48,630 bases of DNA from Alphaproteobacteria bacterium (GTDB lineage Bacteria > Pseudomonadota > Alphaproteobacteria > Elsterales > Elsteraceae). The stretch spans positions 1 through 48,630 of the forward strand of contig JAAFIC010000013.1 of assembly GCA_013298565.1 (NCBI GenBank). Reading direction: 5' to 3'. Shown here one piece after another: positions 1 to 48,630 of this stretch. The notes beneath the pieces were generated by a model. It searched no databases, was not told the DNA's origin, and was given only the letters and a program-made list of their open reading frames with translations. The position numbers were made by a program, and so were the translations under genes. Within the stretch, counting starts at the first letter, position 1, and every line of letters begins with the position of its first letter.

Positions 1-2
1 TC

Positions 3-701
3 ACCGCGCGCGGCATCAACCTCATGCCGGGCCTCACGATTACCGGCCTGTCGGAAGAGGGGGCTGCGCGGCGTGTTAGCCTTTCCGATGGCTCCGTGAT
101 TCTTGCGGGCCAAGTGATGTTCGCCACGGGCCGCGCGCCGAACACCAAGGGCCTTGGGCTTGAGGCGGTTGGCGTTGAAACGGGCGCGCTGGGCGAAATC
201 ATCGTCGATAGTCATTCGCGCACCTCGGTGCCAAACATCTACGCTGTGGGCGATGTCACGAACCGCGTCAACCTTACCCCCGTTGCCATTGCCGAGGCGC
301 GGGCGCTGGCGGAAACCCTCTACAACAATAACCCGATGAGCGTATTCGAGACTATCGTCCCCAGCGCGGTTTTCTCCCGCCCCGAAGTTGGCACCGTCGG
401 CCTGTCCGAAGAAGCGGCCCTTGCGGCAGGCCATACGCTCGATATTTACACAACCCGCTTCCGCCCGATGAAAAACACGCTCTCTGGCCGCAGCGAGCGC
501 ACCTTCATGAAACTCGTCGTCGATCAACCGACCCAGCGCGTGCTTGGCGCGCATATGGTCGGCCCAGATTCGGCGGAAATCATCCAAGGGCTTGCGGTAG
601 CGCTAACGTGCGGCGCGACGAAGCAACAGTTTGATCGCACGATTGGGTTGCATCCGAGTGCGTCTGAAGAGTTCGTGACGATGCGGGATAAGCGGGGGTG
701 A
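3..701 (+). CDS. gor: Glutathione-disulfide reductase, C-terminal part (5' end outside window)
   Basis: The reading frame is open from the left edge, so only about the last 233 residues are present. It contains the FAD-binding stretch with the GDVTNRVNLTPVAIAEAR motif and the dimerisation domain, and ends with HPSASEEFVTMR, which carries the His-Glu pair that protonates the dithiol in glutathione reductases. The family is a cytoplasmic flavoenzyme that reduces glutathione disulfide with NADPH. The redox-active CxxxxC motif lies in the missing N-terminal part, so assignment to glutathione rather than trypanothione or mercuric reductase rests on the C-terminal sequence (VNLTPVAIAEAR, HPSASEE). 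It ends 2 bp before the convergent toxin gene. Confidence 0.9.
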   Translation, partial: TARGINLMPGLTITGLSEEGAARRVSLSDGSVILAGQVMFATGRAPNTKGLGLEAVGVETGALGEIIVDSHSRTSVPNIYAVGDVTNRVNLTPVAIAEARALAETLYNNNPMSVFETIVPSAVFSRPEVGTVGLSEEAALAAGHTLDIYTTRFRPMKNTLSGRSERTFMKLVVDQPTQRVLGAHMVGPDSAEIIQGLAVALTCGATKQQFDRTIGLHPSASEEFVTMRDKRG

Positions 702-703
702 GG

Positions 704-982
704 CTATTTGTCGGGCCACTGCCGAGCACTGTGTAGGACGCGCAGGACTCGTACTAGGTCGTCGGCCACGTCGTAAATCAGGATGTAATTCTGGTGCGCG
801 ACCAGTTCCCGAGTGCCAGGCACGCGGCCAACACGGCCCAGGCCAGGATGATCGAGCAGCAGACCAGCTTTCTCTGACAATAGCTCATCGAGGGCCAAAG
901 CTGCCGCTGGTGCGTGCTGTGCGACGTGCTCGCGTATTTCCATCCGGTCAGTGTATGCCGGGCGCGCCCATACCAATTTCAC
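704..982 (-). CDS. RelE/ParE-family toxin
   Basis: A small basic protein of about 92 residues that reads KLVWARPAYTDRMEIREH near its start, then a GRVGRVPGTRELV segment and a YILIYDVADDLVRVLRVLHSARQWP C-terminus. This is the usual RelE/ParE order: alpha-helical hairpin, then a beta sheet ending in a conserved His-x-x-Arg-x-Trp-P. Members are ribosome-dependent mRNA interferases (RelE) or gyrase poisons (ParE); sequence alone does not separate them here. I chose GTG at 982 because family members begin at the KLVW strand; an in-frame TTG at 994 is possible. It lies downstream of its antitoxin gene and is probably cotranscribed with it. Confidence 0.82.
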   Translation of the reverse strand: MKLVWARPAYTDRMEIREHVAQHAPAAALALDELLSEKAGLLLDHPGLGRVGRVPGTRELVAHQNYILIYDVADDLVRVLRVLHSARQWPDK

Positions 983-996
983 GGCCAATACCAATT

Positions 997-1287
997 TTAC
1001 GATTGTGCGTTGGCCATCTTCCGTCGTGTTTCAGCCCGCCAGGCTTCGGCCTCGGCTTCCACTTCAGTTGCTGAGATCACGTCGCCCGCATTAGCCGAGT
1101 CCAGGCCAATTTGTATCTGGCGACGGAACCAAGCGTCATGCGCAGGGGCTTCCTGTTGTTGTCGCACGACATCTCGCATGTAGTCTCGCAGAAGCTGGGC
1201 GCTGCTGCGGTCACGGGCCTTTGCCGCCGTGGCGAACTCAGTTTTCAGGGATTCACCGACCCGGAATGTGAAGGTTGCTTCGCTCAT
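997..1287 (-). CDS. Antitoxin of the RelE/ParE-like module (ribbon-helix-helix type)
   Basis: A 96-residue protein starting MSEATFTFRVGESLKTEF, then AKARDRSSAQLLRDYMRDVV. The first 45 residues fit a ribbon-helix-helix DNA-binding fold (beta strand FTFRV, then two helices), and the charged C-terminal half (TEVEAEAEAWRAETRRKMA) would wrap the toxin. This start is preferred over an upstream ATG at 1320 because it begins exactly at the DNA-binding strand. The stop lies about 14 bp before the toxin start. A perfect 12-bp inverted repeat lies just upstream (1295-1334), as expected for autoregulation by the antitoxin or the complex. Confidence 0.82.
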   Translation of the reverse strand: MSEATFTFRVGESLKTEFATAAKARDRSSAQLLRDYMRDVVRQQQEAPAHDAWFRRQIQIGLDSANAGDVISATEVEAEAEAWRAETRRKMANAQS

Positions 1288-1294
1288 GGCCTTG

Positions 1295-1334
1295 CGCCTT
1301 GTGTTACAAATGCAGTGCAAGATAACACAAGGCG
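1295..1334 (-). promoter_or_regulatory. Inverted-repeat operator candidate of the toxin-antitoxin operon
   Basis: Perfect 12-bp inverted repeat: CGCCTTGTGTTA (1295-1306) and TAACACAAGGCG (1323-1334) separated by 16 bp. It begins 8 bp upstream of the antitoxin start at 1287. Its position and symmetry fit a site bound by a dimeric ribbon-helix-helix antitoxin; function is inferred. Confidence 0.6.
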
Positions 1335-1419
1335 GGCCATGCTGAAACTGTCTTGTTTTGCCGCATAAGTCTTAAGTTGCACGAAAATCCAGCGCTCGCA
1401 GCGTACATCCCTCAAACCG

Positions 1420-1971
1420 TTACGCGGCTTTCCGCTTCGCGCTGCGGTTTTTCACCGAGCGCGCTTTCAAGGCGCGTGCCCCGAAAGGGCGAACCGGCCC
1501 TTCGACGCCTGCTAAGGCCTGCGGCAGGATGCCGCGCACGTAGAGCCGTTCGGTTTTTTCGCCCGGCATGGTGATGCCCGTGGGGGCAGCGGCGGTGAAG
1601 TTGAACTTGCCATAGAACTCGGCCAAATCGCTGACCAGCACGATGATCTGGTGGCCGTGGGCCGCGCAGGCAGCGAGGGTAACGTCCATCAAATCGGCAC
1701 CGACACCTAAGCCGCGATAGGTGTCATCGACGGCGAGCGGGCCAAGCAGCAGCGCTGGCGTGGCGTTCGGGCCGATTTCGACTGGCCAGTAGCGCAGCGT
1801 GCCGATAACCGTATCGCCCTCTTTCGCCACATAGCAGAGCGGGCCAACCGGGGCCACGCGGTCGCGGAAGCGATAGGAGGTTTTCTGGCTGCGCGCCGTA
1901 CCGAAAACCCGGTCGAGCAGGTGTTCAATCGCGTCTGAATCGTGCGGTTGTTCTTGAGTGAAAGTCACCAT
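1420..1971 (-). CDS. GNAT-family N-acetyltransferase (YhbS-like)
   Basis: A 183-residue protein, MVTFTQEQPHDSDAIEHLLD at the start. The acetyl-CoA-binding motif A is visible as LLGPLAVDDTYRGLGVGADLM (about residues 90-110), followed by motif B-like HQIIVLVSDLAEFYGKFNF. This pattern (LGPLAVxxxxRGxGIGxxL and GDxxYYxxFGF) matches COG3153 YhbS-type acetyltransferases; the acceptor substrate is unknown. The C-terminus has a basic Lys/Arg-rich tail (KARSVKNRSAKRKAA) not needed for catalysis. The ATG at 1971 is chosen because an AGGA ribosome-binding sequence precedes it; the frame remains open further upstream, but that stretch is hairpin-rich and does not resemble protein. Confidence 0.85.
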   Translation of the reverse strand: MVTFTQEQPHDSDAIEHLLDRVFGTARSQKTSYRFRDRVAPVGPLCYVAKEGDTVIGTLRYWPVEIGPNATPALLLGPLAVDDTYRGLGVGADLMDVTLAACAAHGHQIIVLVSDLAEFYGKFNFTAAAPTGITMPGEKTERLYVRGILPQALAGVEGPVRPFGARALKARSVKNRSAKRKAA

Positions 1972-2258
1972 TATCGTCGTCCTGAACCTGAGAGAGCCTG
2001 TAATCGCGTGTCTCGGCCAACCGCAGGGTTGGTTAAGCGCAAGGCCGGTAGGCCGGGTCTCGTCTAGGGCAGCAGGGTGACGAAGCAGAACCCAGAACCC
2101 CGCTGCAAACGCAGACGAACCGACCGGCCCTGGGGGCCGTCTTCTCGTCGTCGTTGCAGGGTGGAAACTTGGGTCACCGCTTAATCCTCTGTGTTCGTGG
2201 TGCAAATCAATATCATATTCTGAACTGGCGTCAAGTGGCAGTATTTTATCCTGTGATA
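1972..2258 (-). other. Gene-free, hairpin-rich leader region of the GNAT gene
   Basis: No credible gene in 287 bp. On the strand of the acetyltransferase gene it can form several stems: an outer CTGCAA (2103-2108) with TTGCAG (2154-2159) enclosing CGGCC (2125-2129) with GGCCG (2135-2139), a CTGC/GCAG hairpin at 2103-2114, and a CCAACC/GTTGG hairpin near 2030. This could be a structured 5' untranslated region or a terminator/attenuator. I do not recognise a known riboswitch class. Confidence 0.35.
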
Positions 2259-2442
2259 TGCCGAAACTGCATCAGGCTTAGGGCTGCGCCCCACAGGCTG
2301 AAAGCGTCATTCACAGAAAGGCTGCCAATATCGGCGTGGTTCAGATCTTCCAGCAGAACCAAGCGACCCTGTCCTGGGGGGAGGGCTTCTAACAGGCTTT
2401 CGCTTTCGGTGTAAGGGATCACCGCATCATAACCGCTATGCA
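2259..2442 (-). pseudogene. Displaced 3' end of the alpha/beta-hydrolase gene (repeat copy A)
   Basis: These 184 bp match positions 3398-3581, the last 61 codons of the hydrolase gene, with about 11 mismatches counted by eye (near 94% identity) and no gaps. The fragment keeps the reading frame (DAVIPYTESESLLEALPPGQ onward) and runs on into RHITG before a stop. Most differences are synonymous: only R to G in HS(R/G)YD and MS to VN in SL(MS/VN)D change residues. The fragment has no start region and is not expected to be expressed usefully. It marks the far edge of the AT-rich island. Confidence 0.85.
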
Positions 2443-2597
2443 ACGCTCATATATTGAGTCTATGAACCATCGCATCAGTTTGCATAGCACCAGAGCGTAA
2501 ATAACCTTGATTAATGCGTTATGTAGCGCCATTTTCACTGAGTGGGGTGCTGTTAGTGTTAGCCGATACAAAAGAGCTTACACCGGAGGTTGTCACT

Positions 2598-2852
2598 ATG
2601 AATTTATATAAAAATACTAACAAACATAAGTTTGCTGGCGTTAACATGTCCAAATTTAGTATATTTATGGACTATGTTGATGGTTATGCGCATGCATTTA
2701 TAATGTTTCCGCAAGAAAAATCTGAGAAAATACATAATTATGAGTTAGGGGATTTGGATGATGATTTGAAGTCCTTGGCGTCGGATTGTGATGAAGTGAT
2801 GAACGTTGTAAATAAGTATTTTTCAAGGGCTTATTTTGTAAAAAACATCTAA
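2598..2852 (+). CDS. Small hypothetical protein of the AT-rich island
   Basis: An 84-residue protein starting MNLYKNTNKHKFAGVNMSKF, not recognised. The start at 2598 is supported by a good GGAGG sequence about 10 bp upstream; the longer frame from 2514 lacks one. It has a mixed alpha/beta look, with an aromatic stretch (FSIFMDYVDGYAHAFIMF) and an acidic segment (ELGDLDDDLKSLASDCDE), and no clear signal peptide or membrane helix. Base composition is distinctly AT-rich compared with surrounding genes, which suggests recent acquisition. It is followed after 18 bp by the DUF2335 gene on the same strand, probably as one transcript. Confidence 0.6.
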   Translation: MNLYKNTNKHKFAGVNMSKFSIFMDYVDGYAHAFIMFPQEKSEKIHNYELGDLDDDLKSLASDCDEVMNVVNKYFSRAYFVKNI

Positions 2853-2870
2853 TAAATAAGGATTGTATTT

Positions 2871-3383
2871 ATGTCTGATGAGAATGATTTGTCTGTGCCC
2901 AAGGTTGATGAAAATCAGATTGAAGGGTCTGGTCTAAGTAATGATGCTCTCAGTGATCGTGGGATCACTCCTGAAATATTAGAGGGTCGTATTGCAAGGA
3001 CATTTACTAAGAGTGTTGCTCTATCGCGTAGCCCATATCCCTCCCCTGAGATGCTTAGCGCATATGCAGAATTTCGACCGGACTTCCCTAATCATATTAT
3101 AGCAAAAATAGATGAAGAAACGGAACATCGCTGAAAAATCAATTTTAAGATTGTTGATGGGGAAGAGGGTAGACGGGATAATAAGGAAAAGCGCAAAGAC
3201 AGAGCACAATATATTGCTCTGGCTATAGCGGTTAGTGGTATTATTCTTTCTCCAGGAATGTACCTATATACAGGTAATTGGGTATTTCCCACCATATTTT
3301 TGGCAATTACGGTAGGTGGACCTCCTGCCGCATTGTTGGCTCTGAGTTTTCTCAACCGCAAAAACAGTCAAGACAGTGAATAA
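2871..3383 (+). pseudogene. DUF2335-family membrane protein gene interrupted by an in-frame TGA
   Basis: The frame starting at ATG 2871 (AAGGA about 10 bp upstream) encodes 87 residues ending in EETEHR and then TGA at 3132-3134. The same frame continues without another stop to TAA at 3381-3383 and encodes the rest of a DUF2335 protein: a basic linker (GRRDNKEKRKDRAQ), two hydrophobic segments (YIALAIAVSGIILSPGMYL and FPTIFLAITVGG) and a short tail. The typical family layout is SPYPSPEML...YAEFRPDFPNHII...EHR, then linker, then two membrane helices, all seen here. A CGA to TGA change would explain the stop. It is either a one-mutation pseudogene or a readthrough case; DUF2335 function is not known and genes are often on phages and plasmids. 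Confidence 0.7.
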
Positions 3384-3393
3384 AATAGGGACG

Positions 3394-4521
3394 TTATTGC
3401 CGAAACTGCATCAGGCTTAGGGCCGCGCCCCACAGGCTGAAAGCGTCGCTCATGGATAGGCTGCCAATGTCGGCGTGGTTCAGATCTTCCAGCAGAACCA
3501 AGCGGCCCTGTCCTGGGGGGAGGGCTTCCAACAGGCTTTCGCTTTCGGTGTAAGGGATTACCGCATCATAACGGCTATGCACTAGGGTCACGCGCGCGGC
3601 AAGGGCAGAGAGGTCAAGATCAACGAGGCTAAGGGCAGAAATCGCACCCCGGATTGGGGCGGGCAGGGCCGCGATAAGCTCGCTAACAGCATCGGGATCA
3701 TCCGTTCGCACCAGCGCATAGAGGGCCTTGCCCTGCAGCCCTAAGCCTTGCGCCAGATCGTCCAAGGGCGCGCTGGGATCGTTTAGGCGGCGCTCCGCCA
3801 TAATCGCCAGCAAACCCCGGTCGTTGGCATCCTCCAGCCGCCCGAGATTGGCCTGGAGAAATACCCATACCGAACGCGGGTTGGGCGGTTGAAACTGCCA
3901 CGTATCATCAAAGCGCCCGCGATAGGCCCCGGTGATGAAAAAACGGATCACGGCTTCCGAATCGTAAAAACCGCCCAGCGCGAAAATCCCCTGCACATCG
4001 GCGCTCACGTCCGGCTCCAGCGCGGCGCGGATCGAGGGCACGAGGCTGTAGGAAACTGCGCCAATGCCCACCGCGCGCGCCGACGGGTCGATCCTATCCG
4101 TCGCCACCCGCACCGCATCGGCAATGGCGCGGGCGTGGTCCGGCAGCACGTGGAAGCGCTCTATGCCGGGTAGGTCCGGCACGATGACGCGAAAGCCGAC
4201 TTCCGCCAAAATCCGCGCCATAAGCTGCAAGCGCGCATCATCGCGCCCTGCTCTCGCGGCCCCTGGCACGAGGATCAGGCTGGCACGCTCCCACCCATCC
4301 TGCCTTAGCCAGATGTCGCCATCGCGCGTGCGACCATCAATCGTCCACTGTGTGCGATTGGTCGTGATAGCAGGGGCGAAGGGCAGCGGCGCTTTATTCG
4401 ACAGCAGCGAGACGATGACCCAGAGCGCTGCGCCGGTTCCCGCTGGCGTTAGCGCCCAGCCAAGGCCCCCCACCCCTAGCAGTAGCGCGAAGGTGAGGAG
4501 CAAGCGCCGCAGAAATTTCAT
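3394..4521 (-). CDS. Membrane-anchored alpha/beta-hydrolase-like protein
   Basis: A 375-residue protein beginning MKFLRRLLLTFALLLGVGGL, a probable N-terminal membrane anchor or signal. The body has alpha/beta-hydrolase features: LILVPGAARAGRDDARLQL (oxyanion region), a nucleophile-elbow-like GIGAVSYSLVPS, an acid in HSRYDAVIPYTES and a His in LLEDLNHADIG. The elbow is not a canonical GxSxG, so activity is uncertain. The start is set by a 4-bp ATGA overlap with the upstream nicotinate phosphoribosyltransferase gene, which implies translational coupling. The last 61 codons are duplicated at 2259-2442 across an AT-rich island, so this 3' end may have been supplied by an inserted element. Substrate unknown. 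Confidence 0.78.
   Translation of the reverse strand: MKFLRRLLLTFALLLGVGGLGWALTPAGTGAALWVIVSLLSNKAPLPFAPAITTNRTQWTIDGRTRDGDIWLRQDGWERASLILVPGAARAGRDDARLQLMARILAEVGFRVIVPDLPGIERFHVLPDHARAIADAVRVATDRIDPSARAVGIGAVSYSLVPSIRAALEPDVSADVQGIFALGGFYDSEAVIRFFITGAYRGRFDDTWQFQPPNPRSVWVFLQANLGRLEDANDRGLLAIMAERRLNDPSAPLDDLAQGLGLQGKALYALVRTDDPDAVSELIAALPAPIRGAISALSLVDLDLSALAARVTLVHSRYDAVIPYTESESLLEALPPGQGRLVLLEDLNHADIGSLSMSDAFSLWGAALSLMQFRQ
3398..3581 (-). repeat. 184-bp direct repeat, copy B (3' end of intact hydrolase gene)
   Basis: The counterpart of 2259-2442, same length and orientation, bracketing 955 bp of AT-rich DNA. The repeat ends at the last codon just before the stop on one side and at GCTATGCA (3574-3581) on the other. 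The match stops abruptly at both edges. Confidence 0.88.
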
Positions 4522-5657
4522 TTCCGCAGCAAAAATTCGCGCCCGAGTTTCACGCGAGGCTCGCCATCGTAAGCGATAATATCGGCCGTGGCGTAGGTTT
4601 CGCCCCAACTGTCGGGCAGGTAGGAGCCAGTGCCGATAATATCGACAGGGGCATTGGCGGCAGCCATCACCTTGCACTTCGCGGGGCCGAAGCCGCTGGA
4701 GCCGATGATTTTTACCTTGGGGAACCCGGCGGTATCGAGCGCTTGGCGGAAATGGAAAATCGCTGCTGCCGTTACCCCTGGCCCGACGAGGTGCCGCAGT
4801 TCGGCTTCGGTACGATACCCGCGAATAGAGTGCGGTGCGTGGGCTTCCAGCACAGCGTAGGACAGGGAGGTATCAAGCCCCTCGATAAACCGGCTGCCGT
4901 GGGTATCGAGCCGGAAGCTGATGCACCCCTCTGCCGCCAACTGCGGGAAGCGCGCGCAAACCGCTAGCGCGTCGGTCACTTCCTGACCAAAATAATCGAC
5001 CAGCACGATCAAATCATTCTCGGGATAGGTCTCGTGATACATTTCGGCGGCGCGTAACGTGCTGCCCGCATACCCGACAAGGGCGTGCGGCATGGTGCCC
5101 AAACCGCCGTCGCGCCCGAAATAATGGGCGGTGGCGGTGGTGGCATTACCGATGAAGCCGACCGCGCCGACGGATCTTTTAGCCGCGTCCGATCCCACAT
5201 GGGCGGCATAGGCCATCATCTCGGCCATTTCTTGCCCGGCGCAGTGGCGGGCTTCCATAGCGAGAAACGCCACATTCGGTAAATCCACACACATGGTAAA
5301 CGCATTATACGCCGCTACACAGGCCGGGCCTAAGCGTTGCAGCAGAATGGTTTCAAGATCGACAAGATGAATGAACGAGCCGGTGACGTAGAACAAAGGC
5401 TCGCCCGCGCCCACCCAATCACCTTCGTGATGCTTGGTTTCGATCTCGAACGCCGTCTCCCGAACCGCTGCCATCGTCGTGAGCCAATCAAGGGCGAGTT
5501 TGGCGGCAAACAACACGGGCCGCCGCATGAACACCGCGTAAGTTACGGCTGAGTCGCCATTCCTACGGACGATTTCTTTCGTCCGTAGGAAGTACGCATC
5601 GGTGCGGTTGGCAACCTGCTCGGGGGTAAGGGCTGAGCCTAACTCTGGAATCTGCAT
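4518..5657 (-). CDS. pncB: Nicotinate phosphoribosyltransferase (short form)
   Basis: A 379-residue cytoplasmic enzyme of NAD salvage that joins nicotinate to PRPP to give nicotinate mononucleotide. Recognisable segments are RTDAYFLRTKEIV near the N-terminus, GEPLFYVTGSF, the SFRLDTHGSRFIEGLD stretch and the phosphate-binding GFGPAKCKVMAAANAPVDII...GTGSYLP near the C-terminus. The length fits the short archaeal/actinobacterial-like branch rather than the longer enterobacterial PncB. The ATG at 5657 follows a TTCAGGAGAATC sequence with a good AGGAG. The gene ends in an ATGA overlap with the hydrolase gene and lies 53 bp downstream of DAHP synthase on the same strand, so all three may be cotranscribed. 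Confidence 0.88.
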   Translation of the reverse strand: MQIPELGSALTPEQVANRTDAYFLRTKEIVRRNGDSAVTYAVFMRRPVLFAAKLALDWLTTMAAVRETAFEIETKHHEGDWVGAGEPLFYVTGSFIHLVDLETILLQRLGPACVAAYNAFTMCVDLPNVAFLAMEARHCAGQEMAEMMAYAAHVGSDAAKRSVGAVGFIGNATTATAHYFGRDGGLGTMPHALVGYAGSTLRAAEMYHETYPENDLIVLVDYFGQEVTDALAVCARFPQLAAEGCISFRLDTHGSRFIEGLDTSLSYAVLEAHAPHSIRGYRTEAELRHLVGPGVTAAAIFHFRQALDTAGFPKVKIIGSSGFGPAKCKVMAAANAPVDIIGTGSYLPDSWGETYATADIIAYDGEPRVKLGREFLLRK

Positions 5658-5690
5658 GATTCTCCTGAACGGCCCGCCTGTTATGGCCTG

Positions 5691-5720
5691 ACCACCTAAC
5701 TCACTACCACCTAACTCGCT
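5691..5720. repeat. 15-bp tandem duplication at the end of the DAHP synthase gene
   Basis: Two adjoining units, ACCACCTAACTCACT (5691-5705) and ACCACCTAACTCGCT (5706-5720), differ at one base. The second contains the DAHP synthase stop codon (5711-5713, reverse strand), so a second in-frame-spaced stop follows it. Confidence 0.85.
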
Positions 5721-7087
5721 GCGGCAAGCCTTACAGCTTCTCGCTCGGCTTTCAAGGATTCCGCGATAAGGAAGGCGAGTTCAATTGCCTGCTCGCCATT
5801 TAAGCGCGGATCGCAGTGGGTATGGTAACGATCCCCCAACGACTCGTCGCTAATAGCCTGCGCCCCGCCGATACATTCGGTCACGTTGCGTCCGGTCATC
5901 TCGAAATGCACGCCGCCCGCATAGGTGCCTTCGGCGCGGTGAATTTCAAAGAAACTGCGGATTTCCGACAGGATATTGTCGAAGGCGCGGGTTTTATACC
6001 CGCTGGCGGCTTTCATCGTATTGCCGTGCATCGGGTCGGACGACCACACCACGCGGCGGCCTTCGCGCTCCACCAACCGCACCAGCGGCGGCAGGTGTTT
6101 TGCAATCTTATCGGCCCCCATGCGTGCAATCAGGGTTAGGCGACCCGGTTCGTTCGCAGGGTTCAACCGATCAATCAGGCGGATCAGATCATCCGGGTCC
6201 ATGCTGGGGCCGACTTTCATGCCGATGGGGTTCTTAATCCCGCGCATGAACTCTACGTGTGCGCCATCCAGTTGGCGCGTGCGGTCGCCGATCCATAGCA
6301 TATGGGCGGAGGTATCGTACCAATCGCCGGTAAGGCTATCTATCCGCGTCATCGCCTGCTCGAAGCCCAACAGAAGGGCTTCATGGCTGGTGAACACATC
6401 GGTTTCGCGGATTTGTGGTGAGCTTTCGGAGGTGAGGCCGCAGGCTTCCATGAAGGCAAGGCATTCGCTAATGCGGTCGGCCAGCGCCTGATATTTTTCC
6501 CCGGCGGGGGAGCGGGCGACGAACCCCAGCGTCCAGCCGTGAACGCGGTGCAGGTCGGCATAGCCGCCTTGCGCGAAGGCACGAATTAGGTTCAGCGTGG
6601 CGGCGGACTGGCTATAGGCCTGCAACTGGCGCTTTGGATTGGGAATGCGGGCGTCTTCAGTGAACTCGATACCATTCACCACATCGCCGCGATAAGAGGG
6701 CAGGGTAATGCCGTCGCGCGTTTCGGTATCTTCCGAGCGCGGCTTGGCGAACTGCCCGGCAAGTCGCCCCACCTTTACCGTCGGCATGGCCGAACCAAAG
6801 GTCATAATCACGGCCATTTGCAGCAGCACGCGGAAGGTGTCGCGGATGTTGTCGGGATGGAACTCGGCGAAGCTCTCGGCGCAATCGCCGCCTTGGAGCA
6901 AAAACGCCTTTCCATCGGCCACTTTGGCAAGCTGGGCCTGCAAGCGGCGCGCTTCGCCTGCAAAAACCAAGGGCGGATAGCTACGCAGGGTGGCTTCGAC
7001 CGATGCCACGTCGGCGGCATTCGGGTAGGTCGGCATCTGCTTCACCGGCTTGGTGCGCCAGCTATCGGGGGTCCATTTCCCGCTCAT
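5711..7087 (-). CDS. Class II 3-deoxy-7-phosphoheptulonate (DAHP) synthase
   Basis: A 458-residue enzyme catalysing the first step of the shikimate pathway, condensation of phosphoenolpyruvate and erythrose 4-phosphate. Class II (plant/Mycobacterium-like) signatures are clear: [15 protein letters not shown] (about residues 62-76, with the metal-binding Cys), [48 protein letters not shown] and [18 protein letters not shown]. Length is normal for the class. It starts [19 protein letters not shown], as in other proteobacterial members. Aromatic feedback regulation cannot be judged by eye. Upstream is a 210-bp spacer shared with a divergent lipoprotein gene. Confidence 0.95.
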
Positions 7088-7297
7088 CGGTTTCTCTTCC
7101 TCAACTCCGTTTTCTTCTGATTTTTCAGAAGATCAATCAGAATACAGCTTTTCGGGCGCAACGGAAATCCAAACTTTGCAGTCCTGCCAATGGTTTCGCC
7201 TGAAATGATCATCTTGCCAATTTGTCATACGACGGCCAGCGTGGGGATAGGTCCGCTAGCCTAGGATAAGTTTCAGGTTTTTGCGGTGGAGAAAATC

Positions 7298-7582
7298 ATG
7301 CCGATGCGCTTGTCTCTTATGGCTATCTTGGTGCTGCTATCCGGTTGCGTGACGGGGGCGACCAGCTTTGCCGGAGAGCGTTATTATTATGACTCGCCGC
7401 CCCCGCGTTACGATTACCCGCCGCCTGTCTATTATCGCCCCGCCCCAGAATATCGCCCCGTGATCATTTACCGCGACCGATCTTACCATGATCGCCGCGA
7501 TTGGCGCGACGACCGCCGGGATCGCCGCCGCGATGACCGTCGGGGGTGGCGGGATGATTGGCGGCATGATCGCCGCTGGTAG
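7298..7582 (+). CDS. Small lipoprotein with Tyr/Pro-rich and Arg/Asp-rich low-complexity tail
   Basis: A 94-residue protein: [20 protein letters not shown] is a lipoprotein signal with lipobox LSGC, predicted to be lipidated at that Cys. The mature part is low-complexity: a Tyr/Pro section ([18 protein letters not shown]) then alternating Arg/Asp/Trp ([17 protein letters not shown]). Similar short RD/Y-rich envelope proteins are common in proteobacteria but have no assigned role. ATG 7298 is preferred over GTG 7286 because the GTG lies inside the GGAG ribosome-binding sequence. Its 3' half overlaps the antisense tail of the DUF2256 gene. Confidence 0.72.
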
Positions 7583-7733
7583 TTCTAGCACCGGCCCCAG
7601 CCCCAACACTGCGGCAGCGGTCTGAGCAGTAACGAACCTGCTCCCAATCCCGTTCCCATTTTTTGCGCCAGACAAAGGGGCGTTGGCACGCCACACAGAT
7701 TTTACTGGGCAGGGTTAGCTTTTTGTGGGCCAT
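7464..7733 (-). CDS. DUF2256 small zinc-ribbon-like protein with extended tail
   Basis: The first 43 residues match DUF2256: [20 protein letters not shown], then [17 protein letters not shown], with two CxxC-type cysteine pairs (CVAC and CSDRC) likely to bind zinc. Members are usually only 50-60 residues; here the frame runs on to 89 residues through low-information Gly/Ala/Arg sequence that is simply the antisense of the lipoprotein's RD repeats. The tail is therefore probably a consequence of losing the normal stop, or is unused. The start is 3 bp past the stop of the HAD gene on the same strand. In other genomes DUF2256 genes often neighbour FeS photolyase genes; here that gene is 17 kb away. 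Confidence 0.7.
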
Positions 7734-7736
7734 GGG

Positions 7737-8354
7737 TTAGAAACTGAAACCGAGCGCGCGCAGGCGGGGCATGGCATCTGCGGCACCAACCCAATGGATC
7801 GTCTCGATCCCCAGCGCCCGCGCGGTGGCAACATTGGCGGGGTTATCGTCGAGAAACACGATCTCTGCTGGGTTGCGTTGGAGGGCTGCGAACAAGTGAT
7901 GGAAAATCGCTGGGTCCGGCTTCACCAGTTTCACGTCCCCCGACAGCACGATATGCTGAAACCGCTCGAACACCGTGAATTTCAGCCGCGTCCGCGCAAA
8001 AAACTCCGCCGACCAGTTGGACAGACCGAACAGCGGATAGCCTGCGGTGTGCAGCGCCTCCACCAGATCAATCCCATCCGCAAGGCCACCGCCGATCATC
8101 TCATCCCAGCGTGCATAATAGGCGCGGATCAGGGCGTCATGGGCCGGGAAACGCTCAACATGATCGTCGATAATCTGTTGGTGCGGCTCGCCTAAATCGA
8201 AGCGCTCGTTAAAGCGCATATCGCAAATCGCGGTCAGAAAATGCGCGCGCAGGTCAGCATCGGGAATGAGTTTGCGATAGAGATACTCCCGATCCCAATC
8301 AACCAGCACGCCGCCGAAATCGAAAACGATGGTAGTGGGCAAGATATTCCTCAT
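7737..8354 (-). CDS. HAD-superfamily hydrolase (subclass IA)
   Basis: A 205-residue protein with all four HAD motifs: VFDFGGVLVDWD (motif I, about residues 10-21), GLSNWS (motif II), VKLVKPDP (motif III lysine) and FLDDNPANVATARALGI (motif IV). Motif I lacks the second Asp of classic phosphatases (DFG rather than DxD), as in the YihX/haloacid-dehalogenase/epoxide-hydrolase N-domain branch, so substrate is uncertain: a sugar phosphate or a 2-haloacid are both possible. The helical cap lies between motifs I and II. It is directly followed by the DUF2256 gene with a 3-bp gap, suggesting one transcript. Confidence 0.88.
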   Translation of the reverse strand: MRNILPTTIVFDFGGVLVDWDREYLYRKLIPDADLRAHFLTAICDMRFNERFDLGEPHQQIIDDHVERFPAHDALIRAYYARWDEMIGGGLADGIDLVEALHTAGYPLFGLSNWSAEFFARTRLKFTVFERFQHIVLSGDVKLVKPDPAIFHHLFAALQRNPAEIVFLDDNPANVATARALGIETIHWVGAADAMPRLRALGFSF

Positions 8355-8368
8355 TTTTTGTTCAACGT

Positions 8369-9010
8369 CTAACCGAGCGCTACTCCATAATGATCCAAAA
8401 TAGAGCCGATAAGAGTTTCATCATGGAGTAAGTCAAAAGTATTTTTTATCGATAGACCCGCGGCTGTTCTATCAAAAAAAGCATAGCAGATTTCACTGTT
8501 ATCGTGATTAGCCATGTAGGCAATGCCGTCTGCCTGTTGAGGATGGTCGTGCAGGGCTTTCGCCCAAGGTTGCGATACATTGTAGTTGCCCGACGTGACG
8601 GCAGCGGTTGCTCCGAGTTGGGCCAGGCCATTCCCGTACAATTTGATGAAAGACAAGGGGCGATCATTGGTCAAGATCGAATAGTCACGCTCTTGCAAAT
8701 AAGAAGTTGAAACTAGGCTAATGCCAACCTCGCGCAGGCAAGTTTCAGCAAAGGCTCCTTTTAAGTCATGCGCCGTGTAGCAAACCCCAAACTGTCGTGT
8801 TGGATCATCAAATCTATAAATCGCCTCACGTCCGAAATAGAGCGGCGCGTAATTTCGTTGATGGATGCGAAAAAATTCAGATCCCGCCACGACACTATCG
8901 ATCGGCAAATTCCGCTGATCGAGGTCGGCAGGCGGCGCTGGGGGTAGAGTGTTAGGCGGCACCTTGAGAACCAAAGGCCCGCGCTGCCCTAACAACCGCC
9001 TCAATTTCAC
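8369..9010 (-). CDS. RES-domain toxin (NAD+-degrading type)
   Basis: A protein of up to 213 residues with the RES domain: FFRIHQRNYAPLYFG (conserved Arg and Tyr), RFDDPTRQFGVCYTAHDLKGAFAETCLRE (conserved Glu), and a C-terminal part with ISxxY-like SEICYAFFDR. RES toxins cleave or phosphorolyse NAD+ and are paired with Xre/MbcA/ParS-type antitoxins, as here. The frame start (GTG 9010) overlaps the antitoxin gene by 59 bp; GTG at 8962 would nearly remove the overlap and still keep the whole domain, so the exact start is uncertain. GC content is lower than neighbouring genes, which fits horizontal acquisition. Confidence 0.85.
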   Translation of the reverse strand: MKLRRLLGQRGPLVLKVPPNTLPPAPPADLDQRNLPIDSVVAGSEFFRIHQRNYAPLYFGREAIYRFDDPTRQFGVCYTAHDLKGAFAETCLREVGISLVSTSYLQERDYSILTNDRPLSFIKLYGNGLAQLGATAAVTSGNYNVSQPWAKALHDHPQQADGIAYMANHDNSEICYAFFDRTAAGLSIKNTFDLLHDETLIGSILDHYGVALG

Positions 9011-9416
9011 CGCGCTTCAGAACGCTGAGAGGGGTTTCTTGATTAAGCCTGAAATCTCCCGTCAGCATAAAATTTATCTGCATCCACGGGTCATCAACCT
9101 CTAAGGCGGAAAGGACAGCATATATTCCTTGAAGCAATCCGCCTTCAGTCAGTTGGAATTTTGGATAGACGATCTTACCGTTCGGCTTCATCCAAAACAG
9201 CTTATTCTCAGTACGCCATCGATAGACTGTGGGCGGAGAAACACTTAAGCGTTCCGCCATTTCATAAGATGTCAGCGTGCCACCGCACGCCCCTAAAATT
9301 TGTTCTTTTGCACGCTTCCCACGCGCAAAAGCCGCCGCAAGCGGTGAGTCGGGTTTGCTCGTGCCGGGTTGCGAATGCCGTTTGGGCGCGTTCCCGTAAG
9401 CGAAGGTGGCAACCAT
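8952..9416 (-). CDS. Antitoxin of the RES module (HTH plus MbcA/ParS-like toxin-binding domain)
   Basis: A 154-residue protein. A helix-turn-helix is visible at TLTSYEMAERLSVSPPTVYR (about residues 47-66), which is closer to a MerR/Xre-type DNA-binding helix pair. The C-terminal part, MLTGDFRLNQETPLSVLKRG then EIEAVVRAARAFG, matches the toxin-binding domain (DUF2384/MbcA-ParS-Xre) of RES antitoxins. It precedes and overlaps the RES gene and both are probably repressed by this protein. The start at 9416 (MVATFAYGN) is the only reasonable ATG. Confidence 0.82.
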   Translation of the reverse strand: MVATFAYGNAPKRHSQPGTSKPDSPLAAAFARGKRAKEQILGACGGTLTSYEMAERLSVSPPTVYRWRTENKLFWMKPNGKIVYPKFQLTEGGLLQGIYAVLSALEVDDPWMQINFMLTGDFRLNQETPLSVLKRGEIEAVVRAARAFGSQGAA

Positions 9417-9499
9417 CAGCCCATCCCTTTAATCTAAAGACGTCAGGTTATCATCAAAGGCGATTTGAGAAAAGGCTGGCCAAAGTCCTGCCTAAAATA

Positions 9500-9574
9500 T
9501 GGTGCCGGCTGCAGGATTTGAACCCGCGACCTTCGGTTTACAAAACCGCTGCACTACCACTGTGCTAAGCCGGC
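9500..9574 (-). tRNA. tRNA-Thr (anticodon UGU)
   Basis: The reverse strand folds as a cloverleaf: acceptor GCCGGCT/AGCCGGC, D-arm with GCAC/GTGC, anticodon loop TTTGTAA (anticodon TGT), T-arm with GGTTCAAATCC, discriminator A and an encoded CCA (9500-9502). The anticodon stem has a G27-A43 mismatch. It reads ACA codons. Confidence 0.93.
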
Positions 9575-9636
9575 GCTCGGCAGGAGCCGAAAACCAGAGC
9601 TTTGTAATCGCGCCGCTTGCGCGGGTCAACGGTCTC

Positions 9637-10299
9637 TTAAGGCTCGGCCCACAGTCGCAGCAGATTTGCTAAGGATTTCGACATGAGATCGACCTCGCGG
9701 CTTTTGCCATCGCGGGCGAACAGCGTGCGGCGGGCGGTATCGAGATCGAACAGAATTTCCCGCCGCCCCGGATCGCGGATCAGGCTTTGCACCCATGTCA
9801 CCGCCACTAAGCGCACGCCTTCGGTTACGGGGGTGACGTGATGCAAACTGGTGGCAGGATAAAGCACGCCAGCCCCAGCAGACAGCTTATAGCTCTGCTC
9901 GCCCCCCGGATGATCAATAGTCAGCTCCCCGCCGGTATAGCTCTCCGGGGCGGACAGAAACAGCGTTAGCGCCAGATCGGTTCTCAGCGGTGGCTCCCCC
10001 ATCAGCGCATCATCCACATGGGGGCCATAGGCCATGCCGGGCGTGTAGCGGGCGAATACAATCGGGTGAAGCCTGCGCGGGCGGGCGGCCAGGGCGAAAA
10101 CCGGGTGGGCAGAAAGCGCCGCTTCGATTTCAGCCGCGAGGGGCGCGAGGCCGCCATCGCGTGACTGCTGATTATTCTTAACGCCAGCGGCAAGCCAGCC
10201 AGCGGTGGCTTTGCCCTCGATAAACCGCGCCTTATTAAGGGCAGCAACGATCGCGGTTAGGCGTTCGGGCCGCAGAATCTCCCCCAAGCATAATAGCAT
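9637..10299 (-). CDS. piuC: PKHD-type Fe(II)/2-oxoglutarate dioxygenase, PiuC family
   Basis: A 220-residue protein, normal for PiuC/YbiX. The iron ligands are seen as GPHVDDALMG (HxD) and SLHHVTPVTEG (distal His), followed by VRLVAVTWVQSLIRDPGRR with the 2-oxoglutarate-binding Arg region. The C-terminal LFDLDTARRTL segment is typical. PiuC genes usually accompany TonB-dependent siderophore receptors and are Fur-regulated; here the promoter side faces a Fur-box-like palindrome at 10312-10346 shared with the divergent imelysin operon. The hydroxylation target is unknown. It most likely acts in the cytoplasm. Confidence 0.92.
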   Translation of the reverse strand: MLLCLGEILRPERLTAIVAALNKARFIEGKATAGWLAAGVKNNQQSRDGGLAPLAAEIEAALSAHPVFALAARPRRLHPIVFARYTPGMAYGPHVDDALMGEPPLRTDLALTLFLSAPESYTGGELTIDHPGGEQSYKLSAGAGVLYPATSLHHVTPVTEGVRLVAVTWVQSLIRDPGRREILFDLDTARRTLFARDGKSREVDLMSKSLANLLRLWAEP

Positions 10300-10311
10300 T
10301 CACGCAACCCT

Positions 10312-10346
10312 CATAATGAAAATCATTCGCAATTTAATTGCGAATG
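10312..10346. promoter_or_regulatory. Fur-box-like operator between piuC and the imelysin operon
   Basis: CATAATGAAAATCATTCGC (10312-10330) matches 15 of 19 positions of the classical Fur box GATAATGATAATCATTATC. It overlaps a second dyad, CATTCGCAAT (10324-10333) and ATTGCGAATG (10337-10346) with 3 bp between. The site lies 13 bp before the piuC start and about 85 bp before the imelysin start. Iron-dependent repression of both directions is inferred from this and from the gene content. Confidence 0.75.
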
Positions 10347-10429
10347 CGTCTCGTTCGTGTTTAATCTCTCGGCCTAATTTACGCAAGGGTTCGCGCCCCT
10401 GCGTCGAGTTTCAAGGAAGTGAGGGTATT

Positions 10430-11728
10430 ATGCACGCTAAGACGAAACTTTGGGTCGGTATTGGGGCCTTTCTTGTTGCCAGCACGGCGGGCGACCAAGT
10501 GCTCACCAATCCTGCATCGCTGCTCACGTCGCCTTTTCCAATGGCTCTGGCAGCGGGGGGTGAGGGTGGCGGTGAAGGTGGCGGGCGTCCAGCCACCTAT
10601 AAGCTCGGCTCCACTGATGCGAATGCGTTCAATTTCAAGGCATCGGCCCAGGTGAACGGCTATATCGCGCATGTCTTTCACAGCTACACCAGCGCGCATC
10701 AGGCGGCCCAGCGTTTACAGGGATCCATCGGTCGCTTTTTGAAATCCCCAACGGCGACCACGTTGGCGGATGCGCGCAGTGCCTGGGTTTCGGCGCGCGT
10801 GCCGTACCTTAAAACCGAAGCCTTCCGCTTTTACGATGGCCCTATTGATCTAAAATCACCGCAGGGTGAGGAGGAAGGGCCGGAAATCCATATCAACGCT
10901 TGGCCGCTGAACGAGGCATTTATTGATAGCGTCAAGGGTAATCCGAAGGCGGGACTCATCAATGACCGAACCGTGCCCATTACCCGCGCTGCGATTTTAG
11001 AGCGCGATCAAGTTTCGGACGAAGCGGATGTAACGACCGGCTGGCACGCCATCGAATTTCTGCTGTGGGGTCAGGATTTATCCGCCACGGGGCCGGGAGA
11101 TCGAAAAGCATCGGATTACACTCCAGGCAAAGGCAATAACGACCGTCGCCGAATGTATCTGAAGACCGTCACCGATATGCTGGTGGAAGACATCGGCGGG
11201 CTTGCTAAAGCCTGGGATCCGGCGGGTAAGGATAATTATGCCAGCTTTTTCAGAGGGCTGGAGGAACGTGAGGCGCTTGGCCGTATGTTTGCGGGTATCG
11301 CGTCGCTCTCTGGTTTCGAGCTGATGTCGGAGCGCCTCGCCGTAGCCCTCGATTCGGGCGATCAGGAAGACGAGCATTCTTGCTTCTCGGATACAACTTG
11401 GCAGGATTTTCTGTTTAACATTCGCGGTATTCGCGAAGTTTATAGTGGCGGCGCCGCGACCCCAGCGGGCGCAAGTTTGCAAGCTCTCGTGGGTCAGCGC
11501 GCGCCGGAGATTAACGCTCAGGTTCTGGCGGCGCTTGCCACTGTGGAAGCCGCTGCGGAAGCCTTGCCGCGCCCCTTTGATCGCGACGTTTTGGGCGCCC
11601 CGGCAGGCAGTGAGGGCCGAAAGGCAGCCGAAAAACTAATCAAAGACCTCACTCAACTCGCGATGAAACTCCAAGATGCCGGGGCCGCGCTGGGTGTGCT
11701 CGTTACGGTGCCTGCGGTTGGCGAATAG
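10430..11728 (+). CDS. Imelysin-family (peptidase M75-like) periplasmic protein
   Basis: A 432-residue exported protein. The N-terminus is a signal peptide (hydrophobic WVGIGAFLVASTAG) followed by a Gly/Glu-rich linker. The GxHxxE signature appears as GWHAIEFLLWGQD about residue 205, and the domain is the four-helix imelysin fold. Family members (ICMP, IrpA, EfeO/Alg-P7 relatives) are iron-regulated envelope proteins; proteolytic activity is doubted for most. ATG 10430 is chosen for its GAGGG ribosome-binding sequence; the open frame upstream crosses the operator. It is followed by the di-heme protein gene after 26 bp, the usual order of this iron-acquisition cluster, although the second imelysin and DUF1513 genes often found with it are absent here. 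Confidence 0.9.
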   Translation: MHAKTKLWVGIGAFLVASTAGDQVLTNPASLLTSPFPMALAAGGEGGGEGGGRPATYKLGSTDANAFNFKASAQVNGYIAHVFHSYTSAHQAAQRLQGSIGRFLKSPTATTLADARSAWVSARVPYLKTEAFRFYDGPIDLKSPQGEEEGPEIHINAWPLNEAFIDSVKGNPKAGLINDRTVPITRAAILERDQVSDEADVTTGWHAIEFLLWGQDLSATGPGDRKASDYTPGKGNNDRRRMYLKTVTDMLVEDIGGLAKAWDPAGKDNYASFFRGLEEREALGRMFAGIASLSGFELMSERLAVALDSGDQEDEHSCFSDTTWQDFLFNIRGIREVYSGGAATPAGASLQALVGQRAPEINAQVLAALATVEAAAEALPRPFDRDVLGAPAGSEGRKAAEKLIKDLTQLAMKLQDAGAALGVLVTVPAVGE

Positions 11729-11754
11729 AGCATCAAGTCTTAGGATTGTACGAA

Positions 11755-13128
11755 ATGACAATACAGCGCTGTAAATCTATCGGCTTTACTGTGATGTTCA
11801 TTGGGGCGCTGGTTGCAGCGCCCCATAGCCGGGCAGAAGAAATGCTGATTGGTCCTGATTTGGCAGGCTCGACGGGCCGCCAGATCGCGACGCCAATGGC
11901 GTTTTCCCTCCCGATTTCGGGCCTTTCGGCGGCCCGGCAGCGGGAGTTCTTTTTTGGCAACCGCCTCTTCAATACCAATTGGGTCACGGCCCCCGCTTCG
12001 ACGGTGACGTTCGACGGGTTGGGGCCAACCTTTAACCGTGTCTCCTGCTCCGCGTGCCACCTGCGCGATGGGCGCGGGCAGGTGCCGGATGGGCCGAACG
12101 AGCCGCTGCAATCGGCCCTCGTGCGGATTTCAGTTTGGGACGCTACCTCTGAAAGCGCAAAACCACACCCCGCGTATGGCGATCAGATAAACGACCGGGC
12201 TATACTAGGCGTTCCGGCGGAAGCCCGCGTGCGGGTGGCGTGGCAGGATGTGCCGGGAGCTTATACCGATGGTACCGCCTATATGTTGCGGCGGCCCGCG
12301 ATAACTCTCGATCAGCCTGCCTATGGGGCGCTCGGTAAAGACGTGCTGACCTCCTTGCGCGTGGCACCCGCTGTGATTGGGCTTGGCCTGCTGGAGGCTG
12401 TGCCGGAGGCCGATATTCTCGCACTAGCCGAAAGCCAGAAACAGGCAGGTATCGTCTCCGGTCGGCCCAATCGGCTTGAGGGCAACCGGTTAGGGCGGTT
12501 CGGTTGGAAGGCCAATCAGCCTGATCTACGAACCCAAAACGCCGGGGCGGCGAATGGCGATATTGGCCTAACAACATCGCTTTTTCCGCAGCAAAACTGC
12601 CCACCCGCGCAAAAAGCCTGCCTGGCTGCACCCTCGGGCGGTTCCCCCGAAATCAGCGATGAGTTTTTGGAGAAGCTGACCCTCTACACTCAGACCCTGG
12701 CCGTGCCGCGTCGGCGCGCGTGGGATACGCCGGAGCTTCGGCAGGGCGAAGCCTTGTTCACGCAGTTAGGCTGCGCTGCGTGCCACGTCAAAACCCTAAA
12801 AACCGGCGATCATCCGGTACCGGAAGTGCGTCATCAAACCATTCATCCCTTCACCGATTTACTCTTGCACGATATGGGGCCGGGCCTTGCCGATGGCCGG
12901 CCAGATCATCAGGCCGGTCCCGCAGAATGGCGCACGCCGCCGCTTTGGGGCCTTGGCCTGATCCCTGTGGTCAATCATCACGAGACTTTGCTCCACGATG
13001 GCCGCGCGCGCGGCCCCGCCGAAGCAATCCTCTGGCATGGCGGCGAAGCAGAGGGGGCAAAAGAGGCGTTTCGGAAGGCCCCGGCAGCGGATCGGGCAGC
13101 GCTGGTGGCGTTTCTGCGGTCGCTCTGA
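11755..13128 (+). CDS. Di-heme c-type oxidoreductase of the DHOR family (COG3488, 'thiol oxidoreductase')
   Basis: A 457-residue periplasmic protein with signal peptide (SIGFTVMFIGALVAAPHSRA). Two c-heme motifs are visible: CSACH in RVSCSACHLRDGRG (about residue 98) and CAACH in QLGCAACHVKT (about residue 340). Further conserved blocks are FGWKANQPDLRTQNAGA, HPFTDLLLHDMGPGLAD and the C-terminal ILWHGGEAEGAKEAFR. The family clusters with imelysins under Fur control; the true electron donor and substrate are unknown. ATG 11755 with AGGA upstream is preferred over TTG 11746. The absence of a promoter-like gap after the imelysin gene supports cotranscription. Confidence 0.9.
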   Translation: MTIQRCKSIGFTVMFIGALVAAPHSRAEEMLIGPDLAGSTGRQIATPMAFSLPISGLSAARQREFFFGNRLFNTNWVTAPASTVTFDGLGPTFNRVSCSACHLRDGRGQVPDGPNEPLQSALVRISVWDATSESAKPHPAYGDQINDRAILGVPAEARVRVAWQDVPGAYTDGTAYMLRRPAITLDQPAYGALGKDVLTSLRVAPAVIGLGLLEAVPEADILALAESQKQAGIVSGRPNRLEGNRLGRFGWKANQPDLRTQNAGAANGDIGLTTSLFPQQNCPPAQKACLAAPSGGSPEISDEFLEKLTLYTQTLAVPRRRAWDTPELRQGEALFTQLGCAACHVKTLKTGDHPVPEVRHQTIHPFTDLLLHDMGPGLADGRPDHQAGPAEWRTPPLWGLGLIPVVNHHETLLHDGRARGPAEAILWHGGEAEGAKEAFRKAPAADRAALVAFLRSL

Positions 13129-13184
13129 GGCATGGTTTTTATCATCAAATGATGCTATCGATAATGCCTTGATAGGAGTGAACC

Positions 13185-13379
13185 ATGCGGACCACCTTGA
13201 CCCTAGATGATGATCTTCTTGAACGAGCGCAAAGCCTGACCGGCATCCCGGAAAAGGCCGCTATCGTCCGTGAAGCGCTCAAGGCGCTGATTGAGCGGGA
13301 GAGCGCCCGACGGCTTATGCTGTTGGGCGGTAGTGATCCTATGGCTCAAGCAGCACCAAGACGCCAGACCGCATTGTGA
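13185..13379 (+). CDS. vapB: VapB-type antitoxin
   Basis: A 64-residue protein starting MRTTLTLDDDLLERAQSLTG, a ribbon-helix-helix DNA-binding domain typical of VapB. The C-terminal RRLMLLGGSDPMAQAAPRR segment contains the LGG-like motif seen in the part of VapB that blocks the toxin active site. AGGAG lies 7 bp upstream of the ATG. A short dyad (ATCATcaaATGAT near 13140-13153) upstream may be the operator. The last bases overlap the vapC start codon (GTGA). Confidence 0.9.
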   Translation: MRTTLTLDDDLLERAQSLTGIPEKAAIVREALKALIERESARRLMLLGGSDPMAQAAPRRQTAL

Positions 13380-13747
13380 TTCTTGTCGATACGTCTATTT
13401 GGATCGACTACCTTCGGGCAGGCGAACCGGAGTTAGTTGATTTACTCGCGGCATCACAGATTCTCGCGCATCCCTTCGTGGTCGGTGAAGTCGCCCTGGG
13501 GAATCTGAACCTGCGGGAACAGATTATCACCATGCTTGAGGAGTTACCGCAGGCTGTTCAAGCCCGTCATGGCGAAGTCATGGACCTGATTATCGCACAG
13601 AAATTATTTGGCCTGGGTATCGGTTACGTCGATGCTCATTTAATCGCATCGACGCTGCTGACGACGGGCAGTAAGCTCTGGACCCGCGACAGGCGCCTCG
13701 CTACTGCGGCAGGGCGGGTCGGTGTTGCGTGGAATCTGCCACAGTAA
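13376..13747 (+). CDS. vapC: VapC-type PIN-domain toxin
   Basis: A 123-residue PIN ribonuclease with the acidic active-site residues visible: LVDTSIWIDYL (Asp near residue 5), GEVALGNL (Glu), GYVDAHLIAS (Asp about residue 93) and WTRDRRL (Asp). Such toxins cleave tRNA or rRNA. GTG start at 13376 overlaps the vapB stop by 4 bp, as expected of a coupled pair. The operon ends at a strong bidirectional terminator hairpin (13759-13804). Confidence 0.92.
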   Translation: MILVDTSIWIDYLRAGEPELVDLLAASQILAHPFVVGEVALGNLNLREQIITMLEELPQAVQARHGEVMDLIIAQKLFGLGIGYVDAHLIASTLLTTGSKLWTRDRRLATAAGRVGVAWNLPQ

Positions 13748-13758
13748 TCATTCCGAAA

Positions 13759-13804
13759 ACGGGACACCCAAGGTGCAAGGGGCAAGCCACCTTGGGTGTC
13801 CCGT
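13759..13804. terminator. Bidirectional terminator hairpin after vapC
   Basis: Perfect 17-bp stem: ACGGGACACCCAAGGTG (13759-13775) and its complement at 13788-13804, 12-base loop. TTTTCGG follows on the minus strand; AAAA precedes it on the plus strand. It separates vapC from the convergent acyl-CoA dehydrogenase. Confidence 0.8.
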
Positions 13805-13814
13805 CAAAAATCGC

Positions 13815-15575
13815 CTAAAGCTGCGCCTCATCATACTGAAGCAGGCTTTTCGAGCCGTCACGGATGCTGTCCAGCAATCCGCTCGCGCGCACCAATTCAT
13901 GTTCAGCAAAAATGCGCGCACCGATGATTTTTGCTTCCAGGAACGCTGCGTGACCGCCGCCTTGGGCAAGGTCGGCTTGCGCGATGCAGGCGGAGCGCGC
14001 GAACATCCAGCCGCCTGCGACGATGGCGGCGAGATCGAGGAAGGCGCTGCTGGCGACGAACGGCAGGCGCAGGTCTTCTTTTGCCGCGATCAGCAGCCAG
14101 TCGGTCGCTTCGCGCAAGGCCGATGCGCCGAGGCTAAGGTTTTGGGCGACCACCGCGAGATCGTCGCCCGGTTGGTTCGTCAAATCAGCAATAGTGGCGT
14201 TGACATCGGCGATGAGCGCGGTCATCGCGGCCCCACCGTCGCGCAGTAATTTACGCCCTACCAGATCGGCGGCTTGAATGCCGTTGGTGCCTTCGTAGAT
14301 TGGCGCGATGCGCGCGTCTCGCCAATGTTGGGCCGCGCCGGTTTCCTCGATAAAGCCCATACCGCCGTGGATTTGCACACCGGTGGAGGCAACGGCAACG
14401 CCGAGATCGGTGGACCAGGATTTGACGATAGGAATGAGCAAATCCCCGCGCGCCTGTGCGCCCTCAACGCCCTTATGGGCGCGGTCGAGCACGGCAGCGG
14501 CTTCCAACGCCAGGGCGCGCGCGGCTTCGATTTTTACCTTCGAGAGCACCAGCATCCGCCGCACGTCTGGGTGGGCGATAATGGTTTGGCTGGGGCTGCC
14601 CGGCAGCGGCTTGCCTTGCGTGCGGGCGCGCGCATAGGCCACCGCGTGCTGATAGGCGCGTTCTGCAATACCAATGCCCTGCACACCAACATTGAGCCGG
14701 GCGTTATTCATCATCACGAACATATATTCGAGACCGCGATTAGCCTCGCCAATCAGTTCGCCCAGCGCGCCCGCGTTATCGCCATAGGCCATAACGGCCG
14801 TGGGGGAGGCGTGAATACCCAGCTTATGCTCTAGGCTTACGCAGCGTAGATCGTTCTGTTCCCCCAAGGAGCCATCGTCGTGAACCATGACCTTCGGCAC
14901 AACGAATAGGCTGATGCCCTTTACGCCCGGCGGCGCATCGGGCAGGCGGGCCAGCACCAGATGGATGATATTATCGGTGTAATCATGGTCGCCGTAGGTG
15001 ATGTAAATTTTTTGCCCTGAGAGGCGATAAGTGCCATCGCCAACAGGAGCGGCTTTGGTCCGAACCGCCGCAAGGTCCGAGCCTGCTTGCGGCTCGGTCA
15101 GGTTCATCGTGCCGGTCCAGGTGCCTTCGATCATCTTGGCGAGGTATTTTTGCTTTTGCGCGCCCGAACCGTGGCGTTGCAAGCACTCAATCGCGCCGAG
15201 GTTCAGCAGCGGGCAGAGGGCAAAAGCCATGCTGGCGCTGTTCCACAGTTCCGAAAGCGCCGCTGAAATCGCAATTGGCAACCCCTGGCCACCGAACTCA
15301 GGATCACCGCCGACCGAGTTCCAACCGCCTTCCACAAACGCATGATAGGCGTCGCGGAAGCCGGGAGCCGTGCGGACCACGCCGTTTTCCAGCACTGCAC
15401 CGTGTTGGTCGCCGCCCCAGTTGAGCGGCGCGATCACCGACCCCGCGAACTTGCCCGCTTCTTCCAGAATCGCATCCACATCGGTGGCGTCAATCCCGTC
15501 GGGCAGCACATCGGCCACGCCGACAACCCGGTTCAGCGTAAAGCGAATATCGTCGAGCGGTGCCTGATACGTCAT
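13815..15575 (-). CDS. Acyl-CoA dehydrogenase with C-terminal extension (DmdC/FadE12-like)
   Basis: A 586-residue flavoenzyme. The order is: N-terminal helical domain with the extra N-extension of this subgroup, FAD/acyl-CoA middle domain (LTEPQAGSDLAAVRTKA, then YRLSGQKIYITYGDHD), C-terminal domain with the catalytic-base region IYEGTNGIQAADLVGRK (Glu), and an extra about 110-residue C-terminal acyl-CoA dehydrogenase-related domain. The extended form is found in long-chain acyl-CoA and 3-methylmercaptopropionyl-CoA dehydrogenases, so exact substrate cannot be stated. It starts 4 bp inside the upstream FAD-linked dehydrogenase gene (ATGA), showing translational coupling. No electron-transfer flavoprotein genes are in the window. 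Confidence 0.9.
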   Translation of the reverse strand: MTYQAPLDDIRFTLNRVVGVADVLPDGIDATDVDAILEEAGKFAGSVIAPLNWGGDQHGAVLENGVVRTAPGFRDAYHAFVEGGWNSVGGDPEFGGQGLPIAISAALSELWNSASMAFALCPLLNLGAIECLQRHGSGAQKQKYLAKMIEGTWTGTMNLTEPQAGSDLAAVRTKAAPVGDGTYRLSGQKIYITYGDHDYTDNIIHLVLARLPDAPPGVKGISLFVVPKVMVHDDGSLGEQNDLRCVSLEHKLGIHASPTAVMAYGDNAGALGELIGEANRGLEYMFVMMNNARLNVGVQGIGIAERAYQHAVAYARARTQGKPLPGSPSQTIIAHPDVRRMLVLSKVKIEAARALALEAAAVLDRAHKGVEGAQARGDLLIPIVKSWSTDLGVAVASTGVQIHGGMGFIEETGAAQHWRDARIAPIYEGTNGIQAADLVGRKLLRDGGAAMTALIADVNATIADLTNQPGDDLAVVAQNLSLGASALREATDWLLIAAKEDLRLPFVASSAFLDLAAIVAGGWMFARSACIAQADLAQGGGHAAFLEAKIIGARIFAEHELVRASGLLDSIRDGSKSLLQYDEAQL

Positions 15576-16984
15576 GACGCGATGACCTTCCCCGGATTCA
15601 TGATTGCAGACGGGTCTAAGGCCCGTTTGATCTGGCGCATCGCCTCAAGAGCGGCGGGCGATTTATACTGCTCAAGCTCATGCACTTTCAGTTTACCGAT
15701 GCCATGTTCGGCGCTGAACGATCCGCCTAGGTCTTGAACAATATCATGCACCACTCGGTTCGCCACCTCCCACTGCTGTAAATAGCCCTCCCGGTCGGCC
15801 CCAACTGGTTGTGAAAGATTATAGTGTAAGTTTCCGTCTCCGGCATGACCAAAACTGCAAGGGCGAGTTCCGGGAATGAGTTTTTCGATCGCGGCGTCGG
15901 CACGCGCCAGAAAAGCCGGAATGGCGACCAGCGGCACGGAAATATCGTGCTTAATACTTCCGCCCTCGTGCTTTTGCGCGTCTGAAATCTCTTCCCGAAT
16001 GCGGCGGAAGGCGGCGCGCTGGCTATCGTTTTGGGCAATAGCGGCGTCTATCACCCAGCCGTTTTCCATTGCCGTGCCAAGCCCTTCTTCCAGTGCCGAC
16101 TGTAAATCACCGCCCGCTCTGGGAGAGGAAAGCTCGATCAGCGCGTACCAGGCGCTGAGTGTTTCCACCGGGTCAGCCGTGCCGGGCACATGCTTCAGCA
16201 CGGTTTCGATGGAAAAGCGGCTCATCAACTCGAACATCGTAACAGTATCGCCAGAGCTTTCGCGCAGCAGGGCCAGCGTATCAATGGCGGCTTGCGGATT
16301 CTCGACGGCAACGAAGGCGGTGGCAATATCGCGCGGTCGCGGGAATAGCTTCAACACCGCTGCCGTGATAACCCCCAGCGTGCCTTCCGACCCCACGAAC
16401 AGGTGGCGCAGATCATAGCCCGTATTATCTTTCCGCAAGCCGTGCAGCCCGTGAATGATCTCGCCGTTCGGCAGCACCACTTCGAGGCCCAATACCAGAT
16501 CGCGGCTATTGCCGTAGCGCAACACGGCAGTGCCGCCCGCGTTGGTGGCAAGATTGCCGCCGATTTGGCAGGAGCCTTCGGCGGCAAGGCTCAACGGGAA
16601 TAAGCGGTCGGCGTCTTCCGCCGCCTTTTGCACGTCGGCCAGCACGCAGCCTGCCTCCACTGTCAGCGTATAGGCCGATTTATCGAGCGCGCGGACCTTG
16701 TTCATGCGGGCGAGCGAGAGAATAACCGCGTTCTCATCAGCCACCGCGCCGCCGACGAGGCCGGTATTGCCACCCTGCGGCACGATAGGGGTGCGGGTTT
16801 CGCAGCACAGCTTCACCACGGCAGCGACTTCTGCGGTATTGGCCGGCTTTACGACAATGCGCGCCGTGCCGCGATAGAGACCGCGCCACTCTACCAGATG
16901 CGGCTCTAGCAGGGCCGGATCGACGATCACGCCCTTCGGGCCGAGAATTGCGTGCAGGCGGGAAAGAACGGCCTCGGTCGGCAT
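15572..16984 (-). CDS. FAD-linked D-2-hydroxyacid dehydrogenase (D-2-hydroxyglutarate / GlcD-like)
   Basis: A 470-residue protein with a PCMH-type FAD domain: TPIVPQGGNTGLVGGAVADE (pyrophosphate loop, about residues 66-85), GGNLATNAGGTAVLRYGNSRD and FVGSEGTLGVITAAVLKLFP. The C-terminal cap ends in the metal/active-site signature FGHAGDGNLHYN, then FSAEHGIGKLKVHELEQYKS. These fit D-2-hydroxyglutarate dehydrogenase or D-lactate dehydrogenase (GlcD relatives). ATG 16984 is chosen because MPTEAVLSRLHAILG is the natural beginning; the frame upstream crosses into the spacer. It overlaps the acyl-CoA dehydrogenase by ATGA and both probably feed electrons into the ETF/quinone pool. Confidence 0.88.
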   Translation of the reverse strand: MPTEAVLSRLHAILGPKGVIVDPALLEPHLVEWRGLYRGTARIVVKPANTAEVAAVVKLCCETRTPIVPQGGNTGLVGGAVADENAVILSLARMNKVRALDKSAYTLTVEAGCVLADVQKAAEDADRLFPLSLAAEGSCQIGGNLATNAGGTAVLRYGNSRDLVLGLEVVLPNGEIIHGLHGLRKDNTGYDLRHLFVGSEGTLGVITAAVLKLFPRPRDIATAFVAVENPQAAIDTLALLRESSGDTVTMFELMSRFSIETVLKHVPGTADPVETLSAWYALIELSSPRAGGDLQSALEEGLGTAMENGWVIDAAIAQNDSQRAAFRRIREEISDAQKHEGGSIKHDISVPLVAIPAFLARADAAIEKLIPGTRPCSFGHAGDGNLHYNLSQPVGADREGYLQQWEVANRVVHDIVQDLGGSFSAEHGIGKLKVHELEQYKSPAALEAMRQIKRALDPSAIMNPGKVIAS

Positions 16985-17021
16985 GATCGGTCTTAAACTC
17001 CAAAACATTAACGGGGAAAAA

Positions 17022-17975
17022 TTAACGGGGACTGGCAGCGCGGCGCAACCGGTCTTGCAGGGCAAGGCCAAGGCCCTGCGCGGGAATTGGCATAACGGCG
17101 ATGCCAGTCAACTCCGGTTGATCCAAACGGCGTAAGGCCGCGAACAGGTTGGCTGCGGCTTCCACCGGATTGCCGCGCGGCGAGAGGTTTTCGACCAGCG
17201 CGAACCCCTCCGGCACGTCCGGCCCGAAAGCCAGCAGCGCTTCGCCAGGCCGGGGGGTGTCGCAGGTCAGGCGGACGGGCAGGCGCGGGGCGTAGTGGCT
17301 GAGGAGCATACCGGGGCTTTTCGGGTTTCCCGTGTGGCCTTCGGCAGCCACGTCGATTTCTCCTAACGAGGCTTCTAGGGTTTCGCGCGTCACGCCGCCG
17401 GGGCGCAACAAAACCGGCCGCTCGCCGGTTAGGTCGAGCACGGTTGACTCCAACCCCACCCGCGTTGGTCCGCCGTCGAGAATCATGGCAAGACGCGCCC
17501 CGAACTCTTCGTCCACATGCTCGGCGGTCGTCGGGCTGACCTTGCCGGAACGGTTAGCGGACGGGGCGGCGACCGGGCGGCCCAGCGCCTGCAAAAGCTG
17601 CAACGCCACCGGATGATCGGGCACGCGAATAGCCAGCGTCGAAAGGCCCGCCGTTACCAAATCGGACAGCGGGGCGTGCCGATTGCGCGGCAATACCAGC
17701 GTTAGCGCGCCCGGCCACAGGCGACGGGCGAGGTAGCGGGCGCGATGGTCGAAGATCGCATAGCGCTCGGCGGTTTCCAAATCGGCGACATGGGCGATAA
17801 GCGGATTGAAGCTCGGGCGGCTTTTCAGCTCGTAAATCGCGGCCACGGCCTTATCTTGGGTCGCATCGGCCCCCAGCCCATAGACGGTTTCAGTCGGAAA
17901 GGCGACCAGCCCCCCAGACCGGAGGTGGCGCGCGGCTTCGGCGATGGTGGCGACGGTGGCGGACAGAATAGGCAT
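17022..17975 (-). CDS. tsaC: L-threonylcarbamoyladenylate synthase (Sua5/TsaC type)
   Basis: A 317-residue enzyme that makes threonylcarbamoyl-AMP from threonine, bicarbonate and ATP for the t6A37 modification of tRNAs reading ANN codons. The YrdC domain is clear: GGLVAFPTETVYGLGADAT (residues about 21-39), AIYELKSRPSFNPLIAHV, GALTLVLPR, LAIRVPDHP and VAAPSANRSGKVSPTTAEHV. The C-terminal Sua5 domain follows after the LLRPGGVTRE / KSPGMLLSHYAP linker, which marks the long Sua5 form rather than short TsaC. It lies 37 bp upstream of the FAD-linked dehydrogenase on the same strand. Confidence 0.95.
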   Translation of the reverse strand: MPILSATVATIAEAARHLRSGGLVAFPTETVYGLGADATQDKAVAAIYELKSRPSFNPLIAHVADLETAERYAIFDHRARYLARRLWPGALTLVLPRNRHAPLSDLVTAGLSTLAIRVPDHPVALQLLQALGRPVAAPSANRSGKVSPTTAEHVDEEFGARLAMILDGGPTRVGLESTVLDLTGERPVLLRPGGVTRETLEASLGEIDVAAEGHTGNPKSPGMLLSHYAPRLPVRLTCDTPRPGEALLAFGPDVPEGFALVENLSPRGNPVEAAANLFAALRRLDQPELTGIAVMPIPAQGLGLALQDRLRRAASPR

Positions 17976-18096
17976 GACGGCAACCGTGCCGTTCTAGCCC
18001 GCGCGGGTCAAGCGAATGAGCATATTTGTCGGCACTTGCGCGGTTGCACCGCACGCAGCCCTTGCCAGCGACGCCGGGAGAGCGGATCATACCTGT

Positions 18097-18774
18097 ATGA
18101 CGGCTAAAATTATCACCATTGCACAACAAAAGGGCGGCGCGGGGAAAACCACCCTCATCGTCCATCTGGCAACCTTCTGGAGCGGCCAAGGCTTCAAGGT
18201 TGCCGTGGCGGATATCGACCCGCAAGGCTCGGTGACGCAGTGGGCGAAACTCCGCACCGAAAAGCAGGGCCAGGAAAAACAGGGCCAGGAAAAGCAGGGC
18301 CGGGGAACGCCGGAGGGGGCTGGGCCTTTTGTTCTCCCCATTACTGGCTGGCGCACGGCGGGGGAGGTAGAACGCCTGGCGAAAACCTACGATATTGTGT
18401 TGATCGACAGCCCCCCGCACGCGGCCACCGAAGCCCGAATTGCCGTGCGCGCCGCCCATCAGGTGCTTATTCCGCTGCAACCGAGCGTGCTCGATTTGTG
18501 GGCGACGAAAGCCACGCTCGATCTGGCCACCGAGGAAAAACGCCCGGCCCAGTTAGTGCTCAACCGCGTGCCGCCGCGCGGGAAAGCGGCGCAGGAGGTG
18601 GCGGACGAAGCTGCACGCCAGGGTATGCCACTGTCGGCCTTCCGCATTGGCAACCGCACCGCCCTCGCGGCCTCGCTGGCGGCAGGTTTGGGAATTTCGG
18701 AGTTCGATCCGTCGGGGGTAGCCGCGCAGGAAATCGCGGCGCTGGCCGGGTCGGTCTACCCCGCCAAAACCTGA
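18097..18774 (+). CDS. ParA-family ATPase (orphan)
   Basis: A 225-residue P-loop ATPase with a deviant Walker A, QQKGGAGKTTL (residues about 9-19), Walker A' / switch I VADIDPQGSVTQWAK, and Walker B VLIDSPPH. These fit ParA/MinD proteins that position plasmids, chromosomes or protein clusters. No parB, no centromere-like repeats and no partition neighbour are visible, so the cargo is unknown. A low-complexity insert EKQGQ-EKQGQ-EKQGR encoded by three 15-bp tandem units follows switch I. ATG 18097 (MTAKIITIAQQK) is chosen over an upstream ATG because the family begins just before the P-loop. The end overlaps convergent cysQ by 19 bp. Confidence 0.88.
   Translation: MTAKIITIAQQKGGAGKTTLIVHLATFWSGQGFKVAVADIDPQGSVTQWAKLRTEKQGQEKQGQEKQGRGTPEGAGPFVLPITGWRTAGEVERLAKTYDIVLIDSPPHAATEARIAVRAAHQVLIPLQPSVLDLWATKATLDLATEEKRPAQLVLNRVPPRGKAAQEVADEAARQGMPLSAFRIGNRTALAASLAAGLGISEFDPSGVAAQEIAALAGSVYPAKT
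18259..18303 (+). repeat. Three 15-bp tandem repeats inside the ParA gene
   Basis: Units GAAAAGCAGGGCCAG (18259-18273), GAAAAACAGGGCCAG (18274-18288) and GAAAAGCAGGGCCGG (18289-18303) encode EKQGQ, EKQGQ, EKQGR. Because each unit is 15 bp, changes in copy number keep the frame. Confidence 0.92.
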
Positions 18775-19529
18775 AATGCGCTATTCCCGAACTCCGGTTT
18801 GCCGTACGCGAGGCGCGCGCCATCAAGGTCTGTCACGCGCCCGCCCGCGCCTTCGATGATGGCTTGCCCGCCCGCTGTGTCCCACTCGCAGGTGCGACCG
18901 TGGCGGATCATGATATCCGCAGCCCCCTCCGCCAGCAGCCCGAACTTCCAGGCGCTGCCACAGCTTACCTGTTGCGTCACGCCACGGTAGGCCAGCGCCG
19001 CATCGGCGGCGACCCCGTCGCGGTGAGAGCGCGAGATCATCGCGACTAGCCCTTCGGCGGGGGCGACGCGCATGTGAATCGGCTGGCGGGTATCGCCGAC
19101 TTGCTTCCACGCGCCGAGGCCCAAGCCCCCTGAATAGGTGATGCCCTGCACGGGTACGCGCAGCGCCCCCAGGACCGGGTAGAGGCCGGAAATCAACCCG
19201 ACTGAAACGGCGAACTCTCCACTTCGGTTCACGAACTCTTTCGTGCCGTCCAGCGGATCGACGCACCACCATAGCCCACCGGAGCAATCGGGGCAAAAAC
19301 CCGCCGCCACTTGCTCTTCCGAGACGATGGGGATATTCGGCGTAAGATCGGCAAGCCCTGCGAGCACAACGGCTTCTGCCGCGTGATCGGCTTCGGTTAC
19401 GGGCGAGCCATCGCCCTTTCGGGTCATCGCGCAGCCGCTCGCATACAGCGGCAGAATGGCGGCCCCCGCCTCGGTCACGATCCGCTCTAGGCCAGCGATG
19501 AGACCGCGCACCGTTTCTAAATCAATCAT
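18756..19529 (-). CDS. cysQ: 3'(2'),5'-bisphosphate nucleotidase CysQ
   Basis: A 257-residue member of the inositol-monophosphatase fold. Lithium-sensitive phosphatase motifs are visible: RKGDGSPVTEADHAAE (about residues 37-52), SEEQ, WWCVDPLDGTKEFVNR (metal-binding DPLDGT) and CEWDTAGGQAIIEGAGG near the C-terminus. The enzyme removes 3'-phosphate from adenosine 3',5'-bisphosphate formed in sulfate assimilation or from phosphopantetheine transfer. It overlaps the upstream molybdopterin hydroxylase gene by ATGA. That pairing is unusual and does not itself suggest a shared pathway. Confidence 0.92.
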   Translation of the reverse strand: MIDLETVRGLIAGLERIVTEAGAAILPLYASGCAMTRKGDGSPVTEADHAAEAVVLAGLADLTPNIPIVSEEQVAAGFCPDCSGGLWWCVDPLDGTKEFVNRSGEFAVSVGLISGLYPVLGALRVPVQGITYSGGLGLGAWKQVGDTRQPIHMRVAPAEGLVAMISRSHRDGVAADAALAYRGVTQQVSCGSAWKFGLLAEGAADIMIRHGRTCEWDTAGGQAIIEGAGGRVTDLDGARLAYGKPEFGNSAFQVLAG

Positions 19530-21862
19530 TCAGCAGCGGCCTGGCCCTGAACAGCCTTAATCATCCGCCACAGTTTATGCGGCGTTGCGGGCATATCTAT
19601 ATGCGTGATGCCGAGCGGGGCGAGCGCATTCAACAGCCCGTTGATAACGGCGGGCGGTGCGCCAATCGCCCCGGCTTCCCCCGCGCCTTTAAGGCCGAGC
19701 GGGTTTGTGGTGCAAGGTACGTTCTTCAGATGAAACTCGATTTGCGGCAGCAAATCGGCGCGCGGCATTCCGTAATCCATGAAGGAGCCGGTGATAAGCT
19801 GGCCGGAGTCGGGATCGTAAGCCGCCTCCTCGATCAAAGCCTGCCCTATGCCTTGCGCGATACCGCCGTGGACCTGGCCTGCCAGCATCAGCGGGTTCAC
19901 CGTTGCGCCGAAATCATCAACAACCACGTAGCGTTCCAGTGTAACGCCGCCTGTCTCGGGATCTATTTCGAGTTCGACGATATGGGTGCCGTTAGGAAAG
20001 GTTGCCGCAGGCGGCTTCCAGCGCCCATCCCCATCCAATTCCGGCGTTTCGCCGTCGGGCACTTTGCCAGATTTCGCGTGAGCTGCGACCTCAGCAAGGC
20101 CAACGCGCCGATCAGTGCCAACGATGGTGAAGGTGGCCTCCGCAAACTCCACATCGGCGGGGGCGGCTTCGAGCAGATGAGCCGCGAGGCGCTTGCCTTT
20201 TTCGATGAGGGCTTCGACTGCTTTCGTCACGGCAACGCCGCCAACCGGCACCGAGCGCGACCCGCCAGTACCACCACCGGTGCGAACCCGATCGGTATCG
20301 CCCTGAACCATGTGAACATCGGCAATATCAATACCCAGCGTATCGGCGGCGAGCTGCCCGTAGGCAGTGGCATGGCCCTGGCCGTTCGATTGGGTGCCGA
20401 TGAACAGCGTGACCTTGCCCGCATCGTCCATCACCAACCGCGCGTCTTCCGGGCTGCCCCCGGCGCAGGCTTCGATATAGGAGGACAGGCCAAGCCCGCG
20501 CAGCTTGCCGCGTGCTTTGGCCTCAATCTGGCGCGCAGCAAACCCGGCAACATCGGCGATCTTTAAGGCTTCAGTGAGCGTCTGATTAAAGTTGCCGCTG
20601 TCATACGTCTGCCCCAGCGCGGTTTTGAATGGCATGGCGATGGCGGGAATAAAGTTGCGGCGGCGGATTTCAACCGATGACAGGCCGGTGATTCGCGCCG
20701 CCTCTTCCACCATGCGCTCGATTACATAGGCGGCTTCCGGGCGGCCCGCGCCGCGATAGGCATCGACCGGGGCGGTGTGCGTGAAGACGCCGCGCACGCG
20801 CACTGAGGCGACGGGAATCGCATAAACCCCGGTCAGCATCATCGTGCCTGCCAGCGTTGGGATAAACGGCCCATAGGGGGAGATATAACCGCCGAGGTTG
20901 GCGATAGTATCGACCGATAGCGCCAGGAATTTTCCGTCCGCATCCAACGCCAACGCGGCTTCGGTTACATTATCGCGGCCATGCGCGTCGGCTTGCGAGG
21001 CATCGGCGCGCTCGCCAGTCCATTTAACCGGGCGTTTCAGCGTTTGCGCTGCGAGCAGCACGAGCGCCTGTTCGGGATAAGGGAAAATTTTAGTGCCGAA
21101 CCCGCCACCGACATCGGGGGTGACGACGCGGAGTTTCTCCCGCCCAATGCCGAACACCTCATCGGCAAAAACCGCGTGCAGATCATGCACGCCCTGGCTG
21201 CTGGTGTAGAGCGTCAGCCGTCCGTCGGCATCCACATCGCCAATCGCGTTGCGCGGCTCGATTGCATGGGAAATCAGGCGGTTATTGATAAGGCGGAGGC
21301 GGGCGATCTGGCTCGCTTGGGCGAAAGCCGCTGCTACCGCCTGTGGCTGGCCCGATCCCCAATCGAAACAGATATTCCCCGGCGCTTCGGCGTAAACCTG
21401 CGGCGCATCGGGGGCGACCGCGCCAGCAGTATCGACGATAGCGGGATGATCCTCGTAATCGACCACCACCGCATCGAGCATATCGCGCGCAGCGTCCAGG
21501 CTGTCGGCAACAACCAACGCCACACCATCGCCAACATGCCGCACTGTGCCGTCGGCGAGCAGCAGGCGGGGGAGAACGACCATAGCCGAGCCATCGCGGT
21601 TCTTCAGCTTAATCGGCGTCATCAGCGGCTTCAGGCCCGCCGCGTTCACATCCGCAGACGTTAGAACCGCCAGCGCACCGGGCAGCGCCAGGGCCTCCTT
21701 AGTATCGATGCTACGGATCGTAGCGTGGGCATAGGGCGAGCGCAGCACCAGGGCATAGGCTTGGTTTGGGAGGGAAATATCATCGGTATAGCGGCCCGCG
21801 CCGGTTAGAAACCGCGCATCTTCAACCCGCCGAACCGGCTGCCCCATGCCGAACTGACCCAT
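19526..21862 (-). CDS. Molybdopterin-binding large subunit of a xanthine dehydrogenase/CO dehydrogenase-like enzyme (form II CoxL-like)
   Basis: A 778-residue protein. Residues about 1-120 match the ald_Xan_dh_C a/b-hammerhead domain ([18 protein letters not shown]), followed by two Mo-cofactor-binding domains with [63 protein letters not shown] and the C-terminal [20 protein letters not shown] (catalytic Glu). The active-site loop is AYRGAGR rather than the AYxCSFR of true CO dehydrogenase, so it belongs to the uncharacterised form II hydroxylases. The FAD (CoxM) and 2Fe-2S (CoxS) partner genes are not adjacent. Start at 21862 ([12 protein letters not shown]) is supported by GGGAG upstream. 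Confidence 0.88.
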
Positions 21863-22092
21863 GCGTCTCTCCCTTGGACTCTCTCGATTAACAGCATCTT
21901 CAAGATAGGCAGGCGCGGACCGATGCCAAGGATTTGGCAAGCTGGGCACCCGAAATACTTACTATCACGTCTCGCTCAACATGGCTAAAGAGCTTTGTAT
22001 GGTCGAGCGGAACGAGAAGGGCAAGCTGGCCCGTCAGCATTTCATCGAGTGCGAGGGCCGGGCGCATGATACCGATTTGTCGGTATAAATGC

Positions 22093-22135
22093 TTGACGTT
22101 CGAGGGGAATATACGTATATCTATGTACATAGATA
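22093..22135 (+). promoter_or_regulatory. hicAB promoter with palindromic operators
   Basis: A -35-like TTGACG (22093-22098) and -10-like TATATC (22116-22121) are 17 bp apart. A perfect 18-bp palindrome, TATCTATGTACATAGATA (22118-22135), covers the -10/start region and a second perfect palindrome, ATATACGTATAT (22109-22120), abuts it. HicB-type antitoxins with a ribbon-helix-helix domain repress such sites. Confidence 0.7.
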
Positions 22136-22150
22136 ACTCAAGAGGATATT

Positions 22151-22342
22151 ATGGATAGTGACGACATAATCAGAAAACTAAAGAAGGAAAAATGGTTTCA
22201 GGTTAGGCAAAAAGGCAGCCACAAACAGTTCAAGCATGAAGAGAAGCAAGGCCGAGTAACAGTTACGCACCCAAAAAAGGATGTGCCTTTGGACACGCTC
22301 AAATCAATATTCACACAGGCAGGTTGGAAATGGCCACCTTAG
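22151..22342 (+). CDS. hicA: HicA-type mRNA interferase toxin
   Basis: A 63-residue protein with the HicA double-stranded-RNA-binding-like fold: MDSDDIIRKLKKEKWFQVRQ, KGSHKQFKH (with the catalytic His) and GRVTVTHPKKDVPLDTLKSI, ending AGWKWPP. HicA cleaves mRNA and is neutralised by HicB, encoded 48 bp downstream. AGAGGA lies upstream of the ATG. Base composition is AT-rich relative to the chromosome, a usual sign of mobile toxin-antitoxin modules. Confidence 0.93.
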   Translation: MDSDDIIRKLKKEKWFQVRQKGSHKQFKHEEKQGRVTVTHPKKDVPLDTLKSIFTQAGWKWPP

Positions 22343-22390
22343 AAGGTGACCTCTAGCTTTATCGATAATTATTTACGGATTTATTATAAA

Positions 22391-22807
22391 ATGCACGTCA
22401 TCGCTCTTATCCATCAGGAAAAGGGAACTTACGGCATCTCATTCCCCGATCTTCCGGGTTGCATCTCTGCTGATACGAGCCTTCAGGGCGTCTTTCAAAA
22501 TGGTCAGGAAGTTCTCGATCTTCATATCGAAGGTATGATTGAAGACAACGAAAAACTTCCTGAATTTCGGACCCTGGATGAAGTTAAATCAGACAGAAGC
22601 TTAGACGATCTGTTTAAATCAGCGGTCTTGGTTACGTCTCTTCCCGTTGAACTGCCTTCCCGTGCCGTAAAAGTTACGATCACGATGGATGAAAATTTGC
22701 TGCGCCGCCTCAATGGTATCGCCGAACGACGCGGGTTCACTCGGTCGGGGTTTATCGCCGAGGCGGTCAAACAGCAGTTGAGAAACGCTCAAGCCGATTC
22801 CAATTGA
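22391..22807 (+). CDS. hicB: HicB-type antitoxin with ribbon-helix-helix domain
   Basis: A 138-residue protein. The N-terminal half (HVIALIHQEKGTYGISFPDL, then PGCISADTSLQ) is the HicB partial RNase H-like domain that binds HicA. The C-terminal VKVTITMDENLLRRLNGIAE, then RRGFTRSGFIAEAVKQQL, is a ribbon-helix-helix DNA-binding domain, so the protein can repress the palindromic promoter upstream. ATG 22391 is chosen because MHVIALIHQE is the normal start; it lacks a strong ribosome-binding sequence, while an in-frame GTG at 22346 has AGAAGG right beside it. The operon is followed by a strong hairpin. Confidence 0.92.
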   Translation: MHVIALIHQEKGTYGISFPDLPGCISADTSLQGVFQNGQEVLDLHIEGMIEDNEKLPEFRTLDEVKSDRSLDDLFKSAVLVTSLPVELPSRAVKVTITMDENLLRRLNGIAERRGFTRSGFIAEAVKQQLRNAQADSN

Positions 22808-22812
22808 TCTGT

Positions 22813-22864
22813 CCCCGCCGTCGCCGCTAAAGCCACGTTCGGGGCCTTAGCAGCGACGGCGGGG
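22813..22864. terminator. Long GC-rich hairpin after hicB
   Basis: An 18-bp stem with one mismatch: CCCCGCCGTCGCCGCTAA (22813-22830) and TTAGCAGCGACGGCGGGG (22847-22864). No T-tract follows, so it is a possible terminator or transcript-end stabiliser. It also contains the stop of the antitoxin remnant on the other strand. Confidence 0.5.
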
Positions 22865-23087
22865 GCAGGGATGGGGGGAGATGGCAATGGTATGTACCGC
22901 TGCCGAAGCTAAATCACCTTCAGCAATTGCCATCGCCTCGATCAATTCGTTGCCCATCGTCCTCTGGCTCATGTGGTTCTCCGCGCTTTTCCAGCGCTCT
23001 ATTGGGCCGCTCGGCCTGCGACCAATCGAGATCGGCGCTAACATCCGCCCCATCCTCGAATTTCTCATCGAACTCACGCGCTTTCAG
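22847..23087 (-). pseudogene. Antitoxin-gene remnant (BrnA/CopG-like N-terminus without ATG, followed by a truncated HTH-antitoxin-like start)
   Basis: A frame starting at CTG (23085-23087) reads KAREFDEKFEDGADVSADLD then WSQAERPN, the characteristic N-terminus of BrnA/CopG-like antitoxins (MKAKEFDEKFDxGEDVSxxxDWSxARRPN), but diverges after about 33 residues and stops at 22920. An AGGAGA sequence sits at normal spacing before the CTG, so ATG may have mutated. In another frame an ATG at 22970-22972 with GGAG upstream starts a 41-residue piece containing MGNELIEAMAIAEGDLASAA, like the beginning of HTH antitoxins, ending at 22847. Neither has its DNA-binding part. The rest of 22865-23207 shows no other credible gene. 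Confidence 0.45.
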
Positions 23088-23207
23088 AATAGTCGATCTC
23101 CTGCTTTCGAGCGCGGCGGACTGAGATTAAGCGAATAGCCTCGCATCACAAGGCTCAAATTGCCGACCGTCCCTCACGAGAGGCGAAACAGGAGAGGTTC
23201 ACGCAAC

Positions 23208-23242
23208 AAAAAAGCCTTCCATCTCAAAGAGATGAAGGCTTT
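23208..23242 (-). terminator. Rho-independent terminator of tRNA-Val
   Basis: On the minus strand AAAGCCTTCATCTC pairs with GAGATGGAAGGCTTT (one bulged base) followed by a run of T (23208-23213). It lies 6 bp after the tRNA 3' end. Confidence 0.85.
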
Positions 23243-23247
23243 CTAAT

Positions 23248-23322
23248 TGGTGGGCGCTACAGGGATTGAACCTGTGACCCCATCCGTGTGAAGGATGTGC
23301 TCTCCCGCTGAGCTAAGCGCCC
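23248..23322 (-). tRNA. tRNA-Val (anticodon CAC)
   Basis: Cloverleaf on the minus strand: acceptor GGGCGCT/AGCGCCC, D-arm GCTCAGCGGGAGAGC, anticodon stem CATCC/GGATG with loop TTCACAC (CAC), T-arm with GGTTCAATCCC, discriminator A and encoded CCA (23248-23250). It reads GUG codons. Confidence 0.95.
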
Positions 23323-23449
23323 TTGCCGAAGCAAGGAGTGGTTATTAGGAGCCGCGCCGTTTTCTGTCAAGCGGCTAATCGCAAGGGGCTGCCGAGTGAT
23401 CTAAGGCCGGGCTGTGCGCGTATACTTACAAAACAAGGAGAGATACAGC

Positions 23450-24169
23450 ATGGCACCCACTCTGATTATCGGCCCTGGTGGAATTGGCGCGGCGCTGGCC
23501 CGCAGCCTGCACAAAAATGGTCAGGCGGTTGCCCTCATCGGGCGGCGGGAGGCGGCGTTAGTGCCGTTAGCGCAAGAGTTGGGGGTGCCCTATGCCGTGG
23601 CCGATGCGATGGATGCGGCGGCGCTGAAGGCGGCTATCACTCAGCTTGGGGCAAACGGTTTAGCTGGATTGGCTTACCTCGTCGGCTCCATTCCGCTGAA
23701 GCCCCTGGCCCGGTTGACCGAAGCGGATTTTCTCGATGCGTTTCGGCTAAACGCCCTTGGCGCAGCGGTGGCGGTTCAGGCCGCGCAGCCTTGTTTAGGC
23801 CATGATGCCGGGGTAGTGCTGGTTTCGACCGTGGCTGTCGCGCAAGGCTTTGCCAATCATGCCGCCATTGCCATGGCTAAGGGCGCGGTGGAAGGGCTTA
23901 CCCGGTCGCTTGCGGCGGAACTTGCGCCGAAGATTCGGGTTAATGCCATTGCCCCGAGCCTAACGCGCACGCCCCTGGCGGAGTCGTTTACGAAGAATGA
24001 GGCGATGGCGAAGGGGATTGCTGCTTTGCACCCAATTCCTCGGCTCGGGGAAGCGGAGGAGGTGGCGGAGCTTGCGGCCTTTTTGCTCGATCCCCAGCGC
24101 GCCGGGTGGATCACGGGTCAGGTTTTCGCGGTGGACGGCGGACGGTCCACGCTTCGAGTTAAAGGATAA
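23450..24169 (+). CDS. Short-chain dehydrogenase/reductase-like protein, catalytic Tyr apparently replaced
   Basis: A 239-residue Rossmann-fold protein. Cofactor loop is GPGGIGAALARSL near the N-terminus; LVSTVAVAQGFANHAAIAMA then KGAVEGL holds the catalytic region. The Ser and Lys of the SDR triad are present, but at the YxxxK position Ile replaces Tyr (IAMAK). The C-terminal IRVNAIAPSLTRTPLAE and WITGQVFAVDGG are typical of classical SDRs. It may be an NAD(P)-binding protein with altered chemistry. AAGGAG precedes ATG 23450. It is 3 bp from the DUF6134 gene and heads the photolyase operon. Confidence 0.82.
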   Translation: MAPTLIIGPGGIGAALARSLHKNGQAVALIGRREAALVPLAQELGVPYAVADAMDAAALKAAITQLGANGLAGLAYLVGSIPLKPLARLTEADFLDAFRLNALGAAVAVQAAQPCLGHDAGVVLVSTVAVAQGFANHAAIAMAKGAVEGLTRSLAAELAPKIRVNAIAPSLTRTPLAESFTKNEAMAKGIAALHPIPRLGEAEEVAELAAFLLDPQRAGWITGQVFAVDGGRSTLRVKG

Positions 24170-24172
24170 GCG

Positions 24173-24886
24173 ATGCGCCCGCTCTTCGGGATAGCCTTCG
24201 TGGGCGGACTATTGTTCGCCTCCGCCGTTTCGGCCCAACAGGCACAGCAGGCCCTGCCGCGCGCGTTAGCGTTTACCGTGGAGCGCGACGGCGCCCTGTT
24301 CGGCACGCACCGCCTGCAATTCTCCGGTTCGGCGGAAGACTTGACCGTGGAAATTGCGATTGATTTGAAGGTCGATTTCGGTCCGATCACGCTGTTCCGC
24401 TATACTCATCGCAACCGCGAATCCTGGCAAAATGGTCGCCTCGCCCGACTTGAAACGACGACCGATGATGATGGCGAGGCTTTTAGGGTGATTGGCAGCA
24501 CTCTGCCCGAAGGCTTCCGGCTGCAACAGGGCGAGGCGACGGGTCCGCTGCCGAAAGATATTCTGCCCACGAGTTACTGGCACCGCGCGGCGTTGGACCG
24601 CAGCCTGTGGCTCGATACTCAAACCGGGCGCTTACGCAAAGTTTCGATTGAGCGGCTTGGCGACGAGACGATTACCGTGGCGGGTTCGCCTGAAAAAGCC
24701 AGCCGCTACCGCGTGAGTGGCGATCTTGAGATGGACCTGTGGTATCTTCCCAATGGCGAATGGGCTGGGCTGGAGTTTATGGCGCGCGGCTCTAAAATCC
24801 GCTACCGCCGCAGCACACCAACCACGGTAGCGCTGCTGCCGGAGGGCGCAAAGCCTGCCCCTGCGCTGGCGCTGGCGCCGCAATGA
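24173..24886 (+). CDS. DUF6134-family exported protein
   Basis: A 237-residue protein with signal peptide (GIAFVGGLLFASAVSAQQ). The mature part has repeated beta strands (ALAFTVERDGALFGTHRLQF, ITLFRYTHRNRESWQNGRL, LARLETTTDDDGE) and the phrase LPTSYWHRAAL with a nearby WYLPNGEWAGLEF, which are hallmarks of DUF6134 (previously DUF3108-like periplasmic proteins). Its function is unknown; periplasmic location is expected. It lies between the SDR and the photolyase genes and overlaps the photolyase start by ATGA, implying coupled translation within one operon. Confidence 0.78.
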   Translation: MRPLFGIAFVGGLLFASAVSAQQAQQALPRALAFTVERDGALFGTHRLQFSGSAEDLTVEIAIDLKVDFGPITLFRYTHRNRESWQNGRLARLETTTDDDGEAFRVIGSTLPEGFRLQQGEATGPLPKDILPTSYWHRAALDRSLWLDTQTGRLRKVSIERLGDETITVAGSPEKASRYRVSGDLEMDLWYLPNGEWAGLEFMARGSKIRYRRSTPTTVALLPEGAKPAPALALAPQ

Positions 24887-26448
24887 GCGGCAGTCTTCGT
24901 CTCGTTCTCGGCGATCAGTTAACACCGAACCTCTCGGCCTTGCGGGGCCTTGATCCGGCACGCGACTGGGTGGTGATGGCGGAAGTGGCTGCCGAAACGC
25001 GCTACGTGCCGCATCACCCCAAGAAAATCGCTTTTTTTCTGTCGGCCATGCGCCATTTTGCCGAAGACTTGCGCGCGCGCGGCATTCGCGTTTTCTATAT
25101 TGCTCTGGATGACCCAAACCCGTGCGACACTTTAGCCGACGCCGTGGCGCGGGCACAGGCGCAACTCAAGCCGGATCAATTGATTGTTACTGAACCGGGC
25201 GAGTGGCGGCTGTGGGACGCGATGCAGCGTTGGCAGGACGACCTGGGGTTGCCCGTTGAGCTTCGCCCGGACGATCAGTTTCTGTGTTCCCGCGCCGAGT
25301 TTGCCGCCTGGGCCGAGGGCCGCAAGAGCCTGCGGATGGAGTTTTTCTATCGGGATATGCGCCGCCGCACGGGCATTCTGCTGACCGCTGGGGGCAAGCC
25401 AGAAGGCGAGGCGTGGAACTTCGACGCCGAAAACCGAGGCTCGCTGTCGCAAGATATTCCCGCGCCGCCGCTGTTTCGGGTCGTGCCGGATGGGATTACT
25501 CAAGATGTACTTGCCTTGGTCGAAGCGCGTTTTACCAATCATTTCGGTGATCTGGCGGGGTTTGACTATGGTGTGACCGCCGAGGAGGCCGAGGCCGCTT
25601 TCGAGCATTTTTGCCGCCATGCGCTGCCCAACTTCGGCGCGTATCAAGACGCGATGCGCCAGGACAGTAGCCCGAACGGCACCCCGGACGGCGGCGATGT
25701 GCTGTTTCACGCCCGCATCGCCCTCTATCTCAATATAGGGTTGCTCGACCCGAAAGCCGTGTGCGCGCGGGTGGAGGCGGAGTACCGCGCCGGGCGCGTG
25801 CCGCTGAATGCCGCAGAAGGGTTTATTCGGCAAATCTTAGGGTGGCGGGAGTATGTGCGCGGCCTCTATTGGCTGCACATGCCCGGCTATGCCGAGGTGA
25901 ATTTCTTCAATGCCGAACGGCCTTTGCCGGGCTTCTACTGGTCTGCTGCGACCGAGATGAACTGCCTGCGCCAAGTGATCGACCAAACCAAGCGCACGGC
26001 TTACGCCCATCATATCCAACGGCTCATGATTACCGGGAATTTCGCCCTCCTCATCGGCGCGCGCCCGGCAGAGGTGGCGGAATGGTATCTGGCGGTTTAT
26101 GCCGACGCGGTGGAATGGGTTGAACTGCCCAACGTCGTCGGCATGGCGCTGTTTGCCGATGGCGGCGTGATGGCGACCAAACCTTATGCGGCCAGCGGCG
26201 CGTATATTGATAAAATGTCGAATTATTGCGACCGCTGCCGCTTTGATGTGGCTAAAAAGAACGGCCCGAAAGCCTGCCCGTTCAACTATCTTTACTGGAA
26301 CTTCCTGAGTGAACACCGCGAGAAGCTGGGCCGAAACCCGCGCCTCGCGATGCCCTACCGCACATTCGATAAGCTGACCGAAGAGCGCCGCGCCGCCATT
26401 CTGGACGACTCGCGCCGCTTTCTCAAAACCCTGGAGACGCAGCCATGA
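24883..26448 (+). CDS. Bacterial cryptochrome/(6-4) photolyase with iron-sulfur cluster (FeS-BCP family, PhrB-like)
   Basis: A 521-residue flavoprotein. The N-terminal Rossmann-like domain begins LRLVLGDQLTPNLSAL; the C-terminal FAD domain has GWREYVRGLYW, HHIQRLMITGNFALLIG and NVVGMALFADGG. The cysteine pattern of the [4Fe-4S] cluster is visible: EMNCLRQ, NYCDRCRFD and KACPFNYLYW. These are the marks of the COG3046 family, of which Agrobacterium PhrB repairs (6-4) photoproducts. It overlaps both the upstream DUF6134 gene and the downstream SDR by ATGA, so it is the centre of an operon that resembles sigma-E/ChrR photo-oxidative stress clusters. Confidence 0.93.
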   Translation: MSGSLRLVLGDQLTPNLSALRGLDPARDWVVMAEVAAETRYVPHHPKKIAFFLSAMRHFAEDLRARGIRVFYIALDDPNPCDTLADAVARAQAQLKPDQLIVTEPGEWRLWDAMQRWQDDLGLPVELRPDDQFLCSRAEFAAWAEGRKSLRMEFFYRDMRRRTGILLTAGGKPEGEAWNFDAENRGSLSQDIPAPPLFRVVPDGITQDVLALVEARFTNHFGDLAGFDYGVTAEEAEAAFEHFCRHALPNFGAYQDAMRQDSSPNGTPDGGDVLFHARIALYLNIGLLDPKAVCARVEAEYRAGRVPLNAAEGFIRQILGWREYVRGLYWLHMPGYAEVNFFNAERPLPGFYWSAATEMNCLRQVIDQTKRTAYAHHIQRLMITGNFALLIGARPAEVAEWYLAVYADAVEWVELPNVVGMALFADGGVMATKPYAASGAYIDKMSNYCDRCRFDVAKKNGPKACPFNYLYWNFLSEHREKLGRNPRLAMPYRTFDKLTEERRAAILDDSRRFLKTLETQP

Positions 26449-27188
26449 CCCATCTGTGGATTACCGGCGCGAGCCAAGGTATTGGCCGGGCGGTGGCACT
26501 CGCGGCAGCGCAGCGGGGTTGGACGGTTTCGGCGACGGCGCGGGGGGAGGAAGGATTGACGGCCTTGGTTTTAGCAGGGGCCGGGCGGATTTCGGCTTTT
26601 CCGGGCGATATTACCGACCGTGCGGGTTTGGCAGCCGTGGTGGACGCCGTGGAAGCCGCAAACGGGCCGATTACTGTGGCCGTGCTCAACGCGGGCACGC
26701 ACCAGCCTACCGATGGCGCGGCCTTCGATCCCAGTGTTTACGATCGGCTTATTGCGGTGAACTTGGGCGGGGCAATCAATAGCTTAGCCGCGATTCTTCC
26801 TCGCTTTACCGCGCGCAAAAGCGGGCGGGTGGCGCTGGTATCCTCTGTTGCGGCGTATCGCGGCTTGCCGAAAGCGGGGGCCTATTGCGCCAGTAAGGCG
26901 GCAGTAACGGCACTGGCGGAATCGCTCCGGCTTGATCTGGCGGCAGTTGGCGTGCGCGTGCAGGTGATCCATCCTGGCTTCGTTCGCACCCCGCTCACCG
27001 ATAAAAATACGTTTCCGATGCCGTTTTTGGTGGAACCAGAGGCAGCGGCAGCGCGTATTCTTACCGGGCTTGAGGGCAACGGCTTCGAGATTGCTTTTCC
27101 CCGCCGGTTCGTCTTTTTGCTAAAACTGCTGCGCTTGCTGCCCTACCGGCTTTATTTTGCCCTGGTTGCCCGCCAAACCGGGGTTTAG
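26445..27188 (+). CDS. Short-chain dehydrogenase/reductase (classical type)
   Basis: A 247-residue oxidoreductase with ITGASQGIGRAVAL (cofactor loop, residues 6-19), NAGTHQP, VALVSSVAAYRG and the intact YxxxK motif in AYCASKAAVTALAE. The C-terminal tail (RRFVFLLKLLRLLPYRLYFA) is basic and hydrophobic, as in SDRs that attach to membranes or act on lipids. In related clusters this SDR accompanies photolyase, NTF2-like and DUF3833 genes, so a role in lipid modification under light or oxidative stress is plausible but not shown. ATG overlaps the photolyase stop. Confidence 0.88.
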   Translation: MTHLWITGASQGIGRAVALAAAQRGWTVSATARGEEGLTALVLAGAGRISAFPGDITDRAGLAAVVDAVEAANGPITVAVLNAGTHQPTDGAAFDPSVYDRLIAVNLGGAINSLAAILPRFTARKSGRVALVSSVAAYRGLPKAGAYCASKAAVTALAESLRLDLAAVGVRVQVIHPGFVRTPLTDKNTFPMPFLVEPEAAAARILTGLEGNGFEIAFPRRFVFLLKLLRLLPYRLYFALVARQTGV

Positions 27189-27218
27189 AGAGGCCAAGGG
27201 TTTAGATAGGATTTAGAC

Positions 27219-27662
27219 ATGACCAGCGTTCCGCCGATTGACCCGTTCCAGCGCTATCTTGAGAGCCTAACGGCTGAAACCGTGCCGCAGATGGCGGATT
27301 TGGTGGCGAACGATGTGCGCTTTATCGACCCGTTCCACGATGTGAGCGGCACCGCTTCGATGCAGCGGGTATTCGCCGCGATTTTCGTCTCGCTCAAAAA
27401 TGTGCGCTTTACGGTGATCGACCGGGCTTGGTCGGGCAATGCTTGGTACTTGCGCTGGCGTTTTGAGGCGGAACGCCGGAACAGCGGGCAGATTTTTGCC
27501 TTCGACGGTATGAGCGAACTCTACTTCGATGCCGAAGGCCGGGTGCGCCTCTACCGTGACCATTGGGATGCTGCGACCGGCTTTTACGAGAAGCTGCCGG
27601 TGCTGGGTTTGGTGCTGCGTTGGCTGCGGCGGAAAGTAGCCTCCACCGCCAGCCTTCGCTGA
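27219..27662 (+). CDS. NTF2-like (SnoaL-fold) protein
   Basis: A 147-residue single-domain protein, starting MTSVPPIDPFQRYLESLTAE. The NTF2-like cone fold is suggested by DVRFIDPFHDVSGTASMQRV, FTVIDRAWSGNAWYLRWRF and DGMSELYFDAEGRVRLYRDH then WDAATGFYEKLPVLG. Members bind small hydrophobic molecules or are enzymes; this subgroup typically sits beside the photolyase/SDR/DUF3833 genes. An AGGAT sequence lies 8 bp before the ATG. Its stop is 10 bp from the stop of the convergent DUF3833 gene. Confidence 0.8.
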   Translation: MTSVPPIDPFQRYLESLTAETVPQMADLVANDVRFIDPFHDVSGTASMQRVFAAIFVSLKNVRFTVIDRAWSGNAWYLRWRFEAERRNSGQIFAFDGMSELYFDAEGRVRLYRDHWDAATGFYEKLPVLGLVLRWLRRKVASTASLR

Positions 27663-27672
27663 ACAAAACCCT

Positions 27673-28284
27673 TTATTGAGCGGCGACGATCCCCTGACCG
27701 GACTGAGGCGTGAGCAGGTCGCTGCGCTGGACGGCAGTAGGCTCTTTACGGAAGAACAAGGTAACTTGCCCAATCTCCACGCCGAATTTCGATACGCGGG
27801 CGCGGTTAATCAGCGTGTCTTTATCGGCAAGGAACATCCAATCATCGAAGGCAACGCGCCACGTGCCATCACCGACCTTTAGGTTCAGATCGTAACGCCA
27901 GTTGAGCGCTTTGCCGTAAGCAAGGCCGGTTGCGGTTCCCACCACGTCGGCAGCAGTGCCCGTGTAGCTGTGTTCATCCTGCTTGACGATGCTCCAGATC
28001 CGCCGATCCTTCTCGCCGTCGCTATAGGTGAAATCCTCGTCTAGCGTTAGGGTTTTGCCATCCCAGGTGCCGGTGATATCGACAATGAAATCGCGCCGCA
28101 GTGTGCCGAACCGATCTTCAAAAATTCCCCAGGCTTTGGTCTTCCCGGCGAAATATTCTTCGACGACAAAGCGCGGCGTGGTGTTAGCGAAATCTTGCGG
28201 TTTCATCGTGCTGCATCCCGAGAGTAAGGCGAAGGCGCCAACGAAGAGGACGAGGGGGGCGGCGAGATACCATCTGCGGGCCAT
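27673..28284 (-). CDS. DUF3833-family lipoprotein
   Basis: A 203-residue protein with a lipoprotein signal, FVGAFALLSGCSTMKPQDF (lipobox LSGC). The DUF3833 body is visible: RFVVEEYFAGKTKAWGIFED, TLRRDFIVDITGTWDGKTL, RIWSIVKQDEHSYTGTAADV and WMFLADKDTLINRARVSKFG. It is probably anchored in the envelope; the lipocalin-like beta pattern suggests lipid binding. Proteobacterial genomes keep it with photolyase, SDR, DUF2878 and MFS genes, and the convergent arrangement here is consistent. AGGAGA lies ahead of the ATG, inside the 3' end of the MFS gene. Confidence 0.85.
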   Translation of the reverse strand: MARRWYLAAPLVLFVGAFALLSGCSTMKPQDFANTTPRFVVEEYFAGKTKAWGIFEDRFGTLRRDFIVDITGTWDGKTLTLDEDFTYSDGEKDRRIWSIVKQDEHSYTGTAADVVGTATGLAYGKALNWRYDLNLKVGDGTWRVAFDDWMFLADKDTLINRARVSKFGVEIGQVTLFFRKEPTAVQRSDLLTPQSGQGIVAAQ

Positions 28285-29600
28285 GAGGCTTCTCCTGAAG
28301 ATTGGCGGAGGCGAGTGAGGGCGGCTTCATCAAGCGTATAGCCGCGCAACAAGCCCCACGCTAAAAGTTTGAACGCGAGCGGCGCGCCGCCATAAAGGGC
28401 AGCTAAAGCCCAACCGCCAGAAGACTGAGTGGTTCCCGGTACGAACCCGGCAAGATCGAGCAGCGGAAAAGCGAGGCCCACCGCAAGCGCCAGCGATGCC
28501 TTCGTGGCCATGCCCCAGAGGGCAAAATATAGCCCGGCGCGCTCTCCTCCCCCCGCCAGCCTATCGGCCTCGATCACATCGGCCTGCATCGCAGGCGGCA
28601 AAACCAGATCGGCCCCCATCATCAACCCTGTGGCAACAGCCAGGGCAAAGAAGAGAGGCGCATCGCCAAGGCTCAGGAAGGGTGCAGGCAGAAAGGCGGC
28701 GCAGGAGAGCAATAACCCGGCGCGCCATACTCTATGCTTCCCCCAGCGCCGACTGAGCCATAGCCAGAGCGGCACCCCCGCCAAGCCCGAGACGAAATAA
28801 AGCGCTAACGCAGGGCCAGTCGCCTCCGGTGCGCCCAAACGGTCGGCAACGAAACTAAGGAACAGCGTTGCTGGCAAGCCATTGGCAATACCGTTCAGCA
28901 AATAGGCGACCAGCAGCAGGCGGAAGGGTTTGTTGGTCATTAGCAGGCGAAACGCCTCTTTCCGCGAAGGCTTCGGGGTTAGTGCGGGGGCTTTCTCCGG
29001 CAAGCGCCAGCAGGCGAGTCCCACTGCCGGAGCTAGCAGCACCACAATCATCAGCCCAAGCGCGTTGACGGCGGCCAAGCCCGTAAGGCCGAGGAGCGCT
29101 GGGGTGAGGGTAGCGGCGAGGGTGCCGATCAACAGCGCCGCCTCCCGCGCGCCCGCAATCCGCGTGCGCCCGTGATAGGCATGGCTTAGGTCGGTTCCCC
29201 AGGCGAGATAGGGCACTTGTAGAGCGGTCCAGCCCAAATAAAGCGCCAAGCTCCACCCAAGCAAATGGCCAGCCCCAGCCCCCTCCGGCGGAAAGAACAA
29301 AGCCCAGACCGATACGCACACGAGCGGCAGCGCACCCAACAGCCAGGGTTTACGCCGGGGAAAGCGGTCGGCTAACACCCCAACCAGCGGATCGGTGAGC
29401 GCATCGAAAATCCGCGCGGCCAGCAGAATCGCCCCCACCAGCGTTAGCCCGAGGCCCAAGGTTTCGGCGTAAAGGGTGGGCAGATAAATGTACAGGGGCA
29501 CCGCCAGCGCTGCCAGCGGCAGGGCCGGCGCGGCATAGGCGGCTAAAGCGGGGCCAGACAGGGGAGTATCTGGCAAAGGGGGATTGGGGGAGGGCTGCAT
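28203..29600 (-). CDS. MFS transporter (MFS_2 / sugar-cation symporter-like)
   Basis: A 465-residue membrane protein with about 12 hydrophobic segments. It has the MFS motif LTDPLVGVLADRFPRRKPWL (residues about 67-86), which is the variant of the sugar:cation symporter MFS_2 branch, and a central cytoplasmic loop around LPEKAPALTPKPSRKEAF. The C-terminal about 27 residues (Ser/Pro-rich) overlap the start of the DUF3833 gene by 82 bp and may be dispensable. In ChrR-type stress clusters such a transporter is a regular member; its substrate is unknown. Confidence 0.88.
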   Translation of the reverse strand: MQPSPNPPLPDTPLSGPALAAYAAPALPLAALAVPLYIYLPTLYAETLGLGLTLVGAILLAARIFDALTDPLVGVLADRFPRRKPWLLGALPLVCVSVWALFFPPEGAGAGHLLGWSLALYLGWTALQVPYLAWGTDLSHAYHGRTRIAGAREAALLIGTLAATLTPALLGLTGLAAVNALGLMIVVLLAPAVGLACWRLPEKAPALTPKPSRKEAFRLLMTNKPFRLLLVAYLLNGIANGLPATLFLSFVADRLGAPEATGPALALYFVSGLAGVPLWLWLSRRWGKHRVWRAGLLLSCAAFLPAPFLSLGDAPLFFALAVATGLMMGADLVLPPAMQADVIEADRLAGGGERAGLYFALWGMATKASLALAVGLAFPLLDLAGFVPGTTQSSGGWALAALYGGAPLAFKLLAWGLLRGYTLDEAALTRLRQSSGEASWPADGISPPPSSSSLAPSPYSRDAAR

Positions 29601-29657
29601 AGTTTAGATACGCAGCCCCGTTACGACTGGATTAGACTCTTCTCAGGCCACATAAGT

Positions 29658-30251
29658 TTACAGCGTGAACTCGGGCGGCTCGTAACGAACTTCTTCGCCT
29701 TCGACGGGCAGCGAGTCGGGAATATTCTTGCCTTGGCGGCGCAGCGTATCCAGCACCTCTTGCAAAGCGGCGTAGGAGCACAGACCGAGTTGGATCGGGT
29801 CGCGCGCTTTGATGTTGCTAATGTTCCAATGGCTGCGGTCGCGAATCGAGGCGATGGTCGTTTTCGTCGTGCCGAGCAGTTTGGAAATCTGATTGTCGGT
29901 GATGTCGGGATAGTTCCGCACCAACCAGGCAATCGCGTCGGGTTTATCTTGCCGCTTGGAAATCGGCGTGTAGCGCCCGCCCTTGGTTCGCACCATAGGT
30001 TGCGGCAGATTACTCACCAATAGTTTTACCTTGGTTTTGGAATCGCCCTCGCTGCGCTTAATTTCCTCGTGGGTAAGCTGGCCGTTGATGATCGGATCGA
30101 GGCCCTGCATTCCGCCCGCAACTTCCCCATCGGCGATGGCTTGGATTTCGAGCATGTGCAGACCGCAGAAATCGGCGATCTGGTTAAACGTCAGCGCCGT
30201 ATTTTCGACGAGCCAAACAGCGGTGGCTTTCGGCATCAACGGCAATGGCAT
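29658..30251 (-). CDS. trcR: Cell-cycle transcriptional regulator TrcR (DUF1013)
   Basis: A 197-residue cytoplasmic protein. It reads MPLPLMPKATAVWLVENTAL, TFNQIADFCGLHMLEIQAI (helix-turn-helix-like) and DPIINGQLTHEEIKRSE, then a second HTH-like part AIAWLVRNYPDITDNQISKL then LGTTKTTIASIRDR. This is the conserved alphaproteobacterial DUF1013 protein, named TrcR in Caulobacter, where it is linked to CtrA-type cell-cycle control. It is one of the strongest taxonomic markers in the window. GAGGG lies before the ATG. Confidence 0.9.
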   Translation of the reverse strand: MPLPLMPKATAVWLVENTALTFNQIADFCGLHMLEIQAIADGEVAGGMQGLDPIINGQLTHEEIKRSEGDSKTKVKLLVSNLPQPMVRTKGGRYTPISKRQDKPDAIAWLVRNYPDITDNQISKLLGTTKTTIASIRDRSHWNISNIKARDPIQLGLCSYAALQEVLDTLRRQGKNIPDSLPVEGEEVRYEPPEFTL

Positions 30252-30276
30252 GATTCTAACCCTCTATAAGCTGCGA

Positions 30277-30300
30277 CGGCCCGCCTGAAAGGGCGGGCCG
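30277..30300 (-). terminator. Hairpin between quinone oxidoreductase and trcR
   Basis: CGGCCCGCC (30277-30285) and GGCGGGCCG (30292-30300), 6-base loop; 9-bp stem without a T-tract. It may end the oxidoreductase transcript. Confidence 0.5.
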
Positions 30301-30331
30301 GGACGATATAGAATCGTCTATAGCAGGCGTG

Positions 30332-31312
30332 TTACTCCAAACCCAAGACGATTTTTCCAATCGGCTCACCAGATTCCAGCAGGGCGTGCGCGGCAGCGGC
30401 CTCCGCGAGCTGAAAAACACGGTAGATATGAGGGCGAATCTGCCCTTTTTCCACCCACGGCCACACTGTTTCGCGCAAAGAATTTGCAAGCCGCGTCTTG
30501 GCAGCAATGCTCTGGGGGCGCAGCGTGGTGCCGGTGAGGGTGAGGCGGCGCATCATCACCTTGCGGAAATCGACATCGGCCTTGGCGCCGCCTTGGAAGG
30601 CGATGAACACGATGCGGGCTTCAAACGCCGCACAGTCGATATTGCGCTGAATGTAACTACCGCCCACCATATCCAAAATAACATCTGCCCCCCGGCTTTC
30701 AGTGGCTGCCATGACCTGTTCGACAAAATCTTGCGTGCGGTAGTTGATGGCAAGATCGGCCCCGAGGGCGCGGGCGGCGGCGGCTTTTTCGTCTGATCCC
30801 ACTGTGACCAGAACGCTTGCGCCGCAGGCTTTCGCCATTTGGATCGCCAGCGAGCCGATGCCCGAGGTGCCGCCATGAACCAGCAGGGTTTCGCCCGGTT
30901 GCAACCGTCCCCGGTCAAACACATTGCCCCAGACCGTGAAGGCCCCTTCGGGCAGGGCGGCAGCTTCGATCATCGAGAGCGGGGTGGGGACCGGCAGGCA
31001 ATGATCGGCGGGCGTGGTTACATACTCGGCATAGCCGCCGCCGGGCGTCAGCGCGCAGACGCGGCCCCCGACAAGTGCCGCTGCGACACCCTTCCCAACC
31101 GCGACGATCTCGCCAGACACTTCCAGGCCAGGCAGGGGGCTTGCCTCGGGCGGGGGCGGATAGGCACCTTGGCGTTGTAACAGGTCGGGCCGATTAACCC
31201 CGGCGGCCACTACCTTAATCAGCACTTCCCCCGTTTTTGGGTGCGGCGTTGGCACTGTGACGGGCTTCAGAACCTCCGGCCCACCGGGAGTCTCAATCGC
31301 AATCGCGCGCAT
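30332..31312 (-). CDS. NAD(P)H quinone oxidoreductase (Qor/PIG3-type, zinc-independent MDR)
   Basis: A protein of about 326 residues. The MDR pattern is clear: MRAIAIETPGGPEVLKPVTV at the start, VAAGVNRPDLLQRQGAYPPP (substrate region), GLEVSGEIVAVGKG, EGAFTVWGNVFD and the cofactor loop LLVHGGTSGIGSLAIQMAKA (residues about 141-160). The PIG3/TP53I3-like LQRQGAYPPPPEASPLPGLE phrase points to the quinone oxidoreductase branch, which reduces quinones with NADPH. ATG 31312 is preferred on homology, but no clear ribosome-binding sequence precedes it, and GTG 31330 or ATG 31315 are possible. Confidence 0.88.
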   Translation of the reverse strand: MRAIAIETPGGPEVLKPVTVPTPHPKTGEVLIKVVAAGVNRPDLLQRQGAYPPPPEASPLPGLEVSGEIVAVGKGVAAALVGGRVCALTPGGGYAEYVTTPADHCLPVPTPLSMIEAAALPEGAFTVWGNVFDRGRLQPGETLLVHGGTSGIGSLAIQMAKACGASVLVTVGSDEKAAAARALGADLAINYRTQDFVEQVMAATESRGADVILDMVGGSYIQRNIDCAAFEARIVFIAFQGGAKADVDFRKVMMRRLTLTGTTLRPQSIAAKTRLANSLRETVWPWVEKGQIRPHIYRVFQLAEAAAAHALLESGEPIGKIVLGLE

Positions 31313-31437
31313 CATAGGGAGAAGGATCACGAGGGAGGCCCTTTTTGAGAGGCTTTTGACGGAAGCAAGAGTCGAATTTCACTCTTGGTTGTTTTATCAT
31401 GCTACGCCCAAAGCAGCTAGCACGGGAAAGTCTGAGG

Positions 31438-31635
31438 ATGCAGGCCGAAGAAGAACGCCCCCGCCAAACGGGAGACCAGCCGGTCTTTCTCTCTGCTACC
31501 GCGCTGGAACGCGCCGGGATTGAGGAGCTGCAAGGCTATCGCGCCGCTCTGCTGGCCGAACTCCCTAGAATCGACGCTGAAATTGATGCCAAGCGCAATC
31601 GACGCGGTGCCGCCAATGCGCTATTTAAGTTTTAG
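31438..31635 (+). CDS. DUF1192-family small protein
   Basis: A 65-residue protein ending ELQGYRAALLAELPRIDAEI then DAKRNRRGAANALFKF, which is the DUF1192 pattern: a short acidic N-terminus, a coiled-coil-like helix and a final AADALFK-type motif. These proteins are alphaproteobacterial and of unknown function. ATG 31438 fits the usual length; an in-frame ATG at 31399 would add 13 residues and neither has a strong ribosome-binding sequence. The next gene starts 18 bp downstream on the same strand. Confidence 0.72.
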   Translation: MQAEEERPRQTGDQPVFLSATALERAGIEELQGYRAALLAELPRIDAEIDAKRNRRGAANALFKF

Positions 31636-31653
31636 ATTATGAGAGGGTGATCA

Positions 31654-32115
31654 ATGAACCGCGTTATTCCGCGTTACGTACCGGCTAATTCCATCGAGGA
31701 TAAGCTGGGGTTTCTGATTACCGGGAAAACAAGCACGGGCCAGCGCGTTTATCTCACTCGCATCGGTAAATGGGGCGGGATCGGCGAGGCTTTGTTCTTT
31801 CTGGAAATGCTCGATGCTGCCGATAGCCTTAAGGCTATCAATATCGAAGAAACCTTGTTGGCCGACGGAATCGACCCCGCCAGCATTACCCTGGTGCGCG
31901 TTCATGCTTTCTTAGTGCCAACCGTGATCGGCGAGGCCGATTTGCGCCGCAAGCGCAAGGAACAGGCCCTGCGAAAACTGACCCCGGAGGAGATCGAAGC
32001 TATTGGTCTCAACCCAGATGGCACCGTTCCCGGTAGCGCCGAAAGCCGCCGCAACCGCAACGCTGGCCCCGCGCCGACGACCCCGCTGGCTGTGGATAAT
32101 GCAGACTTGCTCTAA
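31654..32115 (+). CDS. Conserved-looking hypothetical protein
   Basis: A 153-residue protein, not recognised. It starts MNRVIPRYVPANSIEDKLGF and has an N-terminal beta-rich part (FLITGKTSTGQRVYLTRIGK), a central LLADGIDPASITLVRVHAFL, a charged helix (RRKRKEQALRKLTPEEIEAI) and a low-complexity Ala/Pro/Asn tail. There is no signal peptide or membrane segment, so it is probably cytoplasmic. GAGAGGG lies upstream of the ATG. It follows DUF1192 by 18 bp and ends 4 bp before palindromic repeat copy 1. Confidence 0.65.
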   Translation: MNRVIPRYVPANSIEDKLGFLITGKTSTGQRVYLTRIGKWGGIGEALFFLEMLDAADSLKAINIEETLLADGIDPASITLVRVHAFLVPTVIGEADLRRKRKEQALRKLTPEEIEAIGLNPDGTVPGSAESRRNRNAGPAPTTPLAVDNADLL

Positions 32116-32119
32116 CCGC

Positions 32120-32258
32120 TATAGCGTCGTGCGTTAAATTAGACGCACGACGCTATAGGTTATTTTTTAGCCCTCGCCGGGCGGGCGCATCCGCGCCCTT
32201 GGCCGCCGCCGCAATGGCGGCCCCTAGAGCTGGGTCCGACTTAACGCATGCAACTCTA
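32120..32258 (+). repeat. Composite palindromic repeat, copy 1
   Basis: Left hairpin TATAGCGTCGTGCGT (32120-32134) with ACGCACGACGCTATA (32143-32157), then a T-rich bridge, the shared block TTAGCCCTCGCCGGGCGGGC onward to CTTGGCCGCCGCC, and a right TAGAGC (32225-32230)...CTCTA (32254-32258) pair. It shares this layout with 33989-34156 and 48483-48630. Here the inner GCCGCC/GGCGGC stem is shorter. The left hairpin plus T-run could terminate the upstream gene. Confidence 0.82.
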
Positions 32259-32281
32259 ATACGCTACCAAAAACCATGGAG

Positions 32282-32312
32282 ACCCGGCAGTCGTGAGACC
32301 GCCGGGTTTTTG
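32282..32312 (+). terminator. Rho-independent terminator
   Basis: ACCCGGC (32282-32288) and GCCGGGT (32301-32307) with a TTTTTGTT tract following on the plus strand. Confidence 0.75.
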
Positions 32313-32335
32313 TTGTGCGAGTTTACGCAACCCCA

Positions 32336-32367
32336 AAATAAAAGCGCCGATCTCGATAGAGACCGGC
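32336..32367 (-). terminator. Terminator of the OmpA-family gene
   Basis: On the minus strand GCCGGTCTC pairs with GAGATCGGC (one G-U), stem 32346-32367, followed by TTTTATTTT. It lies about 30 bp after the OmpA-family stop codon. Confidence 0.75.
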
Positions 32368-32398
32368 ACCCTTATCGTTAAGACTGATGTTTCCGGTA

Positions 32399-33253
32399 TT
32401 AGCGGATAGTCAGTTCCACGCGGCGGTTACGTCCTTCACGAACACCATCGGCGGTCGGGATAGCTGGTTCGGTTTCGCCGAGAGCCGTGACTGCGGTCCG
32501 TTCCGTGGCGATACCCTTGGCAACCAGCGCGCTCCGAACCGCATCGGCACGACGCAGCGAGAGGCGAGTGTTGTATTCCGGCGTCCCCGAACGATCGGCA
32601 TGGCCAACGATGGTGATGCGGGCATTGCCCGTGGCTTTTGCCGTCGCCGAGGCTTCGTCGATAATCCGCAGGCCAGCCGCATCAAGGCGCGCACTATCCC
32701 AAGCGAAGTAGATGATGAAGTTTTTGCTCAGCGAAGGCTGGGCAACCGGCGGCGTGGTCGGGGTCGCAACAGGAGTTACCAGTTGTGCCAAGGCATGTTC
32801 AAAAATGCTGCGGCACGAAGCAATGTCGGCAAGCTGGAAAGCTTCTTCTTCTTGCTCAACCCAGCAATCGAAAGCCACTTGTGCCTTAGCGGCAATAGCA
32901 GGCTTTGCGGCGCGGGCGTTTGCATCAAGCGCCTGAACCAGCTTGGCGCGTGCCGTACCGAGTTCCTGAGCCTTCTCCTGGGTTAGCGACCAGTTGGTCA
33001 GCACTTCCGGGAGGACATTTTCACCGCGCGATGCGGAAAGGCCCTTAGCCGCGAAGGTATAGGCATCGGGCCAATCCTTCATTTCATCCGATTCAAAAAT
33101 CGTGAGCGCGCGATATTCGGTGGTCAGCGCCTTCGTGAAGGCGGTCCCTTGCGACGGCGCGGCTGTATCCCGTAACGCTTCGATATCCATTGCACCGCAG
33201 CCCGTAAGAAGGGCCAGACCGGCAATCACACTAAACAGTTTAACCGACTTCAT
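32399..33253 (-). CDS. OmpA-family outer-membrane lipoprotein
   Basis: A 284-residue protein. A lipoprotein signal (KLFSVIAGLALLTGCGAM, lipobox LTGC) precedes a helical region with internal Cys residues, a Thr/Pro/Val linker (VTPVATPTTPPVAQP) and a C-terminal OmpA peptidoglycan-binding domain: NFIIYFAWDSARLDAAGLRI, ITIVGHADRSGTPEYNTRLS then LRRADAV, ending GRNRRVELTIR with the conserved Asp and Arg that grip diaminopimelate. It probably ties the outer membrane to the wall. AAGGAG precedes ATG 33253. It resembles Pal/YfiL-type anchors, but the helical N-part differs from Pal itself. Confidence 0.9.
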   Translation of the reverse strand: MKSVKLFSVIAGLALLTGCGAMDIEALRDTAAPSQGTAFTKALTTEYRALTIFESDEMKDWPDAYTFAAKGLSASRGENVLPEVLTNWSLTQEKAQELGTARAKLVQALDANARAAKPAIAAKAQVAFDCWVEQEEEAFQLADIASCRSIFEHALAQLVTPVATPTTPPVAQPSLSKNFIIYFAWDSARLDAAGLRIIDEASATAKATGNARITIVGHADRSGTPEYNTRLSLRRADAVRSALVAKGIATERTAVTALGETEPAIPTADGVREGRNRRVELTIR

Positions 33254-33589
33254 AGCGTTCTCCTTTTTTATCCCGTCAAAGCGCAAGAGTGATCGCACCT
33301 TTCGACGGGCTTTAAGACCTATATTCATGGTGCCAGTTGTACTGCCCTCTCGCTCTAGGAGCAAGCCCGAACCGACACTCTTGTGTATCACACGGCGAGA
33401 CAAATTGGTTTTTAGCGTCGAGTTGCTTATTTGTCGCAGAGGTGCAGTAAGACCACATCCCTGATTAAACCGACGATAGACCGAATGGTTCCAAAAATTT
33501 ACGGCCTTATCAGGCTTCTGCGCGACCCCCTTGCATCGTGGGCCGCGCTTGCCTATAAACTTACCGATAAGACGTGGTAACGCGCAATC
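33254..33589. other. Gene-free spacer (336 bp) before tRNA-Gly
   Basis: No credible gene on either strand. It should hold the minus-strand promoter of the OmpA-family gene and the plus-strand tRNA promoter. I see no repeat or known element in it. Confidence 0.5.
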
Positions 33590-33663
33590 GCGGGTGTAGC
33601 TCAATGGCAGAGCAGAAGCTTCCCAAGCTTACGACGAGGGTTCGATTCCCTTCACCCGCTCCA
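33590..33663 (+). tRNA. tRNA-Gly (anticodon CCC)
   Basis: Acceptor GCGGGTG/CACCCGC, D-arm GCTCAATGGCAGAGC, anticodon loop TTCCCAA (CCC), T-arm GGGTTCGATTCCC and encoded CCA (33661-33663). The anticodon stem has a G-A pair at 27-43. Its 3' end faces an integrase remnant, so it may once have served as an attachment site. Confidence 0.93.
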
Positions 33664-33740
33664 AGATTTCAATGACTTAGGCAAGGGCATAGATTTTTTG
33701 GGGCAATATAGGGCAATGCCCTTTGCCCCATAGGTGCGCC

Positions 33741-33926
33741 ATGCTAACCAAAATCTCTTCAGAAATTGAAAAAAGAGGACCGGCTCAGTATCGAGCACGG
33801 TTTGAGTGTTTTGCTGATAACGGCGTTAAGGCGCTGGATCAGAATAAGACCCTTGAGACTCGTGCTCTGGCCCAAGAATGGATATCGCTCAACCGGGGTA
33901 AGGTCGATGCGGAAGAGGGTGCCTGA
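33741..33926 (+). pseudogene. Truncated tyrosine-recombinase (integrase) N-terminus
   Basis: A 61-residue frame, start ATG 33741: EIEKRGPAQYRARFE, TLETRALAQEWISLNRGKVD then AEEGA and a stop. This resembles the N-terminal segment of phage-type integrases (ITKRGPxQYRARxRRKG... ETRAxAExWAxxxExEMDRG) but the catalytic core (Arg-His-Arg-Tyr) is missing. The position 78 bp after tRNA-Gly(CCC) is where integrases of tRNA-targeting elements lie. A GGGCA/TGCCC hairpin (33699-33730) precedes it, and a terminator (33942-33965) follows. Confidence 0.55.
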
Positions 33927-33941
33927 GAGCGCACAAAAAGA

Positions 33942-33965
33942 AACCGCCCCAGCGGTGGGGCGGTT
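33942..33965. terminator. Rho-independent-like hairpin after the integrase remnant
   Basis: AACCGCCCC (33942-33950) and GGGGCGGTT (33957-33965), 6-base loop. On the minus strand it is followed by CTTTTTGTGC, so it may work best in that direction. Confidence 0.6.
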
Positions 33966-33988
33966 CCAAGAAACAGAGACGCGAGCTT

Positions 33989-34156
33989 TAGAGCATCGTG
34001 CGTCAACTATGGCGCACGATGCTCTCGCTTTCTTTTAGCCCTCGCCGGGCGGGCGCGTCCGCGCCCTTGGCCGCCGCCTCAACCGACACGCTTGGCGTGT
34101 CAAACACGCCTGAGGCGGCTTATAGAGCCGCGCCAGAGTTAAAGCGCGCGGCTCTA
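33989..34156 (+). repeat. Composite palindromic repeat, copy 2 (most complete)
   Basis: Left hairpin AGAGCATCGTGCG (33990-34002) with CGCACGATGCTCT (34013-34025), T-rich bridge CGCTTTCTTTTAGCCCTCG, GC block, GCCGCCTCA (34071-34080) with TGAGGCGGC (34111-34119) enclosing GACACGC/GCGTGTC, and right hairpin TAGAGCCGCGC (34123-34133) with GCGCGGCTCTA (34146-34156). It shares layout with 32120-32258 and 48483-48630. The right hairpin abuts the copied rne 3' end at 34159. Confidence 0.85.
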
Positions 34157-34158
34157 GT

Positions 34159-34194
34159 GGTTAACGCCGCCACCAGCCACGCTTAGGCGGCAGG
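34159..34194 (-). repeat. 36-bp duplicate of the rne 3' end
   Basis: Identical (36 of 36) to 34225-34260, which encodes the RNase E terminus PPKRGWWRR and its stop. Thirty bp separate the two copies. It marks a small duplication beside the integrase remnant and repeat copy 2. Confidence 0.9.
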
Positions 34195-34226
34195 AAAAAG
34201 GAATGGTAAATACATGGATCAACAGG

Positions 34227-36866
<2,640 letters not shown>

Positions 36867-37298
36867 AAGGTATAAACTCCAGCAAACCCGGAGTGGCCAG
36901 CAACGCCAAACGACCGCCTAAAGCGGTTGAGCGGGGCGTTACGGTCAACACTTGGACTTGGAATAGGGACGGAGCGGTAGAACGATCTAATATCCCCACC
37001 CGAACAAAAGCCAAGGCGGCATAAGCCCCCTTGGGCGTCGGGTTTAAGCTGCGATGACCGCACGCGTTGGACACTAGACTGACGGCTCCTGGGTTAGACG
37101 CAAGACCATCTCGCGAAACCTGTTGGGGCGCGTGCCGGGGGGCAGAACCTACCGATCGTTCCGGGTAGCGCTAAACCCCCTCTAACGGGAATGGATCTTC
37201 CGTCTGAGCAGGGCCGTTCCACCCCTTACGGGCCGATAAGCCAACAACCGGAAAAAGATACGGGTTGACCTTGAAGTCACCGCCGATCCCGGACATGC
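36867..37298 (-). promoter_or_regulatory. Long structured 5' leader of rne
   Basis: About 430 nt with no gene. Directly before the start, ACTCC and GGAGT (36877-36893 region) form a hairpin that covers the GGAG ribosome-binding sequence. Upstream, AACGCC...GGCGTT encloses ACCGC/GCGGT (about 36902-36951). In E. coli the rne leader mediates autoregulation by RNase E; a similar role here is inferred from length and structure, not from matching sequence. Confidence 0.5.
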
Positions 37299-37304
37299 CA
37301 CGAC

Positions 37305-37333
37305 ACAATAGGGATTGTTACTCATAACGACAA
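37305..37333 (-). promoter_or_regulatory. Candidate rne promoter
   Basis: On the minus strand TTGTCG (37328-37333) and TATTGT (37305-37310) with a 17-bp spacer. Good fit to a sigma-70 promoter by eye. Confidence 0.4.
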
Positions 37334-37443
37334 TCATATTCCTCGCCCGATCTTAAGATTTACGGGGAGGTGCGGGCGGGACAAGTCGGCCCGAAAGCCG
37401 AAGGCGGGTTGCACCGCGCGATGCGCGCAGGCATCATGCCATC

Positions 37444-39105
37444 ATGATCGTATTCATGAGTTGTTTAACGGGAGTCTTTAAGGCTCCGCGCCGCTTGGGT
37501 TGGGCCGCCCTAAGCCTGCTGGCGCTGATGGTTCTGCTCCCGGCGCAAGGGCGGGCAGAAGCCGTTGCGACCGGTTGGCGCGTAGGGGTGCGCGACGGGG
37601 GGATCACCCGTTTCGTGCTCGATGTTTCAGAGCCAATCCCCGTGCGGGTGCAGCCGCGTGGGCCGGACCGCGTATTCATTGATCTAACCGGCATCACTGT
37701 GCGTTTGGATGAAAAGCCGCCGAAAGGGGGCCTCATTCAACGCGCGATCACATCCTTGGATGCGACCGGACGGCGCGGGATCGAGTTAGTGCTCGTCCGC
37801 CCGGCACAAATCCAGGCCGCCAGCCTGTTTCCGCCCGAAGGTCCGCAACGCTATCGGCTGGTGATTGATCTGGTTCCAGGAATGCCCGCACCCGTGACGC
37901 AAAGTGCGCCGCAGACCGTAACGCCAAGCCTGGGACTATCCGCGCCGCTTTTGGCCTCACCTGCGGCCCCGCCGTTTTCTAATACGGCCCCGATTCCGCT
38001 GACCGGACTCGGAGCCGCTCCCACAGTAGGGCTGCCGCCGATTGCCGAAACGCCGGGCAATCGGCTGCCCAACCGCGCTGCCGCGCCCCCCGGCCCCTTT
38101 CAAAGCCCACCGCCCGCCGCAGGTCAGGTTCAAGCTCTGCCACCGCCGCAACCGCCCGTCCCGCCGCCGGCAATCCCGCGCCCTAAAGTGCGGATTGAAA
38201 CGCTGGATGTCCCCAAGCCCGCCGCACTCGCGCCTGAAGGGGCGGCGAGTGCGCCCGCTGGCCCTTTTCTGGCGGCGCGGACTGAAGCAACTCCCTCGGC
38301 CTCTAATTCGGTTCCTGGTATTGTGTACGACCGCGCGCCCTATCGCTCCGTTCGCGTGATCGTGCCACTCGGCCCGCCGCGCTTTGCTGCGCCGTTGCCG
38401 CCGAAACCCGATTTACATGTTATTATGCTCGACCCCGGCCACGGCGGCAAAGACCCCGGTGCAACCTCCTATTCCGGTAAATTCGAGAAAGATATTGTGC
38501 TGGAGTATGCGCGCGCCATCCGCGAGCGGTTGGAGGCAACGGGGCGGTATCGTGTTTTCCTGACCCGCGATAGCGACGCGCTGTTGCCCTTGCGCGACCG
38601 GGTGGCCTTGGCGCGCAACACAAGAGCCGCTTTATTTATTTCGATCCACGCCGATGCGCTGGCCGACCGCAGCGTTTCGGGCATGTCGGTTTATACACTC
38701 TCCGATAAGGCGACCGACCGTGAAGCGGAAGCCTTAGCGACCAAGGAAAATAAGGCCGACATTATCACGGGGGCCGATTTGTCGGGGGCGACGGGTTCTG
38801 CCGCCTCTATTCTCATTGAGCTTGCCCAACGCGATACCCGTGCCACATCTCGGCAGTTCGCCGTTGTGTTAGCAGGCGAGCTTCGCCGTGATATTGCTCA
38901 GGTGAATAATGCCGTTCGGTCGGCGGGGTTTGCTGTGCTGACTGCGCCCGATATGCCGTCGGTCTTGTTGGAGTTGGGCTACATCTCCAACCCCGAGGAC
39001 GAGCGCCGCATTCTGGCCCCTGAGTTCCGCCGCAGTATCGCCGATGGCGTCGTGCGGGCAGTGGATATTATCGTCCCTAAGCTGATCGGCGCGCGCGCGG
39101 GGTAG
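37444..39105 (+). CDS. amiC: N-acetylmuramoyl-L-alanine amidase with AMIN domain (AmiC-like)
   Basis: A 553-residue exported protein: signal peptide (GWAALSLLALMVLLPAQGRA), AMIN domain (GITRFVLDVSEPIPVRVQPR, DRVFIDLTGITVRL, VLVRPAQIQA), a long Pro/Ala linker of about 170 residues, then a zinc amidase domain. The metal ligands are DPGHGGKDPGA (His), KFEKDIV (Glu) and ISIHADAL (His); the catalytic Glu is in LLELGYISNPEDERR. It cuts the peptide stem from glycan strands at division, guided by AMIN. No EnvC-like activator gene is adjacent. The start is uncertain: ATG 37444 or ATG 37456; neither has a strong ribosome-binding sequence. PBP1A follows. Confidence 0.9.
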   Translation: MIVFMSCLTGVFKAPRRLGWAALSLLALMVLLPAQGRAEAVATGWRVGVRDGGITRFVLDVSEPIPVRVQPRGPDRVFIDLTGITVRLDEKPPKGGLIQRAITSLDATGRRGIELVLVRPAQIQAASLFPPEGPQRYRLVIDLVPGMPAPVTQSAPQTVTPSLGLSAPLLASPAAPPFSNTAPIPLTGLGAAPTVGLPPIAETPGNRLPNRAAAPPGPFQSPPPAAGQVQALPPPQPPVPPPAIPRPKVRIETLDVPKPAALAPEGAASAPAGPFLAARTEATPSASNSVPGIVYDRAPYRSVRVIVPLGPPRFAAPLPPKPDLHVIMLDPGHGGKDPGATSYSGKFEKDIVLEYARAIRERLEATGRYRVFLTRDSDALLPLRDRVALARNTRAALFISIHADALADRSVSGMSVYTLSDKATDREAEALATKENKADIITGADLSGATGSAASILIELAQRDTRATSRQFAVVLAGELRRDIAQVNNAVRSAGFAVLTAPDMPSVLLELGYISNPEDERRILAPEFRRSIADGVVRAVDIIVPKLIGARAG

Positions 39106-39224
39106 GGCTTGTCATCCGTGCGGTCTTTGCACGCCCGCCTTGCAGTCGCTGCGACAAGAGTTCACCTTACCGCCGCCATTTTCTGATAAGAGATCAGAGT
39201 GATTTTAGAGGGTTCTGGCCGACC

Positions 39225-41771
39225 ATGCGGACTTGGTTTATCGCGATTCTATCGGTTTTGCTGATCGCCACGGTGGGGGCGCTTGGGGGTTTTGTGTGGG
39301 TGCTGCGCCATTATGGCGACCAGCTTCCCGATCACGGACAGTTGGCCGAATATCGCCCCCCCATCGTCACGCGGGTTCATGCGGGCGATGGGCGTTTGTT
39401 GGCAGAATTGGCGGCAGAAAAGCGCGTGTTCGTGCCGATTACCCTCATCCCCGCGCAGGTGAAGCAGGCGTTTATTTCCGCCGAGGATAAAAATTTCTAC
39501 ACCCATCCCGGCATTGATGCGGTGGGCCTTGGTCGGGCGATGGTGCAGAACCTTGGCTACTACCTGTCGGGCCGTCGCCTGATTGGGGCCTCCACGATCA
39601 CCCAACAGGTTACGCGCAGCTTTCTTCTGACCAACGAGCGCTCGATTGACCGCAAGATTAAGGAAATGATCTTATCAATCCGTATTGAACAGGCGCTCAC
39701 GAAGGATCACATCCTCGAACTCTATCTGAATGAGATCTATTTGGGATCGAGCGGTGGTTCCGGGGCTTACGGTGTCGCAGCGGCGGCACTGATGTACTTC
39801 AACAAGTCGCTCGATCAACTTACCTTGAGCGAGGCTGCCTTTCTGGCCGCCCTACCGAAAGCCCCTTCCAACTATAATCTCTCCACGCAGGCCGAGCGCG
39901 CCCGCATTCGCCGCGATTATGTGATCGACCGGATGCTGGAAGACGGGTTCGTGACCGTGGAAGAGGCGGCAAAGGCGAGGGACGAGGTGCTGACCGTTCG
40001 CCGCCGCGAGGCCGATGAAACCGTTAAGGCCGAATATTTCGCCGAAGAAGTGCGCCGCGAACTTGTGGCCCGCTATGGCGAAGAGGGTGCCTATCGCGGG
40101 GGGTACATGGTGCGGGCCTCGCTTGATCCGCGCTTGCAGGAAATCGCCGACCGCACGTTCCGCACTGGCTTGATCCGCTACGATCGCCGCCACGGCTGGC
40201 GCGGCCCGCTGGAAAAAGCGGTTCCGGTCAATGAGTGGCAGAAGATTCTTGCCACGCGAACGCCGCCGGGCGGGGCCGGGGGTTGGAGTCTTGCGCTAGT
40301 GCTGAAGGTGACGGATACCGCTGCCGAGATTGGCGTTCGGGAAAATCGGACTGAAACCAAGCCAGGTAAGATTCCGCTGTCCGAACTTGGCTGGGCGCGG
40401 CCCGTGTTGCCGGAGCAAAAGGTAGGCGCGCCGCCGAAGAAAGTGTCGGACGTGCTAACCGTGGGCGATCTTATTCTGGTTGAACCCGTGACCGCTACGC
40501 CCGACGGTAAAACTAAATATCCCGCCGAAACCTACGGCCTGCGCCAGCTTCCCGATGTATCGGGCGGCATGGTGGTGATGGACCCGCACACGGGCCGCGT
40601 GCTGGCCTTGGTTGGCGGTCTCAGCTTCGAGCAAAGTCAGTTCAACCGCGCCACGCAAGCCAAACGGCAACCGGGGTCCAGCTTCAAGCCGTTCGTTTAT
40701 ATGGCGGCGCTGGAGAATGGCTACACGCCCGCCTCGATCGTGCTCGATGCGCCGTTCGTGATGGATGACGGTTCGGGCAAAAAATGGCGGCCTGAGAATT
40801 ACACCGAAAAATTCTACGGCCCTAGTTCCTTGCGTCTCGGTATCGAGCAAAGCCGCAATCTGATGACCATTCGCCTTGCCTCCGCGATTGGTATGGAAAA
40901 AGTCGTTGATATTGCTGGGCGCTTCGGGATTACCGACACGCTGCCGCCGCTGCTCTCCATGTCGCTTGGGGCCGGTGAATCGACGCCGCTTAAGATGGCA
41001 GCAGCCTATGCGATGATCGCCAATGGCGGCAAAAAACTGGTGCCGACTGTGATTGACCGCGTGCAAGATCGTTACGGGGCGACCGTGTTCAAGCATGATC
41101 CGCGCGCCTGCGAGACTTGCGCGGTTGAAGCCTACGCGGGGGGGCTGCCGCCGTATCCCGCCGACAATCGGCCCCAAGTGATCGACGCGGCCACGGCGTT
41201 TCAGATGACCTCGATGCTGGAAGGCGTTGTTCAACGCGGTACGGGCGGGTCCATCGGTGCGGCACTCAAGCGGCCACTGGCGGGGAAAACCGGCACCAGC
41301 AATGATAGTTTTGATAATTGGTTTGTGGGCTATTCGCCCGATTTGGTCGTGGCGGCCTATATCGGCTTCGATCAGCCGCGCACCTTGGGCAAGGCGGAAA
41401 CCGGGGGTGGCAATATGGCCCCGATTTTCCGCGACTTTATGAAGGAAGCGCTGGACGGTGTGCCGCCGATTCCCTTCCGCGTTCCCCCCGGTCTGCGGAT
41501 GGTGCGCGTGAACCGGGAAACCGGTAAACTCGCCAGTGTTGGCGACTCAAAAGCGATTTTTGAAGCCTTCAAGCCCGGCACCGAGCCGGGCGCGGATGAT
41601 CCCGATAATCCAGACCCCTTGCTCGGCGACCTGCCACAAGGCTATAGCCTTGTGCCTGTTCCGGGGAGTGAAGGCGGCGGGGCGGACCCGGCAGCGGTTC
41701 CGCCTACAGGCGAAACACCCCCCCTCCCGCTACCCCCGCAGGCCCCGGCCAATCTGGGCGGAATTTACTAG
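39225..41771 (+). CDS. mrcA: Penicillin-binding protein 1A (bifunctional class A)
   Basis: An 848-residue inner-membrane enzyme with one N-terminal helix (IAILSVLLIATVGALGGFVW). The glycosyltransferase domain has FISAEDKNFYTHPGID, GASTITQQVTRS, KIKEMILSIRIEQ and LYLNEIYLG; an OB-like insert follows. The transpeptidase domain has QPGSSFKPFVYMAAL (SxxK), SRN and KTGTSND (KTG). It polymerises lipid II and crosslinks peptidoglycan. The C-terminus is Pro/Gly-rich. GAGGG precedes the ATG. It is 119 bp downstream of the amidase and 31 bp upstream of prfB; the amiC-mrcA-prfB order is common in Alphaproteobacteria. Confidence 0.95.
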   Translation: MRTWFIAILSVLLIATVGALGGFVWVLRHYGDQLPDHGQLAEYRPPIVTRVHAGDGRLLAELAAEKRVFVPITLIPAQVKQAFISAEDKNFYTHPGIDAVGLGRAMVQNLGYYLSGRRLIGASTITQQVTRSFLLTNERSIDRKIKEMILSIRIEQALTKDHILELYLNEIYLGSSGGSGAYGVAAAALMYFNKSLDQLTLSEAAFLAALPKAPSNYNLSTQAERARIRRDYVIDRMLEDGFVTVEEAAKARDEVLTVRRREADETVKAEYFAEEVRRELVARYGEEGAYRGGYMVRASLDPRLQEIADRTFRTGLIRYDRRHGWRGPLEKAVPVNEWQKILATRTPPGGAGGWSLALVLKVTDTAAEIGVRENRTETKPGKIPLSELGWARPVLPEQKVGAPPKKVSDVLTVGDLILVEPVTATPDGKTKYPAETYGLRQLPDVSGGMVVMDPHTGRVLALVGGLSFEQSQFNRATQAKRQPGSSFKPFVYMAALENGYTPASIVLDAPFVMDDGSGKKWRPENYTEKFYGPSSLRLGIEQSRNLMTIRLASAIGMEKVVDIAGRFGITDTLPPLLSMSLGAGESTPLKMAAAYAMIANGGKKLVPTVIDRVQDRYGATVFKHDPRACETCAVEAYAGGLPPYPADNRPQVIDAATAFQMTSMLEGVVQRGTGGSIGAALKRPLAGKTGTSNDSFDNWFVGYSPDLVVAAYIGFDQPRTLGKAETGGGNMAPIFRDFMKEALDGVPPIPFRVPPGLRMVRVNRETGKLASVGDSKAIFEAFKPGTEPGADDPDNPDPLLGDLPQGYSLVPVPGSEGGGADPAAVPPTGETPPLPLPPQAPANLGGIY

Positions 41772-41802
41772 CGTCGCACTCCGACGAGATGAGGATAAAG
41801 AC

Positions 41803-42913
41803 ATGCGTGCCGAAATCGTGGCGATTCACGATCACATCAAGCAGCAACTTGAGCTGCTAAGGAGGGGGCTTTGACTGGGATGTCTCTGTCGCCCGTCTAA
41901 CCGAGCTTACCGATGCCGCGAATGATCCGGACCTGTGGAACGATCAGGCCAAAGCGCAAAGCCTGCTGAAGGAAAAGACCGCGCTGGAGCGCAAGGTCAA
42001 CGGCTACCGCGCCATCGAAAACGAACTCGCCGACGCCCTCGGGCTGCTGGAAATGGCCGAGGCCGAGAGCGACGCCGACCTAACGGCGGAGGCGGAGGGG
42101 GCGCTGGACGCGCTCAAGATCGAAACCGATAAGCGCGTCCTGGAAAGTCTGCTGTCGGGCGAAGCCGATATGAACGATGCCTACCTGGAAGTAAACGCCG
42201 GGGCCGGTGGCACTGAAGCCCAGGATTGGGCTAATATCATGCTGCGGATGTACACCCGCTGGGCCGAACGTCGCGGCTTCAAAGTGGAACTTCTGGAAGA
42301 AAGCCCTGGGGAAGAAGCCGGGCTGAAATCTGCCACGATCATGATCTCCGGCCTTAATGCCTATGGCTGGCTGAAAACCGAAAGTGGGGTGCATCGCTTA
42401 GTCCGCATCTCCCCCTTCGACAGCCAAGCGCGGCGGCACACCAGCTTTTCGTCGGTTTGGGTCTATCCAGTCGTCGATGACACGATTGAAGTAGAGATTC
42501 TGGATAAGGATTTGCGGATCGACACGTTCCGCGCCTCTGGGGCGGGCGGGCAGCACGTCAATAAGACCGAAAGCGCGATCCGCATCACCCATATGCCCAC
42601 TGGCATCGTCGTCGCCTGCCAGTCCGACCGTTCCCAGCACCGCAACCGTGCAACCGCGATGCAAATGCTGAAAGCGCGGCTGTACGAGCGCCAACTCCAA
42701 GAACGCGAAGCCAAAGTGGCTGCCGCTAATGCCACCAAATCCGAAATCGGCTGGGGCCACCAAATCCGCTCCTACGTGTTGCAGCCCTACCAAATGGTGA
42801 AGGATTTGCGAACCGGGGCCGAAATGGGCAACTCCGGCGCGGTTCTGGATGGGGATATCGACACATTCCTCGAAGCCGCCCTGGCTGCGCGGTTAGGGTC
42901 CGTTGCGGGGTAG
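41803..42913 (+). CDS. prfB: Peptide chain release factor 2 (programmed +1 frameshift)
   Basis: The product joins 41803-41871 with 41873-42913. The first frame encodes MRAEIVAIHDHIKQQLELLR then RGL and meets TGA at 41872-41874; shifting +1 at CTT-TGA-C gives LDWDVSVARLTELTDAANDP and onward. The 369-residue protein has the SPFDSQARRHTSF anticodon-like motif of RF2 and the GAGGQHVNKT catalytic loop. RF2 terminates translation at UGA and UAA. AGGA lies ahead of the ATG. A single-frame reading from 42053 or so would miss 83 N-terminal residues. GNAT follows after 6 bp. Confidence 0.96.
41861..41875 (+). promoter_or_regulatory. prfB programmed frameshift site
   Basis: GGAGGGGGCTTTGAC: an internal Shine-Dalgarno-like stretch directly before CTT TGA C. 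In E. coli the equivalent is AGGGGG-TAT-CTT-TGA-C. Low RF2 lets ribosomes slip +1 at CTT; high RF2 ends translation at UGA. The spacing here is tighter than in E. coli. Confidence 0.92.
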
Positions 42914-42919
42914 GCGTCA

Positions 42920-43441
42920 ATGACGGAAATTCTAACCCTTTCGGCGGCGCAGATGGATGCTGCCCTTCCAGACCTCACCAGCCTGCTGCATACCTGCGTT
43001 CAGGCGGGGGCGAACATTAGTTTCGTGCTGCCGTTCTCGCCTGAAGATGCTGCGGCCTTCTGGTCTGAAAAGGTGCGTCCCGGTGTCGCGCGCGGCACGC
43101 GGGTTCTGCTGGTCGCCCGCCATAACGGCGCGATCACGGGGACAGTGCAACTCGACATTGACACGCCGCCGAATCAGCCGCACCGGGGCGATGTGTGCAA
43201 GCTGATGGTTCACCCCGAAGCACGACGGCAAGGCACCGCGCGCGCATTGATGCTGGTTTTAGAGGCGGAAGCCTGCCGCTTGGGCCGCACGCTGCTCACG
43301 CTCGATACACGCACGGGCGATAAGGCCGAACCGCTTTATGCGGGCCTTGGCTATCAGACCGTCGGGATTATCCCGAATTTCGCGTTGAATACCGCGCGCG
43401 ATGGGCTGCACGGCACGACGATTATGTATAAGGCGCTTTAG
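42920..43441 (+). CDS. GNAT-family N-acetyltransferase
   Basis: A 173-residue enzyme. Motif A is VCKLMVHPEARRQGTARALM, acetyl-CoA-binding, and the following TLLTLDTRTGDKAEPLYAGL then GYQTVGIIPNFAL is motif B; the N-terminal part has LLVARHNGAITGTVQLDIDT. The acceptor is unknown (antibiotic, polyamine and protein targets are all possible). It starts 6 bp after the prfB stop, so it is likely cotranscribed. Confidence 0.88.
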   Translation: MTEILTLSAAQMDAALPDLTSLLHTCVQAGANISFVLPFSPEDAAAFWSEKVRPGVARGTRVLLVARHNGAITGTVQLDIDTPPNQPHRGDVCKLMVHPEARRQGTARALMLVLEAEACRLGRTLLTLDTRTGDKAEPLYAGLGYQTVGIIPNFALNTARDGLHGTTIMYKAL

Positions 43442-43606
43442 GCCTATATCCCCCACCGATATTCATCTGGACGGCGGCGGCAAAATTTGATGACGTTGGC
43501 GTCAAGTTTTTGGTGCGACAGCCAACGCCCGGCCTTAGTGCTGGGTGCAACAGAAGAATGAAGCCGGGCCGCGTTGCCACCCGGCTGTTCGGTGGAGGAA
43601 AACCCT

Positions 43607-45133
43607 GTGACTGCTCTGCGTTCCGATACCTCGACTCCCCCCGCGCCGGGGCTTGATCCTATCCTCGATCCGAGGCTGCTTGCCCGCGCGCTCTCGGGCA
43701 AACTACTGATTGATGGGGCGTTGGTTCCTGCCCTCAGCGGCAAGACATTCCTGGTGGTGAACCCGGCCAATGGCGAAACCGTGGCCGAAGCGGCGTTAGG
43801 GGACGCTAGCGATGTGGACCGCGCGGCTGTAGCGGCGCAGAAGGCGCAAAAGCTGTGGGCTGCCCGCCCAGCGCGCGAACGTGGCAAGTTGGTGGCCGCC
43901 TGCGGGCAAAAGCTTCAAGATCATGTGGAAGAGTTGGGCCGCTTGGTTGCGCTTGAAACCGGCAAGGCGCTGCGAACCGAAAGCCGCGTGGAAGCCTCGA
44001 TTTTGGCCGATGTCTTCACCTTTTTTGGCGGGCTTGCCCCGGAGATAAAGGGCGAAACCGTGCCGTTCAACCCGGATATGCTCACCGTTACGCTGCATGA
44101 ACCCTTGGGCGTTGTCGGCGCGATCATCCCCTGGAACGTGCCGATGATGCTGATGGCGCTCAAAATTGCCCCGGCGTTGGTTGCGGGCAATAGCGTTATC
44201 GTGAAGTCGGCAGAAGAAGCGCCGCTAGCGGTACTGCGTGCCTGTCAGATCATGGCTTCGGTGCTGCCCGCCGGCACGCTCAACATTCTCTCGGGCTTTG
44301 GGCCGGAGTGCGGTGCGCCGCTGGTGGCGCATCCGGTGGTGAAGAAGGTGACGTTCACGGGGTCGGTTGAAACCGGCAAGATCGTCGCGCGGGCAGCGGC
44401 GGAAAAGCTGATTCCGGTGACGCTGGAACTCGGCGGCAAATCTCCCATGATCGTCTGTGCCGATGCCGACCTAGACCGGGCAGTGGCCGGCGCAATTGCT
44501 GGCGTGCGCTTTACCCGCCAGGGCCAAAGCTGCACAGCGGCCAGCCGGATTTATGTTCACGCCGATTTACACGATGCCTTCATCGCCAAGCTTACCCAAG
44601 CGGTGAATGCCATGAAAATGGGTGATCCGCTCGATGATGCGACCGATATTGGTACGATCATCTCGCAAGAGCAGTTTCAAAAAGTGCAGAATTATATCGC
44701 CATTGGCGAGGCGGAAGGCGGCACGGCCCTGCGGTGCGCGCAAATGCCGACCGATCCGGCGTTTGCCAAGGGCCTGTTCGCCCAACCGGTTGTGTTCACC
44801 GGGCTGCCCGCCCATAGCCGCGTGCTGCGCGAAGAAATCTTCGGCCCCGTGACCTGCGTGCAATCCTGGACCGATTTCGATGCCGTGATTGCCGCCGCCA
44901 ATGATAGCGACTACGGGCTTGCCGCGACGCTGTGGACTCAGAACCTCAAAACCGCTCTCGACGGCTCCCGCCGCCTCGAAGCCGGGCTTGTGCAGGTCAA
45001 TCAAAATCTCGTTGTGCAGCCCAACATTTCCTATGGCGGGATCAAGCAGTCCGGTTTGGGGAAGGAGGCATCTCTCGAGTCGATGCTTGAGCATTTTACC
45101 CATAAAAAGACGATTATTCTAAACATGACTTAA
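43607..45133 (+). CDS. NAD(P)-dependent aldehyde dehydrogenase
   Basis: A 508-residue enzyme oxidising aldehydes to acids. The cofactor part has PLGVVGAIIPWNVPMMLMAL (residues about 165-184) and KVTFTGSVETGKIV; the catalytic Glu is in TLELGGKSPMIV and the catalytic Cys in RQGQSCTAASRIYV; FGPVTCVQSW and YGGIKQSGLGKEA complete the pattern. The N-terminal about 35 residues precede the fold. GTG 43607 is chosen because GGAGG lies 9 bp ahead; an upstream frame extends to 43574. The aldehyde is not identified. A terminator follows at 45148. Confidence 0.92.
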   Translation: MTALRSDTSTPPAPGLDPILDPRLLARALSGKLLIDGALVPALSGKTFLVVNPANGETVAEAALGDASDVDRAAVAAQKAQKLWAARPARERGKLVAACGQKLQDHVEELGRLVALETGKALRTESRVEASILADVFTFFGGLAPEIKGETVPFNPDMLTVTLHEPLGVVGAIIPWNVPMMLMALKIAPALVAGNSVIVKSAEEAPLAVLRACQIMASVLPAGTLNILSGFGPECGAPLVAHPVVKKVTFTGSVETGKIVARAAAEKLIPVTLELGGKSPMIVCADADLDRAVAGAIAGVRFTRQGQSCTAASRIYVHADLHDAFIAKLTQAVNAMKMGDPLDDATDIGTIISQEQFQKVQNYIAIGEAEGGTALRCAQMPTDPAFAKGLFAQPVVFTGLPAHSRVLREEIFGPVTCVQSWTDFDAVIAAANDSDYGLAATLWTQNLKTALDGSRRLEAGLVQVNQNLVVQPNISYGGIKQSGLGKEASLESMLEHFTHKKTIILNMT

Positions 45134-45147
45134 CGTCGGCGCTACTT

Positions 45148-45180
45148 ATGGGCGCGCGTGCCGGGCGCGCCCATATTTTT
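45148..45180 (+). terminator. Rho-independent terminator after aldehyde dehydrogenase
   Basis: ATGGGCGCGC (45148-45157) and GCGCGCCCAT (45165-45174), 7-base loop, then ATTTTTCTTTT. Confidence 0.88.
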
Positions 45181-45287
45181 CTTTTGCATCAAAAATCGAC
45201 TTATAGTTTCAAAAAACGGCAACTTCTGATTTGCTACTCTCCGACGATAGGCCCGTGGGGCTATTCTGGGGATACGGTAGGAGAAAA

Positions 45288-46589
45288 ATGTTGGCAGGCT
45301 TATTTTCGCGGCGCTCGTCCGAGGACGCAGACTTTATTTCTCTGTGGGAAACGCTGGCCGGGGTCGGTCTCTGGCATGTGGCGTTGGCTGAGGCCAATCC
45401 CCTGAATGAAAAAAGCCGGTGGGTTTGGTCGGCAGAGTTCCGCCGCCTGTTGGGCTTTACTAGCGAGGCTGAATTTGCCAATACGATGCAAGCGTTTGCT
45501 GCCCGCCTGCACCCGGAGGAGGCCGAAGACGTAAAGGCCAAGCTGATCGGGCTAATCACCAAGCGCGGCAGCACCGAGCGCTTCGATCGTACCTTTCGCT
45601 TGAAGGCCAAGGATGGCAGCTTCCGTTGGTTCCGCTTTACTGCCGGTGTGCTGCGCGATAGCGGCGGTGGTGCCACGAAGGCAGGCGGCGCGCTGGTTGA
45701 TGTGCATGAAACCATCGTGCTTCAGAGCAGCCAAAGTCAGCGGGTAGAAACGCTTGGCACGGTTACAATGCAGCTTGAACATTCGATTGCGGGCGTCGTT
45801 GAAACCTCGGCGGCGCGTTCGGGCGACGTTCGGGCGGCTGCCCAACGCCAAGCGCAAACTGCCGCGCGCGCGCAAGAGCAATTGACCACGGCGGCAGCGT
45901 CCTCACGGCAAGCCCTGAGCGGGGCGGAAACGGTGGCGGCGGCGACCGAGGAACTCTCGGCCTCGATTGCCGAAATTGGCCGTCAGGTCACGGAAGCCTC
46001 TTCGATCTCTAATACGGCAACTCAGGAGACCGGGCGGACCAATACCATCATTCAAACGCTGGCCGGGGCGGCGGATCGTATCGGTCAGGTCGTGAGCTTG
46101 ATCAATAATATCGCCGGGCAGACCAATCTTCTGGCCCTTAATGCCACCATCGAAGCCGCGCGGGCCGGCGAGGCGGGCAAAGGCTTTGCCGTGGTCGCGA
46201 CCGAGGTGAAGAGCCTCGCCAGCCAAACCGCCAAGGCGACAGATGAAATCAGCGAACAAATTAGCGCCGTTCAAACCGAAACCGCCCGCGCGGTGGAAGC
46301 TATCCAAAAGGTGACGGACGTTATTTCCCGCGTGCAGACAATCAATACGCAAATCGCCGCCTCGGTCGAGCAGCAAGACGCAGCAACCCGCGAAATCGCC
46401 CGCACCGTCCAGCAAGGCGTAACGGCGACACGCGGCACCAGCCAAACTTTGGATAATGTTGCAACCGCCATGTCCGAAAGCGCCGCCCTCGCGCATACCG
46501 TGCAAGGCTCGGCGGAGGATTTGACCCAGCAGTCGGAAACGCTCCGCAAAGAGGTCAAAAGCCTGCTGGAGATTTTGCGCCGCGTATAA
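45288..46589 (+). CDS. Soluble methyl-accepting chemotaxis protein with PAS domain
   Basis: A 433-residue protein without membrane helices. An N-terminal PAS-fold sensor ([55 protein letters not shown]) precedes coiled coils and the signalling hairpin tip [20 protein letters not shown] then [20 protein letters not shown]. The tip binds CheA/CheW. The PAS domain could sense redox or a small ligand; no heme- or flavin-binding residues can be asserted. ATG 45288 is chosen for TAGGAGAAAA right before it; the longer frame to 45231 is unlikely. No other chemotaxis gene is near. Confidence 0.92.
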
Positions 46590-46601
46590 CTCCCAGAAAA
46601 T

Positions 46602-46628
46602 CCCCGTCCGACGGTATCTCGGACGGGG
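46602..46628. terminator. Bidirectional terminator between MCP and GST genes
   Basis: CCCCGTCCGA (46602-46611) and TCGGACGGGG (46619-46628), perfect 10-bp stem, 7-base loop; TATT follows on the plus strand and TTTTCTGG on the minus strand. Confidence 0.75.
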
Positions 46629-46635
46629 GTATTGC

Positions 46636-47265
46636 TTAATCCTGTTTTGCAGGCACTAGGGCATCGTCGAGAGCTGCTGCCCGGATAGAGGCGGGGCGTT
46701 GGTAGAGGCGCGCCAGATAGGTCTCGAAGATAGGACCGAGCGGAATGACCTTAAACTGCGTCAGCCACCCCAGCATCGAGCCGGTGTAGATATCCGCCGC
46801 ACTGAAGGCTTCCCCAGCGAAATAGGGGGCTTCCGCCAACCGGTTTTCGAGGGCTGAGACGGCAAGCTCGAAGCTGCCATAACCCACCATGCCGCGTTTT
46901 TCTGCCGGAACCTCTACCCCCAGTGCCTTATTAGTGCTGGCCCCATCAAGCGGCCCTGCCCCGAAAAACATCCAGCGAAAATAGGCGGCGCGTGCGGGCG
47001 TTCCAGGCGGCGGAATCAGCCCCGCCTGGGGAAACGCATCGGCCAGATAAGCGCAGATTGCTCCCGTTTCCGTAACAACCGCGCCGTTATGCCGAATGGC
47101 CGGAACCTTGCCGAGCGGGTTGATCGCCAAATAGTCGGGCGTTTTCATCTCCGGCCCGTATTGAATAAGGCGCGTTTCGTAGGGGGTTCCTATTTCTTCG
47201 AGTATCCAACGCACCGTGCGACCGCGCGACTGGGGGTTGGTGAAGAAAATCAACTCGTCAGACAT
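46636..47265 (-). CDS. Glutathione S-transferase family protein
   Basis: A 209-residue protein. The N-terminal thioredoxin-like domain reads MSDELIFFTNPQSRGRTVRW, with NPLGKVPAIRHNGAVVTETG (cis-Pro and glutathione-binding Glu-Thr) at about residues 49-68, and the C-terminal helical domain has LAEAPYFAGEAFSAADIYTG. The FTNPQSRGRTVRWILEE start with Ser at the catalytic position fits the beta/theta-like bacterial group. It conjugates or reduces electrophiles with glutathione; substrate unknown. It shares glutathione metabolism with the reductase at the other end of the window. Confidence 0.9.
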   Translation of the reverse strand: MSDELIFFTNPQSRGRTVRWILEEIGTPYETRLIQYGPEMKTPDYLAINPLGKVPAIRHNGAVVTETGAICAYLADAFPQAGLIPPPGTPARAAYFRWMFFGAGPLDGASTNKALGVEVPAEKRGMVGYGSFELAVSALENRLAEAPYFAGEAFSAADIYTGSMLGWLTQFKVIPLGPIFETYLARLYQRPASIRAAALDDALVPAKQD

Positions 47266-47328
47266 GAGGCGCTCCTGTTAAGGCCATGAGCCTTAATTCT
47301 AGCACAGAAGGGCGCGAGCGGCTTTAGG

Positions 47329-47748
47329 TTAGAGCGTGTGATGACGGTCGCACGGCCCCGCCAGCGCTTCCAGAATACGGCATTCGCTGATCGTGCCGTG
47401 GCAGTCTTCGGCGATCATGCGGGCAACCTCCTCCCGCAGGGCGCTGAGGCGGGCGATTTTATGATTGATGTCGGCGAGATGCGCGGTGGCAATCGCGTCG
47501 GCATCCGCGCAAGGGCGAGCCTGGTCGCCCGTGAGCGCCAGCAGTTGCCGAATGGCCTCTACCTCGAACCCCAATTCCCGCGCGTGGCGAATGAAGCGCA
47601 GGCGGCGCGTGTCGTCCGGCCCATAAAGCCGTCGATTGCTGGCGCTGCGGTTGGCGGCGTCGAGCAGGCCGATACTCTCGTAATAGCGGATAGTGGGGAT
47701 TTTCACCCCGGTTTCGCTGGATAAAGCCCCGATGCTGGTGGTCTGCAT
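47329..47748 (-). CDS. MerR-family metal-responsive regulator (ZntR/CadR-like)
   Basis: A 139-residue regulator. The winged helix begins SIGALSSETGVKIPTIRYYE then SIGLLDAANRSASNRRLYG, followed by a dimerisation helix and a C-terminal metal-binding part. Cys at residues 80, 116, 123 and 133 and several His (117, 136, 137) match the pattern of zinc/cadmium/lead sensors of the ZntR branch. It is divergent from a CDF-type transporter gene, and the spacer holds a 19-bp-spaced MerR promoter with a perfect dyad, so it most likely activates the transporter when metal is bound. Confidence 0.88.
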   Translation of the reverse strand: MQTTSIGALSSETGVKIPTIRYYESIGLLDAANRSASNRRLYGPDDTRRLRFIRHARELGFEVEAIRQLLALTGDQARPCADADAIATAHLADINHKIARLSALREEVARMIAEDCHGTISECRILEALAGPCDRHHTL

Positions 47749-47755
47749 TTTCCGC

Positions 47756-47786
47756 TTGCTCCTCTAGTCGCTAGAGGATGTAGGGC
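47756..47786 (+). promoter_or_regulatory. MerR-type promoter and operator of the transporter gene
   Basis: TTGCTC (47756-47761) and TAGGGC (47781-47786) are 19 bp apart, the overlong spacer that MerR proteins untwist. The spacer carries the perfect dyad CCTCTAG-TCG-CTAGAGG (47761-47777). Confidence 0.8.
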
Positions 47787-47819
47787 TAAGGGACGCAGTA
47801 TTAAAGGACCGACAGCAAA

Positions 47820-48485
47820 ATGTCCCACGCTCACAACCATTCTCACCCTCCTATCGAGCCGCAGGCCGAAAGCTGCGGTTGTCACGGAACGCCCGTGTTC
47901 GATGGCCTCGATCCGCGCTACCGCCGCACGTTGTGGCTGGTGATTGCACTGAACGCGGGCATGTTCATCCTCGAAATTCTGGCGGGGCAGCACGCAGGCT
48001 CGCAAGCCTTGCAGGCCGATGCATTGGATTTCTTGGGCGATAGCCTCACTTACGGCCTTAGCCTTGCCGTGATTGGGGCATCAATCCGCGTGCGGGCCAA
48101 TGCTGCCCTTGTCAAAAGCCTGAGCCTATTCCTGATGGGCCTGTGGGTGTTCGGCGCAACCCTGTATCAGGTGATGGTTCCGAGCGTACCGCAGGCGGAG
48201 GTAATGGGCATCGTCGGCTTTCTGGCGCTCGGCGCTAACCTTGCCTCGGTCGGGTTGTTGATGCGCTATAAGGACGGCGACGCCAATGTGCGCTCCGTCT
48301 GGCTGTGCTCGCGGAATGATGCGATTGGCAATGTGGCCGTGATGGGCGCGGCAGTGGCGGTCGGCCTCACGGGCACGCGCTGGCCTGATCTGATCGTGGC
48401 AGGCGTGATGGCCGGGCTGTTCGTTTGGTCTGCCGTGCAGATTTTGCGGCAGGCGTTGGCGGAACGACGTTCTGTAGCAGCTTAG
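47820..48485 (+). CDS. Cation transporter of the CDF superfamily (short form)
   Basis: A 221-residue inner-membrane protein with about six helices. The N-terminus is His/Cys-rich (MSHAHNHSHPP, then ESCGCHGTP), a probable metal-collecting arm. TM2 has QADALDFLGDSLTYG, with the two Asp of the transport site, and TM5 has LCSRNDAIGNVAVMGAA with Asp and Asn in place of HxxxD. It lacks the long C-terminal cytoplasmic domain of ZitB/FieF. Expected to export zinc, cobalt, cadmium or similar ions by proton antiport; control by the divergent MerR gene supports this. Its TAG stop is the first bases of palindromic repeat copy 3. AAGGA precedes the ATG. Confidence 0.88.
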   Translation: MSHAHNHSHPPIEPQAESCGCHGTPVFDGLDPRYRRTLWLVIALNAGMFILEILAGQHAGSQALQADALDFLGDSLTYGLSLAVIGASIRVRANAALVKSLSLFLMGLWVFGATLYQVMVPSVPQAEVMGIVGFLALGANLASVGLLMRYKDGDANVRSVWLCSRNDAIGNVAVMGAAVAVGLTGTRWPDLIVAGVMAGLFVWSAVQILRQALAERRSVAA

Positions 48486-48630
48486 AGCATCGTGCGTCAT
48501 AGTTGACGCACGATGCTCTCGCTTTCTTTTAGCCCTCGCCGCCAGGTGCGTTGACGCGCCAAGCGCTTGGCCGGGCGCATCCGCGCCCTTGGCCGCCGCC
48601 TCACCCGACACGCTTGGCGTGTCAAACACG
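48483..48630 (+). repeat. Composite palindromic repeat, copy 3 (runs off the window)
   Basis: Left hairpin AGAGCATCGTGCGTCA (48484-48499) with TGACGCACGATGCTCT (48504-48519), then CGCTTTCTTTTAGCCCTCG as in copy 2. An extra about 32-bp module with CCAAGCGCTTGG is inserted before the GC block. It ends in GACACGC/GCGTGTC as copy 2 does and is cut by the window edge. The hairpin and TTTCTTTT can end the transporter transcript. Confidence 0.85.

Follow-up and report, generated by a model that had tools for sequence, protein, structure and literature searches.

The window analyzed here, a stretch of 48,630 nucleotides of contig JAAFIC010000013.1, contains an AT-rich island of 955 bp between two copies of the 3' end of an alpha/beta-hydrolase-like gene, an arrangement probably left behind by a mobile element that had integrated through a gene-restoring attachment site. 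On this reading, the hydrolase gene of a related species would have contributed 184 bp of its 3' end to a circular element, and recombination between the circle and the gene would have taken place close to where this segment begins (TGCATAGC in gene orientation). The gene body would thereby have acquired the 3' end carried by the element (copy B), along with a stop codon from the element, and the native one (copy A) would have been pushed to the far side. The integrase and most of the other content would then have been lost, leaving the present 955 bp with a broken phage-type membrane-protein gene and an orphan open reading frame (ORF). In this reconstruction the insertion would have been made by a site-specific recombinase, probably a tyrosine integrase, and the element would formerly have been mobile and larger.

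The repeat pair, the gene end, and the empty sites

A repeat search recovered positions 2259 to 2442 (copy A) and 3398 to 3581 (copy B), both on the minus strand, as an ungapped repeat of 184 nt with 94.0% identity, a match that cannot be the product of chance. An earlier note on this DNA had given the same coordinates, equal length, lack of gaps, and identity of about 94%, all of which were reproduced exactly, and its estimates of about 11 base differences and about three residue changes were also right. Base-by-base comparison of the copies gave 11 mismatches in 10 codons, 7 of them synonymous and 3 nonsynonymous (8 silent and 3 replacement differences when counted by site), with the residue changes G/R, V/M, and N/S.

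The hydrolase-like gene (3394 to 4521, minus strand; 375 aa) encodes a protein with weak matches to the Hydrolase_4 and RutD models and with 86% and 78% identity to the products of single-copy genes in two congeners. Copy B and the island now provide its last 61 codons and its stop. Copy B, in frame at the gene end, has gene body on one side and island on the other and is most likely the element-borne arm of the attachment site. Copy A is an ORF fragment that reaches a stop at 2246; its upstream neighbor in gene orientation is island DNA, and its downstream flank is native, being conserved in both congeners (TATCACAGGATAAAATACTGCCACTTGACGCC here matches GATCACAGGATAAAATACTGCCACTTGACGCC in Elstera litoralis). 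Because the downstream flank of copy A matches the congeners and copy B ends in island sequence, copy A is taken to be the displaced native 3' end.

The earlier note had the repeat match ending one base before the stop codon of the hydrolase gene, which is correct as to position, but the stop now in use, a TAA, belongs to the island and the native end lies three codons later. The present gene ends in FRQ*, in place of the native end that reads FRHITG* in copy A and FRQITG* in E. litoralis, and the stop codon in use therefore comes from the island. A repeat whose end lies beside the stop codon is what gene restoration requires.

The source genome (3.02 Mb in 126 contigs) was compared with those of the two congeners, one of which is E. 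litoralis Dia-1 (NZ_LAJY01000078.1). Both congeners have a single 3' end and lack the island, and the flanks of the hydrolase locus are collinear with both of them on either side; the window therefore carries a clean insertion of 1,139 bp (955 + 184) at the 3' end of the hydrolase gene. The alignment of relatives proposed in the earlier note thus yielded empty sites in two of two congeners, and no genome has the duplication while lacking the island, an arrangement that the note had regarded as contrary to its interpretation. The hydrolase was also searched for across 385 genomes of the class; 28 of them have a relative, and a displaced 3' fragment of the same kind turned up in no second genome. 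A short match in one genome, G285, had no integrase-like neighbor by eye.

The next native gene, encoding a GNAT acetyltransferase (1420 to 1971, minus strand), lies in a flank conserved in the congeners and is left intact by the insertion, as is its upstream region. That region includes a short GTG-start ORF on the minus strand (1972 to 2205; VTQVSTLQRRREDG...TLLP*), whose LQRRR stretch and TLLP end are common to all three Elstera genomes. The leader containing this ORF is predicted to fold strongly and had no Rfam match; together, the ORF and leader suggest a leader-peptide attenuator. Farther along the minus strand, positions 704 to 1320 hold a ParE-type toxin gene (PF05016, E 4e-15) and an upstream partner ORF, and the segment from 697 to 1413 that holds the ParE-type gene aligns to neither congener. 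On the same strand, two adjacent ORFs at 8369 to 9416 resemble, by eye, a putative RES-domain toxin and antitoxin; this pair adjoins a tRNA-Thr gene (9500 to 9574).

Island content

The island (2443 to 3397) has a GC content of 38.5%, compared with 59.6% for the window, of which it is the most AT-rich 955-bp stretch, and it is foreign in base composition. It is present once in its own genome, and the other genomes compared within the family lack it. Two ORFs lie on its plus strand. The first (2598 to 2852, 84 codons) is an orphan, with no family match and no relative in the 384 other genomes of the class or in viral contigs. The second (2871 to 3383) is a DUF2335/phrog_3996 membrane-protein gene whose reading frame is broken by a TGA at 3132 to 3134. 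With the TGA read through, the match to phrog_3996 spans residues 47 to 169 (E 4.5e-15) and both halves are collinear; taken by halves, the first matches at E 4e-8 and the second weakly, at E 0.12, again in collinear order. The match to Pfam DUF2335 (PF10097) is weak and below the cut-off (E 0.0015). PHROGs assigns this family to the category of moron genes, and relatives of the gene also sit in chromosomal neighborhoods without obvious phage genes.

The earlier note had described the island as carrying no integrase. Consistent with this description, no integrase, excisionase, relaxase, or conjugation gene was recognized in Pfam and PHROGs searches of the two island ORFs and inspection of the other frames by eye, and neither ORF matches defense models. 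Because no integrase was recognized, the island is filed as a remnant and not as an autonomous element of the e14/icd type. A leftover is favored over a complete small passenger because the only recognizable gene of the island has an in-frame stop. No free or full-length element and no attP was found in viral contigs searched by 3'-end peptides and by the DNA core pattern, and a search of phages and plasmids with the region likewise found neither.

The contrary proposal, that the island is a complete integrase-less element of ~1.1 kb that depends for its movement on an integrase supplied in trans, in the manner of a satellite or cis-mobilizable element, is unlikely. Both junctions do look intact, and the host genome has nine matches to the tyrosine-recombinase family. 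However, an in-frame stop breaks the sole recognizable gene, neither the same genome nor its relatives contain another copy, and the 22-bp site, allowing up to 5 mismatches, is absent from the regions retrieved around the genome's own integrases. It is likewise improbable that the island is a mini-element of ~1.1 kb without a recombinase, with its own gene-restoring site and a two-gene cargo, that would use an integrase in trans to move between Elstera species.

Junctions and divergence of the two gene ends

The homology of the repeat starts with TGCATAGC (3581 to 3574 and 2442 to 2435, minus strand), and the copies first differ at base 9. These identical 8-bp starts of copy B, at the gene-side junction (3574 to 3581), and of copy A, at the far junction where gene homology stops and the island begins (2435 to 2442), are the candidate crossover segments, and the crossover that produced the proposed remnant would have occurred in or adjoining them. 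A crossover close to the 5' repeat edge would leave this layout, although one at the 3' edge would produce an identical sequence. We infer that the 5' edge is the crossover side because a crossover at the 3' edge would leave the element no reason to carry the end of the gene. Counting against the reading preferred here, the copies share no more than 8 bp of unbroken identity at the crossover end. The junction also holds a 6-1-6 palindrome (CATAGC C GCTATG in E. litoralis); as a possible pair of recombinase arms, it was rejected for being too short.

The same two-copy layout would be expected from homologous (Campbell-type) integration, with no integrase, of a DNA circle carrying a gene fragment from a related species. 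A length of 184 bp at ~94% identity could suffice for homologous recombination, and the failure to recognize an integrase fits such a route. It would nevertheless leave to coincidence both the position of the repeat end, about a dozen bases from the native stop, and the immediate in-frame stop supplied by the island, and the layout matches the known site-specific case in detail; integration of this kind is accordingly regarded as quite improbable.

Over its final 184 bp, the hydrolase gene has an identity of 0.92 to E. litoralis, compared with 0.80 for the rest of the gene, and this 3' segment is clearly more conserved than the gene remainder in all three pairwise Elstera comparisons. Because of this higher conservation between species, the event was dated by the synonymous rates of the repeat segment and not by raw identity. 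Between copies A and B, dN is 0.022 and dS is 0.214 (NG86), giving a dN/dS of ~0.1, and dS to E. litoralis is 0.278 for copy A and 0.216 for copy B; these rates are rough, as they come from a small sample of 184 bp. Closeness to E. litoralis was of no help as a guide to the history of the copies, with about equal distances of 14 and 13 differences for the two copies.

The earlier note had held that both copies diverged while coding and had suggested comparing their dN/dS, with a mostly nonsynonymous set of changes as evidence to the contrary. The low dN relative to dS supports that claim, as 8 of the 11 differing sites are silent and a single replacement is clearly derived in copy A. The probability of at least 8 silent differences among 11 without coding constraint is 0.0009 to 0.005, depending on the transition bias. 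If copy A had been a noncoding relic since the split of A from B, ~11 to 15 replacement changes would be expected, compared with the one clearly derived when polarity is set with the two congeners (P about 7e-6 to 1.5e-4). Since dS between the copies is close to dS to E. litoralis, at a dN/dS of ~0.1, the copies diverged as coding sequence before the insertion and are about as old as the species split. The near absence of replacement decay in copy A indicates that copy B most likely evolved as part of a functional gene elsewhere and reached this site later.

Duplication of the 3' end in place, followed by insertion of unrelated DNA between the copies, would need no mobile element with a copy of its own. 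It is very hard to reconcile with copies that are about as far apart as species when the outside copy is almost undecayed, and neither congener shows the duplication without the island. The least credible explanation is an assembly artifact joining two strains, which might be suspected in an assembly of 126 contigs but would require both island junctions to be false in a contig collinear with both congeners on either side.

Comparison with known systems

A decayed element with a gene-restoring site is of a kind already known from e14/icd, from gene-restoring islands, and from cis-mobilizable elements (CIMEs) (PMC5704250); what is particular to this case is the genus in which it occurs, the gene that it targets, and its very small size. 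In the best-known example, e14 supplies the 3' end of icd and the native end is displaced (PMC6379469); 12 polymorphisms are reported, 11-bp direct repeats form the recombination site, and e14 is known to excise (PMC4759930). A control measured again in E. coli MG1655 agrees with these accounts, with an icd/icdC repeat of 165 bp and 12 differences (10 silent and 2 not), in which 11 identical bases precede the first mismatch, at base 12. The hydrolase locus shares with e14/icd an element-supplied 3' end, a native end displaced as a pseudogene fragment, a repeat of similar length (165 bp versus 184 bp here) with mostly silent differences (12 versus 11), and a short run of perfect identity at the 5' repeat edge (11 bp in icd/icdC versus 8 bp here). 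In contrast, e14 is 15.2 kb long with intE, xisE, and phage genes, whereas the insertion here is 1.1 kb with no integrase recognized; the hydrolase target is unrelated to icd, and the island supplies a stop three codons early. Of the features expected of a gene-restoring element, the empty site, the displaced native end, and coding-constrained divergence are present, and no integrase was recognized. The interpretation in the manner of e14/icd put forward in the earlier note is supported by the empty sites, the dN/dS of ~0.1, and the same anatomy in the icd control.

CIMEs are decayed integrative and conjugative or mobilizable elements (ICEs/IMEs) that keep attL and attR (PMC5704250). Like them, the island has kept flanking att-like repeats, whose att role is proposed from their layout, has no recognized recombination genes, and lies at a gene 3' end. 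It differs in that no ICE/IME ancestry is demonstrable (a search for an ICE/IME-related element found none), the only recognizable gene is phage associated, and there is no tandem partner element. It also resembles grounded (defective) prophage remnants (PMC6379469) as a small decayed insert with a phage-type gene and a gene-restoring site. In contrast to such remnants, it has no structural or replication phage gene left, and for this reason a phage origin of the island is only suggested.

The insertion is otherwise a piece of ordinary bacterial genome history. With it, the 3' end of a hydrolase gene in Elstera is added to the protein genes that serve as restoring attachment sites. The locus also indicates that a gene-restoring site can be recognized after its machinery has gone, through the silent differences between two gene ends, and this pattern offers a simple route to decayed elements that are missed by integrase-based scans.
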